Below, one piece after another: positions 1 through 64,000 of a stretch of DNA of 64,000 nt. Made by a program: the position numbers and the translations under genes. The stretch is taken from the NCBI RefSeq assembly GCF_014524545.1, contig NZ_CP053557.1:2815501-2879500 (forward strand), in the 5' to 3' direction. The first letter of the stretch is position 1. Every line of letters begins with the position of its first letter. The notes beneath the pieces are model-generated. The model did not search any database, was not told where the DNA came from, and saw only the letters and a program-made list of their open reading frames with translations. The stretch comes from Exiguobacterium sp. Helios. Its GTDB lineage: Bacteria; Bacillota; Bacilli; Exiguobacteriales; Exiguobacteriaceae.

Positions 1-117
1 GTTAGCGGTTTTCATACACTTCGTGTAACTAAAGTATTTTTTTAAAAAAGAAGATAATTTCCTTTTTTTGTTTTATGATAAGAACATATTTTGCAAAAGG
101 AGGGAATGAGTTTTTTT

Positions 118-1371
118 ATGAAATCATTATTCAGGATTGGTTTGACGCTCGTCCTACTTATTACGTTATGTCTCCCGGCCGTTCCTGCCCAAGCAGCAAG
201 CTACCAGGTCATCGTCACGTCGACGATTGGAGCGAACATCCGGTCGAAGCCGAGTACAAGCTCATCTGCAACCATTACCCGTCGTGCTCCGTATAAAGCT
301 AAATTCACAGCGGTCTCCTATTCGAACGGTTGGTACAAAATCAAAGATGGAAGTGCCTATCGGTATCTGTCGAATCAAGTCGCTAAAAAGGTGACAACAA
401 GTTCCGTCAAGACATATAAAATCATCATTTACTCGACGGCCGGCGCAAACGTCCGCACGTCACCAAGTACAGCTTCCTCTAAAAATATCAAGCGGCATGC
501 TACATACAAGTCAAAGTTCAATGCCGTTTCCTATTCGAATGGCTGGTATAAGGTCAAAGGGAAAACGAACTACTATTATGTTTCGAACCAAGTCGCCAGA
601 AAGCTGACGACGAGCTCTCCTGCTCCAGCGAGCGGCAGTTATCCGGTTGCTTCGATGCGTTATTTCAAGCTTGGATCATCCGGTTATGAACTGACGAAAG
701 AAAGCTTTGCCCGCCGTTACCCTGCGAGTACGACAAAATTATTGACGGCCCTTGTCGCTTATGACGCGGCTGCAAAAAAGGGGACACTCGATCAGACATT
801 TACACTGACGTATTCGATGTTGTCTGTTCCTGCCGGCAGCAGCTCCGCTGGTTTCCGATCGGGTGACAAAGTCACGATGCGTCAACTGTTAAACGGGATG
901 CTGATCCGGTCAGGCAACGATGCCGCGAAAGCCATCGCGGTCCGTACGGGCGGTTCGGAGTCGAACTTCGTTTCCATGATGAACAGCCGAGCGAAAGCAA
1001 TCGGCATGTCGGCCAGTCATTTCATGAATCCACACGGCTTCTATCATCCAAGCCACTATACGACGGCGGCGGATATGCAGAAGCTTGCCAATACCTATGC
1101 CAAGTACAGTTATCTGATGACGGTCAGCGGACGTAAGTCGTTCCAGACGACCGTTAAAGGACCGTATGCCCGGACGTTGACGTGGTATCACACGAACACG
1201 TCACTTCCAGGTGATACGCGTGTCTATGCAAGCAAGACCGGTTACACTCCGGAATCTGCTTATACACGGGTCTTCTTCATTAAAAAAGGTTCAACACGTT
1301 ACGGTCTCGTCACGTTAAAAGGGACCCTTCCTCAAACAGAAACGACGTTACGTTCCGTCCTTAATCGTTAA
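118..1371 (+). CDS. D-alanyl-D-alanine carboxypeptidase with two SH3-like domains
   Basis: Secreted serine DD-peptidase of the S11 (DacA/DacF) family, which trims the terminal D-Ala of peptidoglycan stem peptides outside the membrane. A signal peptide covers residues 1-26 with an AQA cleavage motif. Two bacterial SH3-like wall-binding repeats (about 28-95 and 100-170, both containing SNGWYK) precede the catalytic domain. The three active-site motifs are visible: S204-T-T-K207, S265-G-N267 and K373-T-G375. There is no obvious C-terminal amphipathic anchor, so the SH3 repeats probably hold it at the wall. I chose the ATG at 118, which gives a clean signal peptide; an ATG at 106 is too close to the AAAGGAGGG ribosome binding site and an in-frame TTG lies upstream of that site. 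Monocistronic, ending in a hairpin terminator. Confidence 0.93.
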   Translation: MKSLFRIGLTLVLLITLCLPAVPAQAASYQVIVTSTIGANIRSKPSTSSSATITRRAPYKAKFTAVSYSNGWYKIKDGSAYRYLSNQVAKKVTTSSVKTYKIIIYSTAGANVRTSPSTASSKNIKRHATYKSKFNAVSYSNGWYKVKGKTNYYYVSNQVARKLTTSSPAPASGSYPVASMRYFKLGSSGYELTKESFARRYPASTTKLLTALVAYDAAAKKGTLDQTFTLTYSMLSVPAGSSSAGFRSGDKVTMRQLLNGMLIRSGNDAAKAIAVRTGGSESNFVSMMNSRAKAIGMSASHFMNPHGFYHPSHYTTAADMQKLANTYAKYSYLMTVSGRKSFQTTVKGPYARTLTWYHTNTSLPGDTRVYASKTGYTPESAYTRVFFIKKGSTRYGLVTLKGTLPQTETTLRSVLNR

Positions 1372-1375
1372 GAAC

Positions 1376-1424
1376 AGACTCTCGGATCCGCTTTCTTCGG
1401 AAAGTGGAATCGCGAGTCTTTTTT
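1376..1424 (+). terminator. Rho-independent terminator after the carboxypeptidase gene
   Basis: The arms AGACTC and GAGTCT enclose further pairing (GGATCC region, CTTTC/GAAAG) and are followed by a TTTTTT run. Confidence 0.75.
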
Positions 1425-1449
1425 GTTGATTTTCTCTTAAAAATTTCAC

Positions 1450-1501
1450 TTGCAATGGAAGAGAATTCATCATATGGTGGAGATAACAATCAGACGTCTG
1501 A
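1450..1501 (+). promoter_or_regulatory. Promoter with a palindromic operator-like site upstream of the AmiS/UreI gene
   Basis: A -35 TTGCAA (1450-1455), a 17-base spacer and a -10 TATGGT (1473-1478) can be read. Just after the predicted start point lies a perfect 12-base palindrome TCAGACGTCTGA (1490-1501), partly repeated as GACGTC directly after it. Its position between the start point and the ribosome binding site would suit repressor binding. No regulator is identified. Confidence 0.45.
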
Positions 1502-1522
1502 CGTCTTAATGGAGGAATTCAC

Positions 1523-2134
1523 GTGGGAAATGTAAGTTTGTTATTCGGAGGCGTCGCCCTCTTTTTAAATAGTCTGTCGCTGTTCGGTAAAGTCGATTTG
1601 AAGAGTGCAGGCCTGTTCAGTCTGTTGACCGGATTACTGCAGACGTTCATCGCGACCTGGCTCGTCATCGGGGCAGCCGGAGATCCGGCATTGACGTTCG
1701 GCTATGCGAGCATCTATTTATTTGCGTTTACGTACCTCTATGTCGGCATCACCTTTTTATTTGGTCTTGATGGGAGCGGCGTCGGCTGGTTCTCGCTGTT
1801 TGTCGCCATCTCCGCGCTGTTTTATGCAGGGGTCAGCTTTAGTACCGGCGATTTCATGGGTGGTGCGACGTGGTTATTTTGGGTCATCCTGTGGGGATTA
1901 TTTTTCCTCGGGATGGGATTAAACATCAGCATCGATGCTCTGACGGCACGGGTTGCGATTGTCCTCAGCTGGCTGACGCTAATCGTTCCGGCTCTCGTCG
2001 GACTGCGGTTCGGGACGAACGGTGCCAGCTACCAGCTCATCTGGAGTGCAGCCGCTATCATGACGGTCTTGTATTTCATCTATGCGGCCGTTAAGTTCCT
2101 TCCTGTCCGGACGATTGTCCGTTCGAAAAACTAA
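1523..2134 (+). CDS. AmiS/UreI family channel protein
   Basis: Integral membrane protein of 203 residues with six to seven hydrophobic spans, typical in size and pattern for the AmiS/UreI family. Known members are the proton-gated urea channel UreI of Helicobacter and the amide transporter AmiS, so the likely role is passage of urea or a short-chain amide. The start is GTG, placed seven bases after GGAGG. No urease or amidase gene lies next to it, so the substrate cannot be inferred from neighbours. It is flanked by its own promoter and by a bidirectional terminator shared with the convergent LCP gene. Confidence 0.8.
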   Translation: MGNVSLLFGGVALFLNSLSLFGKVDLKSAGLFSLLTGLLQTFIATWLVIGAAGDPALTFGYASIYLFAFTYLYVGITFLFGLDGSGVGWFSLFVAISALFYAGVSFSTGDFMGGATWLFWVILWGLFFLGMGLNISIDALTARVAIVLSWLTLIVPALVGLRFGTNGASYQLIWSAAAIMTVLYFIYAAVKFLPVRTIVRSKN

Positions 2135-2176
2135 AAACAACCATCCATCCTGGCTTCAACGTCGGGCATGAATATG

Positions 2177-2213
2177 AAAAAGGGCGGCGGATTTTAATCT
2201 GCCGCCCTTTTTC
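2177..2213. terminator. Bidirectional terminator
   Basis: A GC-rich stem (GGGCGGC.GAT with ATC.GCCGCCC) is flanked by an A-run and a T-run. It lies between convergent genes and can serve both. Confidence 0.85.
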
Positions 2214-2227
2214 GAGGACTATAACCA

Positions 2228-3154
2228 TCATTTCAGTTCCTTTTGCAACTCGGTCCGGACCTGCTTCAGCGAAGCGGCTGTCGGATGCCAGTAATAGATC
2301 TGATCCGACTCAATGCCGCCGCTTCCTTCAAGCGACAACGTCTCGACTTGTTTCAAACTGTCCCGGTAATCGGTCGCAAGCTTCCGGACGACCGGGAACG
2401 GGATATCCGTTTTGACATTTTTACCGAGTGCCGTCAACACATCGTTAAAACGCGTCAAGGAAAAATCAGCCGTCAGTTTATCTGCGGCGGCCTGAACGAC
2501 CTGCCGTTGCCGGATTTGCCGTCCAAAGTCCCCCCGCGGATCATCGTGACGCATCCGGGCATACGCAAGAGCTTCCTTTCCGTTCAGTGACACTGGACCT
2601 TTCGGGAACTGCATCTCATAATAGGAAAAATTAATATCATTTTCAACGGTCACTCCATCAACGGCATCGACTAAATCGGTGAACCCCTTGAGATTGATTT
2701 CGGCGAAGTAGTCGATTCGCAGATCGAGTAGATGCTCGACCGTATCCCGTGCCATTTCCGGACCTCCGAAAGCATAGGCATGATTGATTTTATCGTTCGA
2801 ACCGACACCGATGATTTCCGTCTTCAAGTCGCGGGGGATGCTGAGCATCTTGCTTTCGCCGGTTGCCGGATTAACCGTGACGACGATGATCGTATCGCTC
2901 CGTCCTGCTTCGTCTCCCCTTTGATCCACACCAAGCAATAAAAACGACAACGCCTTTTGTTGATTTGCCGGTTTGCTCTTCGAGGCTTTTGCCGGTTGAG
3001 ATTGAGTCGTCGCCTCGACATGTGTCGAATCGGCCACCTCCGCCTGCTTGCTCGTCGGATGATCTGCCTGCTGGATGTACCCACCTGATCCGAAAAAAAC
3101 GAGTAACCCGATACCAACCACTGTTATGATCAGCCACGTCCATTTTTTCATCAT
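2228..3154 (-). CDS. LytR-CpsA-Psr (LCP) family cell-wall polymer ligase
   Basis: Type II membrane protein of 308 residues. An N-terminal membrane anchor (about 5-25) is followed by a polar linker rich in Ser/Lys/Gln and the LCP catalytic domain (about 68-225). Family motifs seen: LLLGVDQR, RSDTIIVV, SIPRDL, KINHAYAFGG and the arginine-rich GDFGRQIRQRQ. LCP enzymes transfer undecaprenyl-linked wall teichoic acid or capsular polymer to peptidoglycan outside the membrane. Lying directly downstream of the first polysaccharide cluster on the same strand, it is a good candidate for attaching that polymer, although it may equally act on teichoic acid. Ribosome binding site AAGGGG precedes two adjacent ATG codons. 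Confidence 0.9.
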   Translation of the reverse strand: MMKKWTWLIITVVGIGLLVFFGSGGYIQQADHPTSKQAEVADSTHVEATTQSQPAKASKSKPANQQKALSFLLLGVDQRGDEAGRSDTIIVVTVNPATGESKMLSIPRDLKTEIIGVGSNDKINHAYAFGGPEMARDTVEHLLDLRIDYFAEINLKGFTDLVDAVDGVTVENDINFSYYEMQFPKGPVSLNGKEALAYARMRHDDPRGDFGRQIRQRQVVQAAADKLTADFSLTRFNDVLTALGKNVKTDIPFPVVRKLATDYRDSLKQVETLSLEGSGGIESDQIYYWHPTAASLKQVRTELQKELK

Positions 3155-3185
3155 GATATCCCCTTTTCCTTCGGATCAAGTCGAT

Positions 3186-3926
3186 TTACGATTGCTGGTC
3201 GGAGACGATCATCACCGCATTGCTCCAACTGCCGAACAAGGCCGTGATGACACCGATGCTCGGCGCCTCCCGTCCCTCACTGAAGCGTTGATAGTGTGCA
3301 ATCGTCAAACCATCCATTTCAACCGATGCCTCCCGTAAAATGCGTAACACTTCCTCTTCCGTCCAGCGTTTGCGTGGTTGTTCAATCCCGATGATTTCCA
3401 GAGCATTACTCCACGATCCGTACCGTCTCGCAATCGTTGCCACCGTCGGCCGGTTTTTTCCGGCTGCCCATTTCGTATACGTCTGGCTCGTTAGGACGGA
3501 TAACGTCTCTTGTGCTTCGAGTAACGATTCGATGATCCGGCGCTCCATCTCCTGCACCCGTTCTTTTAAAATTTCTGCTTCCGATAATGCCTGCTGCCAC
3601 GAGTTGAATTGATGGACGATATCGGTCAAGCTCGGCGCCTGATGTTGCTGAGCCCATTCACGATACGTCGCACTCGTGAAGGGTTCCAGTTCTTCCTTCG
3701 CGGCTCGTAAGGCCTCGACGATATCCGACTTGGTAAAGGCTACCCGGACATGGCCGATGCCGGCCCGTTCGAGAGCGATTTGCCATGATCCGAATAAAAT
3801 CAGGATTTCCGCGACGCTTGGATACTGGGTATTCAGTTGCCAACGAAAGTAGGTATTTGCCGTCAGTTCATTTTTCCCGTTCGCAGCGAGACGGAGTGCT
3901 TCAATCGCTTCCTCCAAATCGCTCAT
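3186..3926 (-). CDS. Protein of four homing-endonuclease-associated repeats (copy A)
   Basis: The 246 residues consist almost entirely of four copies of a roughly 55-residue unit whose core reads (L/F)T..TY..W.....PS...I...FGSW..AL..A. This matches my recollection of the Pfam homing endonuclease associated repeat (PF18780), thought to be a small helical DNA-binding module. No HNH, LAGLIDADG or GIY-YIG nuclease domain is present, so it may be a pure DNA-binding protein. The ATG at 3926 is preceded by GGGAGGG; a start at 3953 would overlap the upstream aminotransferase gene but has no ribosome binding site. It is the last gene of the exopolysaccharide operon. A paralogue lies at 18.4-19.1 kb, at the other edge of the cluster. 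Function unknown; a regulatory role is only an inference. Confidence 0.7.
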   Translation of the reverse strand: MSDLEEAIEALRLAANGKNELTANTYFRWQLNTQYPSVAEILILFGSWQIALERAGIGHVRVAFTKSDIVEALRAAKEELEPFTSATYREWAQQHQAPSLTDIVHQFNSWQQALSEAEILKERVQEMERRIIESLLEAQETLSVLTSQTYTKWAAGKNRPTVATIARRYGSWSNALEIIGIEQPRKRWTEEEVLRILREASVEMDGLTIAHYQRFSEGREAPSIGVITALFGSWSNAVMIVSDQQS

Positions 3927-3949
3927 CACGATGTCTCCCTCCCACACAT

Positions 3950-5104
3950 TCATAACTGAACATTTCGTCGAACATCTTCAACGAGTCCCTGGCGAACAAA
4001 ACGAATGACGAGTGCCTGATCCGTAAAACTCATTTGCGAAGCGGACGGTAAACAGATTCCTTCCTCGAACAGACGGCGGCTGACATCCTCCTCATTCGCC
4101 GTGATATACGGAACATCCCGGTAGACGGGTTGCAGATGCATCGGTTTCCAGGCCGGACGCGCCTCGATATTTTTTTGCTGCAACTGCCGAATCAACATAT
4201 CCCGTTGTTCCATGCCGCCCGGTAACGTCAGTGCCGTCAGCCAGCGGTTTGCACGGCTTCCTTCAATCTCCTGTTGATAATGCGAGGTATCGACCGTCTC
4301 GAACGCCCGGACGTATCGATTAAAAATCGTCCGCCGTGCCTCGACGCGCTCTTCGATCACTTCCAGCTGTCCGCGTCCGATGCCGGCAGAGACGTTACTC
4401 ATCCGGTAGTTAAAGCCGACTTCCGTGTGTTCATAATGTAAGACGGGCTGACGGGCTTGAGTCGCGAGATAAAAGGCCCGCTCAATCAATCTGGTGTCAT
4501 TTGAGACCAGCATGCCGCCACCCGACGTCGTGATGATTTTATTACCGTTAAACGAATAGATGCCGAACGTTCCGAACGTGCCCGTCATCCGGCCGTTGAC
4601 CGTTGATCCGAGAGATTCTGCCGCGTCCTCGATCAACGGCACATCATACTCCTCACAGATGGCGGCGATCTCCTCGATCTTCGCAACGACCCCGTACAGA
4701 TGGACGACGATGACGGCTTTCGGCAGGCGTCCCCGGGTCGCGGCTTGAATCATCGCCCGGCGCAGTGCCGCCGGTGACATGTTCCACGTTTCCGGTTCGG
4801 AATCGATCAGAACCGGTCTTGCGCCGACATAGCGGATCGGATTCGTCGAGGCGACAAAGGTTAACGACTGGCAAAAGACATCATCCCCTTCCGTGACGTC
4901 GAGCGTCGCCAAGGCTAAATGGATGGCTGCGGTCCCGCTGCTTGTTGCGAGTGTCGCTGCTGCACCGCTGTACGTTTTCATTGCCGCCTCGAATGCTTCG
5001 ACATTTGGTCCGAGCGGCGCGACCCAGTTCGTTTCCAAAGCTTCCGTAACATAACGTATTTCCTGACCACTGAGATGCGGGATTGATAACGGGATGTGTT
5101 TCAT
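3950..5104 (-). CDS. DegT/DnrJ/EryC1/StrS family sugar aminotransferase
   Basis: PLP-dependent aminotransferase of 384 residues that converts a nucleotide-linked 4-keto (or 3-keto) sugar to an amino sugar, as EpsN/PglE-type enzymes do in exopolysaccharide clusters. The conserved SSGTAAIHLAL segment, the cofactor-binding EDAAES (159-164) and the Schiff-base lysine K189 in SFNGNK are all present. The CapD-type 4,6-dehydratase at the head of the same operon can supply the UDP-4-keto-6-deoxy sugar. Its ATG overlaps the stop of the FemAB/GNAT-like gene upstream (ATGA-type overlap). Ribosome binding site GGGAGGAG. Confidence 0.9.
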   Translation of the reverse strand: MKHIPLSIPHLSGQEIRYVTEALETNWVAPLGPNVEAFEAAMKTYSGAAATLATSSGTAAIHLALATLDVTEGDDVFCQSLTFVASTNPIRYVGARPVLIDSEPETWNMSPAALRRAMIQAATRGRLPKAVIVVHLYGVVAKIEEIAAICEEYDVPLIEDAAESLGSTVNGRMTGTFGTFGIYSFNGNKIITTSGGGMLVSNDTRLIERAFYLATQARQPVLHYEHTEVGFNYRMSNVSAGIGRGQLEVIEERVEARRTIFNRYVRAFETVDTSHYQQEIEGSRANRWLTALTLPGGMEQRDMLIRQLQQKNIEARPAWKPMHLQPVYRDVPYITANEEDVSRRLFEEGICLPSASQMSFTDQALVIRFVRQGLVEDVRRNVQL

Positions 5105-6168
5105 AATGACTGCTCCTCCCTTGGTGACAGTTGGCGGACAGGTGTCCGGTATGCCGGAAACCAGTCTTGCGACGACGGGATGTGGTGTGTGAGATGCTGT
5201 TCGGATAATTGCCGGTACAGTAAAGGATGGAGCACTGATGTCCCGAGCGTATACGATGTCTGGCGATGGCTGAAGGAACGTTTATAGGCGAGCAGGCTGT
5301 CGTTCTCGTTCCGCGTCGTTCCTCCTCCAAGATGAAGGGCCGTTTTTCCGAGTGCCTTGGCACGGCGGATCATTTCAGCGAACAGAAGATGATTCGGACG
5401 GGCTGCCAGTTCCGCCGGATCGGATGCACCGAGATGATAATGTGCAAACTGTTGACCGTAGAGAACGATACAACCGGCAATGATCTTTCCTTCTCGCTCA
5501 GCGACCAATAATTCGGCCGGCAGTCGCCCATCCTGAAACTGGTGAAAGTAATGGTCGGTGAAGTAATAACGGGCATCGGCCTGGTGTTTGTCCATCGTCA
5601 GCCGGTAAAGCCGGATGAAACGGTCATATTCGTCCTGTCCCGCGACCCGGACCGTCACGTCTTCCCGAATGGCTTTTTTGATGTTCCGCCGTGTCATCGA
5701 AGAGAACCGACTTTCAATCGTCTCAAACGAATCGGTCAGATCGACCGTCACCGTCTGTTGCAGAACTGTCGTCGTCTCACACCAAACCTGTCCAAGTTCC
5801 TGATTTTCAAGGAGCGGATGAAAACGAATCGTTTCGCTGACAATCCGTTCCGCGTGACAATAATCGAGAAAGTGGCGGCGGATATCCTCGACTTGATCGC
5901 TCGACCAGCGTCCGACGAAGACCGGTCCGCCGTATCCGTATGGAGTCGTTAAGTCTTGAAACGGTGTGCCGGTTATTTTACGTTTCAAGTACGGATAAAT
6001 CAGCACACCGGACTCGGAAGGATGAATGTACATCTCGGGTACCGCTTCCGGTTCTTGCGCCAGTTCAAAGTAAGCGTATTCATAATAACAATCAAGTCCA
6101 TATCGGGCGACAAGGGCATCCCATTCCAAGGGATCGTGAATCAGACGTTCATTGCTTAGCGACATCAT
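5101..6168 (-). CDS. FemAB-like / GNAT (Acetyltransf_6) N-acyltransferase
   Basis: Cytoplasmic acyltransferase of about 355 residues with the FemAB/Acetyltransf_6 architecture: an N-terminal half beginning around YYEYAYFELA, a middle segment SSMTRRNIKKA, and a C-terminal GNAT-like core (AGCIVLYGQ, HYHLGASD, LHLGGG). Enzymes of this type transfer amino acids or acyl groups to amino sugars or lipid-linked wall precursors. Its overlap with the aminotransferase gene suggests it acylates the amino group which that enzyme creates. The likely start is ATG 6168 (another ATG follows directly) after GGGGGTG, inside the end of the sugar transferase gene. The substrate is not determined by the sequence. 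Confidence 0.75.
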   Translation of the reverse strand: MMSLSNERLIHDPLEWDALVARYGLDCYYEYAYFELAQEPEAVPEMYIHPSESGVLIYPYLKRKITGTPFQDLTTPYGYGGPVFVGRWSSDQVEDIRRHFLDYCHAERIVSETIRFHPLLENQELGQVWCETTTVLQQTVTVDLTDSFETIESRFSSMTRRNIKKAIREDVTVRVAGQDEYDRFIRLYRLTMDKHQADARYYFTDHYFHQFQDGRLPAELLVAEREGKIIAGCIVLYGQQFAHYHLGASDPAELAARPNHLLFAEMIRRAKALGKTALHLGGGTTRNENDSLLAYKRSFSHRQTSYTLGTSVLHPLLYRQLSEQHLTHHIPSSQDWFPAYRTPVRQLSPREEQSL

Positions 6169-6769
6169 GATGGACACCCCCATCGAGTCCCTTGAACTCA
6201 CCCATCCCCGTCTGGTGGTCGGTCGAATTCCCTTCTGAAGAAATGACAATCTTGACGGTCTTCCAAAGAATATATAAATCGAGTCGGAACGTATGGTGTG
6301 TTGCATACCATTGATCCTGTTCCAACCGTTCCTGCCAGGTCGTCGCGTTTCGCCCGTGGATTTGCGCCCATCCGGTCAAGCCCGGCAGGACGTCATGCCG
6401 TGTCATCTGTTCTTTTGAGTAATGGTTCAAATAGCTGACGAGCAGCGGACGGGGTCCGACGAAACTCATCTGTCCCCGCAGGATGTTAAAGAACTGGGGG
6501 ATCTCGTCGAGACTCAGGCGCCGGATCCATTCGACCGATTTTGGAATCCGGTCGGCATCCGGTAACAGCTTGCCGTCCGCATCGGTTTCGTTCGACATCG
6601 TCCGGAACTTATAAATCTTGAACAGTTCTCCTTTGTACCCCGGACGGACTTGATTAAAGAAAATCGGTCGTCCGAGCTTCGTATAGACGAATACGGCGAC
6701 GAAGGCATAGACCGGCAACAGGACGAGGATAGCGAGTAGACTGACAGTGAAATCGAATGTCCGTTTCAT
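6149..6769 (-). CDS. Initiating sugar transferase (undecaprenyl-phosphate glycosyl-1-phosphate transferase)
   Basis: Bacterial sugar transferase (WbaP/PglC fold, like Bacillus EpsL), 206 residues. One N-terminal membrane segment is followed by the conserved cytoplasmic catalytic domain: FNQVRPGYKG, KFRTM, SLDEIPQ(F)FNI, MSFVGPRP and LPGLTGWAQI(H)GRN. It transfers a sugar-1-phosphate from a UDP-sugar to undecaprenyl phosphate, starting the repeat unit at the inner membrane face. ATG 6769 has an ideal AAGGAGG site. The C-terminus carries a short extension beyond the usual end, read through the start region of the next gene. Confidence 0.92.
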   Translation of the reverse strand: MKRTFDFTVSLLAILVLLPVYAFVAVFVYTKLGRPIFFNQVRPGYKGELFKIYKFRTMSNETDADGKLLPDADRIPKSVEWIRRLSLDEIPQFFNILRGQMSFVGPRPLLVSYLNHYSKEQMTRHDVLPGLTGWAQIHGRNATTWQERLEQDQWYATHHTFRLDLYILWKTVKIVISSEGNSTDHQTGMGEFKGLDGGVHHDVAKQ

Positions 6770-6785
6770 GATAACGTCCTCCTTC

Positions 6786-7895
6786 TCATAAGTTCGAAAA
6801 GAGATTGAGTTGCCGCTTGATGACATCTGCTTCGTTAAAGTGTTTCATCGCCCGTTCGAATCCGGCCCGTCCCATTTCAGACGCGACGTCCGGCTGTTCG
6901 ACCAGATTCAGCATCCGCCGGGCCAGTTGTGTTTCATCCTGTACCTCGACCAGATAACCGGTTTTGCCGTCGACTACTTCTTCCCGACAGCCGCGGATGT
7001 TTGTCGCAATGACCGGTTTCGCCGTCGCCATCGCTTCGATGATTGAGCGGGGAACACCTTCGCGGTGCGACGGTAACACGAACGCATCGACTTGATGCAA
7101 CAGTTCCGGTACATCTTCGACGAAACCGAGATAATCGATGTTCGGGATTTCCCGGATCCGTTTCCTGAACGTATGTTTCGTCGTCTGATCGCGTTCGCTT
7201 TCCATCATCTCACCGGCAATCATCAACCGGACGTCCGATTGGACCGCGACAACCTGTTCGAAAGCGTTCAACAGTTCGAGAATTCCTTTTTCTTCGACGA
7301 TCCGCCCGATGAATAAAAACGTGAACGGTCCGGTCGTTTGGCGGGGACGTGGATAAAACCGGGTTAAATCAATCCCGTTCCCGAGGTGCATCAGGCGGGT
7401 CGTATTTTTGAACCGTTTCCGGTTCGCCAGTTCGTAGTCTTCCTGACTTTGGAGCAACAGATAATCGGTCGCGAACCGTGCCAGCCATTTCTCGACGGAA
7501 TACGTCAGCTGGTAGGTGACACGTCCCATCTTTTCGTGAAAATAAAAACCGTGTGCCGTATAGACGATATGTTTCGTGCCGGCCCGCTTCGCCGCGACCC
7601 GGCCAAGGGCTGCCGCGACCGGCGTGTGCACATGCACGGCGTCATATTGTTCGGTCTTTAAAATCTGGACGATTGAACGAATCGTCTTCCAGTTACTCGT
7701 CCAGTCGATTTTCCGTTCGATTGGAATGTCGTGCATCGTAAATCCTTGCGCCGCGAGTTTCGATGCTGCCCCGGTGTCGGCACAGGCAATGCCGACTTCA
7801 TGTCCGGCATTTTGCAAGGCTAACAGCAACGGTTGTAACATCGTCTCGGCCGTCGTATCGAGGGCGCAGACCTGAAGAATTTTTAAAGTCGCCAT
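6786..7895 (-). CDS. Glycosyltransferase family 4 (EpsD-like)
   Basis: GT-B retaining glycosyltransferase of 369 residues that adds a sugar to the growing lipid-linked repeat unit. The N-terminal Rossmann half contains the AVHVHTPVAA and YTAHGFYFH segments characteristic of EpsD-type enzymes. The C-terminal half has FLFIGRIVEEKGI and the acidic EX7E region around PSHREGVPRSIIEAMA. Its start overlaps the end of the nucleotide-sugar dehydrogenase gene by 13 bases, so the two are co-translated. Donor and acceptor sugars cannot be read from sequence. Confidence 0.9.
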   Translation of the reverse strand: MATLKILQVCALDTTAETMLQPLLLALQNAGHEVGIACADTGAASKLAAQGFTMHDIPIERKIDWTSNWKTIRSIVQILKTEQYDAVHVHTPVAAALGRVAAKRAGTKHIVYTAHGFYFHEKMGRVTYQLTYSVEKWLARFATDYLLLQSQEDYELANRKRFKNTTRLMHLGNGIDLTRFYPRPRQTTGPFTFLFIGRIVEEKGILELLNAFEQVVAVQSDVRLMIAGEMMESERDQTTKHTFRKRIREIPNIDYLGFVEDVPELLHQVDAFVLPSHREGVPRSIIEAMATAKPVIATNIRGCREEVVDGKTGYLVEVQDETQLARRMLNLVEQPDVASEMGRAGFERAMKHFNEADVIKRQLNLFSNL

Positions 7896-9226
7896 AAATG
7901 CACCCCTTCCGGTTTTTCCGCCGGTTCCAGCATCCCTTTGATATCGATGACGATTCCGCGACCGACTTTGAGCAGATGTTGCGCCAGCAGCCAGTTGCCT
8001 TCGACATATTCTTCGTGCGAGACGGCGAAGATGACGACGTCGGCGGGTTTCAAGTCTGCCATATCAACTAAATCGATTCCGTATTCGCGTTTGGCATCTC
8101 CTTTTTCGACAAGGCGGTCCGTCACCTGGACTTCGATACCGAATTCTTCGATTTCCTTGACGAGGTTCGCGACTTTCGAGTTCCGGATATCGCTGACGTT
8201 TTCCTTGAACGATAGACCGAGGACCGTCACCCGCGCACCGAGAACCGGCATGTTTTGTTTGATCAGATTTTTTACGAGCGAGGTGGCGATGAAACGTCCC
8301 ATCGTATCGTTGATCCGGCGTCCGGCCAGGATGACTTCCGGATGGTAACCGAGCGACTCGGCCTTCATCGTCAAGTAGAACGGATCAACCCCGATGCAAT
8401 GACCACCGACGAGTCCCGGACGGAACGGTAAGAAGTTCCACTTCGTTCCGGCGGCTTCGAGAACCTCAAGCGTATCGATGTTCATCCGGTCGAAGATGAT
8501 CGCCAGTTCGTTCATTAGCGCGATGTTCAAGTCGCGTTGCGTGTTCTCGATGATTTTTGCCGCCTCGGCGACTTTGATCGAGGACGCCCGGTGGACGCCG
8601 GCTTCGACGACCGCTTCGTAGACTTCAGCAACGATATCGAGTGTTTCTTGATTTTGGGCTGAGACGATTTTTTTGATCGTCTTGAATGTATGCTCATGAT
8701 CACCGGGATTGATCCGCTCCGGCGAGTAACCGACGAAGAAGTCGATCCCGGCCCGCAGACCGGATGCTTCTTCAAGGACCGGAATACAATCTTCCTCCGT
8801 CGCTCCCGGATAGACCGTCGACTCGTAGACGACGATATCGCCTTTGTTGAGTTGGCGTCCGACGAGGTGTGAAGCGCGCAGAAGCGGTGTCAAATCCGGT
8901 TGATTTTGGGCGTTGATCGGTGTCGGGACGGCGATGATGATGAAATCACTCACACCAAGTGCTGTTGCGTCCGTCACGTATTCGACGTCGGCATTTTTGA
9001 GGACGAACGGACTGAGTTCAAGCGTTGCGTCGATGCCCTCTTTCAGTTCGGCGACCCGCTGTTCTTTGATGTCAAAGCCGACGACTTCCGTTTTTTCGCC
9101 AAAGGCGACGGCGACGGGAAGACCGACATATCCGAGACCGACGACGGCAATCGAACGGTTGGCGATGGGGAGTGATCGTGTTTCGGCTGCTGTCGTATCT
9201 ACGATGTGTTTGACTGCCTTGTTCAT
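7883..9226 (-). CDS. Nucleotide-sugar 6-dehydrogenase (WecC/TviB/VipA type)
   Basis: NAD-dependent four-electron dehydrogenase of 447 residues that oxidises C6 of a UDP-hexose or UDP-HexNAc to a uronic acid. The N-terminal NAD site is G30-L-G32-Y-V-G35, the central family motif is VYESTVYPGAT, and the active-site cysteine C277 sits in GGHCIGVDP. The sequence style (VVGLGYVGLP, DFFVGYSPERINPGD) is that of the Vi antigen enzyme TviB or WecC rather than of Ugd, so UDP-GlcNAc or UDP-ManNAc is a likelier substrate than UDP-glucose. It lies beside a CapI-like epimerase, which suits production of a uronic acid. Ribosome binding site AGGAGGA. Confidence 0.88.
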   Translation of the reverse strand: MNKAVKHIVDTTAAETRSLPIANRSIAVVGLGYVGLPVAVAFGEKTEVVGFDIKEQRVAELKEGIDATLELSPFVLKNADVEYVTDATALGVSDFIIIAVPTPINAQNQPDLTPLLRASHLVGRQLNKGDIVVYESTVYPGATEEDCIPVLEEASGLRAGIDFFVGYSPERINPGDHEHTFKTIKKIVSAQNQETLDIVAEVYEAVVEAGVHRASSIKVAEAAKIIENTQRDLNIALMNELAIIFDRMNIDTLEVLEAAGTKWNFLPFRPGLVGGHCIGVDPFYLTMKAESLGYHPEVILAGRRINDTMGRFIATSLVKNLIKQNMPVLGARVTVLGLSFKENVSDIRNSKVANLVKEIEEFGIEVQVTDRLVEKGDAKREYGIDLVDMADLKPADVVIFAVSHEEYVEGNWLLAQHLLKVGRGIVIDIKGMLEPAEKPEGVHLWRL

Positions 9227-9238
9227 GATGGATTCCTC

Positions 9239-10588
9239 CTATTTCATCGACTGTTTGACAATCAGTGTTTTTCCATTCGGTTCCTGCTTCATCTGCCGGA
9301 CCGGCTCGAGGGTGACCTGCATCGACGATCCGAGGAGTTTCTGCATCTCCCGCAACAGGATTTTTTCATGTTTCGGCACGAACCGCTGCTCGTCGGGAAT
9401 GTAACGGAGCGTCACATGATTCAGCGCATGTTGTTCCACCTGGAGGCGTAAGACCGAGTTCGGCAGTTCCCGGGCGATCGTCGTGATGTCGCCTTCAAAA
9501 ACCTTGCCGCGTTTCTCGCTGACGATATAACTCGTTCCCCGCCCGTCAATCGACTCGATGATCGGACCGTTCAGTCCGCAGGTGCAAGCCTCTTGTCCGA
9601 GTGTCATCCGGTCGCCGATCCGGTACCGGACGAGCGGTGTCCCGCGGGTCGTAAAACATGTGACGACGACTTCTCCCCTGTCCCCATACGGTTCGATGAT
9701 GCCGGTTTCGTGATGGAGATGGAGTTTGTGTTCCCGGCATTCCGAGATGATCGGTGCCCCTTCCGATGAACCGTATTGGTCAAAAACCGGCGCTTGAAAC
9801 GCCTCTTCGATTAACCGGCGCATCTCCGGCGTCACTGTTTCCGATGTTGGGAAAATCGCGATCAGCGGAAAGTCGAGCCGTAACTCATGTTTCAGCAGAT
9901 ATAAGGCAATCTCCAGCATCGCGGTTGGTGTGCCGTCGAGTGCCGCCGGCCGAAACCGGTTCAACTCTTCGATATAAGCCGGAAAATTTTCTTCTTTCAT
10001 ATGAAAGATTGATAATAACAACTGATTGAGTGGTCGGTTCTTCCGCCAAAAGATCGGTTTTTTCTGATCGATCGCGGTTAACGTCCGCCCGGTGAAGCTC
10101 GCGCGTCGCATCCCGGAATGAAAGCCGTGCAATTCCTTGAAGTAATCGAGATGCGCCATCCGTTCCTGAACGTCTTCCCGCATGAAGGCGACTTGGAGGG
10201 ATTTCCCGCTCGTCCCGCCGGTCCGGCCGCGAACCGGCGCGTCCACTTCCGACATGAAGGATTCGTTTTGTTGCCGTAATGTTTCTTTCTCAAGGATCGG
10301 AATCGTCTGTAACTGGTCGATTGACGTGAACGGAAGACGGATATCGTGCTCCCGAAACAGTTTCCGGTAATAAGGTGTATGTTCCTGGATGAACAGGAGA
10401 AACGTATTCAGCCGTTCCAGCTGTTCGATCCGGTAATCGACTGTCCGGTCTTTAACCCGTAGTTCTTGAATTTTTTTCTCATATCCCGGACCGTAGCGTT
10501 CCTGCATCAGCTTTTTTCCGTACATGGATGTCAAAATATTCTGAATAAATATCGGAGAGTTATAGTAAATCTCTTCTTTAAGCGCCAT
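9239..10588 (-). CDS. CapK / phenylacetate-CoA ligase-like AMP-binding protein
   Basis: Adenylate-forming protein of 449 residues resembling PaaK and CapK. Seen are the ATP-loop GRTGGTSGKSL (121-131), the SSEGAP motif in the YGSSEGAPI region, RYRIGDRM, and a short cysteine pair segment CTCGLNGP typical of the CapK branch. PaaK activates phenylacetate as the CoA thioester; CapK-type proteins occur in polysaccharide clusters but their reaction is poorly defined. In this operon it could activate an acyl group for transfer to a sugar, with the FemAB-like protein as acyltransferase. That pairing is an inference. It overlaps the upstream epimerase gene by 11 bases. Confidence 0.8.
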   Translation of the reverse strand: MALKEEIYYNSPIFIQNILTSMYGKKLMQERYGPGYEKKIQELRVKDRTVDYRIEQLERLNTFLLFIQEHTPYYRKLFREHDIRLPFTSIDQLQTIPILEKETLRQQNESFMSEVDAPVRGRTGGTSGKSLQVAFMREDVQERMAHLDYFKELHGFHSGMRRASFTGRTLTAIDQKKPIFWRKNRPLNQLLLSIFHMKEENFPAYIEELNRFRPAALDGTPTAMLEIALYLLKHELRLDFPLIAIFPTSETVTPEMRRLIEEAFQAPVFDQYGSSEGAPIISECREHKLHLHHETGIIEPYGDRGEVVVTCFTTRGTPLVRYRIGDRMTLGQEACTCGLNGPIIESIDGRGTSYIVSEKRGKVFEGDITTIARELPNSVLRLQVEQHALNHVTLRYIPDEQRFVPKHEKILLREMQKLLGSSMQVTLEPVRQMKQEPNGKTLIVKQSMK

Positions 10589-11615
10589 CCTGGACTTCCT
10601 CCTTCAGCCGGTAATGCTGTTCGTACCAGTCGATGAATGCATGGACACCTGCTTCAATCGTCGTTTGCGGCCGGTAACCAATCGTCTCGAATAACGATTC
10701 AACATCAGCAAAACTTTCGGGAACATCTCCTGCCTGAAGCGGCATTTCGTGTTTGATGGCTTTTTTACCAAGTCGCTCTTCAATCAAGGCGACGAATTCG
10801 TTCAGCCGGATCGGGCTGTGACTGCCGATATTAAAGACACGGTACGGAACATTGCTGCGGTCAGGCAACGGATTTTCCTGATCAAACGCCGAATCGGCAA
10901 CCGGTTCCGTCTGCATCAACCGGTAGATGCTTTCGATGATGTCGTCAACGTAGGTGAAATCCCGTCCCATCTCCCCGTAGTTGTAAAGATCAATCGGTTG
11001 TCCTTTCGCAATCGCTTCCGTGAACTTGAACAAGGCCATATCCGGCCGTCCCCATGGTCCGTAGACGCTGAAGAACCGAAGCCCGGTCGTCTTGATGCCG
11101 TAAAGACTGCTGTACGTATGCGCCATCAGCTCATTCGCTTTTTTAGAAGCCGCATAGAGACTGAGCGGATGATCGACGGCATCCGTCGTTGCGAACGGCA
11201 TCTTCGTATTCGATCCGTAGACGGAACTTGAAGAGGCATAAATCAATTGTTCAACCGGATAGTGCCGGCAGGCTTCGAGGATGGACAGGAAACCGACGAT
11301 GTTCGATGTGATGTAGACGTCGGGACGATCGATGCTGTACCGGACGCCGGCTTGAGCCGCTAAATGGAGCACCAGGTCAATCTGTTCCGTCTCGAAAATC
11401 CGACTGATTGTCGCCGCATCTTCGAGTGACACCCGGTAAAACGTATACCGATTCGGATCCAGTTCCATCAGGCGGGCTTCTTTCAGTGACGGATCATAAT
11501 AATCATTGACTTCATCCAGTCCGATCACCCGGTACCCTTCCGCCATAAAGCGATGTGCCGCATGAAATCCAATGAATCCTGCAATCCCGGTAATTAAAAT
11601 CGTCTTATTCTGCAC
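10578..11615 (-). CDS. NAD-dependent UDP-uronate 4-epimerase (CapI-like)
   Basis: Extended short-chain dehydrogenase/reductase of 345 residues. The NAD site is G10-I-A-G13-F-I-G16; the signature DEVNDYYDPSLKEARL region, ASSSSVYGSN and the YAASKK catalytic pair are those of UDP-glucuronate/UDP-GlcNAcA 4-epimerases (CapI). It would convert the product of the neighbouring UDP-sugar dehydrogenase into its galacto isomer. I chose the GTG start at 11615, which follows GAGGAGG by nine bases; the longer reading frame upstream has no ribosome binding site. The start lies inside the end of the membrane protein gene before it. Confidence 0.87.
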   Translation of the reverse strand: MQNKTILITGIAGFIGFHAAHRFMAEGYRVIGLDEVNDYYDPSLKEARLMELDPNRYTFYRVSLEDAATISRIFETEQIDLVLHLAAQAGVRYSIDRPDVYITSNIVGFLSILEACRHYPVEQLIYASSSSVYGSNTKMPFATTDAVDHPLSLYAASKKANELMAHTYSSLYGIKTTGLRFFSVYGPWGRPDMALFKFTEAIAKGQPIDLYNYGEMGRDFTYVDDIIESIYRLMQTEPVADSAFDQENPLPDRSNVPYRVFNIGSHSPIRLNEFVALIEERLGKKAIKHEMPLQAGDVPESFADVESLFETIGYRPQTTIEAGVHAFIDWYEQHYRLKEEVQDGA

Positions 11616-12897
11616 GTTTCTCAACCTCCTCGAAGTGGTGGAGCACTTGATAGCGGATGTAATGAATCGATGTATAAGCAATCAGCAGCATCGGAAACAG
11701 TTTATACCGGTGACGGATTGCTGTTCCGACGTTCCCTGTCCCGAGACCGAAAATGACGGCGTTAACCATGAACAGAATCAGCATGAACAGAAGCACACTG
11801 CCGAGCGGGTGTTGTTTCAAATATTTCAGATGTATCAGTGTCAGACCGCATAACAGGAGATAAAAAGCCGCATCGGCGAAGAAAATCGCGATGTTCATCA
11901 CACTCGACCATTGCCATGGAAACGGCGAGAACAGGAAGTAAATCATCCGCAGTGGTGCGTACAGGACCATGTCGGACGGTCCGGTCACCATCAATCCGTT
12001 CAGATAGGCCGATCCGCCGCGGTCATAACTCATCCCGCTGAACAGCTGTCCGTTTTCAGAGACGTGAGTGAATTTCGCGAACAGCACGTCCTGGAAGCTA
12101 TAGACGATGAACCCGACGATGACAACTTGGACCAGCAACCGCTGTACTTTCGAAGCTTCAAAATCCATCCGTTGCGTCTCGTGATTATAAAAGGAGAAGT
12201 AGACGAGGAGGACCAGAATCCCGATTGCGAGACCCGAATGAAACATCGTACTGATCAAATAACCGAGATAGGCGAAAGTCAGACTCGCCACCGATTTATC
12301 AAGCGTCCAGCGCACCATGTAGTAGAGCGTATAGACGATTCCGAGTGCGACGAGCTGGTCGCGTAAGAGAATCGGTGATAACAACAGGCCCTGGGCAAAG
12401 AAGGCAAACACACCGGTTGCGATCAGGACGTAATGCATCGGCAGTTTCAAAAGCAGCAACGTTTTCGACAGGATGACGATCGAGACGACGCCGAGAATGA
12501 CATTGAAGTACTGGGCGAGCATCCGCTCCGGACCAAACGCAAGATAAAAGATTCCTAAAAATTTGGAGTAACTCCCCCGGACGACTTCGTTGAACATCGT
12601 CGGGTCGGTATAAATCAGCAGTCCTTCGAGATGAAACGCTTCCGTATCGTCACCGCTGTGCGGCGGGAGCCGAAACAGTTCCAAATCAACCAGCATCAAT
12701 GTCAGCCGGATCAGGAACGCCGTCACGAAAATCAGGAACAACGGTGTCGTCTCGGCTTGCCGGAGAAGATAAAACATCAGCAAGACCGAGTTGATGGCAA
12801 GAACGGTTGCGACGTAACCTTCAGAAGTCAAAAAGAGCGGTCGGACCAATTGGCTGAGCAATGCTTCGAGAACGACGACAATCAGAATCGGCCGCAT
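11605..12897 (-). CDS. Polytopic membrane protein, candidate Wzy-type polymerase
   Basis: 430-residue membrane protein with about ten to twelve hydrophobic spans and a larger outward loop in the second half (around SYDRGGSAYLNG). Size, span count and position between flippase and epimerase genes fit a Wzy-like repeat-unit polymerase, a family with little sequence conservation. No glycosyltransferase motif was recognised. ATG 12897 follows AAAGGAGGG by six bases. Its end overlaps the CapI-like gene. Assignment rests on context more than on motifs. Confidence 0.6.
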   Translation of the reverse strand: MRPILIVVVLEALLSQLVRPLFLTSEGYVATVLAINSVLLMFYLLRQAETTPLFLIFVTAFLIRLTLMLVDLELFRLPPHSGDDTEAFHLEGLLIYTDPTMFNEVVRGSYSKFLGIFYLAFGPERMLAQYFNVILGVVSIVILSKTLLLLKLPMHYVLIATGVFAFFAQGLLLSPILLRDQLVALGIVYTLYYMVRWTLDKSVASLTFAYLGYLISTMFHSGLAIGILVLLVYFSFYNHETQRMDFEASKVQRLLVQVVIVGFIVYSFQDVLFAKFTHVSENGQLFSGMSYDRGGSAYLNGLMVTGPSDMVLYAPLRMIYFLFSPFPWQWSSVMNIAIFFADAAFYLLLCGLTLIHLKYLKQHPLGSVLLFMLILFMVNAVIFGLGTGNVGTAIRHRYKLFPMLLIAYTSIHYIRYQVLHHFEEVEKRAE

Positions 12898-12910
12898 GCT
12901 TTTCCCTCCT

Positions 12911-14173
12911 TTAGCTGCTTTGTTCAATTGCCAGTGTCAGTTTTCGTGGATAAAGCGAACGATAAAGGGCCGGAATCAATAGCCCGATCTGGGTGACGGC
13001 ACATAATCCGTAAGCTGTCGTCGCTCCGTATAAACCGTACATCGGAATCAGGATGCTGCAGGCGACGATATTGACGATGACACTGCCGAAGATGGCAATC
13101 GTCTGAATCCGGAATTGTTGAAATCCGGTCAACAACGCTTGGATGACGGTCGAATTATAAAAGAAGAGCGAGGCGACCATCATCAGGACGAAAATCGTAT
13201 GGTACTGGACAAACGAGGCGTTGTAGAAAATCGTCAAGCCCCACTTGCCGAAGAAAATCGACCCGATGATCAACAGGATACCGACGGCATTCGTCATGAG
13301 CAGCATCGACCGGGTCAGCTTCCGCAATTCCGGTAAGCTTTGCCGCTCCCCGCTGTCGGAGGAGAAGTTCGGCAGCAAAACGGCGACGAGGGAATGAATG
13401 AACAAGCTGCCAAGAACCAGGAGATACGCGATGCTCGCATAATAACCGAGTTCTTCCGTTCCGATCGCATGTCCGACGAACAGGCGGGGAATGTTGGCAT
13501 TGAGAGCGATCAATAAGGCGACGAATCCGAGCGGGACTGCTTTAAAGAACAATTGCCGTCCCGTTTGATACCGTTCACTCATCTGCTGGTTTTCAAATCC
13601 GTGACCGACACGCCGGACGGTCGGTAAATCGTAAAGAATCAACATGATCAGGTTTCCGGCGACGAGTGCTAAGACGAAGCCGTGGATCGAATGGGTCGTA
13701 AAAAGAATCAAGGCCGCACCTGAGACGTTGACGAGACTGCGGAAAATCTTGGATAAGGCGACTTCCTTGAACGCCATATGTCCTTGGAGAAATCCGTAGG
13801 CGAGATCAGCGAATGATTCCATATACTTGTTCAGGTAAACGAGTAACGTCAGCCAGAGGATATCGGCTTCCCCAAAGAAATAATAGACACCGAGAAGGAC
13901 CAATACTCCGACAGATAATAAGGAAAAGCGGGTCTTGATGAACAAATTGAAGTTTTTTAAGCCTGACCGTTCTGCCGTCAGGATCGTGCTGGCATTTAAC
14001 CAGCAAAACATGACAATCGGAGCGGTTAAAGCGAGCGCGTAATTGAAGTAACCGATGTTGAGTGGTGTGCTCCATTTAATCAGCAGTGTCAAAATCATCC
14101 ACTGATGGAGGGAATAGGCCGTATCTGCAATGAAAATCAGATTAAATCGTGACAGTTGCCGAACAGATTTCAT
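12911..14173 (-). CDS. Oligosaccharide flippase (Wzx-like, MOP superfamily)
   Basis: 420-residue membrane protein with roughly twelve hydrophobic spans, starting with the arrangement common to polysaccharide exporters of the PST/MOP family (short charged N-terminus, then paired helices). It would flip the undecaprenyl-linked repeat unit to the outer face for polymerisation by the downstream membrane protein. Ribosome binding site GGGGGAGA; it sits 12 bases after the CapD-like gene, clearly in the same operon. Confidence 0.85.
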   Translation of the reverse strand: MKSVRQLSRFNLIFIADTAYSLHQWMILTLLIKWSTPLNIGYFNYALALTAPIVMFCWLNASTILTAERSGLKNFNLFIKTRFSLLSVGVLVLLGVYYFFGEADILWLTLLVYLNKYMESFADLAYGFLQGHMAFKEVALSKIFRSLVNVSGAALILFTTHSIHGFVLALVAGNLIMLILYDLPTVRRVGHGFENQQMSERYQTGRQLFFKAVPLGFVALLIALNANIPRLFVGHAIGTEELGYYASIAYLLVLGSLFIHSLVAVLLPNFSSDSGERQSLPELRKLTRSMLLMTNAVGILLIIGSIFFGKWGLTIFYNASFVQYHTIFVLMMVASLFFYNSTVIQALLTGFQQFRIQTIAIFGSVIVNIVACSILIPMYGLYGATTAYGLCAVTQIGLLIPALYRSLYPRKLTLAIEQSS

Positions 14174-14185
14174 CTCGTCTCCCCC

Positions 14186-16057
14186 TCATTCCCGGGCGAT
14201 CCGAATCGCCGGTGGAATCGTCTCCGGCATCATGTCGGTCCGGTTCGTCGCTTCAAGTAGATACGTCCGTAACGCCTGTTCATCATCCAGCGTCAAGGCG
14301 ATGTTCCGTAAATAAGGATCAATGGATCCGAACGGTCGTGTCTTCCCGACGAGAATCTTGTCAAAGACCCGTTCTTCATGTACTTCTTCCGTCGCGAGCA
14401 ACTCTTCGTATAACTTTTCACCTTTTCGGATGCCGCTGTAGACGATTGGAATCTGTTGTTCGGTAAAGCCGCTTAAATGAATCAGGTTCCGGGCGAGCGT
14501 CGTGATGTTGACGGGTTCGCCCATGTCGAGGACAAAGACTTCTCCACCTTCTGCGAGGACGCTTGCTTGAATGACGAGCCGGCTCGCTTCTGGAATCGTC
14601 ATGAAATACCGGGTCATTTTCGGGTCCGTCACCGTAATCGGACCGCCTTTCGCAATCTGGTCCTTAAAGAGCGGAATGACGGAACCCCTGCTCCCTAACA
14701 CGTTGCCGAACCGGACGACAGCGAATGTCGTCTCACTGTTGCGGGCAATCTGCTGGATGGCCATCTCCGCGATTCGTTTCGTCGCTCCCATCACACTGCT
14801 CGGATTAACCGCCTTATCGGTCGAAATCATGACGAATCGCTTGACTCCGGCCGCTTCCGCGGCAAGCGCGACGTTCCGTGTCCCGTAAATGTTATTTTTG
14901 ACCGCTTCACTCGGATTATCTTCCATTAACGGGACATGTTTATGCGCCGCCGCATGGTAGACGAGATCCGGTTTAAAACGTGCCATGACATCCATCATCC
15001 GGTCCGCATCCTGGACATCGGCGATAACGGAGTGGAGCGTGATTCCTTCCGTTACGGCTTCCAGTTCACGCCGAATCAGATAAATGCTGTTTTCTCCATG
15101 ACCGAGTAAAATCAGATGGGCCGGTTTGAATTTAATCAGTTGCCGGCAAATCTCTGAACCGATGGATCCGCCGGCACCGGTTACAAGGACCGTTGCTTGA
15201 CTGACACTTTTTGCAATCTCCGTGATATCGAGTTCCACCGGTTCCCGACCGAGCAGGTCAGCGATCGATACTTCGCGCATCTGATTGACGGAGACCTTGC
15301 CGGAAGCCAGTTCGACAAGCATCGGTAATGTATGGGCTTCGACTTTCGTCTGTTTGATCCGGTTCAGTAAGGCAACCCGGTCCGGATAGGCAAGTGACGG
15401 AATCGCCAGGACGACGGCTTCAATTTTATGTTCTTCAATGATGCATTCGAGCTGGTCAATCGTTCCGATAACCGGGACACCGTGAATCATCATCCCTTTC
15501 AGCTCCGTAAAATCGTCGAGTAATCCAACGACATTAAGGATGTGGGCTTTTTTCTGTTTCAGCTCTTTCGTGATCATCTGCCCCGATGCACCGGCACCGA
15601 TGATCAACGTCCGTTTCCCGAGCGACCGATTTTCACGTTTCAGTTCGAGACTCCGTCCACGGATCAGCAGACGGACGAACAAGATTCCGTTCAGAACCAG
15701 TCCGGTTTGGAGGAAAACGGCGCGTTCGACGGCAAAATCGAACAACGCGTACTCAAGTCCGAGAAGGACGAAGCTGCTCGCAACAACGACGACGAGCAGC
15801 ACACCCAAATCTCGGAGGCTGGCATACCGCCAAATGATTTGATAAAAACGCATCCAGTGGGCGACCAGCGTCAAGGCGACCCATTGAATCAGGGCGATTT
15901 CGATAGCATCCATCAGTTCAAAGTTGGCCGTGAGGTTCAGCGGGTTAAAGAAGTAAAAGGTCACGACCGTCGCAGCAATGATGATTGAGGCATCGATCAG
16001 CCGCAGTAGACCGATTTTCATATGCCGGCGATATTGCTGAAATGGCGGGGCTTGCAT
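14186..16057 (-). CDS. Membrane-bound nucleotide-sugar 4,6-dehydratase (CapD/EpsC family)
   Basis: 623 residues: four N-terminal membrane helices (about 15-125), a first Rossmann domain (TLIIGAGASGQ, about 150), then the polysaccharide-biosynthesis SDR domain with VLVTGAGGSIGSEIC, AAHKHVPLM, STDKAVNP, the M-x-x-x-K catalytic motif MGATKR, and RFGNVLGSRGSV. Family members (EpsC, PglF, WbpM) convert UDP-GlcNAc to UDP-4-keto-6-deoxy-sugar at the membrane. The product would feed the DegT-type aminotransferase at the other end of the operon. A close paralogue (61.2-63.0 kb) lies in the second cluster. Ribosome binding site GGAGGAG. Confidence 0.93.
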   Translation of the reverse strand: MQAPPFQQYRRHMKIGLLRLIDASIIIAATVVTFYFFNPLNLTANFELMDAIEIALIQWVALTLVAHWMRFYQIIWRYASLRDLGVLLVVVVASSFVLLGLEYALFDFAVERAVFLQTGLVLNGILFVRLLIRGRSLELKRENRSLGKRTLIIGAGASGQMITKELKQKKAHILNVVGLLDDFTELKGMMIHGVPVIGTIDQLECIIEEHKIEAVVLAIPSLAYPDRVALLNRIKQTKVEAHTLPMLVELASGKVSVNQMREVSIADLLGREPVELDITEIAKSVSQATVLVTGAGGSIGSEICRQLIKFKPAHLILLGHGENSIYLIRRELEAVTEGITLHSVIADVQDADRMMDVMARFKPDLVYHAAAHKHVPLMEDNPSEAVKNNIYGTRNVALAAEAAGVKRFVMISTDKAVNPSSVMGATKRIAEMAIQQIARNSETTFAVVRFGNVLGSRGSVIPLFKDQIAKGGPITVTDPKMTRYFMTIPEASRLVIQASVLAEGGEVFVLDMGEPVNITTLARNLIHLSGFTEQQIPIVYSGIRKGEKLYEELLATEEVHEERVFDKILVGKTRPFGSIDPYLRNIALTLDDEQALRTYLLEATNRTDMMPETIPPAIRIARE

Positions 16058-16079
16058 GATCGGCTCCTCCTTTCTTCAA

Positions 16080-16730
16080 TCAAGAACGGCTGGGATGACT
16101 GACAGCTTGCGGGTAAGACGTCTCTTTTGTTTCTTCAACGACTGACTTTTTTCCGAGCGCCCGGGAATAGACGATCAATAATCCGAAGAGGAGTCCGAGA
16201 ATCCCGCCGATTGCGGTATTCATCAGAATGTTCGGCGAGACCGGTTTCGTTGGAATCCGGGCTGTCGAGAAGACTTCCGTGCTGCTTGTTTTGATCAGTT
16301 GCGGCACATAATCCTGGAAGACTTCCGTCATCGTATTCGCCTGGATTGCGGCTTGTTCTGCCGATCGATCCGTGACCGATAAGGCGATGACTTGGGAGTC
16401 CAGGTTACTGGCAACGGTCAGACGATCCGTCAAATCAAAGATCCGTTTATCCGTGACGTCCATCTTTTGAGCGACCTGATCAATGACTTCAGGGCTTCTT
16501 AAAATATCTTGGTAGGTACTGACAAGCGTCGTCGTCGATGTCGCTTCCGCATCCTGTTGCGGGACGACAAGGATATAGGCAGTCGCTTCATACGTCGGTG
16601 GAATGACATAGGTGCTGACTGCATATCCGGCACCCGCTAAGAGAAGAGTCAGTAAGCAGAGTACCCACCACCCTTTCTTTAATGTCATCACATGGTCACC
16701 GAATGTCTTTTTTTGATGGATGGAATTCAC
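16080..16730 (-). CDS. Wzz/capsule chain-length determinant (CapA/EpsA-like)
   Basis: 216-residue protein with two membrane segments (about 20-40 and 168-190) bracketing an extracytoplasmic Wzz domain. The proline-rich stretch before the second span (TARIPTKPVSPN) is typical of the family. It regulates polymer length and, in Gram-positives, normally activates a partner tyrosine kinase. I chose the GTG at 16730, six bases after AGAGGTG; the in-frame ATG further upstream lacks such a site. It is the first gene of the large operon. No BY-kinase or phosphatase gene follows, which is unusual for a Bacillus-type eps operon. Confidence 0.85.
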   Translation of the reverse strand: MNSIHQKKTFGDHVMTLKKGWWVLCLLTLLLAGAGYAVSTYVIPPTYEATAYILVVPQQDAEATSTTTLVSTYQDILRSPEVIDQVAQKMDVTDKRIFDLTDRLTVASNLDSQVIALSVTDRSAEQAAIQANTMTEVFQDYVPQLIKTSSTEVFSTARIPTKPVSPNILMNTAIGGILGLLFGLLIVYSRALGKKSVVEETKETSYPQAVSHPSRS

Positions 16731-17058
16731 ATGGTTCACCTCTTTCTCGCTACCTGACATGTTGGATGGACACTGGTTATGGTTACACCTTATTTCCAAA
16801 CGACTGCCAAAACAATTAGAGCTTGGTGGAAATGATTATATTTTTTTGAGGAGTCATCATGCTTCGGTATCGTTAGTTCATCGAAAAAGATTGATTCACA
16901 AAAAAAAGACGATTCACAAAAAAATGATCGCCATTTTTTCAAAATCATCCGTGAAAACTGCATGAATTTTAGTAAATGAAGGGTAAATACCAATTTGATG
17001 ATTAAAATACTGAAAATTCGGTAATAAGTCCTATATGAAGGGTGGATAGATACTAGTA
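16731..17058. promoter_or_regulatory. Divergent intergenic region controlling the first exopolysaccharide operon
   Basis: 328 bases without a gene. On the minus strand a perfect -10 TATAAT is read at 16840-16835, which would give a leader of about 100 bases; its -35 is not convincing. Two direct copies of GATTCACAAAAAAA begin at 16893 and 16911 (18-base period), upstream of that promoter and possible binding sites. For the plus-strand gene I see only a GGGTGG ribosome binding site and no clear promoter. Confidence 0.4.
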
Positions 17059-18348
17059 ATGATGTTAAAATCAGACAATATACCTGAATCGATTGGCTTA
17101 TTCCTCCTGGCTCTTTGGGTCCTGATCGATTTATGGACACGTCCTCTCTCCTTCACGGACGAAGTCCTGCCGAGTCATTGGAACATCTGGATCGCTCTTA
17201 TCTATCTGATTCTGTTTACTGGCCTTTATCTTGTTACCCGTCCCTTGTATTTTCCGCCACGCGCCTTGACCCAACGACTTGTCACTTCGTTTTTACTTTA
17301 TCTCACGTTTCACGCTATCATTTTCTTTTTTCGTCCAGCTGTCGATTCTTCGCTTGCCCTACTCCATCTGTTTACGACATGGCTTTTCGTCATCATCGTT
17401 CTATCACTGACGCTTCAACCTTTCATCCGTTGGTTTCAGCTGTTGAACCTCATCCTTCTCTATCAGGCCTTCTTTCTCGCTGTTTATGCACTCATCGTCT
17501 CATTCGGAAAACAATACGTTCCGATCGAGAACATTCAGTCGTTGCAACTTGGTCCCGTTTCCTTATCCCAACTTTATGTCGGTGAGCAAGGCAGTTTTCT
17601 CCGGTCAGCCAGTCTGACCAACAATCCGAATACGTTGGCAGCATGGCTCGTTCCTGGCGGTCTCATGGCCTGGATGTCTGTCCTGCAGTCGATTGCTCGC
17701 CGAAATCTCCGGTCATTCGTTCTGTTCGGGATGATCCTGATTGTGATTTTCATTGGTCTGATCCTTAGTGCTTCGCAGACTGGTCTCTATTCATTTTGTC
17801 TGCTTGCGCTGTTGACGACGATCTTATTGATTCCGGCCCATCGGTTGCGTTATCAGGTGACGGGGCTTTATCTGATTGGTGCCGCGATTCTCATCGGCTC
17901 ACTGTCCCTCAACCACTCGTTATTCGCCAAGTTGATCAGCCTCAACGGAAGGAGTGAGTTATGGCAAGCCGGTCTGACCGCTTCACTCGACCGGTTTTGG
18001 TTCGGACACGGACTCGGCTCTGCTGTGATCGGGCTTGAACAACAGCTCGGACCGAGTACACTGTATACGTTCCACAGCACGCCTATTGTCTATCTGTATG
18101 AACTCGGATTTTTCGGACTGTTGCTGTATTCCGCGTCATTTCTGTTGATACTCGTCCGGTTCATTCAGGATTACCGCTACGACGATTCGTTAGCGATCAG
18201 TTTGTTGTTACTCAGTATCTGGTTGCTTTTGCTTCAGTTCACAGAAAGTGTCTTGATCCGGCCCAGTGGATTTTATTTCATTTGGCTCAGTTTTCTGATT
18301 TATGCGACACGCCGTCGCACGACCTCACAAGAAAGTACCCACACCTAG
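17059..18348 (+). CDS. O-antigen ligase / polymerase family membrane protein
   Basis: 429 residues with about eleven hydrophobic spans. The Wzy_C-type elements are visible: NPNTLAAW, SASQTGLYSF, and GRSELWQAGL followed by FGHGLGS, the usual outer-loop signature of O-antigen ligase/polymerase proteins. It would polymerise or ligate lipid-linked saccharide at the outer membrane face. It is transcribed divergently from the main operon, which already has a Wzy candidate, so one of the two may instead act as a ligase or on another glycan. Followed after 31 bases by the second repeat protein gene, probably co-transcribed. Confidence 0.82.
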   Translation: MMLKSDNIPESIGLFLLALWVLIDLWTRPLSFTDEVLPSHWNIWIALIYLILFTGLYLVTRPLYFPPRALTQRLVTSFLLYLTFHAIIFFFRPAVDSSLALLHLFTTWLFVIIVLSLTLQPFIRWFQLLNLILLYQAFFLAVYALIVSFGKQYVPIENIQSLQLGPVSLSQLYVGEQGSFLRSASLTNNPNTLAAWLVPGGLMAWMSVLQSIARRNLRSFVLFGMILIVIFIGLILSASQTGLYSFCLLALLTTILLIPAHRLRYQVTGLYLIGAAILIGSLSLNHSLFAKLISLNGRSELWQAGLTASLDRFWFGHGLGSAVIGLEQQLGPSTLYTFHSTPIVYLYELGFFGLLLYSASFLLILVRFIQDYRYDDSLAISLLLLSIWLLLLQFTESVLIRPSGFYFIWLSFLIYATRRRTTSQESTHT

Positions 18349-18379
18349 ACGAACACCTACACGAAAGGGGTATGACATC

Positions 18380-19138
18380 ATGAAGAAATGGACAGAACAA
18401 CAAGTAATCGACAGCTTAATCGAGGCGAGTATTGCTTATCCTGCCTTGGACGCCAAGACGTATGCCCGCTGGTCGACCGGAAAAGAAATCCCGTCGATCA
18501 CGACGATTATCAACGTGTTCGGATCATGGCGTGAAGCGTTGCATGCTGCTGGGTTATCATCCATTCGGCCATACTATTCCGATCAGGAGATCCTCGCTTT
18601 CATCAAAGAAGCTTCAGAACGTTTGCATCCGTTTCATAGCAACAGTTACCGCGAATGGGCCAAAGCCAAACACGGTCCTTCCTTGACGTTGATTAACCTT
18701 CGTTTCGGGTCATGGTCACGGGCCCTTGAGGAAGCACACATCGAGATGACACGTTCAATCTGTATGACAGAAGAACGCATTATCAACGCGCTCCTCGAAG
18801 CATCGGACGTTCTTCCGCGCCTGACGACCCAGACCTACTCGATTTGGGCGCAGGAAAACGGACATCCGACGGTCGCGACGATTGCCCGAAAATACGGTTC
18901 ATGGGTTGATGCCCTCACTTGTCTCGACATCGCTCCCCCACGGCGGAAGTGGGTCGAAGAAGATGTCCTTGATGCGTTGAGACAGGCACAACGCGAGCTC
19001 CCATCGCTCAGCATCATCCACTACCGGAAATGGGCGGAAGGACGATCCGTCCCGAGTACGTCGACGATCAACGCCTTATTCGGGAGCTGGACGTCTGCTG
19101 TACAGTGCCTCAAACGATCCCGTGTTTCGATTTCTTGA
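18380..19138 (+). CDS. Protein of four homing-endonuclease-associated repeats (copy B)
   Basis: 252-residue paralogue of the protein at 3.2-3.9 kb. It has four repeats with the core Y..W..G...PS..TI...FGSW..AL..A. The third repeats agree especially well (PTVATIAR.YGSW in both), as does the linker before repeat four (PPRRKW versus QPRKRW). No nuclease motif was found. ATG 18380 follows AAAGGGG by nine bases; a longer frame upstream has no ribosome binding site. The gene lies downstream of the O-antigen-ligase-like gene and ends in a terminator, marking the cluster's right border. Putative helical DNA-binding protein; role unknown. Confidence 0.7.
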   Translation: MKKWTEQQVIDSLIEASIAYPALDAKTYARWSTGKEIPSITTIINVFGSWREALHAAGLSSIRPYYSDQEILAFIKEASERLHPFHSNSYREWAKAKHGPSLTLINLRFGSWSRALEEAHIEMTRSICMTEERIINALLEASDVLPRLTTQTYSIWAQENGHPTVATIARKYGSWVDALTCLDIAPPRRKWVEEDVLDALRQAQRELPSLSIIHYRKWAEGRSVPSTSTINALFGSWTSAVQCLKRSRVSIS

Positions 19139-19155
19139 CGAATGTCATCTGTAAT

Positions 19156-19201
19156 AAAAATGCCGACCGGATTTCTACACGAAACCCAATCGGCATTTTT
19201 T
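19156..19201. terminator. Bidirectional terminator
   Basis: AAAAATGCCGA pairs with TCGGCATTTTTT. It lies between the repeat protein gene and the convergent ATP-grasp gene. Confidence 0.8.
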
Positions 19202-19205
19202 GCAT

Positions 19206-20198
19206 TCATCGCTTGATTTGTTGCAGTTCAGCAGCAGAAACCAAGGTGACCGTGTCATGCTTTAGCATGTAGACATCACTCATGTACTGTCCGATTTGAG
19301 GGACGTTGACTTGTTGCATGAGATTCCGGTAAAGTTGCGCCGGAAAATTAATGCCACACTCGTAGGCGTGGGGATAGCCCCCACCAAAACGCGGATTAAT
19401 TTCCGAAAGATACAATGTACCTGCGACATCAAACAAATCAAAATCGAGCGGACCCGTCAAGCCTGATTCTTCCAGGACGTGTTCAATTAATTCAAAAACG
19501 TCTTCCCGGACGACGGTACGACTTTTATCCGTCTCCCCTGCCCGCATCGTTAATTTCTCCTTGATGAAGATAGAGGTCACTTTTCCAGAAATCAAATCGA
19601 CATACGCATCGACGCCGAGCTCTTGACCGACTAACAACTCTTGAACGATCAGATCGCGATTCTTCGTGAATAACTGTTCGACCTCTTCGAAGGTTTCCAC
19701 CTGGCGGACTTCCGTACTGGCACTCCCGCTACGTGGTTTGACAAACACAGGCAGGCTCACTTCTCCTATGGAAAAAGCTTCTTGAAACGATTCCATCGAG
19801 GGATACGTCCGCGCATGGGCGATACCTTGACGCAGACAGTACTCATACATCGTATATTTATCGAAACAAAGTTGGCAGGCGGCATACGGTGAAACGACGA
19901 CTGTCACCCCCACGGCTTGAAATCGTTCAGCTGATCGAGCCAGCAAACTGAGTTCCGGATCAATCAGTGTCAGGATGGCCGTCACTCCCGCCTCTTGACA
20001 AAGCTTCAGTAAATGATCGATGTAATCGACCTCATCTATCTTCGGAACGATGTAATGGTCTTCCGTCATATATAAGGCGGATGCCAATGGACTACAGTCT
20101 GCCGTACTGACACGTCCCGTCTTGAACTCTTTGACAAAATACTCGACGAGCTTTGCCCGGCGACCGGCGCTCGTAATCAATAGATGAGGATGCTGCAT
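19206..20198 (-). CDS. ATP-grasp family enzyme (carbamoyl-phosphate-synthase-like)
   Basis: 330-residue single-chain ATP-grasp protein. An N-terminal Rossmann-like pre-ATP domain begins LLITSAGRRAKLV; the ATP-grasp core contains PVFVKPRSGSAS, VQELLVGQELGVDAY and the metal-binding FEINPR-type motif LSEINPRFGGGYP. Such enzymes form amide or peptide bonds through an acyl phosphate. Homologues often lie in polysaccharide or secondary-metabolite clusters, where they ligate an amino acid to a carboxyl group. Its position just outside the exopolysaccharide cluster may mean it modifies a uronic acid, but this is inference. Monocistronic. Confidence 0.8.
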   Translation of the reverse strand: MQHPHLLITSAGRRAKLVEYFVKEFKTGRVSTADCSPLASALYMTEDHYIVPKIDEVDYIDHLLKLCQEAGVTAILTLIDPELSLLARSAERFQAVGVTVVVSPYAACQLCFDKYTMYEYCLRQGIAHARTYPSMESFQEAFSIGEVSLPVFVKPRSGSASTEVRQVETFEEVEQLFTKNRDLIVQELLVGQELGVDAYVDLISGKVTSIFIKEKLTMRAGETDKSRTVVREDVFELIEHVLEESGLTGPLDFDLFDVAGTLYLSEINPRFGGGYPHAYECGINFPAQLYRNLMQQVNVPQIGQYMSDVYMLKHDTVTLVSAAELQQIKR

Positions 20199-20293
20199 CC
20201 GATTTCACTCCTTTTAGTTAATGAGATTAATCTTTTTTTCGACTTCCATCATCAAAACCCTGCTTTTTCTCTAAAAAAACTAGGACAGAAGAC

Positions 20294-20791
20294 TCACGGG
20301 CGCATCCATTGTTCACTTGGTCTTTTCTTCCAAAATAATCGATACAATAGAATCCCGATCAAAGCACCCGTGCCGTCCAGTAAGACATCCTGAATCAATC
20401 CGGTCCGTCCGCCCGTCAATATTTGATGAAACTCATCAAAGACGGCAATTGTAATTGCGACTGTATACGCAAACAAATCGGCCAACGCATACGGACGGAT
20501 CATTCGATACGTTAAATCCACCAAGGCGATGCCGAGAACGATGAAGATGGACAGATGGGCTGCCTTTCGAATGAAAAACTCAACAAATCCAGAAGCACCA
20601 AGCGCTTCCACGCTGACTTTCCCATGGTAGTCAAACGAAATGAACCGAAGCTTTTCGACGAAACCTAAATCAAAGTACCTCGACAACCCAGGCTTTAACG
20701 ACTGCTCTTCATATGGCATCGAACTCGAGATAAACAAGATGGTTACAATCAACAGGGTCACATAACCGGACCATGGAATTTTTTTAAACAT
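20294..20791 (-). CDS. VanZ-like membrane protein
   Basis: 165-residue protein with four membrane spans and the VanZ-family core: FFIRKAAHLSIFIVLG, then DEFHQILTGGRTGLIQDVLLDGTGALIG. VanZ is associated with low-level teicoplanin resistance, but most chromosomal members have no defined function. ATG 20791 follows AAGGAGGG by six bases. A paralogue with the same VFDEFHQ.LTGGRT.L..DVL.DG.GA pattern lies at 34.9-35.4 kb. Confidence 0.85.
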   Translation of the reverse strand: MFKKIPWSGYVTLLIVTILFISSSMPYEEQSLKPGLSRYFDLGFVEKLRFISFDYHGKVSVEALGASGFVEFFIRKAAHLSIFIVLGIALVDLTYRMIRPYALADLFAYTVAITIAVFDEFHQILTGGRTGLIQDVLLDGTGALIGILLYRLFWKKRPSEQWMRP

Positions 20792-20936
20792 ATATGCCCT
20801 CCTTTTCTCGCTAACTATTAGAATAGCATGTTCTCTTTTAGAGAACTTCCCAATATTTTCAAATAACACATGATACCGTGAATTTTAAACCCATTAAATA
20901 CATAATCATGTAATTATTTTTTATTAAAAACTTTTT

Positions 20937-20964
20937 TTTACATTTCAAAGGTTTGCGCTATAAT
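20937..20964 (+). promoter_or_regulatory. SigA-type promoter of the XRE regulator gene
   Basis: -35 TTTACA (20937-20942), 16-base spacer, consensus -10 TATAAT (20959-20964). Confidence 0.65.
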
Positions 20965-21019
20965 GAAAGTGGTTATTTAGTACTAGTAAGCTTATCGGCA
21001 AGAATAGGAGGTGAGGCCC

Positions 21020-21439
21020 GTGGAACGTGCTCTCGGAAAAAAAATCATGAAATTGCGTAAACAACATCAGTTCACCCAAAAACACTTGGCTGAGCGATGC
21101 GGAGAAACGGTCACTTCGATTTCCGCTTACGAGCGTGGTCAACGGATGCCAAATACGCAAACATTAGAACGGCTTGCTCTTGCTTTGAATACGACTGTGA
21201 TTGATTTGATTGATCCCCAATATGTCCAACATCCTTCATTACAAGAATTTATGGCTCAATCCCTCGAACCGACGCAACCGCTCGATTTCAAGCTCGTCCT
21301 GGAAGATGTTCTCGTCCACTTGACGCTCTCACCGGAAGTCTACTTCAATGGTCGTCTGCTGACACAAGAGGTCCGTGATCATATGGCGACAACCATTAAT
21401 CAAGCACTCCAACAAGGTTTGCAATCGATTAAGATTTGA
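21020..21439 (+). CDS. XRE-family transcriptional regulator
   Basis: 139 residues. The N-terminal helix-turn-helix (about 8-62) reads LRKQHQFTQKHLAERCGE.V.SISAYERG.R.P...TLERLALAL, a typical Cro/CI-type domain. The C-terminal 70 residues are not recognised; they may form a dimerisation or ligand domain. The start is GTG 21020, seven bases after AGGAGG. It has its own promoter and terminator, so it is a single-gene unit. Target unknown; nearby candidates are the VanZ gene divergently upstream and the peptide locus downstream. Confidence 0.85.
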   Translation: MERALGKKIMKLRKQHQFTQKHLAERCGETVTSISAYERGQRMPNTQTLERLALALNTTVIDLIDPQYVQHPSLQEFMAQSLEPTQPLDFKLVLEDVLVHLTLSPEVYFNGRLLTQEVRDHMATTINQALQQGLQSIKI

Positions 21440-21442
21440 CTT

Positions 21443-21498
21443 AAAAACACGATGAGAAGCGGACAGGATGTTTCCTGTACACATCTCATCGTGTTTTT
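21443..21498 (+). terminator. Terminator after the XRE regulator gene
   Basis: AAAAACACGATGAGA pairs perfectly with TCTCATCGTGTTTTT, with a second inner stem (GGACAGGA/TCCTGT). It can also act on the opposite strand. Confidence 0.85.
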
Positions 21499-21508
21499 AC
21501 TTGCCGTT

Positions 21509-21817
21509 TCAATCAGATTTTAAGACATGGTGAATGTAAAGTTGACCGTCTTCATATGTCGCTTCCATCATCCGGTTGAAAAATGGAGACTTCGGCGTCT
21601 TTTCAGCTAAGAAAACACGTTCGAAGCGACTATGTGCTTGATCGACAAAACTGAGTTTGAGTTCCCGTGCAGCGGATTTGAATGTCAAATGTGTTCCGCT
21701 CTTACCAAAGGCATCGGGAAGAATAACATAATCCACAAACTCAAAACGCTCTTCCGGAAATAATGTTTCGATAAACGATAAACAACTGGCTTTCAGTTTT
21801 GCTACCTTCTCATCCAT
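21509..21817 (-). CDS. Hypothetical protein, 102 residues
   Basis: Small soluble protein, mixed charge, no signal peptide or membrane segment. It has an AGGT-type site about eight bases before ATG 21817 and a GGAGG further upstream. Not recognised. Two central strand-like stretches (FEFVDYVILPD, THLTFKSA) and a C-terminal YEDGQLYIHHVL hint at a small alpha/beta fold. It ends beside the terminator shared with the XRE gene. Confidence 0.6.
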   Translation of the reverse strand: MDEKVAKLKASCLSFIETLFPEERFEFVDYVILPDAFGKSGTHLTFKSAARELKLSFVDQAHSRFERVFLAEKTPKSPFFNRMMEATYEDGQLYIHHVLKSD

Positions 21818-22029
21818 AACATTTACCTATCCTCCGATTGTCTGATGGCATCATGAAACTGATTAATAAGGGCTGCTTTTGTTTATTACCCCACCTTTAG
21901 ACCTAGTTAAACTAGTATTTAAAATATTTTTTATCCAATTTAAGGAACTAATTATCTTCAAAAAGGCTGACTTCTTTTATTTTTTTCTTCGTAACAACGA
22001 TTTAAAGCACGCGGTTTTTTTATCATACC

Positions 22030-22064
22030 AAAAAGGGACAGATCATAAAAAAATCTGCCCCTTT
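22030..22064 (-). terminator. Terminator of the methyltransferase-like operon
   Basis: On the minus strand AAAAGGGGCAGAT pairs with ATCTGTCCCTTTTT around a T-rich loop. It lies just after the stop of the 247-residue protein gene. The 272-base region between this gene and the 102-residue protein gene holds nothing else that I can support. Confidence 0.75.
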
Positions 22065-22089
22065 TGATAGTATAAGATGGATTGTAAAA

Positions 22090-22833
22090 TCAACCGATTT
22101 TATCAAACTCTAAAATACTGATGCTTTTCCCGGCGTACAATGTCCGTCCCCGATACCGGGACAGTTTAGCAAATTCAAACAACGTATCTGTTTCGTACAG
22201 ATGTTCCAATACATAACCAACCTTCTCATCAGAAGCCGATTTCAGATACGTATTAAAAATCAAGCGGTCGCGATCGACCTTTTGACCGTAAAACAGCGTA
22301 CAGTCTTGAACCCGGCGTGAAGCAATCGGTTGGACATGTCGTTTGAGATAATCCGCATTATGGATATTGACGAGTAATCGTCCATTCATAGTCAACAAGT
22401 GTCGGATATTCCGGAAAAATAATAACAGTTCTCCCCGTGAATATCGTGCAATTGTTGTGCCCGGTAAAACGATTTTATCGAATACTCCACTCCCCATCAC
22501 ATCAATCAACTCATTACTGAGACCATAGACCCGATTCAGGTATTTTTCAGAGATACCCGTAATCCGATTCAGTTCCGGTTCAACGAGATGCAAATCATAT
22601 CCTTCTGCACATAGCAGATTGAAGAGATGCGGGGAAAAGTTCCCGTGCAGCAAGACACGGTCGTCTTTCTGCAGATACCGGCGATATAACATCAACTCAT
22701 CAACTTCAGGCAAGATGGACGTTTCTTGATAAAGTGCCGTGAATCGGTCGTCTGCAAACAGATGATCGAGAACTTGAACACGTGAATAACTCCCTTTTCG
22801 CGCAAATGGACCGAATAACGGTCTGTCATCCAT
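22090..22833 (-). CDS. Class I SAM-dependent methyltransferase-like protein
   Basis: 247 residues with a Rossmann methyltransferase outline. A glycine-containing motif I position (RVLLHGNFSPHLF) is followed by the acidic motif II (LHLVEPE). Then come DKIVLPGTTIARY, an FFRNIRHLL helix and the NGRLLVNIHN strand, as in enzymes that close the fold with N.G.LL..... The canonical GxGxG is not kept, so SAM binding is probable but unproven. ATG 22833 overlaps the stop region of the upstream gene by eight bases (translational coupling). It is the last gene of a three-gene unit headed by a 48-residue peptide gene, so modification of that peptide or a related small molecule is possible. Confidence 0.6.
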   Translation of the reverse strand: MDDRPLFGPFARKGSYSRVQVLDHLFADDRFTALYQETSILPEVDELMLYRRYLQKDDRVLLHGNFSPHLFNLLCAEGYDLHLVEPELNRITGISEKYLNRVYGLSNELIDVMGSGVFDKIVLPGTTIARYSRGELLLFFRNIRHLLTMNGRLLVNIHNADYLKRHVQPIASRRVQDCTLFYGQKVDRDRLIFNTYLKSASDEKVGYVLEHLYETDTLFEFAKLSRYRGRTLYAGKSISILEFDKIG

Positions 22834-24034
22834 GATAGATCAACTCCTTATACGTCTGAATCGCCGATTCATAGTCTGTACCAAGCCGCTCTGGCAAAAC
22901 ATCAAACCGTTCCTTTTGATCGGCTTCGAGAATGGCGAGGAATGTCTCATCCGTCTCAAACAACTGATTCGTCACCAGTTCGAAGGCAAAACATCCCTCG
23001 TTATTCTGAATCCCGATCATCGTCAGCGGACCAATCTTTCCGTCGGTCCGCGGCAGTTCAAATGCGCTGTAAGGCGTCACGAACTGACTGGTCCCTTGAA
23101 ACGCTGAAGCGAGTTGAAACAGAACCGGATATAAGGCGAGCTGAGTAATCGGAGCGAGCGCTTCCCATCTCGCCAACTGATTTTGACGTAACTGACAAAT
23201 ATTTAAGTCGAACGCCGCACTAAGCAATAGCCGTTTTCCATAATCCGCGTAGATCCCGTCACTGTGAATGAACAAACGATGGGAGGACGGCATACCGGTG
23301 AGCGTCGCATAATCAAGAATCCCGATCCGCTGTTCCGGATTAGAGACGACACTTGTCTCATGCCACTGTTTGATAGCAGCATCCAACTCCTGGCGGTCAA
23401 ACGTCGCCAATCGTTCTCTGACATTAAAGGATAACGTATCGGAAAAGGCTAACAAGACCGGCGTCCGGCTCATCAATTCAATGACCGGCAAATCATGACG
23501 AGTCGACTGATCAATGTACAACAAACTGTTAATCGTCATCTGATCAAACAGGGTGGGTACAATCGAGTCGAGTAACTCTGTTGTTTCGACATAGACATGA
23601 CGTAACGGTTGTGGCTCACGAGAAGCCGTATCCGGATAGACACCGGTGAATAAAGACATCAACGCATCTTGTAATTCAATCGGTTGCGTATGCACTGCCA
23701 TCCCGTCTAACGGGATGGTTCCGTTCAAGAAATATGGATCACCGAACAAGACATAGCCCCGCTCATTAATCAGATGAAACTGAACATGTAACATCCGCTG
23801 TTGTAAATACGCGACAAGTCGCAAGGTCCGCTCCCCCGTTCCTCGCAGGACAAACAAATAATGTTCGAATTCTTGAAAGTCCATATAGTCGAGTAAATCC
23901 AAAAACGTATGCTGATCGTAATCATAACGATCCATTGAGAACCGGTGCTGCTCACAAAAAGTCGTGAGCGCATCGGTCGGGTCGAGTTGGTGTAACCAGC
24001 CTTCGCTTTCAGAAAGAACCGTTAGTCCGATCAT
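22826..24034 (-). CDS. Unknown protein encoded between a small peptide gene and a methyltransferase-like gene
   Basis: 402 residues, soluble, no signal peptide. I do not recognise the family. ATG 24034 follows AAAGGAG by seven bases; an ATG two codons earlier is too close to that site. The last 50 residues (FETDETFLAILEADQ... to the C-terminus) faintly resemble PqqD-like peptide-chaperone domains, in which an ETA..IL motif begins a helix bundle; this is weak. The order peptide gene, hairpin, unknown protein, methyltransferase is what one would expect of a small peptide-maturation operon. No radical SAM CxxxCxxC, YcaO or LanM/LanC motif was found. Confidence 0.6.
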   Translation of the reverse strand: MIGLTVLSESEGWLHQLDPTDALTTFCEQHRFSMDRYDYDQHTFLDLLDYMDFQEFEHYLFVLRGTGERTLRLVAYLQQRMLHVQFHLINERGYVLFGDPYFLNGTIPLDGMAVHTQPIELQDALMSLFTGVYPDTASREPQPLRHVYVETTELLDSIVPTLFDQMTINSLLYIDQSTRHDLPVIELMSRTPVLLAFSDTLSFNVRERLATFDRQELDAAIKQWHETSVVSNPEQRIGILDYATLTGMPSSHRLFIHSDGIYADYGKRLLLSAAFDLNICQLRQNQLARWEALAPITQLALYPVLFQLASAFQGTSQFVTPYSAFELPRTDGKIGPLTMIGIQNNEGCFAFELVTNQLFETDETFLAILEADQKERFDVLPERLGTDYESAIQTYKELIYHG

Positions 24035-24062
24035 ATCCATGCTCCTTTCAGCAGTCTGTATT

Positions 24063-24123
24063 AAAAAAAGCTTCAAACCTGTGACGGAATGAAGCCACGT
24101 CAGCAAGAGACGTCATCATGAAG
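24063..24123 (-). terminator. Hairpin with U-run between peptide gene and downstream genes (candidate attenuator)
   Basis: On the minus strand CTTCA (24123-24119) pairs with TGAAG (24075-24071) and TGACG (24115-24111) with CGTCA (24086-24082), followed by CTTTTTTT. It begins in the last codons of the 48-residue gene. A partial terminator here would make the peptide more abundant than the downstream enzymes. Confidence 0.55.
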
Positions 24124-24262
24124 TTTTTAATTCTCGTTTCGCCGTCGGTTTGATCCGGTCCATTTCCCGACTTGCCAAGGGTGCGACCGAGACAGTAGCA
24201 ACATTTAAGCACCAGCCGTAAGATGTCATCGTCCGGCGCGATTCTTTAAAGGTGAGATTCAT
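24116..24262 (-). CDS. 48-residue peptide, candidate precursor
   Basis: Short gene with a strong ribosome binding site (AAAGGGG, eight bases before ATG). The product has a charged N-terminus (FKESRRT), a more hydrophobic middle with aromatic residues and one cysteine (TSYGWCLNVATVSVAP, about 13-28), and a basic C-terminus (KPTAKRELKTS). There is no signal peptide or double-glycine site. It resembles no peptide I know. Its place at the head of the unit, the hairpin after it, and the PlcR-like regulator divergent to it make a regulated peptide precursor plausible. It could also be a small regulatory protein. Confidence 0.55.
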   Translation of the reverse strand: MNLTFKESRRTMTSYGWCLNVATVSVAPLASREMDRIKPTAKRELKTS

Positions 24263-24352
24263 AGGAGTTACCCCTTTCATTCGTTTAAAATGGCAGACAA
24301 CACGTTGACGACTTTTTGAACTAAAAGTTTGGTATCCGATCCTGTTCCCTCT

Positions 24353-24358
24353 TATAAT
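24353..24358 (+). promoter_or_regulatory. Promoter -10 of the PlcR-like regulator gene and nearby inverted repeat
   Basis: A consensus TATAAT is preceded at 18 bases by a weak -35 TTGGTA (24329-24334). An 11-base inverted repeat AACT-AAA-AGTT (24319-24329) abuts it and lies between the divergent start codons. It is a candidate operator for the regulator. It is not a PlcR box of the Bacillus cereus type. Confidence 0.4.
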
Positions 24359-24409
24359 GGAAAAGGGTATCGTTTTCTCAAATCCACTGGACAGAAAGGA
24401 CAGAACCCG

Positions 24410-25297
24410 ATGGATCAATTCACGTCACCGCAGATTGGTCTGGCCCTTCGCCGCCTTCGCAAGAAACATAATCTGACGCAGAAGGATTTGGCGAACGGAA
24501 TTTGCAGCCAGGCGGAAATCAGTAAAATTGAAAGTGGGACACATTCTCCGACCGTTGATTTGCTTTTTGCTTTATCACGACGATTACAGGTACCGATTAC
24601 TGTTTTTTTAGATCGTACAGAACAATATGATTCTTTACGTACAATAGATGATTCATTACTAATGAAGTTCAGAAACTTGAAATATAAAGAAATCTATAAT
24701 GAAACCAGATATTTTTTAGAAACTTCTCAATTCACAGAAGAAGCTTCACTACTCTATCAGTACTATTTCCACCTATCATCATACCGATTGAAAAAAATCG
24801 ATTTTCGAACGTGTATCGTCGAGCTTCAAAAACTGTCTGACCTCTATTCCACAACTTATTATTCTCCTAAAATGTTGATTCGATTAAAATCAGCGATTGC
24901 AACGATGTATTATGAGAATAAAAGTTTTAAGCGTGGAATATCTGTTTATCAAGAATTACTTAAATTAAATTTTGATAACGACGAATTGATGATTGATAGA
25001 ATCAGAATTTTATACAATTTTTCTAAAATCTTACTCGATATGGACCAAATCTCAGAAGCTTTGATTTACATCGAAGAAGGAATTCGAGACAGTTTAAAAT
25101 TCAAGGATATGTCCTTGCTTGGTCAATTATTATTTCAAAAAGCTTCTGCTTTAGAATTCAGCTATGCAGATCTTTCAGATATAAAAGAAGCTTATACAAA
25201 AGCGTATCTACTTTTTGATTTGTTAGGAATGAAAGAATATAAAGAAATTATTGTTACTAATAAAATTCACTATATTCAAACTAACACCATCATTTAG
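24410..25297 (+). CDS. PlcR-like quorum-sensing regulator (XRE helix-turn-helix plus TPR, RRNPP family)
   Basis: 295 residues, close to the length of Bacillus cereus PlcR (285). The N-terminal helix-turn-helix (about 9-62) reads LRRLRKKHNLTQKDLANGICSQ and AEISKIESG. The rest is helical TPR repeats. From memory of PlcR, several segments align: YKEIYN, the YLKK(V/I)D....CI(L/V)EL(K/Q)KL block, GQL(Y/L)(Y/F)Q and the C-terminal (D/E)AY.KA..(F/L)FD(I/L)L.M..YKE. PlcR binds an imported heptapeptide (PapR) in its TPR groove and then activates transcription. ATG 24410 follows AAAGGA. The gene ends three bases before the end of the convergent tandem-repeat precursor gene, which would encode the cognate signal. 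AT-rich relative to its neighbours. Confidence 0.8.
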   Translation: MDQFTSPQIGLALRRLRKKHNLTQKDLANGICSQAEISKIESGTHSPTVDLLFALSRRLQVPITVFLDRTEQYDSLRTIDDSLLMKFRNLKYKEIYNETRYFLETSQFTEEASLLYQYYFHLSSYRLKKIDFRTCIVELQKLSDLYSTTYYSPKMLIRLKSAIATMYYENKSFKRGISVYQELLKLNFDNDELMIDRIRILYNFSKILLDMDQISEALIYIEEGIRDSLKFKDMSLLGQLLFQKASALEFSYADLSDIKEAYTKAYLLFDLLGMKEYKEIIVTNKIHYIQTNTII

Positions 25298-25300
25298 AAT

Positions 25301-25813
25301 TTACACTGTGTATTTAAATGAAAATTCTGTTGGCAAGTTGTTTCCAGCTACGTCACGTTTCACTGAGAATTCTGTTGGCAAGTTGTTTCCGGCTACATCA
25401 CGCTTCACTGAGAATTCTGTCGGAAGGTTGTTTCCGGCTACATCACGCTTCACTGAGAATTCTGTCGGAAGGTTGTTTCCGGCTACATCACGTTTCACTG
25501 AGAATTCTGTCGGAAGGTTGTTTCCGGCTACATCACGTTTCACTGAGAATTCTGTCGGAAGGTTGTTTCCGGCTACATCACGCTTCACTGAGAATTCTGT
25601 CGGAAGGTTGTTTCCGGCTACATCACGCTTCACTGAGAATTCTGTCGGAAGGTTGTTTCCGGCTACATCACGCTTCACTGAGAATTCTGTCGGAAGGTTG
25701 TTTCCAGCTATGTCAGTTTTGATTAATACACTTCCTGAATGAATGATTCCAAATGCTGAAAGTGTGATCCCTACGCTACCGATAGATAAAAGTACTTTCT
25801 TTTTCAAGTTCAT
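25301..25813 (-). CDS. Secreted precursor with nine tandem PapR-like peptide units
   Basis: 170 residues. A Sec-type signal peptide (about 1-31: basic MNLKKK, then a hydrophobic core) is followed by nine copies of a 15-residue unit, RDVAGNNLPTEFSVK; the first reads TDIAG and the last ends SFKYTV. Apart from the signal peptide there is little else. Each unit contains NNLPTEF, which shares L-P-x-E-F with the PapR heptapeptides ADLPFEF/SDMPFEF that activate PlcR. The unit boundaries carry basic residues (VKRD) that could be protease sites. ATG 25813 follows AGGAGG by eight bases. The gene converges on the PlcR-like regulator gene. Likely role: export and extracellular processing into several copies of a signal per chain. 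A surface or adhesive repeat protein is the alternative, but the size is small and there is no wall anchor. Confidence 0.8.
   Translation of the reverse strand: MNLKKKVLLSIGSVGITLSAFGIIHSGSVLIKTDIAGNNLPTEFSVKRDVAGNNLPTEFSVKRDVAGNNLPTEFSVKRDVAGNNLPTEFSVKRDVAGNNLPTEFSVKRDVAGNNLPTEFSVKRDVAGNNLPTEFSVKRDVAGNNLPTEFSVKRDVAGNNLPTEFSFKYTV
25318..25722. repeat. Nine tandem 45-base repeats within the signal precursor gene
   Basis: Each unit starts with GAGAATTCTGT on the plus strand. The middle units are nearly identical, differing mainly at CGTTTC/CGCTTC; the outer ones carry TTGGCAAG in place of TCGGAAGG and CCAGCT in place of CCGGCT. Near identity at silent positions shows recent expansion or gene conversion, and copy number may vary between strains. 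Confidence 0.95.
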
Positions 25814-25881
25814 AATGAATAACCTCCTAATTTTTTTGTCTAGCTCTGTAACAACATCATATAACCTTAGACCCCCCTCGG

Positions 25882-25902
25882 ATATTCGAATACGAATATT
25901 CG
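25882..25902. promoter_or_regulatory. Tandem palindromes upstream of the signal precursor gene
   Basis: TATTCGAATA (25883-25892) and CGAATATTCG (25893-25902) are two perfect 10-base palindromes side by side; together they also contain ATATTCG-AATA-CGAATAT. They lie about 70 bases upstream of the precursor start codon, where an activator could bind. The 299 bases from the start codon to the next gene hold nothing else coding. Confidence 0.45.
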
Positions 25903-26065
25903 ATACATTTTGCACATTATTTACACTTACCATACCTTTCGTCTTAGGTCATAGGTCCCGAAACGTGCATATTATTTACATTTTATCCACCTTTGTGTCG
26001 ATAAAGTGTATGAAAATAGATTTTTTAGAATATTCACTCACTCTCATCTTTATGATTCTTTCGTA

Positions 26066-26110
26066 TACAAAAACCCGTTCCGTCTGCTGCACGCAAACGA
26101 AACGGGTTTA
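26066..26110 (-). terminator. Terminator of the small membrane protein gene
   Basis: On the minus strand AAACCCGTTTCGT pairs with the reverse arm ACGGAACGGGTTT, followed by a short T-run. It starts immediately after the stop codon. Confidence 0.7.
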
Positions 26111-26112
26111 AT

Positions 26113-26286
26113 TTATTTTGACGAACGGCGCAGTGCAATGAAATACCCCACTCCAAGTAAGACGATCAGTCCGAGCAAAATGCTGCTAACCGTCGTTCGG
26201 GCAGGTGATTCCGGGATCCACAGACCGATTGCAAGATTGATTGCCGCAATCAATAAGACAAGCCAAACGATGATTTTAGGTCTCAT
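26113..26286 (-). CDS. Small membrane protein, 57 residues
   Basis: Two hydrophobic spans (about 4-22 and 30-50) and a basic C-terminus RRSSK. ATG 26286 follows GGAGGAGG by six bases; a longer frame places this ribosome binding site inside the coding region, so the short form is preferred. Not recognised. Monocistronic with its own terminator. Confidence 0.55.
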   Translation of the reverse strand: MRPKIIVWLVLLIAAINLAIGLWIPESPARTTVSSILLGLIVLLGVGYFIALRRSSK

Positions 26287-26416
26287 TACTTCCTCCTCCA
26301 CTTCGACGTTTCTTGATTTGTTTTTCTTCGTCAAAAACTTACAAAATCCCTCTTATTCGAAACATCCTGATATGATATGTTGACAGAAGATGATTTTTAA
26401 CAAGGGGGACCTATGG

Positions 26417-26998
26417 ATGAAAAATTTAGCAGTATTTTGTGGTTCTAAAGATGGAGCAACACCCATTTTCCGTCAAGCCGCAACAACACTCGGGATGACA
26501 CTCGCAGCGCATCAAATCGGACTTGTATACGGCGGTTCACGTGTCGGGACGATGGGCGCCGTTGCGGACGCTGTCCTCGCAGCCAACGGACAGGCAGTCG
26601 GTGTCCTGCCCCACTTCTTGCAGGAAAAGGAGATTGCCCATCCGAATCTGACAGAACTTCATCTCGTCGAATCGATGCATGACCGGAAAGCGAAAATGGC
26701 AGAACTGGCCGACGGATTCATCATCCTTCCCGGTGGTCCGGGAACGATGGAAGAGTTTTTTGAAGTCTTTACCTGGGCACAACTTGGTCTTCACGAAAAG
26801 CCGTGCGGCATCTTAAACATTGACGGCTATTACGATCCGCTCGTTGCGTTATTTCAACAAATGGAGACACAAGGTTTCCTGATTCCGGAACACGCGTCTA
26901 TGCTGCTCGTCGAATCGGATCCGGAACGGTTGCTCGAACGCTTCCGCTCTTATCATGCACCACAAATGAAAACGTATATGAACATGAAGCAAACGTGA
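26417..26998 (+). CDS. LOG family protein (cytokinin-type nucleoside 5'-monophosphate phosphoribohydrolase)
   Basis: 193 residues. The Rossmann-like lysine-decarboxylase/LOG fold is shown by AVFCGSKDG at the N-terminus, LVYGGSRVGTMG, MHDRKAKM, and the catalytic PGGPGTMEE motif (PGGxGTxxE). Bacterial members hydrolyse nucleoside monophosphates to the base and ribose 5-phosphate and are often annotated wrongly as lysine decarboxylases. ATG 26417 follows GGGGGA by about nine bases. Single gene, ending in a bidirectional terminator. Confidence 0.9.
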   Translation: MKNLAVFCGSKDGATPIFRQAATTLGMTLAAHQIGLVYGGSRVGTMGAVADAVLAANGQAVGVLPHFLQEKEIAHPNLTELHLVESMHDRKAKMAELADGFIILPGGPGTMEEFFEVFTWAQLGLHEKPCGILNIDGYYDPLVALFQQMETQGFLIPEHASMLLVESDPERLLERFRSYHAPQMKTYMNMKQT

Positions 26999-27027
26999 CA
27001 CATCAAGCTGACAACTACTCTCTTTCG

Positions 27028-27067
27028 ACAGGGGTAACGGAACTCTCATCCGTCACCCCTGTTTTTT
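27028..27067. terminator. Bidirectional terminator
   Basis: ACAGGGGTAACGGA pairs with TCCGTCACCCCTGT, then TTTTTTT. It lies between the LOG gene and convergent galU. Confidence 0.85.
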
Positions 27068-27945
27068 TAATCCTTCCAGCTCTCGACATACCGTTTGAGT
27101 AACTGCCGGACGTCTGCCTGAATCTCTGCGTCTTCGAGCGCAAAGGCTAACGTCGTCTCGACGTACCCCATCTTCTCCCCGACATCGAACCGCTTCCCTT
27201 CCACCTCATATCCGTAGACCTCTTCTTGTCCATTCAGCCGTTCAATTGCATCCGTCAGCTGAATCTCTCCGCCCGATCCCGCTCCTTGAGTCGCCAAGTA
27301 TTCAAAAATCGCCGGAGTCAGGATGTACCGTCCGATGATCGCCATATTCGACGGTGCCGTTCCCTGGACCGGTTTTTCGACGAACTGACGGACCTGATAT
27401 AGGCGTCCTGTCTGATTCAATGGATCGATGATGCCGTACCGATGTGTATCTTCCGTCGGGACGTGCCGGACACCGACGACTGAGGCGTCCAGTTGTTCGT
27501 ATTGATCAATCAGTTGTTTTAGACCCGGTTCTTCCGAGACGATAATATCATCCCCGAGCAAGACGGCAAACGGTTCATCGCCGATGAAATGCCGGGCGCT
27601 CCAGATCGCATGTCCCAGTCCTTTCGGTTCTTTTTGACGGATATAATGAATCTCCGCCATCGTCGTCGAGGCATCGACCTCTTTCAGCAAGTCGAGTTTC
27701 CCTTTTTGACGCAGGCTGTTCTCGAGTTCCGGTGCGTGGTCGAAATGATCTTCGATCGCCCGCTTGTTCCGTCCGGAGACGATGATGATTTGTTCGATCC
27801 CTGATGCCACCGCCTCTTCGACGATATACTGAATGGTCGGTTTCGTTAAAATCGGTAACATTTCTTTTGGCATCGCTTTAGTCGCCGGTAAAAACCGGGT
27901 CCCTAGACCGGCTGCCGGGATGATGGCTTTTCTGACTTTCGACAC
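27067..27945 (-). CDS. galU: UTP-glucose-1-phosphate uridylyltransferase (copy 1)
   Basis: 292 residues with the GalU/GtaB signature: [26 protein letters not shown] at the nucleotide-binding N-terminus, [17 protein letters not shown] and [12 protein letters not shown]. It makes UDP-glucose for wall teichoic acid glycosylation, glycolipids and the nucleotide sugars of both polysaccharide clusters. The GTG start at 27945 is seven bases after GGAGG; the ATG two codons earlier overlaps that site. A second GalU (63.1-63.96 kb) heads the second capsule cluster. It lies next to tagGH, in keeping with a housekeeping role. Confidence 0.93.
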
Positions 27946-28018
27946 GTACATTCCTCCTCAGCACTTGATCCGTTACTCGTAAGCATTCGCTTTCCAATCT
28001 CTTGTTCCCTGTTTTACT

Positions 28019-28050
28019 CAAAAAAAGACCAGAGACACATGTCCCTGGCC
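28019..28050 (-). terminator. Terminator of the tagGH operon
   Basis: On the minus strand GGCCAGGGACA and TGTCTCTGGTC form a strong stem followed by TTTTTTT. Confidence 0.85.
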
Positions 28051-28055
28051 TGCCA

Positions 28056-29009
28056 TCAGAATAATTTGGTTAAGGCTTCTGTAAACGTCGCGAATGACGG
28101 TGTCTCATCGATGACCATCAGACTGCCGGCTGCAAGCACCAGTAAGCTGATCCCTGACAAGATCCATCCCGGATGTTTGACGGTATCTTCGGCATCCATG
28201 TTTTTCTTGCCCGGTTTTGCCTGGGCCCCCTGTTCCTTCAGACGATCCCGCCGGTACTGGTGCTGTTCTTCTTTCGTCAGCTTCTTGTATTCGGTCAGGA
28301 ACTTCTTGTATTCCGGTACGACTTCCTTCGTCGTCCCGTCGAGTTTAACCTGTCCGTATTCGAGCCAGATGACCCGCTCACAAAAACTCCGAATCTGGTT
28401 CAACGAGTGACTGACGAAGATGATCGTCTTGCCTTCGTTCTTGAACTCGTTCATCTTGTCGATACACCGGTTATAAAACGTCTGGTCACCGACTGACAAA
28501 GCTTCATCGACGATCAGGATGTCGGCATCGACATTGACGGCGATCGCAAATCCGAGGCGCGATTTCATCCCGCTTGAATATTTTTTAATCGGTTGATCGA
28601 TGAAATCCCCGATGTCCGCGAAATCAATGATCCCCGGCATCCGGCGTTCGATTTCTGCATCGTCCATCCCGAGCATCAAACATTTCAGGTGGATGTTCTC
28701 ACGGCCGGTCAAAACGTTTTTCAACCCTTGGGAAACGGCGATGATCGCTACTTCCCCGTTGATCTCGACGTCGCCTTCGTTGGCATAGATGATACCGGAA
28801 ATCAGATTCGACAGCGTCGATTTCCCGGAACCGTTGATTCCGACGAGACCGACGACTTCACCGGACCCGATATCAAGTGAGACATCGCGGAGCGCCGTAA
28901 ACGTCTTAACGTTTTTACTTTGATTCTTAAACAGTAACTTAAATTTTTCTTTTGTCGTCGTGACCATATCGAACCGTTTCGTGACATGGTCGAGTTTTAT
29001 CATAGACAT
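28056..29009 (-). CDS. tagH: Teichoic acid export ABC transporter ATP-binding protein
   Basis: 317 residues. The nucleotide-binding domain has Walker A GINGSGKST, signature SSGMKSR, Walker B ADILIVDEALSVGD and switch VSHSLNQI. The sequence style (GLKNVLTGRENI, IKKYSSGMKSRL) is that of TagH, which powers export of undecaprenyl-linked wall teichoic acid together with TagG. After the ATPase domain come a charged linker and one C-terminal membrane segment (about 285-302). B. subtilis TagH has a much longer C-terminal extension, so this one is short. It follows tagG by 14 bases. Confidence 0.92.
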   Translation of the reverse strand: MSMIKLDHVTKRFDMVTTTKEKFKLLFKNQSKNVKTFTALRDVSLDIGSGEVVGLVGINGSGKSTLSNLISGIIYANEGDVEINGEVAIIAVSQGLKNVLTGRENIHLKCLMLGMDDAEIERRMPGIIDFADIGDFIDQPIKKYSSGMKSRLGFAIAVNVDADILIVDEALSVGDQTFYNRCIDKMNEFKNEGKTIIFVSHSLNQIRSFCERVIWLEYGQVKLDGTTKEVVPEYKKFLTEYKKLTKEEQHQYRRDRLKEQGAQAKPGKKNMDAEDTVKHPGWILSGISLLVLAAGSLMVIDETPSFATFTEALTKLF

Positions 29010-29023
29010 GGCGATTTCCTTCC

Positions 29024-29833
29024 TTAAACGAGCTCGGTGAATGATTTACGGAACTTGATGTGTAAAAACGTTCCGGCTGTGAACAAGAGCAGTGTCACGC
29101 TCCAGAAATAAAGTCCCGTCGGCCACTCCTGCCAAACCCAGGCTCCGCCGAGCAGGCTCGCGCGGTATCCTTCCACAAGGTAAAAGACCGGATTCAGGCG
29201 AAGTACACCATGTAAGACATCCGGGAACCGTTCGATGTTCCACAGAATCGGTGTCAGGTAAAAGAGCATCCGCATCATCGACTGCAGGAATAATTGAATG
29301 TCTTTGACGAGCGTAATCAATGTCGAGAAACACAGGGAGAACGCGTAGACGAAGATGTAAGTCGCCGCCATATAATACGGGAGTTGGAGTAACTTCCATG
29401 TGATCGGAATACCGTTCAGGATGATGACGATGAAGACGATCAGGAGCATCGCGAAATGCTGGTACATCCGGGATAGGATGACATACGACGGAATCGCACT
29501 CATCGGGAAACGCATTTTCGTCACCATCGCCAGTCGGCTGTTGATCGAGTTCGATCCGCGCAACAAGGCATCATTGATGAAGAACCAGACGACGATCCCG
29601 CAGAGGAGCCAGACGATAAACGGCGTGTCACCGTCGACGTTTTTATTCCCTTTCAGACCGACACCAAAGACGAACCAATAAATAAAGATCTGTAAACCAG
29701 GATTGAGCAGCTCCCACAAAAGTCCAAGTCGTTGCTCCGCGTGCGCCGATTTAATCTCATAACGGGCGAGACGGCGAATCAGCGGAAAATTCTCCACTTG
29801 TTCGCGGATGATGCTTTTCATTTCTTTCCACAT
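29024..29833 (-). CDS. tagG: Teichoic acid export ABC transporter permease
   Basis: 269 residues, six membrane spans, ABC-2 type. Typical TagG/RfbA-like segments are LLWELLNPGLQIFIYW, NSINSRLAMVTKMRFPM, and FYLTPILWNIERFP near the end. It forms the membrane channel for lipid-linked wall teichoic acid (or a related polymer) with TagH. ATG 29833 follows AAGGAA by eight bases. It is the first gene of a two-gene operon. Confidence 0.92.
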   Translation of the reverse strand: MWKEMKSIIREQVENFPLIRRLARYEIKSAHAEQRLGLLWELLNPGLQIFIYWFVFGVGLKGNKNVDGDTPFIVWLLCGIVVWFFINDALLRGSNSINSRLAMVTKMRFPMSAIPSYVILSRMYQHFAMLLIVFIVIILNGIPITWKLLQLPYYMAATYIFVYAFSLCFSTLITLVKDIQLFLQSMMRMLFYLTPILWNIERFPDVLHGVLRLNPVFYLVEGYRASLLGGAWVWQEWPTGLYFWSVTLLLFTAGTFLHIKFRKSFTELV

Positions 29834-30068
29834 AATTAATTTCCTTCCGATCTGTAAAGGTACATGTATTTTAGTTCGGTTGCATCCAATTCAAAATAAA
29901 AAGACGGGCTCCGTTCGCGATTCTTCAAACGAACGACCGACTGCGGACAGGCAGACGCCTGCACGTTGATTCATTCCTCCCTTCCTTTTCAAGCACTCTT
30001 TTCCTATTAAAAAAGCAGGCACCGGGTGCCATACACTTAATCAATTCTAGCCATCGTTAAAATTCATG
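29834..30068. other. Intergenic region upstream of tagG
   Basis: Non-coding. On the minus strand a possible promoter is TTGAAT with TAAAAT about 15 bases downstream, near the tagG start. A short inverted repeat CGTTCG...CGAACG lies at about 29911-29935. Nothing else supported. Confidence 0.3.
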
Positions 30069-30284
30069 TCAATGTATTGGGCAAACCGACACCAAACTGT
30101 AGCTTTCTCCCCGATAAAAAAACCAGTCGGCAGCGGTATGAAAGACATCGCTACTGACTGGTTTGGAATGGGATAGAAGTGGAAATTCAATCGTGGTGGG
30201 CGGGGACGACAATCCCCAAATCAGTAAAATGCTCATCACACATAAGATGACCAAAACCATGGTGCCTTGAATCGTCTCTTTCAT
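30069..30284 (-). CDS. Small hypothetical membrane protein, about 71 residues
   Basis: One hydrophobic segment (about 8-26) followed by a polar tail. A GGAGGAG lies 12 bases before ATG 30284, rather far. Not recognised. It could be a real short membrane protein or a chance frame. Confidence 0.4.
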   Translation of the reverse strand: MKETIQGTMVLVILCVMSILLIWGLSSPPTTIEFPLLSHSKPVSSDVFHTAADWFFYRGESYSLVSVCPIH

Positions 30285-30427
30285 CGTCTTGTTGCTCTCC
30301 TCCCGCGGTTTCCTCATTTCTTCATCATACCGAACTCATGCACTGAACTCCACCAGTAGATTATCAATTAATGGGAATGTTTGACGATTTGATGTATATT
30401 TCCGTTTCTTTTTTCATTCGGACAGAT

Positions 30428-30446
30428 TATAATGAAAGCGTTATCA
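30428..30446 (+). promoter_or_regulatory. -10 element overlapped by a perfect catabolite-response (cre) site
   Basis: A consensus TATAAT (30428-30433) is overlapped at its last base by TGAAAGCGTTATCA (30433-30446), which matches the CcpA site consensus TGWAANCGNTNWCA at every fixed position. Over the start point of transcription, CcpA binding would repress the 5'-nucleotidase gene in the presence of good carbon sources. The -35 is poor. Confidence 0.65.
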
Positions 30447-30456
30447 TTTTACATGT

Positions 30457-30527
30457 TTAGGTCAAATTAACCAGAAAAACGTGCTGAAACGGACGTCTCC
30501 CGCTGGTTGTCATGTCGTCCGACCTAA
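30457..30527 (+). ncRNA. Structured 5' leader with possible pseudoknot upstream of the 5'-nucleotidase gene
   Basis: TTAGGTC (30457-30463) pairs with GACCTAA (30521-30527). Inside, AACCAG (30469-30474) pairs with CTGGTT (30503-30508), and GGACG (30491-30495), in that stem's loop, can pair with CGTCC (30516-30520), giving a compact pseudoknot. Downstream, another AGGTC (30593-30597) and GACCT (30612-30616) could compete with the outer stem. I match it to no known riboswitch class. The 5' leader from the promoter to the start codon is about 215 bases and otherwise unassigned. Confidence 0.4.
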
Positions 30528-30654
30528 GAATTTACGAATTTTACAAAAGTTTTATCGCACCACCTGTCAAGAACGACTTATAGTAGAAGAAGAGGTCAAC
30601 GATCGCATTTCGACCTTGTATTCATACACCCACTTTGAAGGAGGATTTTTACGC

Positions 30655-32751
30655 ATGTATAAATCAAAACCGCTTTACGCGGCAGCCGTCGCTGTCGCCC
30701 TGACGACATCGGCAATCGTGCCCGTTGCACAGACTACTGTATCGGCAGCAACGCATGTCAAGGTCAAAACGGTCAAACTCAAGTCACTCGTCTTCACAAA
30801 AGGTGCCCCGGTCAAGTTACCTGCTACATACAAGGGCGAGAAAATCACGTGGACAAATTATGATCGTCACATCTTCAACCGCTATCAGACGGTCAAAGGA
30901 ACGTATGGCAAGAAGAAATCACCGATCGAAGTGAAAATCCTCATTCAAAACTATGCCGTCAAGTTCGTTGAAAGTGTCAAGGAACAGACGATCTATGTCG
31001 GTGAAAAACCGGAACTTCCGAAAACGTTGGCTGTCCTCTATGCGACAGGCCGTGTCTACGACAAGCCGGTTCGCTGGTCGAAAGTCGATACGAGCGAAGC
31101 CGGCGTGAAATATGCCGTCGCGAGTTACACACGTCTCGGAAAAACAATCACACTCAAAGCAAAAATCAACGTCCTCGATATCAATAAAGATGATTTCTCA
31201 ATCGGTTTGATGCACACGAACGATACGCACGCAAACCTTGATAAAGCACCGAAACGGGCAACCGTCATTAAAGAACTCCGCACTGCCTATAAAGCAGACG
31301 GCACACCATCACTGTTACTTGACGCAGGCGATGTCTTCTCCGGTTCCCTTTACTTCAATAAGTTCAAAGGACAAGCCGATCTCGAACTGATGAACTATAT
31401 GAAATACGACATGATGACGTTCGGTAACCATGAGTTCGATCTCGGGGATGCGGACAACCATCTCGCGTTACAAGAATTCGTCACGAAAGCGAAATTCCCG
31501 TTCATCACAGCGAACGTCGATTTCAGCAAAAACGAATTACTTAGTGGTCTGCAATCTAAAACGATCACAGCCGGTCCTGAAAAAGGTAAAATCTATCAAG
31601 GCATCATTAAAGAATACAAAGGACAAAAAATCGGTTTCTTCGGTCTGACGACAGAAGAAACGGCCGATATCTCGAGTCCGGGAACTGTCGCCTTCGCGAA
31701 CTACATCGACAGCGCGAAAGCAGCCGTCAAAAAACTCGAAGACCGTGGCGTCAACAAAATCGTCGCCTTGACGCACATCGGTTTCGATGACAATCCGGCC
31801 GTCGACAACGATCAGTTGCTCGCTCGTAACGTGGACGGCATCGATGTCATCGTCGGTGGTCACTCGCATACGAAACTCGAAACACCGGTCGTCGTCGATG
31901 ATACGGTCGTACCGGGTAAAGCAGAGCCGACTATCATCGCTCAAGCTTACCAGTACGGTGATTTCCTCGGAAATCTTAACCTGACGTTCGACTACAAAGG
32001 GAAATTGACAGAGTATAAAGGATCATTGATCGACGTCTCGAAAGCAGCAGAAGATGCTACTGCCGCGTCTATCCTTAAACCGTACGCTGATCAAATCACA
32101 GAACTTAAAAACGAAGAAGTCGGCGCGAACATCGTCAACGAACTCGTGAACCCGCGTGGCGAAGTCAGTGTCCGGAACAGCGAAACGGCACTAGGAAACC
32201 TGATCACAGACGGGATGCTTAAAAAAGCTAAAGAGTACAATTCAGAGACTGTCATCGCGATGCAAAACGGTGGTGGAATCCGTGCTGCCATCAATGCCGG
32301 TCCACTCACGGTCGGTGAAGTCTTAACGACACTTCCATTCGGTAACACACTCGCAACAGCGAAATTGACAGGTCAGGAAATCAAAGACTTGCTTGAAATC
32401 AGCGTTGGCGTCGCTCCAATCGAAAACGGCGGTTTCCTCCACGTCTCAGGCATGAAGTTCGAATACAGCAGCAAACTCGCAAAAGGCGACCGTGTCACGA
32501 AAGTAGAAGTCAAAAACGGCGATACGTTTGAAGCCATTGACCTTGCGAAAACGTATGTCATCGCAACTAATGCCTTCACAGCAAAAGGTGGCGACGGACT
32601 CACACCGTTCGAAGTGGCTTATAAAGCCGGCCGTGTGACGGATCTTGGTCTCTCGGACTGGGAAAACCTCCGCGACTTTACGAAAACACTCGGTCAAGTC
32701 GATTACAAAATCGAAGGCCGGATCGTTGATACAAAAGCAGAAACAAAATAA
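30655..32751 (+). CDS. Secreted 5'-nucleotidase / 2',3'-cyclic phosphodiesterase family protein
   Basis: 698 residues. Signal peptide (about 1-32), then about 150 residues containing two beta-rich, Ig-like domains. Next is the metallophosphoesterase domain with MHTNDTHAN, LDAGDVFSGS, FGNHEFDLG, LTHIGFD and GGHSHT. Last is the 5'-nucleotidase C-terminal domain with NSETALGNLITDG, QNGGGIRA and LPFGN. Such UshA/YfkN-type enzymes release phosphate and nucleosides from extracellular nucleotides. No LPxTG or membrane anchor, so it is free or held through the N-terminal domains. ATG 30655 follows AAGGAGG by ten bases. Controlled by a cre-overlapped promoter and a long leader; ends in a strong terminator. 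Confidence 0.92.
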   Translation: MYKSKPLYAAAVAVALTTSAIVPVAQTTVSAATHVKVKTVKLKSLVFTKGAPVKLPATYKGEKITWTNYDRHIFNRYQTVKGTYGKKKSPIEVKILIQNYAVKFVESVKEQTIYVGEKPELPKTLAVLYATGRVYDKPVRWSKVDTSEAGVKYAVASYTRLGKTITLKAKINVLDINKDDFSIGLMHTNDTHANLDKAPKRATVIKELRTAYKADGTPSLLLDAGDVFSGSLYFNKFKGQADLELMNYMKYDMMTFGNHEFDLGDADNHLALQEFVTKAKFPFITANVDFSKNELLSGLQSKTITAGPEKGKIYQGIIKEYKGQKIGFFGLTTEETADISSPGTVAFANYIDSAKAAVKKLEDRGVNKIVALTHIGFDDNPAVDNDQLLARNVDGIDVIVGGHSHTKLETPVVVDDTVVPGKAEPTIIAQAYQYGDFLGNLNLTFDYKGKLTEYKGSLIDVSKAAEDATAASILKPYADQITELKNEEVGANIVNELVNPRGEVSVRNSETALGNLITDGMLKKAKEYNSETVIAMQNGGGIRAAINAGPLTVGEVLTTLPFGNTLATAKLTGQEIKDLLEISVGVAPIENGGFLHVSGMKFEYSSKLAKGDRVTKVEVKNGDTFEAIDLAKTYVIATNAFTAKGGDGLTPFEVAYKAGRVTDLGLSDWENLRDFTKTLGQVDYKIEGRIVDTKAETK

Positions 32752-32754
32752 TTC

Positions 32755-32793
32755 CGCAAAAAAAGACCGGGCTTAACAGCCGGTCTTTTTGCG
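32755..32793. terminator. Terminator after the 5'-nucleotidase gene
   Basis: CGCAAAAAAAGACCGG pairs with CCGGTCTTTTTGCG. Usable from both strands. Confidence 0.85.
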
Positions 32794-32832
32794 TCTTCAG
32801 GAGGCGGATCATATCCCATCCTGTTGTTATAT

Positions 32833-34245
32833 TCATAACGTCTGGGTCTGATTTTGTTTCAGCAAGATGATGATGTCATCAAGCTCATACTCCTGTGCCA
32901 TCATCAATGGGGTATAACCATCGGCATTTTTGATTGCCGGATCGGCGCCCCGCTCAAGCAATAGTTGGACGGTCTCTTTTCCTTCGCCTTCAACCGCGTG
33001 GTGGAGTGGTGTGTATTTCTCGTCGTCCTGTTGATTGATCTTCTCACCCCGTTCTAAGTACAGTTCAACCAATTCCTTGTTGTTGCTGTAGACCGCTGTG
33101 ATGAACGGCCGTTCGCCGAACTCATTGACGGCGTCGACATCACTGCCGGCAGCAAGCAAGGCTTTAAAGACTGTTTCCAGCCCCTCACTCGACTTGCGGT
33201 ACCCGAGATAATGCAGGGCCGTATCGCCGTCGGCATCGACTGCCTGCATATCACTCTTCGGAATCAACGTTTCGATTTCTGCGAGCGTCCCCTTTTGAAT
33301 CGCCGCCATCAGTTTCGATTCTCCAAGATCTTCTTTCGCCGTCTGTTGGGCAACGGAAGAGGCACCATTCGTCCACCAAGTGGGCAACTCAAGCTTGGTC
33401 ACGGCGAAGACCAGACCGGCCAGGGCCAGACAGCTCAGACTGACGACGGCGGCACTCGCAATACGGGTCGACTGTTTTCGCGGAGCGTCGAGTCCGGCAA
33501 ACGTCAACCGCCGGGAAATGGACGACTGATTTCGGAACAATTCACTGAGCGCTGCGGCAAACGGCATCGGTTGGCGTTTTTGACCGATATAGGCATCAAG
33601 GTTCAACGTCTGCCAGGAGACAGGACCGACAACGGACCGGACAAGCGCCGGGACACGTTCCTCTTCTGCAAGACAAGCCAGTGCCAGCCGGTCAGCCGTC
33701 TCTTCGCATGCCCGGAGATAAGCACTTCTCAGGAACGGCACCCAACTCCCGAGCAACAGTAGCATCCGTTTCTCTTCGTGGTTCTGTTTTAAATGGACGA
33801 GCTCGCGCAACAGTTCGAAACGCGTCGCCTCATCGACCGGATAACCGGTCGGTAAGACAAGCAGATACTTTTGAAACAAGCCGATCGTCCGTGGACGTTT
33901 GATTGTCTTATGGTTTGTTACGATGATTTCCGGCACCTTCCAGAATCCCAGTCGTTCCGTATCCTGCCGAAGTTGTTCATAAACAAGCGGCTGCTGCTGT
34001 TCACTCAGCACCATCCCGTCCGTCCGGATGGTCATGACACGAATCCACTGACGAACCCAGAACATACCGAGTAAAACAAGGGCCGTTCCAACGATTATGA
34101 TCCCTATTGTTTCAAGCGTCAGAATCCCGATGATTAAGCCACAACCCGTTACGAGTGTACTCAGCAAGAGTAACCAAAAATAAAGTCGCTCTCGTACAGT
34201 CGCGGACTGTTTTCTCTGTCTGATTTGTTTCACTTCCTCATGCAT
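32833..34245 (-). CDS. Membrane protein with degenerate M48-like domain fused to ankyrin repeats
   Basis: 470 residues. Two N-terminal membrane spans (about 21-60) and a cytoplasmic M48/M56-like region follow the charged N-terminus. The zinc motif HExxH is replaced by R147-E-L-V-H151, while the downstream EExxD element (E181-E-T-A-D185) is kept, so proteolysis is doubtful. After a third span (about 265-285) come at least four ankyrin repeats (DADGDTALHYLG, NEFGERPFITAV, DEKYTPLHHAV, NADGYTPLMMA). Possible role: membrane-anchored protein-binding or regulatory pseudoprotease. ATG 34245 follows AGAGGTG. Confidence 0.7.
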   Translation of the reverse strand: MHEEVKQIRQRKQSATVRERLYFWLLLLSTLVTGCGLIIGILTLETIGIIIVGTALVLLGMFWVRQWIRVMTIRTDGMVLSEQQQPLVYEQLRQDTERLGFWKVPEIIVTNHKTIKRPRTIGLFQKYLLVLPTGYPVDEATRFELLRELVHLKQNHEEKRMLLLLGSWVPFLRSAYLRACEETADRLALACLAEEERVPALVRSVVGPVSWQTLNLDAYIGQKRQPMPFAAALSELFRNQSSISRRLTFAGLDAPRKQSTRIASAAVVSLSCLALAGLVFAVTKLELPTWWTNGASSVAQQTAKEDLGESKLMAAIQKGTLAEIETLIPKSDMQAVDADGDTALHYLGYRKSSEGLETVFKALLAAGSDVDAVNEFGERPFITAVYSNNKELVELYLERGEKINQQDDEKYTPLHHAVEGEGKETVQLLLERGADPAIKNADGYTPLMMAQEYELDDIIILLKQNQTQTL

Positions 34246-34607
34246 TGGTTCACCTCTTTTTCTCACTTCTCTTATCATACCGATAATTCCATAAGAGTTC
34301 CAAGGCAATTCTTGTTAATCATCCGAATCATTATATTTAAATATATTTTAAGGATAAAAATATATTTACCCTAAGTACGTCTAAAGACTCATGAAAGTTA
34401 TAAATAAGTTGATTAAAAGCCACTTTCAAACACCATTTATCTAGTTATACCAACATCACTCGTAACATTTGAAACATTAGACGAATGGTTCTTTAGAACC
34501 ATATAATTTTTAGTTACAGGTGCGACAATAGTCATTTATTTAAATTGCTATTCCCTCTTAAATACCATATACTAACTACTAGAATGAAGAATATGGGAGT
34601 GATTTTC
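34246..34607. other. AT-rich intergenic region with an inverted repeat
   Basis: No gene seen. ATGGTTCT-TT-AGAACCAT (34485-34502) is a perfect inverted repeat that runs into a TATAAT (34502-34507); a repressor site over a -10 is possible, though no good -35 is visible. Confidence 0.35.
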
Positions 34608-34802
34608 TTGGGATTATTAGGACTTTTTAATAAGGAATATACGATTCAATATCAAGTTATCGAACAGGATGAAATCGTGGACACAGATCGCCTGATCATT
34701 AAAGCCGGTGACCACACGGCAGCGCGGAAAAAAGCAGATACGATGCTTCGTAAACAATTCGGTCGGACGCAATATAAAATCGAATGGGTCCAACGCTTCT
34801 AA
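34608..34802 (+). CDS. Small hypothetical protein, 64 residues
   Basis: Starts at TTG seven bases after GGGAG; the ATG at 34593 lacks a ribosome binding site. It begins with a short hydrophobic LGLLGLFN, then a charged soluble part (KEYTIQYQVIEQDEIVD...). Not recognised. Single gene with its own terminator. Confidence 0.5.
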   Translation: MGLLGLFNKEYTIQYQVIEQDEIVDTDRLIIKAGDHTAARKKADTMLRKQFGRTQYKIEWVQRF

Positions 34803-34808
34803 TCGTCC

Positions 34809-34853
34809 AAATACCCGGTCGCCTCAGCAAGATTGAGACGACCGGGTATTTTT
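34809..34853. terminator. Bidirectional terminator
   Basis: AAATACCCGGTCGCCTCA pairs with TGAGACGACCGGGTATTTTT. It lies between the 64-residue protein gene and the convergent VanZ gene. Confidence 0.85.
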
Positions 34854-34857
34854 GTCT

Positions 34858-35370
34858 TTAACTCGACTGCAAGTACTCAGTCTTAACGATTCGGTCGGCT
34901 TTGATAAACAGGCGAATGGCCGTATACAGAACAATTCCAAATACAGCCCCACTGCCATCAATGAGGACGTCTCCGACGAGCGGGGTCCGTCCGCCGGTCA
35001 ATTGCTGATGGAACTCATCGAACACTCCGACGGTCATCGCTGTCGTCGCGGCAAAGAAAGCAGCTGGAACCGGACGATAGCCGCGCAGACGCAAGACATG
35101 GACGAGGCTTGTCCCGAGGATGAAGAACAGGCCGGCATGCATCCCTTTACGGATGAAAAATTCAAGGAATGCTGCGGGTCCCAGGGCTGCGACACTAATC
35201 GGCACCTCATAATGAAACGAGACGAACGAAAAGGCGTAGACCCATCCGAGTGGGATATGATTCGTCAGAAACGGAATCAAGGATTGTTGCTGATAACTCA
35301 TCGAACTGAATCCAAATAATAAAAGCAAAATAACTCCTGCCATGATGTAGCCGATTGATGGGCGACGCAT
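34858..35370 (-). CDS. VanZ-like membrane protein
   Basis: 170 residues, four membrane spans. The core FFIRKGMHAGLFFILG and VFDEFHQQLTGGRTPLVGDVLIDGSGA is shared with the VanZ protein at 20.3-20.8 kb, and both have the (S)SM.Y..QSL segment after the first span. ATG 35370 follows GGAGGG by nine bases. Function of these chromosomal VanZ proteins is not established. Confidence 0.85.
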   Translation of the reverse strand: MRRPSIGYIMAGVILLLLFGFSSMSYQQQSLIPFLTNHIPLGWVYAFSFVSFHYEVPISVAALGPAAFLEFFIRKGMHAGLFFILGTSLVHVLRLRGYRPVPAAFFAATTAMTVGVFDEFHQQLTGGRTPLVGDVLIDGSGAVFGIVLYTAIRLFIKADRIVKTEYLQSS

Positions 35371-35451
35371 CCGAACATCCCTCCTTTTCAATACTTGCCA
35401 TCGTACCATGGATTCCCGGGCGAGACATACGGCAAAAGTCGGAGTTCGCAA

Positions 35452-35490
35452 CAAAAAAAGCCTTACTCCTTTTAAAAAGAAGTAAGACCC
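35452..35490 (-). terminator. Terminator of the desaturase gene
   Basis: On the minus strand GTCTTACT pairs with AGTAAGGC, followed by TTTTTTT. Confidence 0.7.
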
Positions 35491-35496
35491 TATCGT

Positions 35497-36516
35497 TTAT
35501 GAGACAGACGTTTTCGGTTCACGCAAGAGGTGCTTGATTTCCCCGAACGTCACGAACGTTTTATTTTTAGCGTCATACAGCTTGTAACGCAGCGACTTCA
35601 GACTTGAGAACAAGCCGATTGTCGTTGCCTTTTGAAGCGGTGGTGTCGCCGTATGCGCTTTTTCTAAGTTGTAGTTCGGTACACGCGGACTTAAGTGGTG
35701 AACGTGGTGGAAACCGATGTTCCCTGTTACCCACTGCAAGACTTTCGGCAATTCATAGTATGAGCTGCCTTCGATAGCTGCCTTGACGTAATCCCATTCG
35801 CTCTCATCCTCGAAATACGAGTCTTCGAACGTATGCTGGACGTAGAATAACCAGATTCCGAGTACGCCTGCCGTGAACATCGTTGTTCCTTGAATGATCA
35901 GGAACGCTTGCCATCCGATGAAGTAAATCATGATGCCGTATAAGACGATTAGTGACGCATTGATGACATGCGTATTGATACGTTCTTTTTTCCGGGCATC
36001 TTTCCGGTTAAAGCGGCTGACGACTAAAATCAACAGGAGTGGTCCAAGACCAAACATGACGAACGGATTACGGTAAAGACGATATTTCAAACGCGTCCAT
36101 TTTGAAGCTTCGACATATTCTTCAATTGTCATGACCCAAATGTCACCGACACCGCGTTTGTCCAAGTTCCCACTGGATGCGTGGTGAATCGAGTGCTCCC
36201 GTTTCCACTTCTCATACGGGAATAAAGTCAGAATGCCAGTAATCGTTCCTACGACTGCATTGGCCTTTTTGTTTTTGAAGAATGACCCGTGTGTACAGTC
36301 GTGGAAGATGATGAACATCCGGACGACGAAACCGGCTGCGACGATCGCAAGCGGAACAGCGAGCCAAACGGAAATCTGTAAGGCTTGATAGGCCAGGAAC
36401 CAGGCGACGAGAAACGGCAGGATCGTATTGATCATTTGCCGGACACTTGATTTGACGTCTGCCTTCTCAAAAGGCGAAACGTGTTTGCGAAGCTGGGCGA
36501 TTTTTTCTTTACTCAT
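35497..36516 (-). CDS. des: Membrane acyl-lipid desaturase (Des type)
   Basis: 339 residues, four to six membrane spans and the three di-iron histidine boxes: H72-D-C-T-H76, H108-S-I-H-H112 and H270-H-V-H-H274. This is the FA_desaturase family; B. subtilis Des introduces a delta-5 double bond into membrane phospholipid acyl chains after a temperature drop. Single gene with a long leader (about 155 bases) and its own terminator. No DesK/DesR pair in the window, so the regulator, if any, is elsewhere. Confidence 0.93.
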   Translation of the reverse strand: MSKEKIAQLRKHVSPFEKADVKSSVRQMINTILPFLVAWFLAYQALQISVWLAVPLAIVAAGFVVRMFIIFHDCTHGSFFKNKKANAVVGTITGILTLFPYEKWKREHSIHHASSGNLDKRGVGDIWVMTIEEYVEASKWTRLKYRLYRNPFVMFGLGPLLLILVVSRFNRKDARKKERINTHVINASLIVLYGIMIYFIGWQAFLIIQGTTMFTAGVLGIWLFYVQHTFEDSYFEDESEWDYVKAAIEGSSYYELPKVLQWVTGNIGFHHVHHLSPRVPNYNLEKAHTATPPLQKATTIGLFSSLKSLRYKLYDAKNKTFVTFGEIKHLLREPKTSVS

Positions 36517-36690
36517 GTGTTGCTTCCTCCTCGAATTCGTACAGCGTTCACGACGCTACTATGAAATGAACTTGATATGAAACCTGTAAACGGCGTTCGT
36601 GACGGTGAATTCGTAACATCCACATGAAGATCGACCCGACCGATATAGTTAAACGCTTGAATATTTTTAATACCTGGTAATTATAGCACA
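36517..36690 (-). promoter_or_regulatory. Promoter and long leader of the desaturase gene
   Basis: On the minus strand a TATAAT (36685-36680) has only a weak -35, as is common for activated promoters. The leader carries two direct copies of GAATTCGTA and the inverted elements TTCACGA/TTCGTGA spaced about 45 bases apart, which could form RNA structure. Cold control is inference from the gene's family. Confidence 0.4.
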
Positions 36691-36856
36691 TCGAAAAAAT
36701 AAATGAATATTAAATTCTGATATCACTTGAAATATTTATGGTCAGATGGACTCCAAAACATTGATTTGGAGATAAAAGAAATGTAAAGGGAATTACTTAC
36801 AATTAGGCTAGAATCCCGTATACTAAAAGAAATACATTTTTAAGGAGCGATTACTT

Positions 36857-37534
36857 ATGAAAAAATCCTGGTTCATCCCCCTGCTGTCAGCGACATTACT
36901 TTTACCGACCACTTTGTCTGTTGATGCAGCGACGAAACCAACCGTCATCACAAAGTACGCAAAAGACAAAAAGGCATTGAAGTACCCATATGTCACGAAA
37001 GGTCCATCGACGAGTGTCCAAAAAACGATCAACGCTGACCTAGCTGATTTCTCCAAGTTCGCCTATCAAAACTATTTAGAGATCGAAGCCTTCGAGAAAG
37101 AAGAAAGAAAAACCTCTTACTGCAAAAAAAATCCGTCGATGTGCAACTATACATACAGCACGTCTTATAAAGTTACTGGAAATAACACGTCTTATTTGAC
37201 ATTCACCTTGTCGGATTATTCTTATACAGGCGGTGCCCACGGATTTGGTTATAAATATGGGGTCAACTACTCATTGAAAACAGGTAAAGAAGTGCCAATC
37301 ATAAGCGTCTTAAAAACATCGACACAGTTTAAAAAAGTTGAGAAGTACATCTACAATAAATTAAAAAACAATGACGATTACTTCGTCGATACATTGGGTG
37401 ACGTCGATGTCTCAAAAAAATCAGAATATCTGATGATGAAGGATGGCATCAAGGTCGTCTTCCAGTCTTACGAGATTGCGCCTTATTCGACAGGTCAGCC
37501 GGAAATCTTTGTTCCGAAAAGTGTTTACAACTAA
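36857..37534 (+). CDS. Secreted DUF3298/DUF4163-like protein
   Basis: 225 residues. Signal peptide (1-25, cleavage near VDAAT). The body resembles the PdaC/RsiV-type DUF4163-DUF3298 region: N-terminal strand KYPYVT, then YLTFTLSDYSYTGGAHGFGYKYGVNYSLKTGKE with the hallmark TGGAHG, and a C-terminal VFQSYEIAPYSTGQPEI. In RsiV this fold binds lysozyme; in PdaC it precedes a deacetylase. No catalytic domain here, so it may be a ligand-binding secreted protein. Two cysteines (YCKK, MCNY) may form a disulfide. Ribosome binding site AAGGAG. Confidence 0.8.
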   Translation: MKKSWFIPLLSATLLLPTTLSVDAATKPTVITKYAKDKKALKYPYVTKGPSTSVQKTINADLADFSKFAYQNYLEIEAFEKEERKTSYCKKNPSMCNYTYSTSYKVTGNNTSYLTFTLSDYSYTGGAHGFGYKYGVNYSLKTGKEVPIISVLKTSTQFKKVEKYIYNKLKNNDDYFVDTLGDVDVSKKSEYLMMKDGIKVVFQSYEIAPYSTGQPEIFVPKSVYN

Positions 37535-37536
37535 TC

Positions 37537-37572
37537 AAAACATCCACGCATCAATGGGCGTGGATGTTTTTT
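37537..37572. terminator. Bidirectional terminator
   Basis: AAAACATCCACGC pairs with GCGTGGATGTTTTTT. Confidence 0.85.
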
Positions 37573-37574
37573 AG

Positions 37575-39107
37575 TCAGTTTAATTTTTTCAATGGTTTGA
37601 CTGCCGGTCCTTCGAGCACGTTCCCCTCGTAATCAAACCGCGAGCCGTGACACGGACAATCCCACGATCGTTCCCCGTTGTTCCATTTGACGTCACACCC
37701 CATATGCGTACAGGTCGTCTTGACGAGATGTAACTCACCGGATTCGTCTCGGTATCCTCCGACCGTCTTCCCGGCATGACGGACAAGTCCCCCTTCATCA
37801 ATACCGAGTTCGTCCGCCGATTGACTGGCACGGGTCACTTTCCCTTTCAGCAATTCGATTGCGACATCGGCATTGTTCTTCGCGAATTGTTTGGCATCCT
37901 GTTTATGCAACTTCGACCGGTTCGGATCAAACAATCCCTTGAAGCGGTTCGGCGTTCCCGTTAATAAATCGGACAAGAGAAGACCTGCCGCAATCCCGTT
38001 CGTCATCCCCCACTTGGCAAATCCAGTCGCGATCAAGATGTTCGGATCATCACTCGTCATCTGACCGATATACGGCACTTTATCGAGTGAAATCAAATCC
38101 TGCGCCGACCAAAATTGATCAATTTCAGCTACCCCAAACTCACTCTCGGCGAAATGACCCAACGCTTGATAGTTCGTTTTCGTATCCGTCTGATGTCCCG
38201 ACAGGTGGTTCTCCCCACCGAACAGCCCAAGCCGTTTCCCGTGCGCCGTGTGCACGTGACGGAGCGACCGGCTCGGTTTGTCCGCGCTCATGAACATACC
38301 GTCCGGGAACTCTTCCGGAACAAGTCCCGAGACGATGTAAGAGCGGTGAACTTCGAGTTTCGAGAAGTAGAGTCCCTTGAAGTCGTTAAATGGAAAGTGT
38401 GTTGCGACGATGACTTTCTTCGCTTCAATCCGGTGACCGGATTCAAGCAATACCGTCGGTGTCCGTTTCGACTCGACAGACGTCGCCCGCGTCTGTTCAT
38501 ACAGCTTTCCGCCTTGTTCCGTGAAATAACGGGCCAGATCAAGTAAGTATTTCACCGGATGGAACTGAGCTTGATTGCGAATGACGAGGGCCTGTTCGAC
38601 AGGATACGGTAACTTGCCTCTGACCTCTTCCGTCGCGTCTCCGCCGTTGATTCCAAGCCGGCTGTATGCCTCTGCTTCTTTGATCAGTTGCTTGTGTTTC
38701 GGTCCGCTTGACGCGACATACAGATAAGCATCCTGTTCCTCAAGCTCACACTCGATTGCCAGGCGTGTTGTCTGATCACGGAGGAACCGAATCGCCTCTT
38801 CATTCGCTTCGTGATAGAGCCGTGCTTTCTCTTCGCCAAACGTCTGGATCAGTTCGTCATAAATCAAGCCGTGCTGAGACGAGACCTTCGCCGTCGTATA
38901 ACCGGTCGTCCCGCTTGCAATCCGGTCAGCCTCGATCAACGTCACGTCATAGCCCCGTTCAATCAGTTGAACAGCCGTGACGAGTCCGGCGATGCCTGCC
39001 CCGATGACAACGACGTCACTTGTTAGATTTGTTTCCAGTTTCGGATAATTCGATGGTTCAATCGAAGTGCGCCAGTACGATGTTGGAAATCCATCCAGAT
39101 TCTTCAT
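37575..39107 (-). CDS. FAD-dependent oxidoreductase with C-terminal Rieske [2Fe-2S] domain (YhfW-like)
   Basis: 510 residues. The N-terminal DAO-type FAD domain has [14 protein letters not shown] and E-rich TLIEAD; the C-terminal Rieske domain has C466-T-H468 and C484-P-C-H487 as cluster ligands. Same layout as B. subtilis YhfW, whose substrate is unknown. ATG 39107 follows GGAGG. Single gene. Confidence 0.92.
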
Positions 39108-39222
39108 TATTTTCCGCCTCCGTAAATGTCAGTTTTTATTCCCTTAGCTAACAGTTACAGTTACCCTTGTTCTTTTAAAAACATACATGAATAGTACATT
39201 TTAATTGGGTTCAGATAGTTAT

Positions 39223-39663
39223 TCAATCAAGTGAAAACACACTCTTCACTTGGTCCATGAGACGCGTGATTTCCGATTTATTCCGATTAAGTACATCTTG
39301 TTGCTCGTCGTACGGTTCGAGTAGTTCCAAACGATTGTTGACGTCAAGAAGATATCCATTCAATCCTTCTTGAATCCAGACTTCGTACGTGTCGTCTTGA
39401 AACAAGTGTGGGTATACACCGACTGCCAATCCGGCTTGTTTGTCAGCGATCATCAGTCTACCTGTATAAGACAGGTAGTCAGGTGTCTCCACCGTATAGG
39501 AGAAACCGTCTTGCATCATACTGTGTACGCCATCAAAATCCGGTACAGCCGAAACGAATGGTTTGTACTCAACCGCCGTAACCCCGTACCAGACAAGATT
39601 TAGCAACAGGAAACCACCAATTAGGATGAGTGTTATGCGCGGGCGTTTTTTCTTTAAATTCAT
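39223..39663 (-). CDS. Hypothetical membrane-anchored protein, 146 residues
   Basis: Basic N-terminus (MNLKKKRPR) and one membrane span (about 10-30), then an exported soluble domain with alternating hydrophobic and polar residues (FSYTVETPDYLSYTGRLMI, YEVWIQEGLNGYLL). No lipobox. Not recognised. The ribosome binding site is weak (TTGGTTG region). Confidence 0.6.
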   Translation of the reverse strand: MNLKKKRPRITLILIGGFLLLNLVWYGVTAVEYKPFVSAVPDFDGVHSMMQDGFSYTVETPDYLSYTGRLMIADKQAGLAVGVYPHLFQDDTYEVWIQEGLNGYLLDVNNRLELLEPYDEQQDVLNRNKSEITRLMDQVKSVFSLD

Positions 39664-40121
39664 CCCATTTCAACCAACCTTTTCTTTTTAATAGTATTAT
39701 TGTTCGTGTTGAAGATTAACGTTACCGGTTTAATTACCGTATCACCTTCAGTCAATCCGCTTCTACTTCTCTATTGCACATCAAGGAAAGCAGTATCTGA
39801 AAAATCTCGTCTTTTCTTTTAACCTTGGTTTTTCAGACTGTAGAATAATTGTGTAGTAACGACTTGCAAAAAAAGGATTTTCTTTTTCGAACACCCCTTA
39901 GGATAAGTAGAGTTATCCTCTCTTTTCAAATCGTCTTTTTTGAATTATGCCAACGGTTTTCTAAACTTTCCGATTTCCTACTGTCGTCATTTCTACGACT
40001 GAACACGAAAAACTTCTTGAAAAACCGCCTGTTTCCGCCACTTGCTTCAGGATAACTCTACTTATACTGAAACTACCGCGGAATACATAGATATGCATAT
40101 CTCAGATTGGATCATCTCGTC
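39664..40121. other. Intergenic region before the recombinase module, with inverted repeats
   Basis: Contains a perfect 17-base inverted repeat pair, ATAAGTAGAGTTATCCT (39903-39919) and AGGATAACTCTACTTAT (40049-40065). The left copy is itself a hairpin (GGATAA-GTAGAG-TTATCC). A perfect 14-base palindrome AGATATGCATATCT (40089-40102) sits just before the sigma-like gene. No convincing gene between them. Confidence 0.6.
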
Positions 40122-40556
40122 ATGAATGAAGCCTTAAAACAATGGATTCCCCTCGTCAACTCTCTTCTCTCCCGCCTTTCGATTCATCCGAATGAACAGG
40201 ATGAATGCCGTCAAGCCGCACTTCTCCGACTCTGGAAATCCATCGAAGAAGGTAAGGTCATGACCGTCACCTTCGCCCGGATTCGCGCGAAGGGTGCGAT
40301 GCTCGATTACTTGGCGACCCGCAACCGGACACTCGCCGGTGAAGTCGCTGTAGAGATGTTACCGGAACTCCCCCGTCAGCAGCAAGTCTCGTTCACTTAT
40401 CTACTCGATCAACTGAAACAGGAACTGTCCCGCAAGGAATTTACGATTCTTCAAGCCCTCCTTCATGGTAACGAGGAAACCCTCGGCTACTCTCCGGCCC
40501 GCCTCCGGTCGCTCAAGTCGGAACTCAAACAGAAAGTCCAGGACATCCTCCTATGA
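40122..40556 (+). CDS. Small sigma-70-like protein upstream of a tyrosine recombinase
   Basis: 144 residues from ATG 40122 (an in-frame TTG at 40107 is possible; neither has a clear ribosome binding site). The first half resembles sigma region 2: DECRQAALLRLWKSIEEG, then FARIRAKGAMLDYLATRNR, comparable to the RxRGAMLDxLR segment of SigD/FliA. The C-terminal part, LSRKEFTILQALLHGN, looks like the start of a region 4 but lacks a full helix-turn-helix. The stop overlaps the recombinase start (ATGA), so the two are translationally coupled. Possible roles: a dedicated sigma or accessory factor, or a recombination directionality factor. The sigma link is from motif inspection only. Confidence 0.6.
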   Translation: MNEALKQWIPLVNSLLSRLSIHPNEQDECRQAALLRLWKSIEEGKVMTVTFARIRAKGAMLDYLATRNRTLAGEVAVEMLPELPRQQQVSFTYLLDQLKQELSRKEFTILQALLHGNEETLGYSPARLRSLKSELKQKVQDILL

Positions 40557-41386
40557 TGACGTTTTACTTGGACCGGTTACTGGCCATCATCGAACAGTCA
40601 CCGATCTACAGTCCTCTGACGAAAAAAGCCTATCGTGCTGACGTCCGTCATTTCTGTACCCACGCCCACACCATCGACATCCCTTCCATGCATCGTTACA
40701 TCACGTTGTTAAAACAAACCTATGCCCCGACGACCGTCTCCCGACGGATTCATGCATTGGCCACATTATTTGATGCCTTAGTCGCTGAAAAATCAATTTC
40801 TTCAAACCCGTTATCCCAGATTAAGAAACCGACCCGTCCGCTTCCAAAACACCGGACTGCCTTTAGTTACACCGAAGCGAGACGTGTCATTGAGACCCTG
40901 CAAGACGATACGTTGTATACGTTCTACTTCCTGCTGTTACATACGGGTCTTCGGTTCAATGAAGCCCGACAATTACGTCGGACCGATCTTGACCTGACCG
41001 AACGGCAATTGTTTGTCCGTCATGGCAAGGGACAGAAAACACGCTACGTTCCCCTGCATAACGAACTGGTTACTGTCCTGAAGCGCTATCTTGACATTCA
41101 ACCAAATGATCCCTTATTTCAAAACACTGCCGGAGGCTTGCTGGACCCGAATCAGACCCGGAAACAACTCCGGCTTGCCAGTCAAAATGTCTTAAAACGG
41201 ACACTCCGACCACACGATTTACGGGTCACGTTCGCGACGACAATTTATCGGGAACATCGCGCTGATTTACTGACTGTCATGCGCCTGCTCGGCCATAGTG
41301 ACGCGAAGACGACGCAACAGTATATCTTACCGTCGTCAGAAGTCGCTCGTTCCTCAATCAACCGTCTCATGCCGATAACGCATTGA
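40553..41386 (+). CDS. Tyrosine recombinase 1 (XerC/D-like)
   Basis: 277 residues with a phage-integrase SAM-like N-terminal domain (about 5-85) and the catalytic domain. All active-site residues can be seen: Arg in TGLRFNEAR, Lys in GKGQKTRYVPL, HxxR in PHDLRVTF, His in LLGHSDAKTT and the tyrosine in QQYILP. Strand exchange between short inverted-repeat sites is the expected activity. Coupled to the sigma-like gene. Its last 20 bases overlap the end of the convergent second recombinase gene. Related by motif pattern to that enzyme. Confidence 0.92.
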   Translation: MMTFYLDRLLAIIEQSPIYSPLTKKAYRADVRHFCTHAHTIDIPSMHRYITLLKQTYAPTTVSRRIHALATLFDALVAEKSISSNPLSQIKKPTRPLPKHRTAFSYTEARRVIETLQDDTLYTFYFLLLHTGLRFNEARQLRRTDLDLTERQLFVRHGKGQKTRYVPLHNELVTVLKRYLDIQPNDPLFQNTAGGLLDPNQTRKQLRLASQNVLKRTLRPHDLRVTFATTIYREHRADLLTVMRLLGHSDAKTTQQYILPSSEVARSSINRLMPITH

Positions 41387-42185
41387 TGATTTGCTGGAGC
41401 TTCGTTTCCTGACTGATGATATAGCCTTCTGTCGTTCGGGAACTACCGTGACCAAGTAACTGCTGAATTTCCAGCAGTTTCCGATTTCCTGTCTGATAGA
41501 GATACGTTGCAAACGAAACACGTAAGTCATGCGGATGTAACGATTGTCCACGCTTAGCAAGCGACTGCTTACGTAATGCATCACGAGCCGACTGCTCATT
41601 GATGGCTTTGCCTCGGACAGACTGAAAGACGAGCCCTGTCGTCCGTCCTTCTAAAAACGTTCGAAGCTTACTCACAAGTCCTTCTCCAAGCGGAACCGTT
41701 CGTAAGCGTCGGCCTTTCCCATGTCGTACAAGTAACGTCGACTTCGCAAACTGAATATCCTCGATCGACAACAAACGGGCCTCCATAAAGCGGAGGCCCG
41801 TTTGACTGATGAGTTCAAAGAAGAGACGATAGGTCGGATCCGTAATGTGACGAATCATTTGAATCGTTTCTTCGAGTGGATGATGCTCACGTTGTTGGAT
41901 ATGCTGGTGAACAATCGGACGGACTTGTTTCATCGGATTAACTTTGAGACGTTTCGCTCGGATGAGTTCATTTCCCAGTGCCATCAAGGCATGATATCGC
42001 CGCATCGCGGTCGTTGGTTTGTATCGTTTAATCAACTCATTAAAGTAACGTTGCAAGGATTTCATCGACCATTCAATTTGATGATTTTTCATTTGTCGTA
42101 AATCACTGCGATATGCTTTGATTGTCGATTTACTATAAAAAAGATGCGTTTTCAAATAGTGGTCTAGATATTCAAAATGTGTCAT
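41367..42185 (-). CDS. Tyrosine recombinase 2 (XerC/D-like), convergent
   Basis: 272 residues, same architecture: TGLRFMEAR, GKGRRLRTVPL, PHDLRVSFATYLY, LLGHGSSRTTEGYI. All five catalytic positions kept. ATG 42185 follows AAAGGAGG by eight bases. It is convergent with recombinase 1 and the 3' ends overlap. Two recombinases facing each other suggest a heterotypic pair (as XerC/XerD), each perhaps acting on one half-site. A decayed copy of the same pair lies at 48.4-49.1 kb. Confidence 0.92.
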   Translation of the reverse strand: MTHFEYLDHYLKTHLFYSKSTIKAYRSDLRQMKNHQIEWSMKSLQRYFNELIKRYKPTTAMRRYHALMALGNELIRAKRLKVNPMKQVRPIVHQHIQQREHHPLEETIQMIRHITDPTYRLFFELISQTGLRFMEARLLSIEDIQFAKSTLLVRHGKGRRLRTVPLGEGLVSKLRTFLEGRTTGLVFQSVRGKAINEQSARDALRKQSLAKRGQSLHPHDLRVSFATYLYQTGNRKLLEIQQLLGHGSSRTTEGYIISQETKLQQIINALSA

Positions 42186-42258
42186 GAGAAGAACCTCCTT
42201 TTAGAAAGTATTTCCCACTCAATTCCCCATTCACTTTTTATTCAATCCCATTCATATA

Positions 42259-42268
42259 ATAACTCTAC
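42259..42268. repeat. Copy of the ATAACTCTAC motif downstream of the recombinase module
   Basis: The ten bases are identical and in the same orientation as part of the repeat at 40052-40061, so direct copies flank the sigma-like and recombinase genes (2.2 kb). It could be a recombination half-site; ten bases in AT-rich DNA may also be chance. Confidence 0.35.
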
Positions 42269-42411
42269 CCGTGAACTTTTTAAAATGTAGAAAAATCGGA
42301 GAGTTTGTACTATTTGATTGTTTCTTTCTTAATATTGTCACTCAGCCTAACTTCGTATATAAAGATAAAACTGGAAGAGACTACAGGTCAGCGGCACTTT
42401 AAAGCTTTACT

Positions 42412-44496
42412 TCATCTAAGATTTTGAAAGGCAGTGATGACGATATGTGATTGATGAATGCTGGTATAGTACCCTTCATATTCCAGCAATCCGTTTGAGA
42501 GCTCTTTCATAGCATGGAGCCGAATTGAAACATCCTGAAATCTATCTGTTAACTCTACAGTTAATCTATACTCCACTTCCTCTTTAACAGGAAAACGAAT
42601 GTTAGAATAAAACGTTAAGTTTTTCAAATTAGTTCTGCAAATCATGATGACAGAGGAGCCAATTTTCACAGGCACGTCGTCAATACGATCAATTGTCAAT
42701 TTTGCCTGCAACGATAACGTAGCAATCTCTTTATTAGTAATCTCTTCTTTCGGTAGTAACAGTTGACGTGATAATACTTCAGCAAAATCCGCTTCTAGTA
42801 AAGGTCGACTGAATAAATAGCCTTGAATAGTCGGACAATCTAATCCGCGAAGAACTTGTAATTGCGCAGCAGTTTCTACACCTTCCGCTACAATATTCAA
42901 TCTAAACTCTTGACCAATAAAAATTGCGGACCTTACGATGGAACGGGCACGAATTTCTGAATCAATATCCTTGATAAACTTACGATCTATTTTAATCGTA
43001 TCAATCGGATAGTCCTGTAGATAAGAAATAGAGGAATATCCTTTTCCAAAATCATCTAAAGAGATACTTATCCCTTTATCATGCAATTGACGAAGTGTTT
43101 CTGAGATTTTTACATTTTCATATAAAATATCTGTTTCTGAAATCTCAATTTCAAACAAGGAAGAAGGTAACTTATGTTTTCTTAAGTTTTTAAAGACAAC
43201 CTCTGCAAAATCACCATGTAATAATCTTTTGGGAGAAACATTTATTGAGATAGGTACTAGTAAAAGATTTTGCTTTTTCCATTCCGATAGTTGTCTACAT
43301 GTTTCTTCTACGACCCAATCCGCAATTTTCAGATGGACAGAACTTTCCTCTGCAAGTGGAATAAAATCATTCGGAGGAATACGACCCCACTTCGGATGAT
43401 TCCAGCGAATTAATGCTTCTGCCCCTTCCACTTTACCAGTCCATGCATTTACTTTTGGTTGGTATTCCAAAAACAATTCTTCTCGCAAAACCGCATAGCG
43501 TAAGTCTGAATAGATTTTATAACGCTTAAATGCCTCAATGTCTAAATAGGCATCATAAATATGGACTTTAGTAGTACTTTTTTTAGATCGATCCAAAGCA
43601 ATATTAGCATGGCGGATTAAAGTTTCGGCTTTTTCGTCTTCACCAGGACTACTGTTACTTACTCCTAATGAAACTTTGGCATACCATTCGTACGACTCTA
43701 AACTAAATTTATGATTATTAAACGATAAAAGCGTTTCGATCCATTCCTCTTTATTGAACCCTATTAACTCGGGAAGTAAAATTACATAATCATCACCTAT
43801 CAACTGTCCGATGAACGCCTCTTTAGGTGTGTTGTTTTTTAAGAGCTGTGCCGTCGCGTGAAGCCATACATCCCCATACGTGTATCCCAAAGTACGGTTT
43901 ATTTCGCTGATTTGATTAAAACTAATTGCTATTACAGTCATGCTTTTATCTTCATTAAGCCATTGCTCTGCTGTATTCATAAGATAAAAACGATTCGGCA
44001 GCTTTGTAACATGATCATGAGTGGCTAAACGCCATACTTCTTCTTCATTTCGTTTTAACAATTCTGCATAATTCTTTTTAAAGGTTTGTTCTTCCGTAAC
44101 ATCACGCACGATGCCATATACTCCGCTAATTACGCCTTCTTGATAGTACGGAATATTTGTGATTTCCGTTGTAAGCGATTGGCCATTCTGCTGGCGAATT
44201 ACAATTGAATAATGAACTGTCTTGCCTTTAAGAGTACTTTGAAAAGAATCTTTTACCTCTTCCCGATGAGTCGGTGGGACGACTTCTTCTAAAAAGCTTT
44301 TGAGTTCTTCCCTTTTGTATCCTAATAGAACAAGTAATTTACTATTACATGTTAATATTTCACCTTTTGTATTTAATATAAAAATGGCATCAGGGTGCCC
44401 TTCTAGGAAATTCATATCTTCATTCAGAGAGCCTGATAAAACAACGTGTGCACGTGGTTTTAAAATCTCACTTGATTTTTTAAAAACATTGAGCAT
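42412..44496 (-). CDS. PAS-GGDEF-EAL protein, probable c-di-GMP phosphodiesterase
   Basis: 694 residues. A PAS domain (about 30-125) is followed by a GGDEF domain whose motif is degenerate (IGDDY instead of GGDEF), so cyclase activity is unlikely. The EAL domain is complete: EGAEALIRWNHP, SINVSPKRL, EISETD, LDDFGKGYSS, KIDRKFI and AEGVET. About 110 further residues at the C-terminus, containing RTNLKNLTFYSN, may be a divergent PilZ domain. The degenerate GGDEF may bind GTP to stimulate the EAL domain, as known in related proteins. ATG 44496 follows AGAGGA; a start at 44520 lacks a ribosome binding site. Lying between two polysaccharide clusters, it may control matrix production. Confidence 0.85.
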   Translation of the reverse strand: MLNVFKKSSEILKPRAHVVLSGSLNEDMNFLEGHPDAIFILNTKGEILTCNSKLLVLLGYKREELKSFLEEVVPPTHREEVKDSFQSTLKGKTVHYSIVIRQQNGQSLTTEITNIPYYQEGVISGVYGIVRDVTEEQTFKKNYAELLKRNEEEVWRLATHDHVTKLPNRFYLMNTAEQWLNEDKSMTVIAISFNQISEINRTLGYTYGDVWLHATAQLLKNNTPKEAFIGQLIGDDYVILLPELIGFNKEEWIETLLSFNNHKFSLESYEWYAKVSLGVSNSSPGEDEKAETLIRHANIALDRSKKSTTKVHIYDAYLDIEAFKRYKIYSDLRYAVLREELFLEYQPKVNAWTGKVEGAEALIRWNHPKWGRIPPNDFIPLAEESSVHLKIADWVVEETCRQLSEWKKQNLLLVPISINVSPKRLLHGDFAEVVFKNLRKHKLPSSLFEIEISETDILYENVKISETLRQLHDKGISISLDDFGKGYSSISYLQDYPIDTIKIDRKFIKDIDSEIRARSIVRSAIFIGQEFRLNIVAEGVETAAQLQVLRGLDCPTIQGYLFSRPLLEADFAEVLSRQLLLPKEEITNKEIATLSLQAKLTIDRIDDVPVKIGSSVIMICRTNLKNLTFYSNIRFPVKEEVEYRLTVELTDRFQDVSIRLHAMKELSNGLLEYEGYYTSIHQSHIVITAFQNLR

Positions 44497-45279
44497 ATAT
44501 TTGTACAGTCCTCTCATCAAGTCATTAATGATTTTGCCTAATCTTGTACTATATTATCGGACAACTTCATCAATTAGTTTAAATTGTAAATAGTATTTGT
44601 TTCTATCACACTAGTGAGTCTGACATGCATCATTTTAAAAAAAGTAATAAAAATAGCTCTTACTTTAATCAAGTAAAGGTTGTATCACTAATATAGATTA
44701 AAAACTGCTTAACTATGCGCTTCTCATACTCCAAAGGCTGAACTCCTTAATCAAACAAAAAGTTCAGCTTTTGTCGGTCTATTCAAATTTCACTTCATCC
44801 AAACCCATTTTTGTTTTATCGTCTGTTCGAATATATGATCACTACTTCAACACTTGCCTATCGCTCAGCTCACAGGAAAATACCAAATTAGCCATCCTCT
44901 AAAAATCCCCTGAAGACTACCTGACCCACACTTAAAAACGATACATGTTTATGTCATCGTTTTCTCAATTAATACGTAATGTCAAACACTTCTTCCATAA
45001 TATATCTAATTCTACTATGAGAATAATCTTTACTTTTTGTAGGACGTTCCATTCAGATATTTACAAAACAAGTTAATAACCTACTAGTATTAGAGAAATC
45101 CTCGGTAGAAAAGTCATGATTATTCGTTGAGTAAGATGCTCCAAAAGGACTTGTTCCTAATATTGGAATTTTTGTTACAATCAAGTGGAAGGAAGTTTTA
45201 ATTTTCTCTTCAAAAAACTAATGCCATGTTTCATGAGGATGAATAACTTTCTATCTTAAAAGAGAAAGGAGGAATTCGA
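44497..45279. other. 783-base intergenic region
   Basis: AT-rich, no supported gene. Holds one hairpin, AAAGGCTGAACT...AGTTCAGCTTTT (44733-44772), that could be a terminator remnant. Just before the 72-residue peptide gene is a strong AAAGGAGG. Confidence 0.5.
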
Positions 45280-45498
45280 ATGTCTGCAATGTTCGTGTCG
45301 TATCAGTTATCATTGGAAGAAAAATTCTTTAACATGATCGAAAACAAGTGGTTCTGGATGGTTTTCGCGTTAGTCCTTTTAGTTGGAATTTTTGCATATG
45401 CCTTTTATTGCACAAGCCGCGGCTACAGCTTTAACGGAAACGTAAAGCTGAATTGGCCAAAGATTTGGCAAATGGGTATTGGCTGTAAAGCCTCGTAA
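45280..45498 (+). CDS. 72-residue single-span peptide, candidate precursor of an exported peptide
   Basis: Ribosome binding site AAAGGAGG, seven bases before ATG. Residues 1-22 are polar and amphipathic, 24-43 form one membrane helix, and the last 28 residues (from C44) would lie outside. Cysteines C44 and C69 bracket the outer segment, so a disulfide loop is possible; this tail is basic and aromatic (NVKLNWPKIW). No double-glycine leader. A hairpin terminator follows at once, then genes for an ABC ATPase, permease, small membrane protein and an M50-type protease. Together this suggests a peptide released by intramembrane cleavage, bacteriocin-like or signalling. Sequence not recognised. Confidence 0.6.
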   Translation: MSAMFVSYQLSLEEKFFNMIENKWFWMVFALVLLVGIFAYAFYCTSRGYSFNGNVKLNWPKIWQMGIGCKAS

Positions 45499-45510
45499 CG
45501 TACTTAATAA

Positions 45511-45540
45511 GCGGGGGCTCTTCGGGCTCCCGTTTTTCTT
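45511..45540 (+). terminator. Attenuator-like terminator between peptide gene and ABC genes
   Basis: CGGGGGC pairs with GCTCCCG (one G-U pair) around a UCUUCGG loop, followed by TTTTTCTT. Placed 12 bases after the peptide stop codon, it would let most transcripts end after the peptide gene. Confidence 0.8.
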
Positions 45541-45553
45541 AGGAGGCGAGAAC

Positions 45554-46282
45554 ATGATTGAAATCAAACAGTTAACGAAGTCGTTCAAAAAAAATTGTAT
45601 TATTGATCAATTATCAACAACGTTCTCAAAAACCGGTGTTTCTGTGATCGTCGGGACAAATGGTAGTGGGAAAACGACATTACTAAACATGATGACAAAC
45701 TTACTCGAAGCAGATCGTGGTGAGATTTTGATTGATGAGTTATCACCAGGTAGCAAAGCATATAAGTCTAAGTTCTTCTATCTGCCTTCAGATTTTTATT
45801 TACCAGGATACATGACAGGTAAAGAATATGTACAGTTCGTTTTAAGTCGATACGAGACAAGTGAGTATGAGAAAGCACCCATCTTAATCGAACTACTCGA
45901 TTTAGCGGATGGACAACATAAAACCATCGAATCGTACTCCTTTGGAATGAAAAAGAAAATTCAAATTGTTGCAGCACTCGCTGCCAATACTGAGTATATA
46001 ATCGCGGATGAAATTTTCGGCGGACTGGATTTCGATACCTCCCTTCTTGTACAGGAGCTGTTCGCAGCGGTTGGCGAGACGAAGAAAATCATCATCGTAT
46101 CGCATGAACGGAACACGATTGATCGTTTTCCGAATGACGTCAGACTCATGCGTCATGGTTCCCTTATACACTTTGAGGGGTCTCCCGAAGAATTGACACA
46201 AGTCATAAAACAAGAGGAGGTCTTGCGTGAGAAGTTCGCCATCGTCCAAAAACATTTTATGTCTTCTGAAGTTCTTCTATAA
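45554..46282 (+). CDS. ABC transporter ATP-binding protein
   Basis: 242 residues, with Walker A GTNGSGKTT, signature YSFGMKKKIQI (SFG in place of LSG), Walker B YIIADEIFGGLD and switch VSHERN. Similar to ATPases of bacteriocin immunity and export systems of the ABC-2 type. ATG 45554 is seven bases after AGGAGG. It overlaps the permease gene by 56 bases. Confidence 0.88.
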   Translation: MIEIKQLTKSFKKNCIIDQLSTTFSKTGVSVIVGTNGSGKTTLLNMMTNLLEADRGEILIDELSPGSKAYKSKFFYLPSDFYLPGYMTGKEYVQFVLSRYETSEYEKAPILIELLDLADGQHKTIESYSFGMKKKIQIVAALAANTEYIIADEIFGGLDFDTSLLVQELFAAVGETKKIIIVSHERNTIDRFPNDVRLMRHGSLIHFEGSPEELTQVIKQEEVLREKFAIVQKHFMSSEVLL

Positions 46283-47603
46283 CGATACATTTCATGGTTT
46301 GTTCAATCGTCCGTTCTTTCGTAGCCGATTGAACCGTTACGGATTATTACTACTGCTGACGGCAGCCTACCTCGGATACTTTTATTTAAATATGGTCCAA
46401 CTTTCGACGTTGACGACTAACGCGAAAGAAGCTGATCAGGCGACACTCTTGTTAGCAGGAAAAATGACGTTGAGCAGTTACTTCAATGTCGTTTTCATTT
46501 TAGGAACGTTCATGTTCATTCTGTTGAACGCAACAGTCTCGTTGAATCGAAACTCTTTATTTTTCGCCAAGACACTTCCTTTTTCTGAACGGGAAGTTAA
46601 TGTCAGCCAACGCTTGTTTAAACTGAGTGTCGCACTTGTCTTTTTTGAGTTATTGATGATTATCGTGGCACCTGCACTGAAGTTGATTCCGATGCAATGG
46701 GGAGTTGCGTTGCTCGTGCTCTTAACGCTACATACTGTATTTATTGCAAGCTTTTGGATTCTTGATTTTTTGTACGCAGCCCTGTTACAAAACATCTCCG
46801 GACTGAAGCGCACCCTATTAGGATTCGTGCTCGATTTATGTCTGATCGGCCTAGTGACCTTTCATTTAATCAAGACACGATTTCAAATCGATGTTTGGGT
46901 CAGCAGGCTGCCGTACTCTATTCTTACACTAACCCTATTCGTACTGGCAGGAAGCATCTTGATTGGAGGAGCTGCGTATCTCCTGCAAACCCTATTCTTC
47001 TCCCGCAACCATCTTTATGTGCGTCAGAGTTACTTTAAATTGGGCTTGCCCGCTTTTAATATTGGACTGGCAACAACGATGCCGGCCATTATTCGAAGTA
47101 AGAACTTCCTTTATTTCTGGGCATTACTAGCTGTCATGTCAGCCGGGGCGCTCTATCAAGTGGGTCTGGGGGGGACGATGCAACTGTGGTTATTCCTTTT
47201 ACCGATTTTAGGAATCGTAACGATCACTTATGCAGATGCGACGTTGGCGGTACGCAAACTGTATGGATTATACCGTATCCATCCGTTGATGGAGCTTGGC
47301 TCCCTACTCGGAGTGTCGATCATTCTAATGGCCCCTGCCTTATATGTCGGGATTGTCGAGACAAGTAGTTTGAACCCCTATCTATACGGGATCAATATCT
47401 TTTTTGCGGCAACAATCGCAGGGTTTTTGTTTCCGAAATCACAAAGTAATATCAACGAGACGATTGCTTCCGTCTTGACGATTATCTTAATTATTCTCCT
47501 ATCAGTACTTGTCAGCATAGACGGTGCGCTATACCCTGCATTATTGTTCTTGCTCGGCGTGTTGTATCTCATACTAAAGAAAGAATACGAGGTGGCAAAA
47601 TGA
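46227..47603 (+). CDS. ABC-2-like permease of the peptide locus
   Basis: 458 residues, about twelve hydrophobic spans, no cytoplasmic enzyme domain. GTG start six bases after GAGGAGG, inside the ATPase gene, so production of the two is coupled. Lacks recognised ABC-2 signature but its context makes it the membrane partner of the ATPase. It may export the 72-residue peptide's product or protect the producer from it. Confidence 0.75.
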   Translation: MRSSPSSKNILCLLKFFYNDTFHGLFNRPFFRSRLNRYGLLLLLTAAYLGYFYLNMVQLSTLTTNAKEADQATLLLAGKMTLSSYFNVVFILGTFMFILLNATVSLNRNSLFFAKTLPFSEREVNVSQRLFKLSVALVFFELLMIIVAPALKLIPMQWGVALLVLLTLHTVFIASFWILDFLYAALLQNISGLKRTLLGFVLDLCLIGLVTFHLIKTRFQIDVWVSRLPYSILTLTLFVLAGSILIGGAAYLLQTLFFSRNHLYVRQSYFKLGLPAFNIGLATTMPAIIRSKNFLYFWALLAVMSAGALYQVGLGGTMQLWLFLLPILGIVTITYADATLAVRKLYGLYRIHPLMELGSLLGVSIILMAPALYVGIVETSSLNPYLYGINIFFAATIAGFLFPKSQSNINETIASVLTIILIILLSVLVSIDGALYPALLFLLGVLYLILKKEYEVAK

Positions 47604-47875
47604 AGATCACAAAATTGATTGGTGTAGGAACTGTAATCTGGGCGGTCATCTTTTTGATTGATTACATTTATGAGCTTTTTCAAATTAATGAAACCAGTGT
47701 TGTGACAACGCTAACCGGTCTGAAAATTTCTACTGTGATGACGAAAGAAGAACTGAATACACATTTCTCACTCACATTACAGGCGCTCCTCATGTATCTT
47801 GCCTTTATCGCACTGTTCACTTTATTTGGATTATTCATGCAGACACGACGGACTTCTGCTCGACATGACAGCTGA
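47600..47875 (+). CDS. Small two-span membrane protein of the peptide locus
   Basis: 91 residues. Hydrophobic spans at about 5-25 and 58-80 flank a polar loop (NETSVVTTLTGLKIS). Its ATG overlaps the permease stop codon. Unknown; small proteins of this kind often give immunity in bacteriocin loci, but nothing in its sequence shows that. Confidence 0.65.
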   Translation: MKITKLIGVGTVIWAVIFLIDYIYELFQINETSVVTTLTGLKISTVMTKEELNTHFSLTLQALLMYLAFIALFTLFGLFMQTRRTSARHDS

Positions 47876-48290
47876 GACACTGCTGCTCCTGATCAGTTAT
47901 GTACTGTTGATTGCTTTAGTCGTGACTATTCATGAAAGTATCCATTGGTGTTTTGCGCTTCTCTTCCGACGTCAGCCACGCGTGACATTCGACCGTTTTC
48001 TGACTCCGACGGTCCGTTATCATAATACTCATGTAGACTGGCAAAATCTGATTATTTCAGCTTCAGCACCATTACTTCTTTTCTCTTTTGGTATATGGGT
48101 CGAAGGGAACAGCGGAGCGTGGGTAGTAGTGAAAATACTTTGTTTAGCAAATGTATTTAACTTTTTCCCTATCACGACAGACGGACAGATGATATTTTTA
48201 TCACTCGTTAATATGATTCAAAAACAGCGACGATGTAAAATAAAGAAGCTGACTCAAAAGTCGGCTTCTCTTCAAAATCAAAAAAAATAA
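47865..48290 (+). CDS. M50-like intramembrane zinc metalloprotease (DUF3267-like)
   Basis: 141 residues with about four spans. The zinc motif H23-E24-S-I-H27 lies in the first hydrophobic stretch and the second site NFFPITTDGQM (NxxP...DG) in a later one, as in site-2-type proteases. ATG 47865 overlaps the preceding gene by 11 bases. Such proteases cut within membranes, so the 72-residue single-span peptide is the obvious candidate substrate. The last 20 residues are encoded across a hairpin (GAAGCTGACT...AGTCGGCTTC) that looks like a terminator, so the reading frame may have been extended by a small frameshift. Confidence 0.72.
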   Translation: MTAETLLLLISYVLLIALVVTIHESIHWCFALLFRRQPRVTFDRFLTPTVRYHNTHVDWQNLIISASAPLLLFSFGIWVEGNSGAWVVVKILCLANVFNFFPITTDGQMIFLSLVNMIQKQRRCKIKKLTQKSASLQNQKK

Positions 48291-48394
48291 AAACCTGTCT
48301 TTTTGAACTGTTCAAAAATAGAGATTTTCAAGCTCTGGATCCGACATTTTGTTGGACTCAGGGTTTTTTAATCATTTTTGGATGCGCTACTACC

Positions 48395-48621
48395 CTGACA
48401 CAATATCTCGATGTCCAGACCAATGACAGTTACTTGTTTCAAAACAACACCAGGCGTTTACTGGAGCCGAATCAAACGAAGAAACAACTTCGACTCGACA
48501 GTCAACAGATCCTTAAGCGCATCCTCCTATCACATGACTTACGAGTAACGTTCGCGATAACAATTTATCAGGAACATCACGCTGATTTACCGACTGTCTT
48601 GAATCTGCTCGGTCATCGGTA
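48395..48621 (+). pseudogene. Remnant of tyrosine recombinase 1 (C-terminal part)
   Basis: Matches the last part of the intact recombinase at 40.6-41.4 kb in DNA and protein: FQN..R.LLEPNQTKKQLRLDSQ and SHDLRVTFAITIYQEHHADL, ending at LLGH. The N-terminal half and the catalytic tyrosine are missing. It is followed directly by a remnant of recombinase 2, with the part between them (about 450 bases of the intact locus) deleted. Confidence 0.8.
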
Positions 48622-49105
48622 ACAACAAACGGACCTCCATAAAGCAGAAGCCCGTTTCACTGATGAGTTAAAAAAATAGACGTTAGTACAGATGATGAAT
48701 TTGGCGAATTGTTTGAATCGTCTCTTTAAGCGAGTGATACTCGTGTTGTTAAATGTGTTGATGAACAATCAAACGGATTTGTTTCATTGGATTTGCCTTA
48801 AGCCGTTTCGCTCGAACAAGTTCATTTCCGAGTGCGATCAACGCGTGATACCGCCGCATCTCCGTAGTTGGTTTATAGTGTTGAATTAAATGATAAAAAT
48901 AAATTCGAAGATACTTTACTGGTCACTTTACACAATACTTCTTCATCTGTATGAGATCATTATGTACGATAAGCTTTAATTGTTAGCTTACTATACGTCG
49001 TATGTGAAACAAAGTAGTGCCCTAAATAAGAAAATTGTGTTCTGAAAAATCCTTCTTTTAGTTTTTATAACAAAGGGATTCCCTCTCAATTGATCAATTC
49101 CAATT
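48622..49105 (-). pseudogene. Remnant of tyrosine recombinase 2 (N-terminal part)
   Basis: DNA closely resembles 41.76-42.2 kb of the intact gene (for example ACAACAAACGG.CCTCCATAAAG), in the same orientation, up to the region of its ribosome binding site. Many substitutions, small gaps and stops. With the neighbouring remnant it forms a decayed copy of the whole convergent pair. The 270 bases after it, up to the polymerase gene, are AT-rich and hold nothing I can support. Confidence 0.75.
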
Positions 49106-49373
49106 TCAAATGCTTTTGCACTACACAATTACATAAAAGTAATTTTTTCAGAATAAAGCCGAAGAATTGAGGAATCAAAAGCAAAAAAAGTATCTAGTGG
49201 GAGAGTTGAACTGTACTCTATCAAGTAGACTTGGAATAGTTCACTTTTATTAAAATATATTTTATTTTTTTCTCAAATATATTGGTAATTTTAGCTATAA
49301 TAATTTAAAAATAAAATCACCTTAACAAATTTTAATCATCCAACGATTAATCATAATTAAAACTTAAATTAAT

Positions 49374-50591
49374 TCAATTACTTACTTCTTGATTAATACG
49401 CTGAACAACTCCAAAAAGGAAGCAAAACAACGTAAAATAAACAACCCATCCTTGCATAATAGGTTCTACCATAAAACTTACGAAAAATGCTGTATATAAA
49501 AGAATCACTAAAGCTTTCAAAAACTTTGGATGAGGTAATTCCATAAATTTCCTTAGAGATAAAAATGAAAAAATTGTAAACATTAATAAGAATAGCAAAG
49601 GAATAACACCAACGTCTAACCCAATATCAAGCCATAAATTATGAGCAAAGTTTAGTGACAAATGTGTTTTTCTTCCTCCCATAGGATTAACAAATAATCC
49701 AAAAAATGTGTCATTCCATGCCTTTAACCTCGGATCATCAAATAAATCTGAAGAATTAAGCCTTTGAAACATGAGAGTCGATTGGATATAAATTTTTATG
49801 TTAAGAAAATTTATAGAATACAAAAAATATCCAATTAAGATAACTAAAATGATAATGAACGAAGTTATAATTTTTCTAAAGTTAATTTTTACAAACGCTA
49901 AATATAGTACTACAAAAGAAATTGGAACTAACAACAAACCAGTTCTGTTAGCTAACTGAACTGCTGTGTAGATTGTTATAACAAAACAAAATAAGCAAAT
50001 TAATTTTATTAAATTCCCATTTTTTAGCGATTTTGCGGATAAAAATAGCAATGGTAATAAAACAAGACCTAGCGACAAACTGGTATTTAGACCGGTTGCA
50101 TTAATAGGGTTTTGACCCCACAAATTAATTGCCGTTCTTCCATTCGTCAAGATATAAGAATCAAAATCTCCGTACATATAAATAGTCTTTAGGAATGACA
50201 GAAAACCGAATAGTGAAAGAGAAACAATCATTACAAACAATATCTTTGTAAACTTTTTATAACTTTTATCATTAACAATAATATAATATCCAAATATGAA
50301 CATAATCGGTGGAAATAGCAATCGACCAATTACTGCATCTATTGAACTAAATCCATAAAAAATAAGGATAATACTATAAGTAATTGTAAAAGCTACTAAT
50401 GAGAAAAAAATAAAAATAAATTGTTTTTCAATCTTTTTACTTATTAAAAAAAATAACATAACAGGCGCTATAAGAAGAGGTAAGTAGTTGCCTATATTTA
50501 AAAAATTTGAACTGTATATTGCCACTCCCATGCAACCTAATAAAAATACAATTTTAGATTTATTATTTATTTGTATTTGGGCGCTATTCAA
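49374..50591 (-). CDS. Capsule polymerase (Wzy / O-antigen ligase-like)
   Basis: 405 residues with about ten to eleven spans. Motif-like stretches NANRTGLLLVP and a large outer loop containing DDPRLKAWNDTFFGLFVNP and NFAHNLWLDIGLDVG fit the Wzy_C family, which joins repeat units outside the membrane. TTG start seven bases after AGGAG. Very AT-rich compared with genes before 49 kb. Last gene of the second cluster. Confidence 0.8.
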   Translation of the reverse strand: MNSAQIQINNKSKIVFLLGCMGVAIYSSNFLNIGNYLPLLIAPVMLFFLISKKIEKQFIFIFFSLVAFTITYSIILIFYGFSSIDAVIGRLLFPPIMFIFGYYIIVNDKSYKKFTKILFVMIVSLSLFGFLSFLKTIYMYGDFDSYILTNGRTAINLWGQNPINATGLNTSLSLGLVLLPLLFLSAKSLKNGNLIKLICLFCFVITIYTAVQLANRTGLLLVPISFVVLYLAFVKINFRKIITSFIIILVILIGYFLYSINFLNIKIYIQSTLMFQRLNSSDLFDDPRLKAWNDTFFGLFVNPMGGRKTHLSLNFAHNLWLDIGLDVGVIPLLFLLMFTIFSFLSLRKFMELPHPKFLKALVILLYTAFFVSFMVEPIMQGWVVYFTLFCFLFGVVQRINQEVSN

Positions 50592-50786
50592 TTAAAAGCT
50601 CCTATCTCAATAAGAATATGGATGTTTACCCAATTTATGCTTGTTATTCTATTAGATAAATATATTTTTTATTCCGCTATTCGCTAAAATGGCGACTTGT
50701 TATTTATTTATTCCAACGTATTTAATATTAAATTAACTCAATACAATAAGACATATATTTTATATTATAAGAAGATGACACCCTTT

Positions 50787-51953
50787 TTAATCACGACTAT
50801 ACAAATCACGTGTATACACTTTATCCTCGACATCTCTTAACTCAGGATGCATACGATTCGAGATGATAACATCTGATTCTTGTTTAAATGCTTCAAGATC
50901 ACGAATAACGCGGGAATTGTAGAATGTATCTTCTGTCAACACAGGCTCAAAGACCGTCACTTCAATTCCTTTCGCCTTGATTCGTTTCATGATTCCTTGA
51001 ATCGAAGACGCACGAAAGTTGTCCGAGTCCGTTTTCATCGTCAGACGATACACACCAACGACTTTCGGATTTTGTTTGATGATCGTATCGGCAATATAAT
51101 CTTTCCGTGTCCGGTTCGCTTCAACGATCGCCCCGATGATATTATTGGGTACTTCATCATAGTTCGCCAGCAGCTGCTTCGTATCTTTTGGAAGACAATA
51201 TCCACCGTAACCAAAAGATGGATTATTGTAGTGATTACCGATTCGGCTATCAAGCCCTACACCTTCGATGATTTGTTTAGTATCGAGGTTACGGACTTCT
51301 GCATACGTATCGAGTTCATTAAAGAACGCAACACGCATTGCTAAATACGTATTAGAGAAAAGCTTGATGGCTTCGGCTTCTGTTGAGTCTGTCAAAAGAA
51401 TCGGGATATCTTTTTTAATGGCTCCTTTGAGTAAAAGATTAGCAAACTGTTGCGCCCGTTCTGACTGTTCACCAACGACGATTCGTGACGGATAAAGATT
51501 ATCATGCAGGGCTTGTCCTTCACGCAAAAATTCTGGCGAGAAGATGATGTTTGATGTATCGAACTTCTCTTTTAATTCTTGTGTGTAGCCTACCGGTACC
51601 GTCGATTTTATTATCATCGTGGCATCCGGATTAATCGCAAGGACTGTAGCAATGACGCTCTCAACCGTCCGGGTGTTAAAGTAGTTTCGTGCTGGATCGT
51701 AATCTGTGGGCGTCGCAATGATAACGAATTCAGCATCTTTATACGCTTCAAAATTATCGGTTGTCGCATGTAGATCCAATTCTTTGTTCTGTAAAAAATT
51801 TTCGATTTCTGCATCAACGATTGGTGATTTCCGATCGTTAACGAGCTTGACACGTTCTTTAATAATATCAATCGATGTGACCTTATTATGTTGTGCAAGC
51901 AAAACGGCCATAGAAAGCCCTACATAACCGGTTCCCGCCACTGTAATTTTCAA
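50787..51953 (-). CDS. ugd: UDP-glucose 6-dehydrogenase
   Basis: 388 residues. NAD site GTGYVGLS at the N-terminus, [17 protein letters not shown], and the catalytic cysteine in [11 protein letters not shown]. Makes UDP-glucuronate from UDP-glucose supplied by GalU. TTG start eight bases after AGAGGAGAG. Higher GC than the flippase and polymerase genes around it. Distinct in type from the TviB-like enzyme of the first cluster. Confidence 0.93.
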
Positions 51954-51954
51954 A

Positions 51955-53133
51955 TTATGTTCTCTCCTCTATATTAAGTTGACTAGTAAATTTTATAATA
52001 AAATAAATCAATGAAATTCTAAATAAATTTAAGATAATCGTAAAGTAAATAAATAACTCTAAATCATAGTAAATTAGAAAAATACCTCCAAAAATTATAT
52101 AAATTATCACATATACAATCTGAACTCTTAATTGCCATTTTATATCACTCATTTTCAATAGAAACGTATTTAATATAGTGCCAAAAATAAAAGTTAATGC
52201 TGACGCACTGGAAATACCGATATATTTTTTTGAGTCATCGTAAATAGCTGGATATAAAATTTTAGTAATATAGTCCCCTAAAAAATAAGTTACAATAAAT
52301 ATCAAACAAAAGACTATAGTTAAAGAGAAGCATATCTTCTGAAATAATTTTAAACTTAAATCGTTTTTTTTAGATATATATGTTAGAAAAACACTGTTAA
52401 TTGGCGTAACTACAAGACCTATTGACTTCCCCACAAAAGAAGCTACTACAAAAATAGATACGCTTGTAGAACCTAATAAAGGAAATAACAACAATCTGTC
52501 AATATAAATCATCGAGTTGCTTATCAAAGACGCCATTGATAGTGAAAAAAACTGAGAGTACATTTTTTTATTTTTTACTACTTTAAATTCTTCTTTTACT
52601 GTTTTTGCTTTTAAAATGACGAATACTGTACCTAATACTTCACCAATCAAAAAAATAAATATCCATTCTTGAAGTAATAACTTATAGAAGATTAAACCTA
52701 ATAAATATCCGCTTGCAGTAATCAAATTAAGTACTAATACGTTATTATAATTAATTTCTATCCTGAAGCTATAAGAATGATAATTTTTAAATATCATACA
52801 AAGGGCTAATACCAAGTAATAAATATTTATTACTTCAGATAATGATCGGCTTATGATGTAAATTATTATGGTAACAATAAATACAAGAGTTAAAAAATTA
52901 TTATATTCACTAGTTTTAATATACTTTTTTTGATTAATTAATCTTAGATTTCCAATTGAGCTCGAGAACCCTATAGAAATCATATTGATAACACCTATAG
53001 ATAATAAAAATAAGCCATACTCTTTAATTGATAAATCTTTAGCCAAAAAAGGATAAATTAAGAACTGAATTACTAACACAATTAAAAATGAAGAAATTAC
53101 ATTATATAAAATATCTTTTATAATTTTTCTCAT
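51955..53133 (-). CDS. Capsule repeat-unit flippase (Wzx-like)
   Basis: 392 residues, about twelve spans, MOP-type polysaccharide exporter judged by length, span pattern and place in the cluster. Very AT-rich and rich in Ile/Phe/Lys/Asn. Ends two bases before the ugd start. The 180 bases upstream of its start hold no gene. Confidence 0.8.
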
Positions 53134-53313
53134 TAATTAAATTCCTTTTTAACCCCATTAAATATATAACATGGTATGTTTTAATTTTAAAGAAATAACT
53201 CTAATAGCTCAGATAACTGCATAATAATCTAGCCTACTCTATTCAATCAAGCTTTTCTAATTTTTATAGGGTTAAATAAATACCCATAGATTTTTTTATT
53301 AAAAATCACAAAA

Positions 53314-54489
53314 TTATTTGGTAGTTTTATAATCGATACTTTTTTCAGCTATTTTTGAATATGAGAACGAATCTTTAATTTCCTGAGAATTTTTTAATAA
53401 ATTCTTATATTCTTTCTTGTCTTTATACTTTAATGTATTTAATAAACTTACTAAAGTATATGAACTATCATCATTTAAAAATATAACGTTATTATTCATA
53501 TTAATATGTTCCGTTCCTGCCCATCTCTTATATATACCTGGAACTCCTGATCCTACAGCTTGTTCCCATAAAACTGAGTGCCTTCCAGGAAAAACAACTA
53601 AATCAGCAGCCAAAAAGTATTTGTATGATTCAATTGATTTTATCCAACCTACATATTTAATTTGAGGATTATCAATAGCATGATAAAACTCTTCTTGAAG
53701 TTCTTTTATAACAGATCCAAAAATGACTAACTTTACTCCTTTAACCTCTTTTACAGATTTTATTAAATGAAAAATTTCTTTTTTAGCATTATCTATTTTT
53801 CCACCTGTAACTATTAAAAAATCATCATTCTCTATTAATGAATTTTTTAATAATGTTATTTCTTCTGAATTATTTTCGGTCAATTTTTGTATGTAGTCAG
53901 AATCCGCACCCATAACCAATAAATCTATTTTGCTCTTTGGAATTTTATAAACTTCATTTAAAAAATTCACTCTTGCTGGTAAAACGCCATAAAATTTTTC
54001 AGTTAAACTAATTATTTGTTTTACATTTTGCCTCCATATAATTCCGTGGAAAATGTTTTTAGAAATAAAATTTTTAGCACTATTTGAAAAATCCGCATGA
54101 TTGTCTATATATAGTTTTACTTGAGGATTTTTCTGACAATATTCCCTGATAATCTTTAAATCTAAAAATTGCGATCCATGAACAAAAATTATATCAGGAT
54201 TAGATTCATTGATATATCTTTCGGTGTTTTTATACAATTTTAATTTTTTAGAAAAAATTATATTTTTGTACTCCAATCTAGTCACTTTAATGTTATCTTC
54301 ATTTAAATATTCTCTAAACTCTCCCTCATTTGTTTTCTCTCCGTTTTCATCAAAGTTCTCTTGAGATGCTATAATTTCTACATCATACCCCATTTTTTTA
54401 TGATACCTTGGTAATAAATTTTCTTGATACGAATGATTATCTATATAAAAACACGAAAGGCAAACATGAAGAATTTTAATATTATTCAT
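53314..54489 (-). CDS. Glycosyltransferase family 4-like
   Basis: About 391 residues, GT-B type. N-terminal half: KILHVCLSC, then RYHKKMGYDVEIIAS. C-terminal donor-binding half: LIVTGGKIDNAKK, KYVGWIKS and LVVFPGRHSVLWEQAVGSGVP, where the usual EX7E glutamates are represented by E in LWEQAV. The start is uncertain (54489, 54498 or 54501); it overlaps the acetyltransferase gene. Donor unknown. Confidence 0.8.
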   Translation of the reverse strand: MNNIKILHVCLSCFYIDNHSYQENLLPRYHKKMGYDVEIIASQENFDENGEKTNEGEFREYLNEDNIKVTRLEYKNIIFSKKLKLYKNTERYINESNPDIIFVHGSQFLDLKIIREYCQKNPQVKLYIDNHADFSNSAKNFISKNIFHGIIWRQNVKQIISLTEKFYGVLPARVNFLNEVYKIPKSKIDLLVMGADSDYIQKLTENNSEEITLLKNSLIENDDFLIVTGGKIDNAKKEIFHLIKSVKEVKGVKLVIFGSVIKELQEEFYHAIDNPQIKYVGWIKSIESYKYFLAADLVVFPGRHSVLWEQAVGSGVPGIYKRWAGTEHINMNNNVIFLNDDSSYTLVSLLNTLKYKDKKEYKNLLKNSQEIKDSFSYSKIAEKSIDYKTTK

Positions 54490-55093
54490 TCCTCTCATCA
54501 ATTATTTTTAATACTTCTTCTAAATTATTTGTATAGTCTGCTATAGCATAAATATTCTCTTCACTAAATTCCCACCATTTTGAATTTTTAAGCTTCAGAA
54601 TAGTTGAATCAGAAAATCTTTTTTTAATTAAACGAGCTGGATTTCCTGCCCATATCTCGTATTCTCCTACATTTTTTGTAACAACAGATCCCATTCCTAC
54701 AATTGCTCCATCACCAATTCTAACCCCGGACTTAACGAGCACATTGTTTCCAATCCATACATCATTTCCGATGTAAGTATTTGAATAACTATTAAATTTA
54801 TTTTCAGAAAAATTTTTATTAAGTATATTTTTACCATCGTAAAAAACCGGAGAAGATGACAACCAATCAATAGGATGACTTGCTCCACCTATAATACAAT
54901 TATTTGCTATTGAACAAAATGAACCTATTTCAGAGTTAACGATAATACAGTCATTTCCAATATATGAATATTTATCCATTTTTAAATTAATAATATTGTT
55001 TCCTCTACCAATTTTAGATTTTTTATCAATCGTACTTGACTTTACTGAACTAATTCTCAACTTACTAATAAATTTTGAAAGGTAATATTTCAT
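54482..55093 (-). CDS. Hexapeptide-repeat O-acetyltransferase (CatB/LbH type)
   Basis: 203 residues with left-handed beta-helix repeats ([LIV]GxxxxI pattern: SYIGNDCIIVNSEIGSF, TYIGNDVWIGNNVLV, GVRIGDGAIVGMGSVVT) and the family C-terminal WAGNPARLIKKRF. It probably O-acetylates a capsular sugar using acetyl-CoA. Trimeric enzymes. ATG 55093 lies within the overlap with the upstream epimerase gene. Confidence 0.87.
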   Translation of the reverse strand: MKYYLSKFISKLRISSVKSSTIDKKSKIGRGNNIINLKMDKYSYIGNDCIIVNSEIGSFCSIANNCIIGGASHPIDWLSSSPVFYDGKNILNKNFSENKFNSYSNTYIGNDVWIGNNVLVKSGVRIGDGAIVGMGSVVTKNVGEYEIWAGNPARLIKKRFSDSTILKLKNSKWWEFSEENIYAIADYTNNLEEVLKIIDERNE

Positions 55094-55095
55094 TT

Positions 55096-56220
55096 TTACT
55101 TTTTCCAAACATTTCTATTGACGTAATCTGTATATGAAATAATTATTTTTACTACTTTATCTGAAACATTCACAATATTATAATCTGAAACAATTCGGGA
55201 AGGTTTATGTACAGATTCTTCTATTATTTTTAATCCTCTCATTATATTATTTGACTCTAATCCAGTCATTATAACGCTAGCTTCTTCCATAGCTTCAGGT
55301 CTTTCATGAGCTTCTCTAATATTTAAAGATTTAAGATTTAAAATTGATGTCTCTTCACTTATTGTTCCACTGTCACTTAGAACTGCTTTTGCTCCTTGCT
55401 GCAACTTAATATAGTCATTGAAACCTAGGGGTTTAATTAAAATAATTTTTTCATTAAGTATGAAATCTTCTTGTTCAATCATTTTCATAGTTCTTGGATG
55501 CGCACTAAAAATAATTGGATACTTATAAGAGATAGCAATAGTATTTAAGGAGTCGATTAATTTTTTAAAGTTAGTTACAGAGTTAATATTCTCTTCTCTA
55601 TGTGCTGAAACTACAAAGTACTGATTACTGGTTAATTTTAAGGTGGTTAAAATTGAAGAATTTTCAATACTAATTTTTCTGGAATTCAAAACTTCATACA
55701 TAGGGCTTCCAGTTTTAATTATCCGATCAGCAGGTAATCCTTCTCTGAGTAGATACTCTCTCGCAATATCACTATAAGTTAGATTAATATCTGAAATATG
55801 ATCTACAATTTTACGATTTGTTTCTTCAGGTACACGTTGATCAAAACAACGGTTTCCTGCTTCCATATGAAAAATCGGGATTTTACGTTTTTTTGCAGCA
55901 ATTGCACAAAGACAACTGTTTGTATCACCCAAAATTAAAACTGCTTCAGGCTGTACTTCTTCTAAAATCGGATCAATGGCGATTAAAATATTTCCTATAG
56001 TCTCAACTGCTGTACCATTTGCAGCGTTTAAAAAGTAGTCAGGTTTTCGTAAATTGAAATCCTCAAAAAATACTTCGTTTAGTTCATAATCATAGTTTTG
56101 ACCCGTATGTACTAATACATGTTCAATTGCTTCAGATTCTTCTAATTTGTTAATTACAGCTGATAGGCGGATAATCTCCGGACGCGTTCCAACAATCGTC
56201 ATGACTTTTAATTTGTTCAT
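55096..56220 (-). CDS. capG: UDP-N-acetylglucosamine 2-epimerase family enzyme (CapG/FnlC-like)
   Basis: 374 residues, GT-B-like epimerase fold: MTIVGTRPEIIRLSAV, HTGQNYD, HMEAGNRCFDQRVPEETNR, SAHREEN and LSDSGTISEE. It stands next to CapF and CapE in the order found in Staphylococcus aureus type 5/8 capsule and in FnlABC, where the third enzyme makes UDP-N-acetyl-L-fucosamine by C2 epimerisation. The ATG overlaps the capF stop (ATGA). Confidence 0.9.
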   Translation of the reverse strand: MNKLKVMTIVGTRPEIIRLSAVINKLEESEAIEHVLVHTGQNYDYELNEVFFEDFNLRKPDYFLNAANGTAVETIGNILIAIDPILEEVQPEAVLILGDTNSCLCAIAAKKRKIPIFHMEAGNRCFDQRVPEETNRKIVDHISDINLTYSDIAREYLLREGLPADRIIKTGSPMYEVLNSRKISIENSSILTTLKLTSNQYFVVSAHREENINSVTNFKKLIDSLNTIAISYKYPIIFSAHPRTMKMIEQEDFILNEKIILIKPLGFNDYIKLQQGAKAVLSDSGTISEETSILNLKSLNIREAHERPEAMEEASVIMTGLESNNIMRGLKIIEESVHKPSRIVSDYNIVNVSDKVVKIIISYTDYVNRNVWKK

Positions 56221-57335
56221 TTTATGACCTCATTCATATAAGTATCTGGTTTTTTTGTATCAAACTGTTCATTCACCCAAAACAAAGTAATCATTTCATC
56301 TGTTCCAATATTTTCAATCGAGTGTGTATAACCAGGTGGTATATCGACAACTCGCGCTTCGTTTCCTTCAATTTTATATTCAATTACTTCAGATTTCTCA
56401 ATATGTCTGAATCGAATCATTGCTTCACCACTAATGACGATAAACTTCTCTACTTTCGTATGATGATAATGATTTCCTCGTGTGATGCCTGGTTTTGTCT
56501 TTGAGACAAACATTTGTCCCATATAATCCGATTTGATCAATTCACTTAACCAGCCTCGATTATCCTCATGTTTTTTTAAACCATATGAGAATTTATCCTC
56601 TTCTAAGTAAGATAAATAAGTCGTATATAGTTTTTTGACGAATAAATCTTGATAGTTAGGCAACAGTAAAGAATCACGCATGTTTTTAAAACTTTGAATC
56701 AACGTTACTATTTCTTTAAGTGTTTTTTTATAAGTAACTGGTACTGTAACATACGTGTTATTTCTACCGTTGTTATCAGATAATAAGTTAGCAACTATGC
56801 TATCAACTACATCATCAATATAAGCTAAGTTCAGCTCAATGGAAGGATCAGTAACAGTAATTTCTAAATCATTCGCAACATTGTAACAAAATGTAGCAAT
56901 TGCTGAGTTGTAGTTAGGCCGGCTCCATTTACCGAATAAATTAGGTAAACGATAAATCGTAATACGTGATCCCGTCTGATCATGATATTTAAGTACTTCT
57001 TTTTCCGCTCCCAATTTACTTTCGCCGTAGGGATTGTTTAGCTCAGCTTGAGTAGAGGATGATAGTAAAATATGCGGATGTTTATTTGAACGGCTAGCAA
57101 AATCTACAAGTTTAGCCGTTAAATCTTGATTCCCGCTCTTAAATTCATTTTCTGTTTTTGGCCGGTTCACTCCAGCTAGGTGAACAATTTTATCTGCTTG
57201 TTTTACTAGTGATTCTAATTCAGCTTCCGAATTACCTTTTGAGTATTCTAATACTTCAAATCTTGAATTTTCATTTAAGTGTGAGATCAAGTTTCTACCA
57301 ACAAAACCTTTTGATCCCGTTACTAAAATTTTCAT
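56217..57335 (-). CDS. capF: UDP-2-acetamido-2,6-dideoxy-hexulose reductase/epimerase with cupin domain (CapF)
   Basis: 372 residues. N-terminal SDR domain: VTGSKGFVGRNL, VHLAGVNRP, NPYGESKLGAE. C-terminal cupin (about 250-365): HEDNRGWLSELIKSD, TRGNHYHHTKVEKF and PPGYTHSIENIG, with the metal-binding histidines. This fusion is specific to CapF/FnlB, which performs C3 epimerisation and C4 reduction on the path to UDP-FucNAc. Ribosome binding site AAGGAGG. Confidence 0.93.
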   Translation of the reverse strand: MKILVTGSKGFVGRNLISHLNENSRFEVLEYSKGNSEAELESLVKQADKIVHLAGVNRPKTENEFKSGNQDLTAKLVDFASRSNKHPHILLSSSTQAELNNPYGESKLGAEKEVLKYHDQTGSRITIYRLPNLFGKWSRPNYNSAIATFCYNVANDLEITVTDPSIELNLAYIDDVVDSIVANLLSDNNGRNNTYVTVPVTYKKTLKEIVTLIQSFKNMRDSLLLPNYQDLFVKKLYTTYLSYLEEDKFSYGLKKHEDNRGWLSELIKSDYMGQMFVSKTKPGITRGNHYHHTKVEKFIVISGEAMIRFRHIEKSEVIEYKIEGNEARVVDIPPGYTHSIENIGTDEMITLFWVNEQFDTKKPDTYMNEVIK

Positions 57336-57347
57336 TATATATCCTCC

Positions 57348-58403
57348 TTACATCAATTCAATGATGCTATCTGATTCGACTTTTTCGCCTTTCCATTGTG
57401 CTAGCTCATACTGAATATAAGGAAGATTTAAAAGCATTTCTTTTACTTGCTCCACGTTTACTCGATTTGTATTGTCAGAGTTATATTCCAAATGGTCGCG
57501 GACTAACTCGTTACCTTCTGTAAAAAATTTTTCATAGTTCAAATCACGTGTGTCGGCCGGTATACGATAGTACTCACCGTGATCTTCTGCTTTAACAAAT
57601 TCTTCTTTAGTAAGTAGCGTCTCGTACGACTTTTCACCATGACGTGGTCCGATGATTTTAAAGTCACTTTTCGCATTGAATAGTTCCTTTAACGCAGTGG
57701 CCAGTTCAAAAATTGTACATGCAGGGGCTTTTTGTACAAAAATATCTCCCTGTTTAGCATTGTTAAAAGCATACAATACTAAATCAACTGATTCTTCCAA
57801 TGACATCATATAGCGTGTCATACTCGGATCCGTGATTGTTAAATCTTTTCCTTCTTTCATCAAATTAACGAACAAAGGAATAACCGATCCCCGTGAAGCC
57901 ATAACGTTACCATAACGTGTTGAACAGAATACTGTCTCGTCTTCAGAAAGATTTCGGGAAGCCGCAATCATACACTTCTCAGCCATTGCCTTTGAAATTC
58001 CCATAGCATTAACTGGATAGACTGCTTTATCTGTACTTAATAAAACGACACGTTCCACATTATGATACTTCGCAGCACGAAATACATTATCTGAACCTTG
58101 GACATTTGTCTTGATTGCTTCCATTGGATAAAACTCACATGAAGGGACTTGCTTTAATGCAGCAGCATGAAAAACATAATTTACATCCTTCATTGCGTCA
58201 GCGATACTGTTGTAGTCTCTAACATCACCAATATAATATTTAACTTTATCGTTTTGAATTAAGTTACGCATATCATCTTGTTTTTTCTCGTCACGGCTAA
58301 AGATACGTATTTCTTTGATATCTGTATCAATAAATCGTTTTAACACTTGATGACCAAATGATCCTGTCCCGCCTGTAATTAATAATATTTTATCTTTGAA
58401 CAT
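57348..58403 (-). CDS. capE: UDP-GlcNAc inverting 4,6-dehydratase (CapE)
   Basis: 351 residues, SDR fold: LLITGGTGSFGHQV, FHAAALKQVPSCE, STDKAVYPVNAMG followed by SKAMAEK with the M-x-x-x-K catalytic pair. RYGNVMASRGSV and PRHGEKSYE are family marks. It carries out the first step from UDP-GlcNAc to the L-configured keto sugar used by CapF. Together with the next two genes it makes UDP-N-acetyl-L-fucosamine. Confidence 0.93.
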   Translation of the reverse strand: MFKDKILLITGGTGSFGHQVLKRFIDTDIKEIRIFSRDEKKQDDMRNLIQNDKVKYYIGDVRDYNSIADAMKDVNYVFHAAALKQVPSCEFYPMEAIKTNVQGSDNVFRAAKYHNVERVVLLSTDKAVYPVNAMGISKAMAEKCMIAASRNLSEDETVFCSTRYGNVMASRGSVIPLFVNLMKEGKDLTITDPSMTRYMMSLEESVDLVLYAFNNAKQGDIFVQKAPACTIFELATALKELFNAKSDFKIIGPRHGEKSYETLLTKEEFVKAEDHGEYYRIPADTRDLNYEKFFTEGNELVRDHLEYNSDNTNRVNVEQVKEMLLNLPYIQYELAQWKGEKVESDSIIELM

Positions 58404-58428
58404 TTTATGTACTCCAATCTATAAAAAC

Positions 58429-59643
58429 TTAATTTTTTTCGAAATAGCTATCCATTTCATTCATCAAGTTTTTCTTGTTGAATTTTTCCTCACAATATTT
58501 TTTAGAATTCATACTCATTTCATTTAATTCTTCAGACGATAAATTAACAAATTGAATTACATTAGTAATCATTGAATTAACATCATTTGGTGAACTTGAT
58601 AAGCCAGATAGTGATTCTTTAATAATGGAATCACACTCTCCTTCAACTGAAGCCAAGACCGGCATACCACATGCCATATATGATTGTAATTTCGCAGGAA
58701 TTGTCATTGAAAATAATTTACTATTTGCTAGAGTAAGAACTGCAACATCATGCTCTGCTAGGATTTCCGGAATTGCCTCTGCAGGTTGTTTATTTACGAA
58801 AGTAAACATGTCGTCTACATCATTCATCTTAACTAAGCTTATGAGCTCAGATTTATAGCGTCCATCACCAACTAAAGTGAATTTTATTTGTTTCTTTAGA
58901 TTTAGTTTTTTCACTTCAGCAGCTACTTTCGGCAAAATATCCAAACCTTGTGCATTACCAATATTACCTGTGAAGACAAACGAAAGAATATCTTTTTCTT
59001 CATGAACCTCTTTATTCTCTATTACTCTATAAAACTCTTCAGCATATTGAGGCCAAAATTTTAATTTTTCTAATGGAACACCTCTTTTAGAAATTGCTGT
59101 GACAAAGCTGTTGGAAGTTGTAAAAATTTTTGTTGTTCTTTTATAAATGTAATCAACCATTTTTCCAATCATATTCAAAATCTTTTTGTTATGAATACCT
59201 GTTACAATTTCTACATTTTCCGGCCATAGATCTTGTACGTATAAAAAACAAGGTATTTTCTTTTTTTGTGCAAACCATATTCCCGGAAGCGCTTGAGTCA
59301 TAGGAGAAACTTCAAATATAAATACATGTGTAGGTTTTAATTTGGAAAATACTGACCATAGTCCACCGCTTATTACGAACGAAATATAATTTAAGACTAA
59401 ATTAAAAGCTGAATTTCCTCTTGGAACGATTGGTAAGCGAATAATATTTATTCCTTCATAATTTTCTCTATTCTTTTTATTAAATCCGTATCCCTCAAAA
59501 AATTTCCCTTGAGGATAGTTTGGAATCCCTGTCACTACAGTTACTTCGTATCCTCGTTCAATCCATTCCTTACACATATCATTTATTCGAAAAGTTTCCG
59601 GAAAAAAATACTGGCTAATCACTAGTATATGTCGTTTATTCAA
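58429..59643 (-). CDS. Glycosyltransferase family 4 (WbuB/CapL-like)
   Basis: 404 residues. N-terminal SQYFFPETFRINDM, TGIPNYPQGKFF and VQDLWPENV are typical of WbuB-like transferases; C-terminal FTGNIGNAQGLD, LVGDGRYKSEL and PAKLQSYMACGMPVLAS. WbuB is associated with transfer of N-acetyl-L-fucosamine, matching the CapEFG genes next to it. TTG start after GAGAGGG. Confidence 0.88.
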   Translation of the reverse strand: MNKRHILVISQYFFPETFRINDMCKEWIERGYEVTVVTGIPNYPQGKFFEGYGFNKKNRENYEGINIIRLPIVPRGNSAFNLVLNYISFVISGGLWSVFSKLKPTHVFIFEVSPMTQALPGIWFAQKKKIPCFLYVQDLWPENVEIVTGIHNKKILNMIGKMVDYIYKRTTKIFTTSNSFVTAISKRGVPLEKLKFWPQYAEEFYRVIENKEVHEEKDILSFVFTGNIGNAQGLDILPKVAAEVKKLNLKKQIKFTLVGDGRYKSELISLVKMNDVDDMFTFVNKQPAEAIPEILAEHDVAVLTLANSKLFSMTIPAKLQSYMACGMPVLASVEGECDSIIKESLSGLSSSPNDVNSMITNVIQFVNLSSEELNEMSMNSKKYCEEKFNKKNLMNEMDSYFEKN

Positions 59644-60512
59644 GGTATATCCCTCTCCGTTTTTACTATACTTTCATAGAAATCATTCACCCAATAATCA
59701 TTTAAGATTTGATGCTCTGACAATTTTTGATCATAGACTAAATTTCCAAATAGCTTATTAAAAATTTCTTGTTTTTTTATTAGTTTTTTTATTAAATAAT
59801 TAAACCCTGGTACAAGAATTACTTTTTTGTCATTTACTTCAGCAATTGTTTTAACCAGTTCAGAAGTAGTCACGTAGGATTTATTTTGAGGGAAAAACGT
59901 ACCCTTAACATCTTTTAAAATAATAGCTGTAATGAATGAAGATAAATTATCTATATGTAGCATACTTCTTTCGTTATAAAAATCTGGGAATACAGGAGTA
60001 AGTTTCGATAACTTAGATAGTTTCGAATAATTTCCTTTCGAGTTTCTTCCATAAATCATTGGTGGTCTAATAATTGCAATTTTAAAACTATCATTTTCTA
60101 GTGACCTTATTAGATTTTCTGCCTGAAGTTTACTATCCCCATAAAAATTGGATGGTACTGGAACAGTACTTTCATCAATCTTTGGATCATTAAGATTGCC
60201 CTCACCATATACAATTATACTGCTCATAAAAATAAATTGTTTCACACTATCTCGCCTTGATTTTTTTGCTAATTCCAAAGTTAAATCACGATTCACTTTG
60301 TAGTATTTCTCTTTAAGTTTTGGATTTCGAGACGAATGTGCTATTCCTGCTAAGTGTAAAACTACATCATAATTTGAAAAACTTTTTTCTTTCCATTCAT
60401 TTGTTCTAACATTTATAAAATCCATATCAATATCTATAGAATTTAGTTTAATCCAATTATAAAATGCAGTACCTATATAGCCATTTTCTCCTGTTACAAG
60501 AACTTTTTTCAT
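59640..60512 (-). CDS. NAD-dependent epimerase/dehydratase (CapN/WbpV-like)
   Basis: 290 residues, SDR: LVTGENGYIGTAF, VLHLAGIAHSS, MSSIIVYGEG, YGDSKLQAE. In capsule clusters such proteins act as UDP-sugar 4-epimerases or 4-keto reductases that prepare the first sugar (for example reduction to UDP-D-FucNAc) for the initiating transferase beside it. Exact reaction not readable. Overlaps the downstream glycosyltransferase gene by four bases. Confidence 0.82.
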   Translation of the reverse strand: MKKVLVTGENGYIGTAFYNWIKLNSIDIDMDFINVRTNEWKEKSFSNYDVVLHLAGIAHSSRNPKLKEKYYKVNRDLTLELAKKSRRDSVKQFIFMSSIIVYGEGNLNDPKIDESTVPVPSNFYGDSKLQAENLIRSLENDSFKIAIIRPPMIYGRNSKGNYSKLSKLSKLTPVFPDFYNERSMLHIDNLSSFITAIILKDVKGTFFPQNKSYVTTSELVKTIAEVNDKKVILVPGFNYLIKKLIKKQEIFNKLFGNLVYDQKLSEHQILNDYWVNDFYESIVKTERDIP

Positions 60513-60519
60513 GATTTAG

Positions 60520-61146
60520 TTACTCCTTTGTACTTGCAACTTCTTTTACAGTAGTTTTTCCTGTGCCGCCTTCAACTACCCCGTCACTTTTCAAAACACT
60601 AAAAATTGTTGCTACGAAACATCGTGTATCCATCATGATTCCCATTCGCTTGACATATTCTCCATCCAGCTTGGCCTTAATTTCAATCGGTAGTTCATCT
60701 CGACCGTTGATTTGTGCCCAACCTGTTAAACCGGGTAATGTATCATTCGCTTGGTATTTATCTCGCTCGTCGATCAAATCGTACTGGTTCCACAACGCCG
60801 GACGTGGCCCTACAAATGCCATCTCACCTTTCAAAATGTTAAAGAGTTGTGGCAATTCATCGAGGCTTGTTTTTCGTAGGATTTTACCGACACGCGTGAT
60901 GTACACATCTGGATCCGCTAACAAGTGGGTTGGTGTATCATTTGGTGTTTCGATATACATCGTTCGGAATTTTAGAATATTAAAATGATTTTTATTTAGA
61001 CCGACTCGTTTTTGCTTAAAGAATACTGGCCCTCGTGACTCCACCTTGATGGCAGCCATAATGAAGATAAAAACAGGAATCAATACTAAACAGGCAACGA
61101 AGGCAATCGAAAATCCAAGTGGACGTTTGATTTTTAAGTAATTCAA
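60520..61146 (-). CDS. Initiating sugar transferase of the second cluster (CapM-like)
   Basis: 208 residues; one N-terminal membrane segment then the catalytic domain: FFKQKRVGLN, ILKFRTMY, SLDELPQLFNILKGEMAFVGPRP, LPGLTGWAQINGRDELP. Starts the capsular repeat unit on undecaprenyl phosphate. TTG start eight bases after AGGAGG. Paralogous in function to the transferase at 6.1-6.8 kb. Confidence 0.92.
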   Translation of the reverse strand: MNYLKIKRPLGFSIAFVACLVLIPVFIFIMAAIKVESRGPVFFKQKRVGLNKNHFNILKFRTMYIETPNDTPTHLLADPDVYITRVGKILRKTSLDELPQLFNILKGEMAFVGPRPALWNQYDLIDERDKYQANDTLPGLTGWAQINGRDELPIEIKAKLDGEYVKRMGIMMDTRCFVATIFSVLKSDGVVEGGTGKTTVKEVASTKE

Positions 61147-61175
61147 ATTTCATTCCTCCTTTTAGACATCGTTCG

Positions 61176-63026
61176 TCAGACTAAATTTTCTTCACGAACC
61201 ACTACATCATTCGCAATATCAAGTAAGATGTTTCTTAATTGCAGTGGTGCATTCTTATGTCGATCCACTATATTCAAAATATCTATGACTGGTTCTTTTT
61301 GACGTGTTCGTCCGACAAAAATCTTCGGATAAATCGCTTCTGGATCCACTTCACCATCCTTCAGTAGTTCTTCATACATTTTCTCACCCGGGCGAATCCC
61401 CGAGAATACGATTGGCATCTCATCTTCTGTAAAACCACTCAGTTCAATCATATTTTTTGCAAGATCCACGATTTTGACCGGTTCCCCCATATCAAGAACA
61501 AATACTTCTCCACCATCCGCTAAAATACCGGCTTGAATGACTAACCGACTTGCTTCTGGAATCGTCATAAAGAAGCGCGTCATTTCCGGATGTGTGACCG
61601 TAACTGGTCCCCCTGCTAAAATTTGCGATTTAAACAATGGAATGACTGAGCCACGACTACCCAGTACATTTCCGAAACGTACGACAGCGAATTTTGTTTT
61701 GCTACGACATCCCAGTTCTTGAATAACCATTTCCGCAATCCGTTTTGTTGATCCCATGACGTTTGTTGGATTTACGGCTTTATCGGTTGAAATCATTACA
61801 AAACGTTCTGCTTCGAATAAGTCTGCTACTTCGGCAACATTTTTTGTCCCGTACACATTGTTTTTAACTGATTCGTACGGGTTGGCTTCCATTAACGGGA
61901 CATGTTTGTGTGCTGCTGCGTGGAAAACAACCTGTGGTTTATGTGTCGCAAACACTTCTTCGAGTCGCGTGCGATCTTGGACATCCGCAATGATCGGGAC
62001 TAAGTTAATCGGAAACTGAAGTCCGCGTAGCTCTCGTTCAATCAGATAAATACTGTTTTCACCATGCCCTAGCAATACTAGTGTCGTTGGATTAAATTGA
62101 ATGATTTGTCGGCAAATCTCTGATCCAATCGATCCGCCTGCTCCGGTCACAAGAACCGTTCGTCCTTCAATTTCAGATTTAATCCCTGAAATATCGAGTT
62201 CAACCGGTTCACGACCAAGTAAATCTTCAATCGAAACATCACGGATTGCACTGACGGAAACTTTCCCGGTAATCAATTCTTCTATCATCGGCAACGTCTG
62301 AACGTTTTTACAAAGCGTTTTCGCTTCCGTGATCAGTTCGACTCGTCGTTGTTGCGTTAATGACGGAATTGCAAGCACAATCGCTTCAATCCGGTGCTTT
62401 TCGATGACCGACTTTAAGTTCGCTGTTGTCCCAACCACTTCAATCCCTTGAATCATGAAATGCATATTTTTTGGATCATCATCCAAAAATGCAACAGGCT
62501 TTAGCTCATGGAACGGAGATACGTATAATTGGCGGACTAAAGACCTTCCAGCTCGACCTGCTCCAATGACAAGAGTTCGTTTACGCGACTTGACCAATTT
62601 TCTTGGTAATGCGTATTTTCGCCAATGTTGTCCGATACCAAGTAACCGTAAAGCGACACGAATCGCTCCAAGCAATAATAATGAAATACAAAAACTAAGA
62701 ATCGTGATACGTTCAAGCACTTGTCCGAACACAATTTTTTGATAAACCATCAGTCCAATTGAACTGGCACCGAGTGACAAGGACAAGGTCAGTGCCTCTT
62801 GGATACTGGCATACTTCCAGTTGACACGATACAACTTCATTAAAAAAGCCAATGTGACGAACAACAAGGCAAAGACAGCAGCTGATTGAAGCAATAGTTT
62901 ACTATCAATCAAATCAAACAGTTCTTTGGGATATAAGAAGAAGTAGGTGAATCCCATCGCAACCCCTAAGGCTACGGCATCAATGCAGGCTAAGGTCAAC
63001 GTGCGGTAATAATAGTAGAATTTCAA
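61176..63026 (-). CDS. Membrane-bound UDP-sugar 4,6-dehydratase (CapD family, copy 2)
   Basis: 616 residues with four N-terminal helices and two Rossmann domains (TLVIGAGRAGRSLV, VLVTGAGGSIGSEIC), AAHKHVPLME, STDKAVNPTNVMG followed by STKR, RFGNVLGSRGSV. High similarity over its length to the protein at 14.2-16.1 kb. It would make the UDP-4-keto-6-deoxy-D-sugar that the neighbouring CapN-like protein reduces. TTG start after GGAGAG. Confidence 0.93.
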   Translation of the reverse strand: MKFYYYYRTLTLACIDAVALGVAMGFTYFFLYPKELFDLIDSKLLLQSAAVFALLFVTLAFLMKLYRVNWKYASIQEALTLSLSLGASSIGLMVYQKIVFGQVLERITILSFCISLLLLGAIRVALRLLGIGQHWRKYALPRKLVKSRKRTLVIGAGRAGRSLVRQLYVSPFHELKPVAFLDDDPKNMHFMIQGIEVVGTTANLKSVIEKHRIEAIVLAIPSLTQQRRVELITEAKTLCKNVQTLPMIEELITGKVSVSAIRDVSIEDLLGREPVELDISGIKSEIEGRTVLVTGAGGSIGSEICRQIIQFNPTTLVLLGHGENSIYLIERELRGLQFPINLVPIIADVQDRTRLEEVFATHKPQVVFHAAAHKHVPLMEANPYESVKNNVYGTKNVAEVADLFEAERFVMISTDKAVNPTNVMGSTKRIAEMVIQELGCRSKTKFAVVRFGNVLGSRGSVIPLFKSQILAGGPVTVTHPEMTRFFMTIPEASRLVIQAGILADGGEVFVLDMGEPVKIVDLAKNMIELSGFTEDEMPIVFSGIRPGEKMYEELLKDGEVDPEAIYPKIFVGRTRQKEPVIDILNIVDRHKNAPLQLRNILLDIANDVVVREENLV

Positions 63027-63065
63027 AGGACACTCTCCTTTCTCGTTTGGTGGTTATAGCATTTT

Positions 63066-63959
63066 TCAGACTAACGAAGATGCCTTCGCCCGTTCTGCGA
63101 GTAAGTCTGCCATCATCTTAGCAACGTCGTCTCCAAGATCATCCCGTTTCAAGGCAAACTCGAGTGTCGTTTGAATAAATCCTAGTTTTTCCCCGACATC
63201 ATAGCGCTTGCCGTCGAATTCATAGGCAAAGACCCGTTGCATCTCATTGAGTCGTGTAATTGCATCCGTCAATTGAATCTCACCGCCGGATCCGACTTCC
63301 TGTGTTTCCAAGTATTTAAAAATTTCCGGTGTCAGAAGATAACGACCTAAAATCGCTAAGTTCGATGGTGCTGTTCCTGGTGCCGGTTTTTCAACAAATG
63401 ATTTCACCTTATGTAAGTTCTCTGAGATGCTTGTGCTTGGATCGACAATACCGTAACGGTGTGTATCTTTATCCGCAACAGGTTGAACGCCGATGATGGA
63501 ACTGTTTGTAATCTCATACTGTTCAATTAATTGCCGGGTACATGGAACATCGGCTTGGACGATATCATCCCCGAGCATGACGACGAACGGTTCATTACCG
63601 ATAAATGCTTTTGCCTGTAAAATTGCGTCACCCAGTCCTTTTGGTTTCGATTGACGGATAAAATGGATATTGATGTTCGTTGTCGCTTCGACGAGATGCA
63701 ACAGCTCCGACTTATTTTTCGCAATCAAGTTCGCTTCCAGTTCCGGAACGGAATCAAAATGATCCTCAATCGCCCGTTTCCCTTTACCGGTGATGATTAA
63801 AATATCTTCAATCCCCGATTCAATCGCTTCTTCGATGATATATTGAATCGTCGGCTTATCGACAATCGGTAACATTTCTTTCGGCATCGCTTTGGTTGCC
63901 GGTAAAAAACGTGTGCCGAGCCCAGCAGCTGGAATAACAGCCTTTTTGACACGAGTCAT
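63066..63959 (-). CDS. galU: UTP-glucose-1-phosphate uridylyltransferase (copy 2)
   Basis: 297 residues; [56 protein letters not shown]. Paralogue of the enzyme at 27.1-27.9 kb. First visible gene of the capsule operon and probably the dedicated UDP-glucose supplier for Ugd. ATG 63959 follows GAGGAGGGG; an earlier in-frame ATG overlaps that site. Whether more capsule genes lie upstream is beyond the window. Confidence 0.92.
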
Positions 63960-64000
63960 GATACCCCTCCTCATCTCACTTAATTCTCCTATAATATAAT

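Follow-up and report, generated by a model that had tools for sequence, protein, structure and literature searches.

In Bacillus cereus, papR lies on the same strand as plcR. The PapR signal there is described as ADLPFEF, present once, at the C-terminus of its precursor, and four pherotype classes are distinguished (PMC6568020), while the PlcR box is given as the 16-bp palindrome TATGNAN4TNCATA, serving a B. cereus regulon of 45 genes (PMC3717773). In the B. cereus PlcRa–PapRa pair, papRa lies upstream of plcRa and its one signal, CSIPYEY, is internal rather than C-terminal (PMC3519770). Precursors associated with AimR, NprR, PlcR and Rap have been described with as many as six copies of the pheromone (PMC9765709), with up to eight copies mentioned elsewhere (PMC11343458); the products, making and function of many identical pheromones per precursor are called an open question in the latter source, and duplicated signals have been proposed to help receptor specificity diverge (PMC5199041). 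RRNPP precursors that carry several signals are already known, as are transferable pherotypes.

Our results support a model whereby a locus in a 64,000-nucleotide stretch of the Exiguobacterium sp. Helios chromosome (the window) encodes a PlcR-type (RRNPP) peptide signalling pair, in which a signal would be exported, re-imported and bound by the TPR domain of a regulator that then activates from its operator, and of which the specificity cassette would be exchanged between species; we give this joint reading a probability of roughly 0.8. The pair shares with B. cereus PlcR–PapR (2QFC, 3U3W) its regulator family and fold, the LPxEF signal motif and the existence of several pherotypes, and differs from it in having two to nine internal units, a convergent precursor gene and two shared sites, and in lacking a conserved Lys89. 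Like PlcRa–PapRa it uses an internal signal, and CSIPYEY fits [LI]PxE[FY]. With RRNPPA repeat precursors (Phr105, Phr3T and some NprR-, AimR- and PlcR-associated ones) it has in common several identical or near-identical pheromones per exported precursor; here, by contrast, there are nine units, arrays occur in every genome of the genus examined, and the cores have stayed uniform instead of diversifying. The ComR–ComS pherotypes of Streptococcus suis belong to another RRNPP branch, in which XIP derives from ComS by N-terminal truncation and is no unit of a convergent array.

Table 1. Coordinates of the features of the signalling locus within the window.
Feature	Position	Strand	Basis or remark
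Receptor and transcription regulator of PlcR type, 295 residues	24410..25297	+	N-terminal helix-turn-helix, C-terminal TPR sensing domain
Conserved DNA-binding part, left arm of the cassette (end approximate)	24410..24600	+	
Variable specificity cassette (approximate edges), comprising the regulator's TPR half, the signal array and most of the leader	24600..25800	.	identity of G000 vs G014
Signal precursor of 170 residues, with a leader and nine units of 15 residues each	25301..25813	-	homologs in 19/19 genomes of the genus
Nine NNLPTEF signal cores, 45-bp spacing, linker SVKRDVAG	25322..25702	-	
Hydrophobic Lys-rich leader, likely a Sec signal peptide (end approximate)	25736..25813	-	hydropathy
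Ribosome-binding site of the precursor, AGGAGG	25823..25828	-	unchanged across the 17 aligned promoters
Conserved TATATGATG, probable -10 region	25855..25863	-	invariant in 17/17 aligned loci
Predicted regulator binding site, palindrome TATTCGTATTCGAATA (minus strand)	25883..25898	.	perfect in 17/17 aligned precursor promoters

The earlier note had called the regulator PlcR-like, and profile searches group it with PlcR/RRNPP proteins. Its assignment as an RRNPP receptor of the PlcR subfamily is supported by sequence and model comparison: it matches Pfam RNPP_C (3.7e-37) and HTH_3 (4.4e-14), both above cut-off; by phmmer PlcR (2qfc/3u3w) is the best solved structure at 2.2e-42, the next best reaching 3.3e-5; and Foldseek with an AlphaFold model (mean pLDDT 88) places 3u3w first (9.4e-14) and PlcR chains at all of ranks 1–5, with moderate TM-scores of 0.62–0.66 (by query) and an rmsd of 8–13 Å. 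Among the PlcR residues described as contacting the PapR glutamate, Lys89, Gln237 and Tyr275 (PMC6568020), Gln237 and Tyr275 are kept in 19/19 orthologs. Lys89 is not supported as a conserved contact, since just two of the 19 carry it; the position of PlcR Lys87 holds Arg in 14 and Gln in five. Residues 1–49 are identical across the six orthologs aligned (6/6).

The regulator gene (ATG 24410, TAG 25295–25297) and the minus-strand precursor gene (ATG at 25813, TAA 25301–25303) are convergent, as had been noted, and 3 bp separate their stop codons; the span first drawn around them, 24116..25813, holds both genes but begins too early, in unrelated sequence ahead of the regulator. Equally borne out is the count of nine tandem 15-residue units: the NNLPTEF cores are identical in residues and follow one another at steps of exactly 45 bp from 25322 to 25702, an array that Tandem Repeats Finder scores at 693 (period 45, 8.7 copies, 97% matches), the remaining two arrays of the window scoring only 73 and 72. 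Plus-strand open frames also cross the repeat, as a side effect of a unit length divisible by three; the gene is on the minus strand, where the ribosome-binding site and the hydrophobic leader (top 15-residue mean hydropathy 1.97, residues 7–21) lie and where the leader recurs throughout the genus (below). The precursor also gives weak Pfam and PHROG matches, to APC_15aa, TraK_C, DUF5064, DUF6004, a family of anti-repressors and an unknown one; no single stretch of these passes alone, and they were set aside as a product of repetition.

An ortholog of the regulator is present in all 19 Exiguobacterium genomes, and in 18 of them a convergent repeat precursor adjoins it: 17 with complete arrays of two to nine units, none of them single, and stop-to-stop gaps of −9 to 31 bp, plus G013, whose array is interrupted inside by a contig end. 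In G007 the receptor contig stops about 80 bp past the match, and a leader and first unit open another contig. A MNLKK or MNLKN leader followed by one or more LPxEF-like units is found in 19/19 genomes. A precursor-only query, which is blind to very different precursors such as that of the plasmid, matched in 18 of the 19 genomes, always at the regulator locus, and missed G007, where the array is cut after one unit; repeat proteins away from the regulator, which the earlier note had named as a counter-indication, were not among these matches. The statement that PapR is single-copy and on the same strand applies to B. cereus and does not extend to the whole subfamily, in which repeats of up to six are described (PMC9765709) and convergent single-copy pairs occur on a plasmid of the same strain (L099) and in two other Bacilli (L102, L103; at most six candidates per genome were scored in the 398-genome Bacilli sample). 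These three precursors end in TELPFEH, TELPFEN or IKLPFEF, and such a form with one C-terminal copy is perhaps the ancestor of the arrays.

In our model the precursor would be exported, as judged from its Lys-rich hydrophobic leader, and cut extracellularly around each unit. Because SFKYTV comes after the last unit of the window precursor, no copy stands at the exact C-terminus, and signal release therefore requires cuts on both sides, probably after the Val/Leu/Ile-Ala that closes each linker and before the next linker, to give a peptide of 7–8 residues ending in Leu/Ile-Pro-x-Glu and an aromatic residue or His. Re-entry through an oligopeptide permease is plausible, the strain's genome encoding eight SBP_bac_5 proteins, and the imported peptide would bind the TPR groove of the regulator.

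The PapR-like core that the earlier note saw in one array recurs across the genus: the 12 main signal cores of the 17 genomes all read [LI]PxE[FYH], in arrays initially identified from their leader or from a five-residue word that occurs more than once, independently of that motif, and Lys replaces the core Glu in only one of 92 units (G004). Codon differences within arrays are 99 synonymous and 6 non-synonymous in the core, as against 35 and 26 in the linkers, counting only linkers of each array's commonest length (Fisher 1.2e-8); in the window array the nine cores differ from their consensus by 5 synonymous and no non-synonymous changes. The copies are therefore held alike, though gene conversion as well as selection may shape the synonymous differences, and the duplication-for-divergence proposal alone does not explain arrays with cores so preserved. 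Several identical units would deliver more signal per translated chain. The strongest competitor to such a dosage role, which we consider a real if somewhat less probable option, is that arrays grow and shrink by replication slippage and that one working unit is enough: copy number varies from two to nine among related species, and the plasmid pair and the two other Bacilli manage with one C-terminal unit, but all 17 complete chromosomal arrays have more than one unit, and the strong constraint on the cores speaks against dispensable copies.

The conserved element of the precursor promoter is not the B. cereus PlcR box but TATTCGN4CGAATA, a new palindrome of 16 bp with the same length and 6-4-6 layout as that box and different bases; G007 and G013 also carry it ahead of the leader. 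Perfect sites occur in 19/19 genomes, two in 17 of them and three in G000 and G015, and the reversed pattern gives none in any of the 19. The second shared palindrome starts 93–96 bp before the ATG of a genus-specific gene of 265 residues in all 19. From position and likeness to the PlcR box, we predict that the palindrome is the operator of this regulator, which, once loaded with peptide, would bind it and activate both the precursor gene, in a positive feedback, and the distant 265-residue gene. An inverse logic, in which the regulator represses the two genes and the imported peptide relieves them, as pheromones inhibit Rap and AimR, would suit an operator close to the promoter; we regard it as unlikely, because the nearest relatives are PlcR, an activator, the minus strand yielded no sigma-70-like −35/−10 pair upstream of the precursor, and the palindrome, ending 19 bp upstream of the conserved −10-like TATATG, sits about where an activator would replace the −35 element.

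Allowing one mismatch, the strain's own genome has 14 palindrome sites (three perfect), the reversed control five, and all but one of the 11 one-mismatch sites fall within open frames of 80 codons or more. The single intergenic candidate, upstream of a secreted-looking lamin-tail-domain protein (L052), was dropped as an operator target because no close site exists in the other 17 genomes of the 18 compared (G013 being left out for its partial gene match): none has one within one mismatch, five have one with two mismatches and 12 with three or four. A few further targets beyond the two shared genes may thus exist. The third perfect palindromes, at C1:2246207 in G000 and C23:67036 in G015, are not shared: no other genome has a perfect site that corresponds to either.

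That receptor and precursor are partners is argued by the co-variation of signal type with the sensing domain. Among 17 genomes (G007 and G013, with arrays cut at contig ends, left out), signal similarity correlates with TPR identity at r 0.70, with flank identity at −0.02 and with HTH identity at 0.13, the last being little informative because the HTH is nearly constant. The partial correlation is likewise 0.70, a value matched in 0 of 5000 permutations, where genome pairs are non-independent and the species proxies are one protein and the local flanks. Keeping a single receptor from each 85% identity group (14 genomes) gives 0.66 (0/5000 permutations as high), and keeping one from each 70% group (10 genomes) gives 0.44 (15/5000).

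The TPR half and the signal array appear, from sequence comparison, to have been swapped between species as one unit, repeatedly. Between G000 and G014, nucleotide identity is 99% in the two 150-base windows that begin at −75 and 0 relative to the regulator start codon, 55–72% from +150 on, lower still over the array, where unit number differs, and 98% again in the window from +1425. Flanks are at least 85% identical in 21 of 136 genome pairs, in 19 of which TPR nucleotide identity is 70% or less (flanks 87–98%, TPR part 54–64%); in G011 and G012 the 265-residue protein is 100% alike and the TPR part 47%. This pattern might also arise without exchange, if TPR part and array evolved very fast in place through co-evolution between conserved flanks, and the TPR part and leader do change fastest between close genomes. 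We find that account improbable, as the TPR tree of all 19 genomes contradicts the species grouping and clusters receptors by signal type across species: the NDLPAEF receptors of G008, G012 and G018 are 73–76% identical in the TPR part and 73–78% in the 265-residue marker (marker comparison over 18 genomes, without G007). AU tests on the TPR tree, for two species groups picked after the identity matrix had been seen, reject both (p 1.1e-5 and 3.6e-131), and each forms one side of a branch in 200/200 bootstrap trees of the 265-residue protein, in whose tree only one of 15 inner branches is starred. For exchange, the layout would be well suited: the sensing half and the array lie back to back between conserved arms, the DNA-binding domain on one side and the promoter on the other, so that a single recombination tract can replace both partners of the tail-to-tail pair. 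Other kinds of repeat proteins are common, but a surface, adhesive or antimicrobial product that lies beside a PlcR-like regulator by chance is very hard to credit here, given adjacency in 18 of 19 genomes, no match of the precursor query elsewhere in the genus, a PapR-like core, signals that co-vary with the TPR domain, and a PlcR-box-like palindrome in the precursor promoter.

If receptor and signal are swapped as a unit, lineages could change the chemical word by which they recognise their own kind, and the exchange of the receptor half and signal as a block serves as a clear example of how pherotypes evolve in an environmental genus. The system offers one predicted operator and two predicted target genes, and one genus with a natural series of two to nine units, as the comparison across relatives gave, makes the dose question directly testable. 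We tentatively go further, at somewhat less than even odds, and propose that the layout itself is an adaptation, with a swappable pherotype cassette between homology arms, unit number as a dose dial, one genus-specific gene as core output, and a conserved cluster of one to six orphan receptors of PlcR-like type that have almost the same residues for DNA recognition and listen in on the circuit or compete with it.

A scan of these receptor clusters for [LIMV]PxE[FYH] in frames of 22–149 codons, which other motifs would escape, returned no precursor. Open frames that run antisense to cluster receptors do contain LPxEF-like motifs; since these fall within conserved coding sequence, they were put down to chance. 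Of the 64 cluster paralogs, 63 have SQAE[IL]SK at the recognition helix, as the orthologs do, and the remaining one is truncated at that point; a paralog could therefore bind the operator. At the positions that contact the PapR glutamate, 58 of the 64 have His at 237, and 36 keep Tyr275.

In our reading of the sequences, a pherotype cassette made up of the TPR half of a PlcR-type regulator and its signal array appears to have been exchanged horizontally, and repeatedly, within Exiguobacterium. In the window, which covers positions 2815501-2879500 of the main contig (genome size 3.15 Mb), the precursor comprises a leader and nine 15-residue units, each NNLPTEF plus a linker, at a spacing of exactly 45 bp (Tandem Repeats Finder array score 693), and its stop codon lies 3 bp from that of the regulator; coordinates and spacing thus bear out the nine-unit, convergent arrangement described in the earlier note. 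A scan between the two convergent stops found no terminator-like element, so the two transcripts may overlap.

Coordinates of the features discussed (window positions, or locus handle and local coordinates with the place in the own genome, G000; C1 and C2 are contigs)
Feature	Position	Strand or orientation	Remark
Regulator gene	24410-25297	+	Open frame in window
Precursor gene	25301-25813	-	Open frame in window
Small XRE-type regulator, 142 aa	21011-21439		~3 kb upstream of regulator/precursor pair; Pfam HTH_3 3.4e-14
PlcR-like receptor cluster	L080-L098; own genome G000:C1:1982365-1984136		Own-genome end adjoins flavodoxin-fold gene
Plasmid PlcR-like gene and precursor	L099:2064-3088 = G000 plasmid C2:69715-70575	Convergent, overlapping	
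Small exported-looking peptide, two AGTLPDIY units	L105:2647-2820	Convergent to PlcR-like gene	Another Bacilli family
265-aa gene	L039:623-1420 = G000:C1:1965162-1965956	-	Genus-specific; palindrome in promoter

That the regulator is PlcR-like, as the same note held, is supported by its Pfam domains (HTH and RNPP family C-terminal domain), by PlcR being its best solved relative by sequence (2.2e-42; next best 3.3e-5), and by its predicted model (mean pLDDT 88, pTM 0.82; alignment of six sequences), whose five top-ranked Foldseek hits are PlcR chains, the TM-scores being moderate (0.62-0.66 by query) and the rmsd 8-13 A. PMC6568020 describes three PlcR residues, Lys89, Gln237, and Tyr275, as contacting the glutamate of PapR. 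Of these, Gln237 and Tyr275 are conserved in 19/19 regulator orthologs, as are Asn201 and Lys204, and Lys89 in just 2/19; the position of PlcR Lys87 holds Arg in 14 and Gln in five, and that of Asn159 holds Ser in all 19.

Regulator orthologs (57-68% identity) occur in all 18 other Exiguobacterium genomes examined (19/19 including our own) and in none of 19 sister-genus genomes at E 1e-30. A convergent precursor with a MNLKK or MNLKN leader and LPxEF-like units adjoins the regulator in 18/19 genomes. The 17 complete arrays have 9, 4, 3, 2, 5, 8, 7, 5, 5, 6, 8, 6, 3, 6, 3, 7, and 5 units (92 in total; the window's array is the largest) and stop-to-stop distances of -9 to 31 bp. In genome G013 a contig end interrupts the array: one contig carries the receptor with units next to it, and a second carries the leader and four units. 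The receptor contig of G007 stops ~80 bp beyond the match, and the leader and first unit open another contig. A precursor-only search matched 18 of the 19 genomes (G007 was missed), always at the regulator locus.

Pro and Glu are invariant across the twelve main signal cores (NNLPTEF, NGLPLEY, NDLPAEF, KGLPLEY, KEIPFEF, KELPFEF, ERIPLEY, ERLPLEY, DLLPPEH, GHLPPEY, TELPYEY, and QDLPYEY), which end in Phe, Tyr, or His; a single G004 unit has Lys in place of Glu. The cores agree in pattern with two signals of B. cereus, ADLPFEF (PMC6568020) and CSIPYEY (PMC3519770). Thirteen of the 17 arrays hold a single core type, and a single variant unit occurs in each of the other four (G004, G005, G011, and G016). 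When codon differences were scored against each array's own consensus, the seven-residue core had 99 synonymous and 6 non-synonymous differences and the linkers 35 and 26 (17 arrays; Fisher 1.2e-8); without G016, whose allele is common to G011, the counts were 91:4 versus 29:18 (Fisher 4.3e-7). Silent differences have accumulated with the core nearly unchanged, suggesting that the arrays are old enough to collect silent changes and that the core is kept.

Among 17 genomes, similarity between signal cores is correlated with identity in the TPR part (0.70), but neither with flanking DNA (-0.02) nor with the HTH, itself nearly constant (0.13). The partial correlation of signal and TPR given flanks is 0.70, with 0/5000 permutations as high. 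Removing like receptors gives 0.66 with 14 genomes (0/5000) and 0.44 with 10 (15/5000), and with the 265-aa protein taken as the proxy for species the value is 0.72 (18 genomes; 0/5000). Sliding identity in five genome pairs is mostly 90-100% up to the HTH (a few upstream windows are as low as 81%), ~46-72% in the TPR part and often lower over arrays differing in length, and mostly 90-100% again from the leader or promoter onward. Flanks reach at least 85% in 21 of 136 genome pairs; TPR nucleotide identity is only 54-64% in 19 of these, and the remaining two, G009-G014 and G011-G016, have the same signal within each pair. In the TPR tree, G012 groups with G008 and G018 (starred; all three NDLPAEF), G002 with G015 (starred; TELPYEY and QDLPYEY), G001 with G004 (starred), and G003 with G005 (support 85/87; both KEIPFEF). 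AU tests on this tree reject two species groups, one of nine genomes (p 1.1e-5) and one of four (p 3.6e-131), which were named after the identity matrix had been inspected; each group is recovered as a bipartition in 200/200 bootstrap trees of the 265-aa protein, whose own tree has only 1/15 inner branches starred.

Parts of this theme are familiar. PMC9765709 reports up to six signal copies in AimR, NprR, PlcR, and Rap precursors and repeats in 3/15 large PlcR-associated precursors, PMC11343458 mentions up to eight copies and describes duplicated Phr pheromones as released and active, and PMC4072589 describes, for ComR-ComS, receptor-signal alleles that can be transferred while the DNA-binding half stays constant. 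We found no report of the Exiguobacterium system in the open-access literature searched, and the word 'Exiguobacterium' is absent from the main text of PMC9765709, PMC10075063, PMC11343458, and PMC12700828. Since repeated precursors and transferable alleles were already known, what is new is the Exiguobacterium system as a variant.

At a separate locus, every one of the 19 genomes has 1-6 further PlcR-like genes in a tandem cluster (64 genes, truncated copies counted), with His at 237 in 58/64 and SQAE[IL]SK kept at the recognition helix in 63/64; a motif-based scan of these clusters gave no convincing precursor. In G002 and G012 some of the cluster genes are broken. The plasmid precursor of our strain has 49 aa and one C-terminal unit, ending KTELPFEH. 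Among 398 sampled Bacilli genomes, seven from outside the genus match the regulator at 1e-25. In two of them the precursor is convergent and single-copy, with TELPFEN or IKLPFEF at its end; a third has, ~290 bp off, a small convergent gene whose two AGTLPDIY units are possibly a different signal code; and in the other four no precursor was seen. With single-copy pairs on the plasmid and outside the genus, convergence is thus found beyond the arrays as well, and it may be older than they are.

The 17 aligned precursor promoters share an invariant TATTCGTATTCGAATA and then a conserved TATATGATG; in G007 and G013 the palindrome starts 85 bp ahead of the leader's ATG. Perfect TATTCGN4CGAATA occurs in 19/19 genus genomes, at two sites in 17 and three in G000 and G015, and its reversed-pattern control has 0 occurrences across them. 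In all 19, the second shared site starts 93-96 bp ahead of the start codon (ATG) of a gene for 265-266 residues, the protein being present in 19/398 sampled Bacilli genomes, every one Exiguobacterium, with no significant match in Pfam, NCBIfam, or solved structures. The palindrome has the same layout as the PlcR box of PlcR-PapR (consensus TATGNAN4TNCATA; PMC3717773). We infer that the regulator binds the palindrome, which would make the precursor gene autoinduced and put the 265-aa gene, the predicted output of the circuit, under the regulator's control. Allowing up to two mismatches, the pattern has 2 matches in the window versus 5.1 expected by chance, and we therefore place weight only on perfect, conserved sites. 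The palindrome, at 25878-25903 of the window, can equally be read as a hairpin followed by a weak T tail, and the terminator scan flagged it as terminator-like.
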